Shown: positions 1-16,496 of the stretch, in pieces
Position numbering within the stretch: position 1 is the stretch's first letter
Layout of the letters: each line of letters opens with the position of its first letter
NCBI GenBank assembly: GCA_016928995.1
Contig: JAFGJS010000100.1
Location: 1-16,496 of the forward strand
Origin: Candidatus Sumerlaeota bacterium
GTDB lineage: Bacteria; Sumerlaeota; Sumerlaeia; JAFGJS01
Length of the DNA stretch: 16,496 nt
Direction of reading: 5' to 3'
Position numbers and translations under genes: made by a program
The notes under the pieces: generated by a model
What the model saw: the letters and a program-made list of their open reading frames with translations, nothing else
Databases searched by the model: none
Told to the model about the DNA's origin: nothing

Positions 1-17
1 AAAACCCAGGCTGGCGG

Positions 18-38
18 GATTTTTGCTCTGCAAAAATC
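18..38. repeat. Perfect 9-bp A/T-rich hairpin with 3-base loop
   Basis: Arms GATTTTTGC and GCAAAAATC are exact reverse complements separated by TCT. The stem is A/T-rich and no separate U-tract follows, so it would be a poor intrinsic terminator. It could be the 3' stem-loop of a gene outside the window or a protein-binding palindrome upstream of tatA. Its function cannot be told from sequence. Confidence 0.5.
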
Positions 39-65
39 ATGACAGCCGTCAAATGCAGGATAACG

Positions 66-90
66 GTAGCTTAAGAGAGTTGCGCCCATC
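66..90 (+). repeat. 25-base motif shared with the far end of the window (copy 1)
   Basis: The stretch contains AAGAGAGTTGCGCCC. A copy with one substitution and one inserted base lies on the minus strand at 16406-16431. This copy ends 78 bases before the tatA start, and the other ends 86 bases before the start of the small membrane-protein gene, in the same orientation relative to that gene. It may be a dispersed repeat or a shared upstream regulatory element. No consensus -10 sits at the right distance from its TTGCGC. Confidence 0.6.
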
Positions 91-168
91 AACAACAGGA
101 TTCGTTTCGGACCGCACGGCAAGACTCGTTTGATACACGCCGATGCGATTCGTTTAGAGGAAATAAGC

Positions 169-441
169 ATGTTCGGTCTCGGTTCGCTCGAAATCATCGT
201 TATTTTGGTAGTGGCGCTGCTCATTTTCGGTCCGAAAAGCTTGCCGAAAATCGGTCAGGCGCTAGGGCGCGGCATGCGTGAATTCAAAGATGCGGCGAAC
301 GGCATGATCAAGGCGATTGAGGACGATCCGGATTCCAAGGATGCCTCCGCGCAGAAACAGCACTCCGCGACATCTTACTCTTCCAAACCCAATGATGCAA
401 ATCAGACGGGCGACGCCTCCCCGGATCAAAAAAAAGTTTGA
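169..441 (+). CDS. tatA: Twin-arginine translocase pore subunit TatA/TatE family
   Basis: This 90-residue protein forms the oligomeric pore component of the Tat pathway, which exports folded (often cofactor-containing) proteins across the inner membrane. It shows the family layout: a short N-terminal transmembrane helix (about residues 4-20, IIVILVVALLIF), the hinge FGPKSLPKIG, an amphipathic helix (about 25-48, GQALGRGMREFKDA) and a hydrophilic, probably disordered tail. I chose ATG 169 because AGAGG at 156-160 lies about 8 bases upstream and the product then begins directly at the membrane helix. A longer TTG start at 130 would add 13 atypical residues. The stop is only 3 bases before tatC, so the two are surely co-transcribed. 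TatA and TatB are hard to separate by eye; with no second copy visible it may serve both roles. Confidence 0.92.
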   Translation: MFGLGSLEIIVILVVALLIFGPKSLPKIGQALGRGMREFKDAANGMIKAIEDDPDSKDASAQKQHSATSYSSKPNDANQTGDASPDQKKV

Positions 442-444
442 TCC

Positions 445-1350
445 ATGATTCAGCCATTTCGTTATCAGATGAGCGTTCTGGAGCACCTGGAGGAACTCCG
501 GGGGCGGCTGCTGATCGCTCTTATCTGGTTCGCCTTCGCCGCCGGGCTGGGCGGGTGGTATTTCAACGAACCCGTGCTGAGTTTCATCCAAACTCCGCTC
601 AAAACCGGTTTTTTTGATTTTGAGAAGATGCATGTGCTGGAATTCCAGGCCGGTCCAGACGGGACGTTGCGTTTGGCCGGAGCGTCTGGCGCCGTCGATC
701 TGGAGACGCTCAATAACAAGGTCTTTCAATTGCGGCTGCCCGATGGCCGGGTCGTGACAATCGGGACGGACAACAGCCGCACCCTCTTTTTTTCCAATCT
801 TTTCACCCCATTCTGGATTGTGGTGAAGGTCGCGCTGCTCATCGGTCTGTTTTTCTCACTCCCCATGTGGCTCTGGCAATTTTGGCTTTTTATCGCTCCG
901 GGCATGCGCCGCGCCGAACGCCGCGCCGCCAAGCGCATCATCCTGCCCTCTGTGCTGCTTTTTCCCACCGGAGCGCTTTTCGCCCAATACGTGCTGACTT
1001 TCGGCATCCGCATCCTGATGCGCTGGGGCGTCGCTGGCATGGAGCCCTGGCTTGATGTTTCGCAGTACCTCAGCCTTGTGCTGAACTTCATGCTGGTCTT
1101 CGGTTTGCTCTTTCAGACTCCGTTGATCATTATCTTTCTCGTTCTCACCGGCGTGGTCACCACGGCGTTCCTGCGCAAGATGCGAAAATACGCCTTTCTG
1201 CTGATTATCATTTTCTCCGCAATCCTCACGCCTCCGGATCCCTTCACCATGATCGGCATGGGCCTTCCGCTTTACATCCTGTATGAATCCTCAATCTGGA
1301 TTTGCTGGTTTATTGATCCCTCCAGCCGACGCTCCAGCGCACAAAGCTAA
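445..1350 (+). CDS. tatC: Twin-arginine translocase receptor subunit TatC
   Basis: TatC binds the twin-arginine signal peptide and recruits TatA. The protein has 301 residues, against about 258 in E. coli. Recognisable family segments are the N-terminal HLEELRGRLL with its conserved Glu, FWLFIAPGMRRAERR (the cytoplasmic loop with the signal-peptide-contacting Phe/Glu region), YLSLVLNFMLVFGLLFQTP, and LTPPDPFTM near the C terminus. Six membrane helices can be traced. Oddity: the first periplasmic region between PLKTG and TPFWIVVK is roughly 50 residues longer than in E. coli and reads as a small beta-rich insert (about residues 55-105). The Glu of E. coli TM4 (FEVP) is Gln here (FQTP). It sits 3 bases after tatA, in the same operon. 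Confidence 0.95.
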   Translation: MIQPFRYQMSVLEHLEELRGRLLIALIWFAFAAGLGGWYFNEPVLSFIQTPLKTGFFDFEKMHVLEFQAGPDGTLRLAGASGAVDLETLNNKVFQLRLPDGRVVTIGTDNSRTLFFSNLFTPFWIVVKVALLIGLFFSLPMWLWQFWLFIAPGMRRAERRAAKRIILPSVLLFPTGALFAQYVLTFGIRILMRWGVAGMEPWLDVSQYLSLVLNFMLVFGLLFQTPLIIIFLVLTGVVTTAFLRKMRKYAFLLIIIFSAILTPPDPFTMIGMGLPLYILYESSIWICWFIDPSSRRSSAQS

Positions 1351-1372
1351 GGCTGGATAGATATAAACAATG

Positions 1373-1398
1373 TTGTTTTTTTACTTGTGAGGCGGAGG
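1373..1398 (+). promoter_or_regulatory. Intergenic motif TTGTTTTTTTAC-N7-GCGGAGG (copy 1)
   Basis: This block recurs at 2215-2238 as TTGTTTTTTTAC-N5-GCGGAGG, so both intergenic regions around the response regulator carry it. In this copy the GCGGAGG part is an excellent ribosome-binding site 3 bases before ATG ATG at 1402, which opens a 7-codon reading frame (MMEYQLA) closed at 1425. No such ATG follows copy 2. The pairing could be chance given the T-run. The rest of 1351-1557 holds no other recognisable element and no good promoter for the response regulator. Confidence 0.3.
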
Positions 1399-1557
1399 CA
1401 TATGATGGAATATCAACTCGCGTAATAATCAGCGGATGGCGCAATGCGGCGGTTCAGGATCGAGCAAGGGCTGCGAAGCGTAGGGAAAATGGAGCGCTGA
1501 AGTATTAATGTAGCGGCATAAAACGGCAGGATACAAGCGCAGCGGATTGGTTTTTTA

Positions 1558-1983
1558 ATGGATGAGAAAGTTAAAAAATCCGGGGATGTTGAGAGTCAAA
1601 CCAAGCGGCGCGCCGTGATTGTGGACGATGACCCGGAAGTCGGACGCATTTTGCATCTATTGCTGAAGCCCCGCTTCGAGACGCACATCGCGCTGCGAGG
1701 AGACACGGGGCTTGAACTCATCCGGGAAATCAAGCCGCATTTGGCCGTGCTCGATCTGGTCCTGCCGTCCATCGACGGAATGACGTTATGCGAAATGATC
1801 AAGAGCGATGATGAATTGAAAGATACGCAGGTGTTGATCGTCACGGCGACTACCCGGCACAGCGATTTGCCGGACACTTTCTGGAAACTGGGCACCTCGG
1901 CGGACGGCTTTCTCAGCAAACCCTTTTTGCCGGAAGAGGTGCAAAAGACAATTATGCAGATGATACCGCAGATGAAATCCTGA
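1558..1983 (+). CDS. Stand-alone response-regulator receiver (CheY-like) protein
   Basis: A 141-residue single-domain receiver that accepts a phosphoryl group from a histidine kinase. The acidic pocket is VDDD at residues 22-25, the phospho-acceptor is Asp66 (LAVLDLVLPSIDG), the switch Thr is T96 (VLIVTAT) and the conserved Lys is K121 (LSKPF), so all catalytic residues are present. There is no output domain. The first 17 residues are a charged extension before the receiver fold. The start at ATG 1558 has only a weak upstream AGCGGA-type site. It lies between tatC and a very large hybrid kinase on the same strand, which suggests the same phosphorelay, though both intergenic gaps exceed 200 bases. 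As a CheY-type protein it may act by protein-protein contact. Confidence 0.9.
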   Translation: MDEKVKKSGDVESQTKRRAVIVDDDPEVGRILHLLLKPRFETHIALRGDTGLELIREIKPHLAVLDLVLPSIDGMTLCEMIKSDDELKDTQVLIVTATTRHSDLPDTFWKLGTSADGFLSKPFLPEEVQKTIMQMIPQMKS

Positions 1984-2100
1984 ATTCCTCCTCTTGTGCT
2001 GAAGATCAAATTCTCAAATGAATCATGATTCGTGCGAATTTTATTGCACTTACAAAACTGAGTCGAGCGATTCTTCCATGCTGGACAATTGAGTTCTTGA

Positions 2101-2129
2101 TTGACTGTGAGAACGAGGCGGTCTATTCT
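2101..2129 (+). promoter_or_regulatory. Candidate sigma-70-type promoter in the gene-free stretch before the hybrid kinase
   Basis: TTGACT (2101-2106), a 17-base spacer and TATTCT (2124-2129) make a plausible promoter upstream of the kinase. A perfect TATAAT also occurs at 2286-2291, closer to the start, but its only -35-like box (TTGAAC, 2257-2262) is 23 bases away. The whole stretch 1984-2341 holds no convincing gene; a 72-codon open frame at 2025-2243 has no ribosome-binding site and no family resemblance. Confidence 0.4.
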
Positions 2130-2214
2130 AAATCTGGCTGGAAGAGTGTTCTGCGTTATCGCCATCGCGCAGACTCATTCAAGGCGTCGGGATCGGCGGA
2201 GCGTAGCAACAGAT

Positions 2215-2238
2215 TTGTTTTTTTACATCAAGCGGAGG
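2215..2238 (+). promoter_or_regulatory. Intergenic motif TTGTTTTTTTAC-N5-GCGGAGG (copy 2)
   Basis: Second copy of the block at 1373-1398, with the same seven-T run and the same GCGGAGG but a spacer two bases shorter. It lies about 100 bases upstream of the kinase start. No ATG follows the GCGGAGG closely, which argues against its being just a ribosome-binding site. Confidence 0.3.
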
Positions 2239-2341
2239 ATTAAAGCATCGCATTTTTTGAACCGATAAGAGTTGAAAAGGATGGTTATAATCAACTGATC
2301 GTAACATTGATATGGGCGAATGGGAGGCAGGCGGCATTGGG

Positions 2342-5300
2342 ATGAAGCTATTATATAATATGATCATGCATCAACCCATTAATGCGAAAAAGGCCGGTTG
2401 GATTGCGGGTAGCGGTGTGCTCTTGATTTCGAGCGTTGTCTCGGGCGCGCTCGCGTTGTTCGCGCTATCCTCAGCGGCCGATGCTGCCGCAGCGGAATCC
2501 TTGCTGCGGCAAGCTGTGATTCCGTGCGTTCTGATCTCCCTGATCAGTTCTCTGACGGCGGGCGTGTTCGTTTTTTGGATCGTGCGGCGCGCTGTCGACC
2601 GTCCCCTGGAACGTCTGCAAGATTTGAGGGCGGACGACGAATCGCAAAGTCTTTTTAGCGCTTCGATCAATCCGGAATTGCGTCTTGAGTCGCTGGTTGA
2701 CCTGTTGATGATTCAGCAGTCGGCCTATCAATACAGCGAGGAGCGTTATCGCCATTTATTCGAAAATTCCTGTCGAGCAGCTTATGTGCTGGACGCCGGA
2801 TCGCTGAACATCATGGAAGCCAACCGGGAAGCTGAAAGCGCGACTGGTTTCCGGGCGCGGCAGTTCCAAGGGCATTTCGTCGAGGAATTTGTCGATCCCG
2901 CGGATCGGGAGCGTCTGAACCAATGGTTGAAGTGCGCCGATGGGACAGTCTCCAATGAGCTCCAACTGCGTCATTGCCATCGCTACAAGGAATTCATCCC
3001 CGTTCGCGCGCGCTACAGCCGCTTTCAGGATCATGAAAGCGAGCTGATTCTGCTGACGTTTGAAGATATGTCCGAATTGCGGCAGAAGGATCTGCAAATC
3101 AGCGAACATCTCGCTCAATTAGAACTGCTGGATCAACTCGGAGCGACAATCGTCTCCTCGCTCGATCTGCGGCGGATTTGCCGAAGCCTATATCGCACAA
3201 TCATGCAAATCGTTCCTTTGCACTGTTTCATGGTGGAGTTATACGAGCAGGATCGCGAAGAGATGACGCATGTGTTTTCTCTGGCTCGCCGCAACGACGC
3301 GACGAGTGTGTTGAATGAAACACAGCGCGCCCGGTTGTTGACCGATGATGATCACCGGGTGCTGGATCTGGATGAATGCGTGCTGATGGACCGCGTGGAC
3401 TGCGGAACAGTAAAACTCAATCAAGCTTTTTGCGCAAATTGCGCTCCGCTTCCCGGTCTGTTGCTGCCGCTGGTCGTCGGCACGAAGAAAATCGGCATCG
3501 TCAGTATTATTTCCAACGCATTAAAGAACCAATCGGACGCGCATTTACGCGTGCTCAAAGCCATGTGCCGCCAGGCGGCGCTGTCGATGGAGAATGCAAA
3601 ACTTTACCAGCAAAACAAGGACGCCGCGGAAAATCTGCATATCTTGCAGGAACTATCCGCGACGCTATACCGAGAACCGGATCCGCATGAATTGCTCAAC
3701 CGCCTTGTGCGCAGCGCCTGGAAGGCATTGCCGAACGCCGAAGCCGTCATGTTGCAGTTGGCGCATGAAAACAATGAGCATCTGGAAATCAGCGCGGCGT
3801 ATGGATTCAATTTTGATGAGGAAATCATTGGCGCTCAATTGGGTTTGCATGAAGGATTGGGCGCTCAGGCGATCAAAATGCGGCGTCCCATCGCGTTGCA
3901 GGGCGACCAAATCACCGAAGGGACGCTGCTCTCTCCCGCCAATCAACGATTATTGCGCCGGGGCGAAGACGGGATTGAACCTCGCGCCTCTCTGGCCGTG
4001 CCGGTCTTCAGCAGCAAGGGGCCGGTCGGGGCGATCCTGGCGCTGAATTATCAGAATGAAGACGCATTCAGCGCCGCGGACTTAGGCCTGATGCAGTCGC
4101 TGGCCAATGAGGGCGGCATCGCGATCGAGAATTTGCATTTAGTGCAGGAAATTCAGAAGTCGCAGCAGGATTACCGCACGCTGATTGAATACGCCCCGCT
4201 GGTGATTATCGGCACGGATCTTTCCGGCACGGTCAACATTTACAATCACGTGGCGTCTGAAACACTCGGCATTCCACAGACGGAGGCGCTGGGCCGGAAA
4301 TTCTATCGCTTGATTCAACCGACTCATGATCAGCGCCGGCTGGCGCGATTGCTGCGGCAATCCTTGAAATTCGGCCGGATCCTCAAGGATATTGAAGTTG
4401 AGATCGAATGCGCCGGAGAGACTCGCCAGCTCCGCTGTTCCAGCAGTTCTCTGTACAGCATCTCCGGCGAGCGCAGCGGCATGATGATCATCGGCGTGGA
4501 TGTCACGGAGACCAAGAAGTTGCAGATGCACTTGAACCATGCGCAAAAGATGGAAAGCATCGGCACGCTGGCGGGCGGTGTCGCGCACGACTTCAACAAT
4601 CTGCTGACGGGGGTGCTGGGGTATTCATCGTATTTGCTCAGCAAGTTGAATCCGGGCGACGAGCACTACAAGGAGATTTCCCAAATTGAACGTTCCGCCA
4701 CCAAGGCGGCGGCCTTGACGGCGCAATTGCTGGCCTTTGGCCGCAAGCGCGACATGAGCAGGAGCGCGATGCAGGTCAACAAGGCGATCGAAGAAACTGT
4801 CGCAATCTTTGCCCGCACCTTTCCCAAGTCGATCTCGATCGAAGTGGATCTCGACGCCGATTTGAATCCGATCTCGGCGGACATGGGGCAACTTCAGCAG
4901 GTGATTATGAATCTGGGGATCAACGCCCGCGACGCGATGAAGGAAGGCGGCGTCTTGCGCATGCGGACTCGCAACGTAACGCAATCCTCGAAAGAGCCTT
5001 ATGCGGACATGCTTCTACGCAAGCCGGGGCCGTATATCCTGCTGGAATTGAGCGACACCGGTCATGGCATGGACGAAGCGATCCAGCAACGCGTGTTCGA
5101 TCCGTTCTTCACCACCAAGCAGCCCGGAGAAGGCACCGGCCTTGGATTATCGATGGTATACAGCATCGTCAAGGAACATGGGGGCTTCATCTTCCTTGAA
5201 AGCAAGTCCGGCGTTGGAACCGCCTTCAAGGTTTATCTGCCGGCGCTGGATCGAGCAGCTGATACGGTGGGAGCCTGGCAGTCGGCAAAGATCATGACCA

Positions 5301-5758
5301 TCGAAACACCGGCGCCGAACGGTGACAATGGGGTTGAATCCATCCTCATCGTGGACGACGAAGAGATGATCATCGGCCTCGCCTGCAACGTGCTTCAGCG
5401 CGCGGGCTATCGCGTGTTGACAGCCTCAAACGGAGAAAAGGCGCTGGAGACTTTCGATCGCTGCCATAACGCGATCGACCTGGTGGTGCTTGATATGGTG
5501 ATGCCCGGCATGAGCGGCCGCGAAGTTTATCAGCATCTTCTTAAACGCAAATCGGGGGTTCGTGTGCTGTTTTCCAGCGGATACACGGCCGAGAACGTCG
5601 TGGATGATTTGATCAAGCACAACGACCTGGCCGGTTTCATCGCCAAGCCGTATCGCGTGGATCAGCTGTTAAGCGAAGTCCGGCGTCTGCTGGATCAAAA
5701 GGACGAGGATTCCGGCCGCCATCCCGCCGTTCAGGAACGTGAATCAGCCTCGTCATGA
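2342..5758 (+). CDS. Hybrid sensor histidine kinase (2 TM, PAS-GAF-GAF-PAS-HisKA-HATPase-REC)
   Basis: This 1138-residue kinase has two N-terminal membrane helices (about 14-35 and 58-81) with only a short extracytoplasmic loop, so sensing is probably by its cytoplasmic domains. In order: PAS (about 130-245), GAF (about 260-415), GAF (about 435-595), PAS (about 605-725), HisKA with the H-box at His749 (GGVAHDFNNLL), HATPase with the N-box Asn857 (NLGINARDAM), DTGHGM and GTGLGL at 931-936, then a C-terminal receiver with phospho-acceptor Asp1051 (VVLDMVMPGMSG) and a late Lys (IAKPY). No clear HAMP domain follows the second helix. The ATG at 2342 is preferred because AGGCGG lies 7 bases upstream; an in-frame ATG at 2312 would add 10 residues but has no ribosome-binding site. 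The internal receiver implies transfer onward to a histidine phosphotransfer protein or the adjacent receiver at 1558. The signal is unknown. Confidence 0.95.
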   Translation: MKLLYNMIMHQPINAKKAGWIAGSGVLLISSVVSGALALFALSSAADAAAAESLLRQAVIPCVLISLISSLTAGVFVFWIVRRAVDRPLERLQDLRADDESQSLFSASINPELRLESLVDLLMIQQSAYQYSEERYRHLFENSCRAAYVLDAGSLNIMEANREAESATGFRARQFQGHFVEEFVDPADRERLNQWLKCADGTVSNELQLRHCHRYKEFIPVRARYSRFQDHESELILLTFEDMSELRQKDLQISEHLAQLELLDQLGATIVSSLDLRRICRSLYRTIMQIVPLHCFMVELYEQDREEMTHVFSLARRNDATSVLNETQRARLLTDDDHRVLDLDECVLMDRVDCGTVKLNQAFCANCAPLPGLLLPLVVGTKKIGIVSIISNALKNQSDAHLRVLKAMCRQAALSMENAKLYQQNKDAAENLHILQELSATLYREPDPHELLNRLVRSAWKALPNAEAVMLQLAHENNEHLEISAAYGFNFDEEIIGAQLGLHEGLGAQAIKMRRPIALQGDQITEGTLLSPANQRLLRRGEDGIEPRASLAVPVFSSKGPVGAILALNYQNEDAFSAADLGLMQSLANEGGIAIENLHLVQEIQKSQQDYRTLIEYAPLVIIGTDLSGTVNIYNHVASETLGIPQTEALGRKFYRLIQPTHDQRRLARLLRQSLKFGRILKDIEVEIECAGETRQLRCSSSSLYSISGERSGMMIIGVDVTETKKLQMHLNHAQKMESIGTLAGGVAHDFNNLLTGVLGYSSYLLSKLNPGDEHYKEISQIERSATKAAALTAQLLAFGRKRDMSRSAMQVNKAIEETVAIFARTFPKSISIEVDLDADLNPISADMGQLQQVIMNLGINARDAMKEGGVLRMRTRNVTQSSKEPYADMLLRKPGPYILLELSDTGHGMDEAIQQRVFDPFFTTKQPGEGTGLGLSMVYSIVKEHGGFIFLESKSGVGTAFKVYLPALDRAADTVGAWQSAKIMTIETPAPNGDNGVESILIVDDEEMIIGLACNVLQRAGYRVLTASNGEKALETFDRCHNAIDLVVLDMVMPGMSGREVYQHLLKRKSGVRVLFSSGYTAENVVDDLIKHNDLAGFIAKPYRVDQLLSEVRRLLDQKDEDSGRHPAVQERESASS

Positions 5759-5763
5759 CACGT

Positions 5764-5811
5764 CGAGGCGACAGTCTTGGATTCTTGCTTGAGTATGTTA
5801 TAGTCGCCTCG
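5764..5811. repeat. Perfect 9-bp inverted repeat bracketing a promoter
   Basis: CGAGGCGAC (5764-5772) and GTCGCCTCG (5803-5811) are exact reverse complements 30 bases apart. The right arm begins inside the -10 box of the promoter at 5777-5804 and the left arm lies just upstream of its -35. A two-site operator is a natural reading. The alternative, a long-loop stem-loop ending the kinase transcript, is weaker because no T-run follows. Confidence 0.5.
5777..5804 (+). promoter_or_regulatory. Extended -10 promoter for the thioredoxin-like gene
   Basis: TTGGAT (5777-5782), a 16-base spacer and TATAGT (5799-5804), preceded by TG one base upstream (extended -10, TGTTATAGT). It would start transcription about 90 bases before the ATG at 5905, giving the thioredoxin-like gene its own transcript separate from the kinase. 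Confidence 0.6.
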
Positions 5812-5904
5812 CGTCGAACTCTGAAGCCGTAAGTTTTTGTGGATCTCACCGACCAATCTTCAACAATTCATTTTAATCCTGACCGAACAGAGGAGACGGC
5901 ATCC

Positions 5905-6537
5905 ATGAAACGGAGCCGCTGGCATGTTTTGATCTTCATTGTTATGCTGAGCCTGTCTTTCGCAGCTCAGGACGCGGAAATCCCGTCTGATGATCGGCCG
6001 GCAAGCGCAACGGCTACAGCGGCAAAATTCAACTTTCCGGCGCCGTATCAGATCCGCATCGCCGGACAGGAGGAGATCGAGCGGATGCTCAAAACCCACG
6101 GCGCGGACGTGCTGGTGGTCAATTTCTGGGCCACGTGGTGTCCGCCGTGTATCGAGGAATTGCCCTATTTCGTCGAAGCCGCGCGTGAATATGAAGACAA
6201 AGGCGTGCAGTTTGTGGGGCTTTCGGGCGATTTTCTGGATCAAGTTGAGCAGAAAACGCCGCCGTTTTTGAAGAAGCAAAAAATCTTCTATCCGAATCTG
6301 GCGCTCGACGTGATTCCCGCCAAGTTTATTCCATTCATCTCGGAGCATTGGGACGGCGTTTTTCCCGCGACGGTGCTCTACGACGCCCGCGGGCGAAAAA
6401 TCAGCGAGTATCTGAAAGCATTGACGAAGGACGAGCTGCGCCAGGCTGTGGACGAGGCGCTGAAATCCGTGAAAGGAGACGCGGATCAGCCCTCCGCCTC
6501 AACCGGAGCGGAGATTTCCCCGGTTGAGGAGCCCTGA
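5905..6537 (+). CDS. Exported TlpA/ResA-like thioredoxin-fold protein
   Basis: A 210-residue protein that probably reduces or oxidises disulfides outside the cytoplasm, for example in cytochrome c maturation or general thiol control. The N terminus is a signal peptide (MKRSRW, a hydrophobic core VLIFIVMLSLSF, then AAQ). There is no lipobox Cys, so a periplasmic or weakly anchored product is expected. The active site is WCPPC with Cys79 and Cys82 in NFWATWCPPCIEELP, typical of TlpA-type reductases, and FPATVLYD later supplies the cis-Pro loop. The C-terminal 25 residues are low-complexity and acidic. ATG 5905 is chosen because AGGAG at 5891-5895 lies 9 bases upstream and the product then begins at the signal peptide; a GTG at 5839 would bury the signal. 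No cytochrome or partner gene is adjacent. I see no obvious terminator after the stop. Confidence 0.88.
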   Translation: MKRSRWHVLIFIVMLSLSFAAQDAEIPSDDRPASATATAAKFNFPAPYQIRIAGQEEIERMLKTHGADVLVVNFWATWCPPCIEELPYFVEAAREYEDKGVQFVGLSGDFLDQVEQKTPPFLKKQKIFYPNLALDVIPAKFIPFISEHWDGVFPATVLYDARGRKISEYLKALTKDELRQAVDEALKSVKGDADQPSASTGAEISPVEEP

Positions 6538-6602
6538 GCGCCATCCTGCGAGATTCACAGTTTTTCAAATCGTTAAAAATAATTGGTGACGAATCTCCGC
6601 CC

Positions 6603-6630
6603 TTGACATACGATCATTTTGTCATACTAT
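6603..6630 (+). promoter_or_regulatory. Promoter with consensus -35 for the methyltransferase/ATP-grasp gene
   Basis: A perfect TTGACA (6603-6608), a 16-base spacer and TACTAT (6625-6630). Transcription from here would give an untranslated leader of about 250 bases before the ATG at 6888. Confidence 0.55.
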
Positions 6631-6887
6631 CGCGTTCGGATTTCAAATCAAGTTCAAGCGGCCCTCGTTCAGCGCGCGGTCCGACTGGCGATACGGTTGG
6701 GTGAAATGCGATGATTTTTTGGTACCCTTACCTTCGCGGCGTGATCCCCTCCTCGAATTTCTCAACCGGAGTTCATGCGTCCACCATCCCTGAACCGACC
6801 TTAAGCAGGATGCGAAACCCAATCAATTCTATCCTTAGTCGATGCTGTCCTTGCTGCGTATAAGCGGACAGCGTGGAGGACGATCTC
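6631..6887 (+). promoter_or_regulatory. Long 5' leader with a hairpin next to the ribosome-binding site
   Basis: This gene-free leader ends with GCTGTCC (6844-6850) and GGACAGC (6866-6872), a perfect 7-bp inverted repeat with a 15-base loop. Its right arm stops 3 bases before the ribosome-binding site GGAGGA (6876-6881). A stem so placed could modulate access to that site. I do not recognise any known riboswitch class here, including SAM or SAH types. Confidence 0.35.
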
Positions 6888-8975
6888 ATGGCAAAAACTG
6901 ACGTGCAAGCGTCCAGCAACGTGCAAAACCATCGGAATGGGCCGCAACCAAAAACGGCTCAACCTCAGAAGCAACAAAAGGCTAGTCAGGCGCAGAAAGC
7001 AAGGACGACAGAACTGCTGAAGACCATTGGTCCGGTGGACAACCTGGAAAGCTATGTCAAGGCCGATTGGTGGCGGCAGATCTTCAACGCCAACTACCTG
7101 CGCACGGACGGCGACGTGGTGGAAGACCGGGCGCTGACCAGCCGTGAGGTGGATCTGTTGGAGCAGGCGCTCAAGCCAAGCAAGGACAGCATGATCCTCG
7201 ATCTCTGTTGCGGGCAGGGCCGGCATGTCCTGGAATTAGCCCGGCGCGGCTACAGCCGGGGACACGGTTTGGACCGCTCGCATTATCTGATCACCCGCGC
7301 GCGCGCGATCAACAAGCAGGAAGGGCTGAACGTCACATTCAAGGAAGGCGACGCGCGCAAACTTCCCTTTCCGGCGGACACGTTCGACTGCCTGTATATC
7401 GCCGGCAACAGTTTCGGCTACTTTGAATCGGCAAAAGACGATATTTCCGTGCTGCGCGAGGTGATGCGCGTGCTCAAGCCGGGCGGACGGTATCTGATCG
7501 ACGTGTCGGACGGCGATTACATCCGGCAAAATTTCCAGCCGCGCGGCTGGGAATGGATTGACAAGAATTACTTCGTCTGCCGCGAACGTTCGCTTTCCGC
7601 GGATGGCGAGCGGCTGATCTCGCGCGAGGTGATCTCGCACGTGAACAAGGGGGTCGTGGCGGATCAATTCTACGCCGAGCGGCTCTATACGCGGGAGAGC
7701 CTGCTCGATCTGCTGAAGCGCGCGGGATTCTCTGAAATCGAATTCCACGGCGAGATCGTCACCGACTCCCAGCGCAATCAGGATCTGGGCATGATGGAGC
7801 GTCGTGTCGTCGTGTCGTGCAAGGCGAAGAAGGAATGGACCCGCACGACGCCGAAAGCCAAAGCCTCCCAGACCATCGCCGTGCTGATGGGCGACTATCG
7901 CAAGCAGGACAAGGTGAAGCCCAACGCGAACTTCGACGAGGACGACTTCTACACGATCAATGAGATGAAAAGGGCGCTGGCCCAATTGCAGGACCGGCGC
8001 ATCCTGTATTTCGACTCGCACGACACGATGATCCGCGATTTGATGCGCAACGCCGGGAAGTTCGATTTTGTCTTCAACCTCTGCGACGAGGGCTTCAACA
8101 ACGATGCGACCAAGGAACTGCATGTGCCTTCGCTGTTGGAGATGCTCGGCATCCCGTACACCGGCGGAACGCCGCAGTGCCTGGCCTATTGCTATGACAA
8201 GTCGCTCGTGCGCGGCGTCGCGATGGAGATGGAGATCCCCGTGCCGCGCGCGACGTTCATCAAGCCGGAAGACACGACCTTCATCGACCTGCAGATCGAG
8301 TTTCCGGTGATCGTCAAGCCCAACTTCGGCGATTCCAGTTTTGGCATCACGGCGGCCAGCGTCTGCGGCAACATTGAGGAGCTGCAATACGCATTGCAGC
8401 TCGTGCGCGATCAACTCGGCTATGACAAGCCGATCCTGGTGGAGGAGTACCTTACCGGCAAGGATGTCAGCGTGGGGATCATCGGCAATCCGCCGGATTC
8501 GTATCTCACGCTGCCGATCATCCAGGAGGACTATAGCGCGCTGCCCGAGGGCCTGCCGAGGATCTGCGGCTACGAGGCGAAGTGGGATCCCGATTCGCCG
8601 TACAGCAAGATCACCTCGATTCCGGCGGGGCTGCCCGAAGCGACTGAGCGCTTCCTCACAGCGAGCTGCCTGAAGCTCTTCGAGCGGCTGGAGTGCCGCG
8701 ACTATGCGCGTTTCGACTGGCGGCTGGATGACAACAAAACGCCGCGCCTGCTTGAGGTGAATCCGAATCCCGGCTGGTGCTGGGACGGGCACTTAGCGAA
8801 GATGGCCGCGCTCGACGGCGTCAATTACTCGCAGATGCTCGACATGATCCTCCGCGCCGCCGAGGAGCGCATCCGCCGCGAACAACAGTCCGGCGCCCTT
8901 GGAAACGGCAAGGAGAAGATCGCCGTCCAGCAGCAAGCAGTAGCGGTTAAAGCGCTTAGCATCGAAACCGATTGA
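6888..8975 (+). CDS. SAM methyltransferase fused to a D-Ala-D-Ala-ligase-like ATP-grasp domain
   Basis: A 695-residue two-domain enzyme. After a Gln/Lys-rich, probably disordered first 45 residues comes a class I methyltransferase (about 55-310): SAM-binding motif I LDLCCGQGRH (104-113), the later VLKPGGRYLIDVSDG, and FPADTFDC. The second half (about 329-665) is an ATP-grasp ligase of the D-Ala-D-Ala ligase type: IPYTGGTP, a nucleotide-binding Lys477 in IVKPNFGDSSFGI, ILVEEYLTGKDVSVGI, and the metal-binding EVNPNPG with Glu623 and Asn625. The ligase half should form an amide bond from ATP and an amino acid or peptide; the substrate is unknown. It is unlikely to be the housekeeping Ddl, which is a single domain usually among mur genes. 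ATG 6888 follows GGAGGA by 6 bases; a GTG at 6873 is rejected because it precedes that site. A relic of its 3' end lies downstream. Confidence 0.9.
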   Translation: MAKTDVQASSNVQNHRNGPQPKTAQPQKQQKASQAQKARTTELLKTIGPVDNLESYVKADWWRQIFNANYLRTDGDVVEDRALTSREVDLLEQALKPSKDSMILDLCCGQGRHVLELARRGYSRGHGLDRSHYLITRARAINKQEGLNVTFKEGDARKLPFPADTFDCLYIAGNSFGYFESAKDDISVLREVMRVLKPGGRYLIDVSDGDYIRQNFQPRGWEWIDKNYFVCRERSLSADGERLISREVISHVNKGVVADQFYAERLYTRESLLDLLKRAGFSEIEFHGEIVTDSQRNQDLGMMERRVVVSCKAKKEWTRTTPKAKASQTIAVLMGDYRKQDKVKPNANFDEDDFYTINEMKRALAQLQDRRILYFDSHDTMIRDLMRNAGKFDFVFNLCDEGFNNDATKELHVPSLLEMLGIPYTGGTPQCLAYCYDKSLVRGVAMEMEIPVPRATFIKPEDTTFIDLQIEFPVIVKPNFGDSSFGITAASVCGNIEELQYALQLVRDQLGYDKPILVEEYLTGKDVSVGIIGNPPDSYLTLPIIQEDYSALPEGLPRICGYEAKWDPDSPYSKITSIPAGLPEATERFLTASCLKLFERLECRDYARFDWRLDDNKTPRLLEVNPNPGWCWDGHLAKMAALDGVNYSQMLDMILRAAEERIRREQQSGALGNGKEKIAVQQQAVAVKALSIETD

Positions 8976-9028
8976 TTCGAGCGAAGGATGACAATTCTAT
9001 ACTGATCTATGCCCGAGTGAGAAGAGAA

Positions 9029-9055
9029 CACAGCCGAGGGTGGCTGTGCCACATT
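9029..9055 (+). repeat. Outer arm (left) of nested inverted-repeat array
   Basis: CACAGCC-GAGGGT-GGCTGTG (7-bp stem, 6-base loop) followed by CCACATT. Its reverse complement recurs at 9449-9475 with one mismatch in 27 bases, bounding about 450 bp. The element reads AQPPSAV in one minus-strand frame, a string I recall from spurious proteins predicted in planctomycete-type genomes. That suggests a dispersed family. Confidence 0.75.
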
Positions 9056-9112
9056 CAATAGGATGCGGCAAGATCCTTCGAGAACAGCTCTATATGAGAG
9101 TCAGCTGCCGCA

Positions 9113-9189
9113 GGCAACGGCAGGGAGAAAATCGTCGCCCAGCAGCTATCGACAACGGTCAGCATTGAACCGATTGATTCGAGAGAAGG
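9113..9189 (+). pseudogene. Relic of a second copy of the methyltransferase/ATP-grasp gene 3' end
   Basis: Two blocks match the end of the intact gene. Bases 9113-9146 match 8901-8934 at 29 of 34 positions (GNGREKIVAQQ against GNGKEKIAVQQ when translated). Bases 9161-9189 match 8958-8987, with two substitutions and one lost base, through the stop codon and 12 bases beyond. Between the blocks the relic is 9 bases (3 codons) shorter, so the frame was kept until the single-base loss near the old stop. Weaker similarity may reach back to about 9066 (KILREQ against RIRREQ), though that part may instead belong to a repeat. A diverged tandem paralogue that lost all but its tail explains this best. 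Confidence 0.7.
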
Positions 9190-9203
9190 GTATATAAGGA
9201 AGT

Positions 9204-9248
9204 CAGCCTGAAAGGCTGTAAGTTCGTAGCCGGGGGCAGCGCCCCCGG
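9204..9248 (+). repeat. Middle arm (left): double-hairpin REP-like element
   Basis: CAGCCT-GAA-AGGCTG (9204-9218) is followed by GTTCGTAG and the 8-bp GC hairpin CCGGGGGC-AGC-GCCCCCGG (9230-9248). An inverted copy of the whole arrangement is at 9355-9400; the 16 bases 9222-9237 match the reverse complement of 9366-9381 at 15 positions. Elements of this kind are typical of REP/REPIN families moved by TnpA_REP (RAYT) transposases. No transposase gene is in the window. Confidence 0.75.
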
Positions 9249-9270
9249 AACGACGATAGCCATCATTCAG

Positions 9271-9331
9271 GCCCTGAAAGGGCGCGACAAAAGAACGCTG
9301 TGATGCCGTTGATGTGTCGCCCTTTCAGGGC
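9271..9331. repeat. Inner inverted pair built on CCCTGAAAGGG
   Basis: GCCCTGAAAGGGC (9271-9283) and its exact reverse complement GCCCTTTCAGGGC (9319-9331) face each other across 35 bases. The arms extend inward through GACA/TGTC apart from a 2-base insertion on the left. Each arm is itself a 5-bp stem with a 3-base loop. This is the centre of the nested array. Confidence 0.75.
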
Positions 9332-9354
9332 TTTTCGTGATATACATCCTTTTT

Positions 9355-9400
9355 CCGAGGGCGTTGCCCTCGGCTACGAACTGGCCGCCCTCCAGGCGGC
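9355..9400 (-). repeat. Middle arm (right): inverted copy of the double-hairpin element
   Basis: CCGAGGGC-GTT-GCCCTCGG (9355-9373), then CTACGAAC and GCCGCC-CTCCA-GGCGGC (9384-9400). Read on the minus strand it repeats the order seen at 9204-9248: small hairpin, GTTCGTAG, large hairpin. The small hairpin has diverged in sequence while keeping its pairing, which suggests selection on structure. Confidence 0.7.
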
Positions 9401-9448
9401 GGATAGCTTTCTAAAGATGTCACTCTATAGAAATGGTGTTTTCTGAAA

Positions 9449-9475
9449 AATGTGGCACAGCCGCCCTCGGCTGTG
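9449..9475 (-). repeat. Outer arm (right) of nested inverted-repeat array
   Basis: Reverse complement of 9029-9055 with one mismatch (a C/T difference in the loop), again with a CACAGCC/GGCTGTG stem. Confidence 0.75.
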
Positions 9476-9515
9476 GCCGCTGGCAATATGCAAAAACTAC
9501 CGAGATACGCTGTAA

Positions 9516-9548
9516 GGTCCGGTTGTCTGCAAGGCAGTCCTACGGACC
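9516..9548. repeat. Further hairpin element beyond the nested array
   Basis: GGTCCG (9516-9521) and CGGACC (9543-9548) pair around an inner CTGC-AAG-GCAG stem (9527-9537), giving a two-tier stem-loop. It lies between the outer arm and the 3' end of the SEC-C gene. The rest of 9476-9636 shows nothing recognisable. Confidence 0.45.
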
Positions 9549-9636
9549 GCATCAAGCAGGCATCGGAACTGCAATAGGCAGACATGGATACCCGATTGGG
9601 CAGGTATGCAAATGTTTTTTGCTTTTTTTCGGTTTG

Positions 9637-10545
9637 TTATTGTTTATCTATGTTAAAAGAGATTGTCCCAAGATCAGCAGAACCATCCCAACTAAATATA
9701 ATACTTTTCTCAAAGCCACTTCCTGTGACGTGAAATTCTAATGGACGATAAACAACTTTTCGTCCATCGAAAATGCGTGAGTGAAAGCCCGACATTGAAA
9801 GTATTAACTCGTAGGGACAGATCCACACTCCTATACCGGATAATCGTCCCTTTCCCGTTATTGTTCTTAATTGCAATCCACGTGGACCTTCCATGATATG
9901 TTCACGAGATATACACACATAGAGACCTTGTCCATCAGGAAATTCTTCTTCACCAAATAAAATTCGCAACCAGTATTCTGGGATTGAAAGATCAGCTTCG
10001 GTCTTAAGCACAATATTTTTTGAGTGCGCTATTCCGCATAGAATCTTAAGTAGCCATCGCTCAAGATCGTGTCCGCTAAATAGATAGATTAATTGACGGC
10101 CGCTACCGGCTTTTCCTTCTTCATCGAAGGCTTGAAATAATCTGATTGAAATATCGTCCAATTTTGATAACGCCGAATTATGCCGGCCGCAAAGCATTTT
10201 TGAGGCAAGAGCATTTGGGGATAAGACTTGCTCTTTTCCTTTGATCCAAGGAAAGCCAACCACTTTGAGGCCGTTATCTTGACTTAAGTAGTGAAGTAAT
10301 GTCTCGGAAATGTAATGTTCACGCGAAAGTATGCTATCGCAGTCAGCTAAACAGCTAGCGTAACATGATTTAAGTGATTTTCCTGTTTTCGGATACGAAG
10401 GGGAAGTCGAGGTTTGAATCTTGCGAAAACCCGATATTGTCAGACAGCAGTTTGAAGCGAATTTTTGACTTCCGCAAGGGCACAGAGAATCGGGTGGAAT
10501 TGAAAATATCACTTGCCCATTGATGACGCTACGGAACGTATTCAT
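9637..10545 (-). CDS. SEC-C zinc-motif protein with an HNH-like Cys/His region
   Basis: A 302-residue protein. Near the N terminus is a SEC-C-type zinc motif, CPCGS...CC (Cys22, Cys24, Cys33, Cys34). Next come Cys61, Cys65 and Cys69, then SREHYIS with His77, and about 40 residues later LCGRHNSALSKLD with Cys119, His122 and Asn123. The EH...C-x2-HN spacing resembles HNH-type nuclease folds that use Cys-bound zinc, but that is inference. The remaining 170 residues match nothing I know. ATG 10545 is preferred as the product then begins close to the SEC-C motif; a TTG at 10593 would add 16 Lys-rich residues. Neither has a strong ribosome-binding site. Sampled lines are 37-42% GC against about 70% in the ABC gene, and the gene stands alone beside a repeat array, which suggests horizontal acquisition. 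Confidence 0.75.
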   Translation of the reverse strand: MNTFRSVINGQVIFSIPPDSLCPCGSQKFASNCCLTISGFRKIQTSTSPSYPKTGKSLKSCYASCLADCDSILSREHYISETLLHYLSQDNGLKVVGFPWIKGKEQVLSPNALASKMLCGRHNSALSKLDDISIRLFQAFDEEGKAGSGRQLIYLFSGHDLERWLLKILCGIAHSKNIVLKTEADLSIPEYWLRILFGEEEFPDGQGLYVCISREHIMEGPRGLQLRTITGKGRLSGIGVWICPYELILSMSGFHSRIFDGRKVVYRPLEFHVTGSGFEKSIIFSWDGSADLGTISFNIDKQ

Positions 10546-10622
10546 GTTAATTCTATCTTTTTTTCTATAGCAGAATTTTTTTAAAGTTTTCAACTTTTCT
10601 CATATTAAGCCTTGATTGATGG

Positions 10623-10682
10623 ACCTGTGCCTCTGAGCATTCAGCATTATTTATCCAGCATTCGTCCGGTACAGGTTTTTTT
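10623..10682 (+). repeat. Inverted repeat followed by T7 between two minus-strand genes
   Basis: ACCTGTGCC (10623-10631) pairs with GGTACAGGT (10668-10676), including one G-U pair, and runs straight into seven T's (10676-10682) on the plus strand. The 36-base loop is long for an intrinsic terminator, and no plus-strand gene lies upstream. On the minus strand it lies just after the 10694 gene but would have an A-run, not a T-run. It may be an attachment-like or repeat remnant at the edge of the AT-rich gene. Confidence 0.35.
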
Positions 10683-10693
10683 AGATGACCGGA

Positions 10694-11461
10694 TCACAAT
10701 TCAAACGGCGGTTCGGGGATGATGGGTTTGATCAGTTCGTCAACGTCTTTGAGTTGATCTTCGGTTCCGCTGACGGCGAGCCAGACGCTGCCTTCGGCGC
10801 CGCAGACTCCGCCGCTGGCGATGAGCTCGGCTTTGGCGCCGGTCAGGAGTGCAATGGCGTCGAGCTCAGTGAAGACCTCGCCGGGCACAGGCCAAAAGCG
10901 CGGTCCGCTGGTCGAGGGCGCGTTCATTTGTTGCGCGATTTGATCCAGATCGCCATCAATGCGCTTTTCGAGTCCGACCGGCAGAATGAGCTGCACGCGC
11001 CGGCCCAACACCGCTTGCAGCGCCACGCCGATGGTGCCGGCCTGGGGATGCCCGATCAGCAGGGCAGCGCGTTGGCAGGCCAGGTCCAGCGCATTCGCCC
11101 CTTTGAGGATGACGTCGCCTTTTTTCAAATCTTCCACAACGTCGAATATCGTTTTGCCTTTTTGCCAGGTTCCGTTGGTGATGACCACGTCGCCGGGGAA
11201 CTCGCTCTCATCCGACAGGCGTCCGGTGTCCGTCGTGGGACGATGGGGCGGCAGCGTGACTCCGCGAAAGAATTTTTTCCGGCTGAAGCCTTCCCCTTGT
11301 CCGATGTAAGCCAGGATTTCCTCGGCGGCGTAGCCGTTCGTCGTTCCGGCCACAATCACGAGCGTCCCGCTATTCAGCGCGGATGTCACGGCGTGATGAT
11401 CGACCAACGCCTTGCCGATGAGCCGTTTCCCGGCCGCGGGTGTAAGCACGTACTGTTTCAT
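10694..11461 (-). CDS. Conserved protein of unknown function, 255 residues
   Basis: I do not recognise a named family, though sequences of this style occur as hypothetical proteins in diverse bacteria and archaea. The protein is soluble, with no signal peptide and no membrane segment. It alternates hydrophobic strands with Gly-rich turns: [16 protein letters not shown] (about 33-48), [48 protein letters not shown] and [18 protein letters not shown]. The repeated Gly-turn pattern would suit an alpha/beta nucleotide- or sugar-binding fold, but no P-loop or catalytic signature is clear. The ATG at 11461 follows an AGAGGCGAG-type ribosome-binding site. It starts 19 bases after the split STAS-like gene ends, so the two probably share a transcript. 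Confidence 0.8.
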
Positions 11462-11480
11462 GACTCGCCTCTGATATTGT

Positions 11481-11848
11481 TTATGTTTTCAGCCACTTGA
11501 TGGCGCTTGCTTCGTCAGGGAAGGCTTTTATATTGATCGCCCGGTTGACGGCCACTGTCTCCCAAAAGGAGAAACGATTGGCTTCGCTTGGTCTGAATAC
11601 CATCGCGAATTTATATTGATAGATTTCGGGGAGACTGGCGGCGAAGTTCGCTTCGTCATAATCCATCATGGGCTGGAATCCATTTCGCCGGCTTCTCTGA
11701 AATCGAGCATCGCCCTCTTGTGTCCGCTCGCCACGATTGCGCCGAATAGGTCGCTGATGATCTCATCGCCTGCGCCTTCCGGCCAATCGCCGAAAAACTT
11801 GAGTTGGATATAATGCTCTCTGTCGAATGTCACAATGTTATATGTCAT
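11481..11848 (-). pseudogene. SpoIIAA/STAS-like protein gene split by a frameshift
   Basis: Two abutting minus-strand frames (11666-11848, 60 codons, and 11481-11669, 62 codons) overlap as ATGA. Together they read like one SpoIIAA-like domain of about 120 residues. The first half carries the N-terminal beta strands and LDFREAGE, the turn after the central strand. The second continues with YKFAMVFRPSEANRF and ends [14 protein letters not shown], the usual final strand and helix. Neither half is a whole domain and the second has no ribosome-binding site, so a single-base indel near 11665-11680 is likely, either a true mutation or a sequencing error. Such proteins generally sense or relay signals through protein contacts. 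If coupled translation of two peptides occurs instead, the ATGA overlap would permit it. Confidence 0.6.
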
Positions 11849-12004
11849 TTTGATTCACATTGAAAATTTGAAGGCCATACCGGTTGAATTCCATAGAACG
11901 CTCTGCTTACTAATGCAATAACGGCACAACAAAACCTATCAATTGATTCTAAAATGATAAACATGAGATGCGGTTTTATGTCAATTTGTAAACTATTTGA
12001 TCCT

Positions 12005-14584
12005 TTAGCGCGAAGGCGTGCGCAGTTGCATGTAAGCGAGCAGCATGCCTGCGGCGCCGAGGATGAGGAGCATGGCGGCGTAAAATCCAACGGCGGCTTC
12101 CAAACATCCGTTCAAGCCGCGCAGCAGTTCGAAGCCGTAGTGCGAGGGCATCAGGCGGGCAAGGGCGGCGCTGAGCACGCTGAACACGTCGCCGCGCAGA
12201 AAGGCGTCGAGCAGCGCCTGCGTGCCGGGCAGCTCGGGCCAGTCGTCCGTGAAGCGATACGTGCGGCCGAAGCCGATGATGATGCGGCTGAATAGGAGCT
12301 GCGGGATCACCAGCAACGGCAGCAGCGCCACCGCCGTTTCGCCGCTGGAAGACCAGGCCGACGCGCCCAGGCCGATGCCTATCGCCGCCAGAAAGCACAG
12401 CCAGAATCCCAGCAGCATGTTGCGGGCTTGCGCGGCGTTGAAATGCTCCGGCGACGGCAGACCGAGCCGCAGAGCCGCATTCCAGTTCACTGGCGCGTCA
12501 TCCGGCGCAAGCTGCTCGTACTCCGCGCCGCCCAGCACGTGCTCGCGGAAATCCTCGCGATCCACCACCGGCCGTGCGGAGAGCGCTCCGGCGATGATCG
12601 CGCATTGCAGCGCGCCGATCAGCCCCAGCACCGCGACCTTGCTCGCCAGATACGGGCCGAGGCCCAGCCCGGCCAGCCGCTCGCGCGCCAGAATCTCCCG
12701 CTCGCGCACAATTTCGCGGATCGATGCGTTCAGCCCCAGCCAGATCGAAGCCACTGCGCCGAGGAACAGCAACAGGTCGCTCGAACTGTCGCGCCCATCC
12801 GCAGGCACGGCCAGCGCGATCATCAGACCGAGCAGCAGCGGTTGCAGCAGCACGAGCAGCAAGACAAACATCCGGTCGCGCCAGAGCACGTTCGCATATC
12901 GCGTCGACAGCACAAGCGTTTGCCACAGCATCGCCGCGATGCGCTTCCGGCTCGTGTCGGCGATGGCCTGCGTCGTGTCGCGCATCACGATCCACGGCGC
13001 CTGGAGCCAATGAAATGGCGCAGTCAGCGTCCGCCGAACGCAGCGGAGCAATTGATGCGGCTTTCCGTTTTTGTTTTGATTTGATTTTTTGCTATCGGTG
13101 CTGTGGGCCGACGGATTCAATTCTGGATCAATGCAGCGATACAAATCCGCCATGCGCGGAATATTGTAATGCCGTCGCAATTCCGCCGGAGAGCCGCAGA
13201 AATCCAGCTGCGCCGGACCACCCGCGCCATCGGGTCGCAGCACCAGAATCTTGTCGAATAATTCGACCGTCTCCATCGCGTGCGTCGTGCAGATCACGGT
13301 CTGGTTGCGGTTCGCCAGTCCGCGCAGTTGATGCATCAGGTCGATTTCCGTGCCCGGATCGAGACCGGAAGCCGGTTCGTCCATGAACAGAATGCGCGGC
13401 CGGCTGACCAGTTCCGCCGCCACGTTCGCGCGTTTGCGCTGACCGCCGCTGAGTCGCACAATCGGAGCGGCGCGGCGGTCCTCGAGCTGCACCAGCCGCA
13501 GGGCTTCCTCCACGCGTTCGCGCCGCTGTTCGCGCGGAGCATCCAGCCGCAGCGCCGCGTAATATCCCAGCGCTCGTGCCACTGGCAGCGACTGGTGCAT
13601 CACATCGTCCTGCGGCACGTATCCGATTGCGCGGCGCGTCTCGATGTCCAGTTCCTCTACTCGCTGGCCGTCGAAAAACACTCCGCCATCCTCCGGCGCG
13701 TCGCCGCGGAGAAATCCAGCCAGTGTCTTCAACAGTGTGCTTTTGCCCGAGCCGCTGGGTCCTACGATTCCTACGAGCTCGTTCGGCTCGATGATGAAAT
13801 CAAAATCCTCCAGCAAGCGCTGTCCATCAGGCAGCGTGAAACTGACCTTGCGGCATTCCAGCCGCACGCCATGCCCGTCCTGATCGGGATGCAGCGCCGC
13901 GCCCTGGCAGACGAAGGCATATGGTCCGATCTCCGCGCGGTCGCCGTCGCGCAACGCCGTCTGCAGCGCCGCCTGCCGGTTCACGCGCACATCGCCCAGT
14001 CGCGCCTCGTCGAACAAAACCCATTCGCCGCCGGCCGGCGCCACGCGTGCATGCAGCGGCATCAGCCCCGGCAGCTGCTCATCGCAATCCGCGCCGGAGC
14101 CGATCCGCACGCCGTTTTCCGTGAAGCGCAGCGGCTTGCGCGTGGAAGACTCGCGCATCGGCGGCGCGTTTTTATCGAATGCGATGAGCCGGCATGGCAT
14201 GCGTCCCAGCCAGATCGGGCCGCCCGGATGCAGCGCCCGCGATTCATGCGCGGCCATGCTCCGTTCGCCGATCTTCACCTCGCCCAGCGCCTCAATCCAC
14301 CACACACCGCCGTACTGGAAGAACCGCGCGTGCCGATCCTGCAGATGACGCGATGCGAGATAGATCGCGTTCGCCTCGGCATCCGATCCGGCGAACACTT
14401 CGTCGCCGCCCAGCACAAAGTCCCGCTCGCCGCCCGGTGTGCTCACGCGCAAAGCATAGCGCAAGCCGTTCGAGTCTCCGTCAAACGGCCGCGATTTATC
14501 CGCGCCGCAATACGGACACCCGGCCGGGCTGTCGCCCGCCTCGAAGATCAACCGGCAATGCGAACATGCATGCAATTCCGCCAA
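12005..14584 (-). CDS. Zinc-ribbon/double-FHA ABCG-type exporter (fused ATPase and permease)
   Basis: An 859-residue half-transporter in one chain. In order: zinc ribbon (Cys7, Cys10, Cys23, Cys26), two FHA-like domains (about 45-140 and 150-235), an ABC ATPase and a C-terminal membrane domain with six hydrophobic helices (about 590-855). The ATPase has Walker A GPSGSGKST (275-283), Q-loop VPQDD, signature LSGGQ (378-382), Walker B ILFMDEP with Asp402/Glu403, and H-loop THAM. It should work as a homodimeric exporter of unknown substrate; the layout parallels mycobacterial Rv1747. Both FHA domains lack the usual phosphothreonine-contact residues (IGS/AGS instead of GR; no Ser before the conserved His). 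I start it at TTG 14584, after AGAAGG. The in-frame ATG at 14713 would overlap the upstream gene by 44 bases through AT-rich, promoter-like DNA with no ribosome-binding site. It would give 902 residues. Confidence 0.9.
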   Translation of the reverse strand: MAELHACSHCRLIFEAGDSPAGCPYCGADKSRPFDGDSNGLRYALRVSTPGGERDFVLGGDEVFAGSDAEANAIYLASRHLQDRHARFFQYGGVWWIEALGEVKIGERSMAAHESRALHPGGPIWLGRMPCRLIAFDKNAPPMRESSTRKPLRFTENGVRIGSGADCDEQLPGLMPLHARVAPAGGEWVLFDEARLGDVRVNRQAALQTALRDGDRAEIGPYAFVCQGAALHPDQDGHGVRLECRKVSFTLPDGQRLLEDFDFIIEPNELVGIVGPSGSGKSTLLKTLAGFLRGDAPEDGGVFFDGQRVEELDIETRRAIGYVPQDDVMHQSLPVARALGYYAALRLDAPREQRRERVEEALRLVQLEDRRAAPIVRLSGGQRKRANVAAELVSRPRILFMDEPASGLDPGTEIDLMHQLRGLANRNQTVICTTHAMETVELFDKILVLRPDGAGGPAQLDFCGSPAELRRHYNIPRMADLYRCIDPELNPSAHSTDSKKSNQNKNGKPHQLLRCVRRTLTAPFHWLQAPWIVMRDTTQAIADTSRKRIAAMLWQTLVLSTRYANVLWRDRMFVLLLVLLQPLLLGLMIALAVPADGRDSSSDLLLFLGAVASIWLGLNASIREIVREREILARERLAGLGLGPYLASKVAVLGLIGALQCAIIAGALSARPVVDREDFREHVLGGAEYEQLAPDDAPVNWNAALRLGLPSPEHFNAAQARNMLLGFWLCFLAAIGIGLGASAWSSSGETAVALLPLLVIPQLLFSRIIIGFGRTYRFTDDWPELPGTQALLDAFLRGDVFSVLSAALARLMPSHYGFELLRGLNGCLEAAVGFYAAMLLILGAAGMLLAYMQLRTPSR

Positions 14585-14619
14585 ATGCTTCGCGCCTTCT
14601 ATGCTTTTATGTTTCGATA

Positions 14620-14647
14620 TATATAAATTACGAATGAAAAACAGCAA
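14620..14647 (-). promoter_or_regulatory. Candidate promoter for the FHA-ABC gene
   Basis: On the minus strand TTGCTG (14647-14642), a 16-base spacer and TATATA (14625-14620) lie in an AT-rich gap of about 85 bases between the DUF3795-type gene and the TTG start at 14584. Its presence supports the shorter start of the ABC gene. Confidence 0.45.
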
Positions 14648-14669
14648 TTTTAGCTCATGAAGCGCCTTG

Positions 14670-14999
14670 TTATCTTGATAGCTTTTCCAAGTTTTCTTTG
14701 GCTTCGGGCACATGGTCGATGATGAATCTCAGGTCTTCGCAGGCGAAATCGTCGCATTCGATGCAAGAGTTAAGTTCTTTTTCAATACAGCATTTGCGAA
14801 TTGTACAGGAAGTGGCGCAGTGAATGCATTGCCTTTTGTTTGCTTTGCATCCATCACAAATGACGTGTTCTGGTTTCAATTCCACGTTAAACTGCTTTGA
14901 CCATTTTTCAGCGACTTCCTGCAGTTTTTCTTGTTCTCCGGATTGAGTGGCAAGATACCCATCACACTTTGAGCAATCTAATCCGCAATAAGCTATCAT
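14670..14999 (-). CDS. Cysteine-rich DUF3795-type protein
   Basis: A 109-residue protein with 13 cysteines. It opens MIAYCGLDCSKCDGY (Cys5, Cys9, Cys12), the hallmark start of DUF3795 proteins, then has ICDGC, QCIHC, SC, KCC, SCIEC and FAC. The spacing suggests zinc or iron-sulfur binding; no enzymatic role is established to my knowledge. ATG 14999 is chosen because AAGGAG lies 7 bases upstream and the product then begins at the family motif; an upstream in-frame start at 15050 would add 17 unrelated residues. A sampled line is about 43% GC, lower than the flanking ABC and dehydrogenase genes, so it may have been acquired separately. The neighbours give no functional hint. Confidence 0.85.
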   Translation of the reverse strand: MIAYCGLDCSKCDGYLATQSGEQEKLQEVAEKWSKQFNVELKPEHVICDGCKANKRQCIHCATSCTIRKCCIEKELNSCIECDDFACEDLRFIIDHVPEAKENLEKLSR

Positions 15000-15074
15000 T
15001 GTTTTCTCCTTAATGCATTTTAAAAAGAGTCTTATAGATGGTATGCGCAATGCTTGAGTTGAGTCAAGCGGCGA

Positions 15075-16028
15075 TCAATTCACCACGTTGATCGGATCGC
15101 CTGCAATGAACGCCTGTACGTTTTCGGCGGTGATCCGCATCAGCCGCTGGCGGGCTTCGAGCGTGGCCCAGGCGATGTGCGGAGTGAAGATCACATTAGG
15201 CGCCTTGAGCAGAGGATTGTCCGCCGCAATCGGCTCGGTCGATGTCACGTCCAGCGCCGCTCCCGCCAGCGCGCCGTCCATCAGCGCCTGCGCCAAGTCC
15301 GCTTCGTTGACCAAGCCGCCGCGCGCGGTGTTGATGAAGAACGCCGAACGTTTCATGCGGCTGAGCAGCATCGCGTTCACCATGCCTGTGTTTTCCGCCG
15401 TCTGCGGACAATGCAAGCTAACCACGTCGGCTTCGGCAAAAACTTCGTCGATTTCCCGCCATTCAAACGGGTAATCCGGCGGATTGTTCCGGCTGCAGCT
15501 GGCGGCGATCACGTTCATTCCGAACGCCCGCGCCACTTCGCCGGCGCGCCGGCCGATGCGGCCGAAACCGACGATGCCCATCGTCTTGCCCGCGAGTTCG
15601 ATCAGCGGCGAATCCCAAAAGCAGAAATCCTCGCAGTGCGTCCAGCGGCCGGCCTTCACGGCGTCGCTATGATGCCGCACGTTATGGCAGAGCTCCAGCA
15701 GCAGCGCGAAAACGAGCTGCGCCACGGAGTCCGTGCTGTAGGCCGGAACGTTCGACACGATCACGTCCCGCTCGCGCGCATATGCCGTGTCCACGACGTT
15801 ATAGCCGGTCGCCAGCACGCTGATGAATTTCAGGCGGGGCAATAGCTCCAGCGTTTCGCGGTTCAGCACGGTTTTATTGGTCAGGACGATCTCCGCGTCT
15901 TTCGCGCGCTCGATCGTCTGATCCGCGCTGGTCCGGTCATGGCAGACAAACTCGCCGAGCGGCGCCACGGCGTCCCATGGATTGTCCCCCGGATTCAGCG
16001 TAAAGCCGTCCAGCACGACGATTTTCAT
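15075..16028 (-). CDS. D-2-hydroxyacid dehydrogenase (glycerate dehydrogenase/hydroxypyruvate reductase-like)
   Basis: A 317-residue NAD(P)-dependent oxidoreductase interconverting a 2-keto acid and a D-2-hydroxy acid in the cytoplasm. The Rossmann motif is GFGRIG at 154-159, and the catalytic triad is Arg236 (NTARGG), Glu265 (TSTEP) and His284 (TPHIAW). The substrate-side motif LATGYNVVD, in place of GxG-type phosphoglycerate dehydrogenase motifs, and YSTDSVAQLVFALLLEL favour the glycerate dehydrogenase/hydroxypyruvate reductase branch. There is no ACT or other C-terminal extension, arguing against SerA. ATG 16028 follows AAAGGAG by about 9 bases. A 33-base gap separates it from the small membrane-protein gene upstream on the same strand, so co-transcription is likely. 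The exact substrate cannot be read from sequence. Confidence 0.92.
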   Translation of the reverse strand: MKIVVLDGFTLNPGDNPWDAVAPLGEFVCHDRTSADQTIERAKDAEIVLTNKTVLNRETLELLPRLKFISVLATGYNVVDTAYARERDVIVSNVPAYSTDSVAQLVFALLLELCHNVRHHSDAVKAGRWTHCEDFCFWDSPLIELAGKTMGIVGFGRIGRRAGEVARAFGMNVIAASCSRNNPPDYPFEWREIDEVFAEADVVSLHCPQTAENTGMVNAMLLSRMKRSAFFINTARGGLVNEADLAQALMDGALAGAALDVTSTEPIAADNPLLKAPNVIFTPHIAWATLEARQRLMRITAENVQAFIAGDPINVVN

Positions 16029-16061
16029 CGGCGGCCGCTCCTTTCTTTTTTATCTGAGATT

Positions 16062-16319
16062 TTAATGATCGGGTTTGCTTTTGTGAAGGATGATCGAGAA
16101 GAAGATGATCACGTAGCCGCCGAGAATCAGGATCGGCGAGAGAATGCCGTGGATATTTTCCGCCATCGCATCGACATAGCTCAGGTCGATGAATCCCAGC
16201 AGGAGCGCCATGATTCCCGCAACGAGCAGCAGGGTGTTGGCGCTGGTCCAGCCGCCGAGTTGCGGCGCGGCCCCGCTGCTCTCCGCCGGAGAGTCCTGCT
16301 GTTTCAATGGATCGCTCAT
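16062..16319 (-). CDS. Small two-helix membrane protein
   Basis: An 85-residue protein with a hydrophilic, Pro/Ser/Gln-rich N terminus (about 24 residues), a first helix (about 26-43, ANTLLLVAGIMALLLGF), a short polar stretch (IDLSYVDAMAENIHG) and a second helix (about 60-77, ILSPILILGGYVIIFFSII) ending in HKSKPDH. The layout resembles small DUF3098-type membrane proteins, but I cannot confirm that family. ATG 16319 has AGGCG 5 bases upstream. An upstream start at 16394 would add 25 residues with no supporting ribosome-binding site. A shared motif at 16406-16431 lies upstream. It is probably the first gene of a unit with the dehydrogenase gene. Confidence 0.7.
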   Translation of the reverse strand: MSDPLKQQDSPAESSGAAPQLGGWTSANTLLLVAGIMALLLGFIDLSYVDAMAENIHGILSPILILGGYVIIFFSIILHKSKPDH

Positions 16320-16405
16320 CGAACGCCTGGCCTTGTGGTCTGGGTATATCACTACCATGCGGCAAGCCGGCGCATCAGTCAACTTAAACTTCAACCCGTT
16401 TAGCG

Positions 16406-16431
16406 GATGGGGCGCAACTCTCTTCAGCTAC
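16406..16431 (-). repeat. 25-base motif shared with the start of the window (copy 2)
   Basis: On the minus strand it contains AAGAGAGTTGCGCCCC, matching 66-90 except for one substitution and one extra C. It lies 86 bases upstream of the small membrane-protein start. The remainder of 16320-16496 contains no other feature I can support. Confidence 0.6.
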
Positions 16432-16496
16432 GCAGCAGACGCCCCCCCACCACAAGTTTGAAACAAACCAAAAAGTTCACTAGCTTTTGAGATTTG

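What the first reader, a model, noticed from the sequence alone, without database searches (positions are those of the whole stretch)
9029..9475. Three-tier nested inverted-repeat array
Outer arms (27 bases, one mismatch), middle double-hairpin arms (15 of 16 core bases matching) and inner CCCTGAAAGGG arms (13 of 13) are arranged symmetrically around about 9301. Each arm is itself a hairpin, and the small middle hairpin has changed sequence on one side while keeping pairing. This looks like a composite of several REP-type families inserted inside one another, or a single large non-autonomous element. No transposase is present locally.
Basis: partly seen in the sequence, partly recalled or inferred. 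Interest (0 to 1): 0.6.

Follow-up and report, generated by a model that had tools for sequence, protein, structure and literature searches.

The report
Transposon ends without the transposase
The nested palindromes are a tiny jumping element of about 195 bases that has kept the two three-hairpin ends of a small transposon but lost the transposase gene, which still sits elsewhere in the genome between ends of the same design; two unrelated mini-elements happen to flank it.

Summary
The repeats are real, but they are three elements rather than three tiers. Middle and inner arms (9205-9398) are one gene-less element: a(small hairpin)-b(GTAG + hairpin)-c(small hairpin), then c'-b'-a'. In this genome all six genes for TnpA_Y1 'subclass 1.2' proteins (IS200-like, motif Y---Q--HH) are bracketed by the same mirrored a-b-c ends. 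Four further gene-less mirrored pairs occur. A covariance model of one end finds 48 copies (E<=0.01). Across 61 genomes, end module and gene co-occur (21 both, 2 gene only, 3 module only, 35 neither; p=4e-11). In 43 of 56 such genes, left and right flanks match each other beyond the 99th percentile of mispaired controls. The middle hairpin has a conserved N(T/C)AG foot, like the GTAG guide of REP sequences. Subclass 1.2 was published as generally lacking terminal structures, so this supplies its probable substrates and a REPIN-like system. The outer arms are cores of two separate copies (about 95 and 110 bp) of a TA-flanked MITE with roughly 40 copies; they centre on 9252, not 9301, so the third tier is accidental. 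Movement itself is inferred. New variant of a known kind.

The parts
9205..9400 (.). Gene-less (non-autonomous) element: a-b-c, short spacer, c'-b'-a'
   Evidence: same order and size at C22:6991-7193, C122:33678-33882, C93:45553-45742, C97:3167-3360
9205..9217 (+). left hairpin a, AGCCT GAA AGGCT
9226..9229 (+). GTAG foot (guide-like tetranucleotide) of hairpin b
   Evidence: N(T/C)AG feet across relatives
9230..9248 (+). left hairpin b, CCGGGGGC AGC GCCCCCGG
9271..9283 (+). left hairpin c, GCCCT GAA AGGGC, followed by GCGACA
9319..9331 (-). right hairpin c'
9355..9377 (-). right hairpin b' with GTAG foot (CTAC at 9374-9377 on +)
9386..9398 (-). right hairpin a', CGCCT GGA GGGCG on the minus strand; pairing kept through sequence change
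8998..9092 (+). Left outer element: one copy of a dispersed TA-flanked MITE; core palindrome 9029-9050; left end degenerate (approximate limits)
9404..9514 (-). Right outer element: second, independent copy of the same MITE family (other subfamily); core 9454-9475 (approximate limits)

Best explanation
The middle and inner tiers are one REPIN-like, non-autonomous transposable element of about 195 bp. It consists of the two inverted three-hairpin ends of an IS200-like TnpA_Y1 subclass 1.2 element without its gene. Shown: the same a-b-c/c'-b'-a' design brackets all six subclass 1.2 genes of this genome; gene-less paired copies and single ends are dispersed in this genome and amplified in relatives; presence of the module tracks presence of the gene. 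Inferred: when the element is single-stranded (for example on the lagging-strand template), the hairpins form, TnpA encoded elsewhere binds hairpin b and uses the N(T/C)AG foot as guide to choose cleavage sites, and cuts and rejoins through its HUH/tyrosine site, moving the pair of ends in trans. Hairpins a and c probably help recognition or spacing of the end complex. The outer arms are two separate TA-flanked MITEs that share the intergenic region.
For: Six subclass 1.2 genes with mirrored ends in G000; HUH, catalytic Tyr and Y---Q--HH invariant in eight proteins, matching the published subclass signature; weak sequence match to solved IS200-type transposases. 14 half-modules from gene-bearing and gene-less copies, including two Proteobacterial elements: 96.4% of cells paired, 27 double-sided changes against 10.2 in shuffles, 0/500. 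48 modules in G000. Gene/module co-occurrence 21/2/3/35, p=3.6e-11; within the class 21/1/2/15, p=8e-8. 43 of 56 loci have matched ends above the 99th percentile of mispaired flanks; 69% of gene flanks hold three or more hairpins against 3% shuffled and 5% distal. G009: a single subclass 1.2 gene with these ends, plus 73 modules, at least 18 as gene-less pairs of 193-197 bp, 87% identical, in differing flanks. L048, L049 (Proteobacteria) and Persicobacter L137 show the same ends.
Against: No movement, excision product or clean empty site of the a-b-c element was observed; exact element limits and cleavage sites are not fixed, and G009 and a G000 subfamily carry extra conserved sequence outside hairpin a. 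The gene-bearing element whose ends best match the window copy lies in another species (L048); the best in this genome (L042) matches less well, so the cognate transposase may be absent, diverged or unassembled. 13 of 56 loci lacked matched ends.
Confidence: 0.8

Rival explanations
1. Ordinary REP/BIME array of a canonical RAYT (TnpA_REP groups 2/3) with one REP family.
For: GTAG + hairpin b looks like a REP and pairs in inverted orientation; three other Y1 genes of G000, two of them close to the RAYT model (L045 above its cut-off), lie in the genome.
Against: Those other genes (L045, L046, L047) are flanked by other inverted hairpins, not a-b-c; the genes that carry a-b-c match IS200/IS605 TnpA and subclass 1.2 and do not reach the RAYT cut-off; each end has three hairpins, and feet are N(T/C)AG, not only GTAG.
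Confidence: 0.1
2. One large 447-base three-tier element whose true ends are the outer arms.
For: Outer arms are 96% complementary and flank the middle element; MITE-like ends also lie beside the C22 and C122 copies.
Against: Outer arms are cores, not ends, of complete elements of about 95-110 bp that occur alone at roughly 40 places; they centre on 9252 rather than 9301; no other locus has the full three-tier order.
Confidence: 0.03
3. Structured RNA or terminator/attenuator elements kept for host function rather than mobile DNA.
For: Strong hairpins with compensatory changes; intergenic location between a + strand and a - strand ORF.
Against: Mirror pairing of like modules, bracketing of a transposase gene, dispersed copies of uniform length in differing flanks, and gene/module co-occurrence. 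A later host role (terminator, mRNA stability) is not excluded.
Confidence: 0.05

Closest known systems
REPIN / BIME with RAYT (TnpA_REP) systems (Bertels & Rainey 2011 PMC3116915; Nunvar 2010 PMC2817692)
   Same: Short inverted palindrome pair, tetranucleotide foot 5' of a hairpin, non-autonomous dispersed copies, single or few Y1 transposase genes flanked by the same hairpins.
   Different: Three hairpins per end instead of one; foot N(T/C)AG, not only GT(A/G)G; transposase is IS200-like subclass 1.2, not class 2.
TnpA_Y1 subclass 1.2 (Quentin et al. 2018, PMC6006769)
   Same: Y---Q--HH motif, C-terminal extension, low copy number.
   Different: [quoted passage not shown] here most have mirrored three-hairpin ends and gene-less derivatives, in another class as well as in Proteobacteria and Bacteroidota.
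IS200/IS605 insertion sequences (IS608, ISDra2)
   Same: HUH/Y1 TnpA related by profile; subterminal hairpins with a 5' guide tetranucleotide.
   Different: IS608-type ends carry a hairpin each (from PMC6006769) and, from general knowledge, differ left from right; here the ends are near mirror images with three hairpins.
TA-target MITEs (IS630/Tc1-mariner type)
   Same: The outer elements: about 100 bp, imperfect terminal repeats GAGCGGTTCTCGAAAG, TA at both ends, one in-genome site consistent with TA duplication.
   Different: No IS630 (DDE_3) gene found in this genome; parent element unknown.

Membership tests
TnpA_Y1 subclass 1.2 elements (partner transposases) | Y---Q--HH motif with HUH | tested here: met
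   Invariant in eight proteins, six from this genome; signature as published
TnpA_Y1 subclass 1.2 elements (partner transposases) | generally no typical terminal secondary structures (published description) | tested here: not met
   43 of 56 loci with matched inverted ends; three or more hairpins on 69% of flanks. It is the published description, not the protein assignment, that fails
REPIN (RAYT-mobilised inverted REP pair) | two inverted REPs, each a hairpin with a 5' tetranucleotide foot | tested here: met
   GTAG+b at 9226-9248 and 9355-9377; feet in relatives
REPIN (RAYT-mobilised inverted REP pair) | associated gene is a RAYT (class 2 TnpA_REP) | tested here: not met
   Associated genes pass the IS200 TnpA model and fall well below the RAYT cut-off
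REPIN (RAYT-mobilised inverted REP pair) | mobility of the pair as a unit | tested here: inconclusive
   18 G009 pairs of uniform length in varied flanks, but no direct movement seen
IS200/IS605 insertion sequence | carries tnpA between hairpin ends | tested here: not met
   Window copy has no gene; six elements elsewhere in the genome do
IS200/IS605 insertion sequence | single-strand cleavage at guide-selected sites without target duplication | not testable with these tools
   needs biochemistry
TA-target MITE (outer elements) | terminal inverted repeats and TA target duplication | tested here: inconclusive
   TIR consensus seen. One filled site, CAGTAGCGTT-TA-GAGCAG...CGC-TA-TAAAGG against CAGTAGCGTTTAAAGG elsewhere, fits a TA duplication, but that copy shares only the TIRs, not the core
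TA-target MITE (outer elements) | parent IS630-type transposase in the genome | tested here: not met
   No DDE_3 match; no long-range exact TIR pair; assembly is 92% complete

The most novel reading that the evidence does not exclude
TnpA_Y1 subclass 1.2, described as lacking IS-like ends, is the transposase of a distinct, phylum-crossing kind of single-strand HUH element with mirror-image three-hairpin ends (small hairpin - N(T/C)AG-hairpin - small hairpin), which mobilises gene-less REPIN-like derivatives in trans.
Probability: 0.6. Interest if true: 0.65.

Novelty: new variant of a known kind. Interest (0 to 1): 0.55.

Why it matters
It gives a transposase subclass with no assigned DNA substrate a specific, widely conserved candidate substrate, and it extends the REP/RAYT kind of partnership to an IS200-like lineage. 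That makes the origin of REP systems from IS200-type insertion sequences directly testable, because this subclass sits next to true IS200 transposases yet behaves like a REP system.

Tried and rejected
Single 447-base element: rejected, outer arms are independent elements and off-centre. Canonical RAYT origin: rejected, those genes have other flanking hairpins. IS630 parent for the outer MITE: none found in the genome. The plasmid collection gave only two subclass 1.2-like homologues; one (Persicobacter, L137) has the ends, the other (Bernardetia, L138) does not. Literature: 'subclass 1.2' in this sense was found only in PMC6006769 in the held library; its supplementary tables and the subscription literature were not available. 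The organism could not be named: handles are anonymous and no other genome of its genus or family is held.

Full report
Observation. All three arm pairs exist at the stated places and are far beyond chance (single-strand fold z = -8.65). The claim that all three are concentric is wrong: middle and inner arms centre on 9301, the outer pair on 9252.

What the middle and inner tiers are. The stretch 9205-9400 is one unit: hairpin a (9205-9217), GTAG plus hairpin b (9226-9248), hairpin c (9271-9283), spacer, then c', b', a' in mirror order. A DNA search of the window's own genome (G000, 4.55 Mb, 161 contigs; the window is the whole of contig 145) finds the same unit at C22:6991-7193 and C122:33678-33882. 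Further gene-less mirrored pairs are at C93:45553-45742 and C97:3167-3360.

Where the design comes from. G000 has nine Y1 transposase genes. The six best all carry Y---Q--HH at the catalytic tyrosine, HUH, and a C-terminal extension. These are published marks of TnpA_Y1 subclass 1.2 (PMC6006769). NCBIfam names the four tested IS200/IS605 family transposase, and none reaches the RAYT cut-off. Each of the six is bracketed, within about 220 bp, by small hairpin - larger hairpin - small hairpin on the left and the mirror image on the right. The window copy therefore has the ends of such an element without the gene. The three other Y1 genes have different flanking hairpins.

Tests. Fourteen half-modules (gene-bearing, gene-less, and from Deltaproteobacteria and Thiotrichales assemblies L048 and L049) align over 91 columns; the three helices pair in 96.4% of cells with 27 double-sided changes, 0 of 500 shuffles as good. 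The rows were chosen because they look alike, so this test supports pairing rather than discovery. A covariance model of one end finds 48 copies in G000 at E<=0.01; its own training rows from G000 account for 11 of these. In 61 genomes the module (E<=1e-4) and the gene (E<=1e-20) go together: 21 both, 2 gene only, 3 module only, 35 neither; p=3.6e-11, and within the same class 21/1/2/15, p=8e-8. Genomes share ancestry, so these p-values overstate the strength of the evidence. For 56 subclass 1.2-like genes, the left flank matches the reverse complement of its own right flank above the 99th percentile of 1500 mispaired flanks in 43. Counting hairpins without any sequence model, 69% of 200-bp gene flanks have three or more, against 3% of shuffled and 5% of distal stretches. 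The four bases before the middle hairpin are mostly N(T/C)AG (GTAG 14, CCAG 9, ATAG 8, TTAG 8, TCAG 6, CTAG 4), a position and sequence like the GTAG guide of REP elements (PMC8266576). A named record, a Persicobacter plasmid (Bacteroidota), shows the same ends.

Amplification. Genome G009 has a single subclass 1.2 gene, at C178:102337-102786, with module hits on both sides (102238-102323 and 102836-102921), and 73 modules in all. At least 18 are gene-less pairs of 193-197 bp with a 17-20 bp gap between module hits, 87% identical on average and lying in several different flanks. A uniform gene-less unit in differing surroundings is what mobilisation in trans, or repeated copying, would leave. 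G025 has pairs in the opposite orientation, as in the two types of REP dimer.

How it most likely works. Shown: shared ends, dispersal, co-occurrence, conserved foot and catalytic motifs. Inferred from the IS200/IS605 and REP literature: hairpins form on single-stranded DNA, TnpA binds them, the foot guides cleavage, and the tyrosine joins the ends, moving the gene-less pair. Not shown: any cleavage, circle or empty site. The ends in G000 closest to the window copy belong to L042, but the Deltaproteobacterial L048 element is closer still, so the original partner may be diverged or missing from the assembly.

The outer arms. Each is the palindromic core of a separate element with imperfect terminal repeats (GAGCGGTTCTCGAAAG type) and TA at both ends, found at roughly 40 places. 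A relative with the same terminal repeats but another core sits in C88 within a sequence whose uninterrupted form occurs elsewhere in the genome; the comparison fits a TA duplication. No IS630-type transposase was found. The two window copies are of different subfamilies, so their inverted placement is best read as coincidence in a repeat-rich intergenic region. Real nesting of the two families occurs elsewhere: at least three modules with CAGTAGCG ends sit inside the outer palindrome (L178, L181, L182).

Verdict. A gene-less member of a REPIN-like system that uses an IS200-like subclass 1.2 transposase and three-hairpin ends. The individual element is modest; the general association is the interesting part, because the subclass was described as generally lacking terminal structures. 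Absence of prior description is judged only from the held open-access library.

Noticed in passing
window 8901-8987 and 9118-9190: The 3' end of the ORF 6873-8975 (methyltransferase / D-Ala-D-Ala ligase-like fusion) is partly duplicated downstream (about 75% identical), with the left outer MITE lying between the two copies.
   Followed up: partly
L178, L181, L182 (G000 C50:153, C103:174, C112:36185): A subfamily of a-b-c modules with outer ends CAGTAGCGTTTAAAGG is inserted at much the same point inside outer-MITE palindromes (CCGAGGGCGG|CAGTAGCG), suggesting a target preference for the palindrome.
   Followed up: partly
L177 (G000 C88:30850-31058): An element with the outer-MITE terminal repeats but a different core is inserted at a TA inside the CAGTAGCGTTTAAAGG end of an a-b-c module.
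   Followed up: partly
G025, e.g. C65:34047-34283, C118:24300-24520: a-b-c modules paired in the opposite orientation (a facing a', about 50-65 bp apart) with many copies.
   Followed up: no
L138 (Bernardetia plasmid NZ_CP147018.1): A subclass 1.2-like tnpA without matched ends, but with four GTTGC-GCAAC hairpins upstream.
   Followed up: no
G000 C156, C56, C131 (L045-L047): Three other Y1/RAYT-type genes flanked by other REP-like hairpins (for example GTAGCGCCAGCGTCTCGCTGGC), so several REP-like systems coexist in this genome.
   Followed up: no
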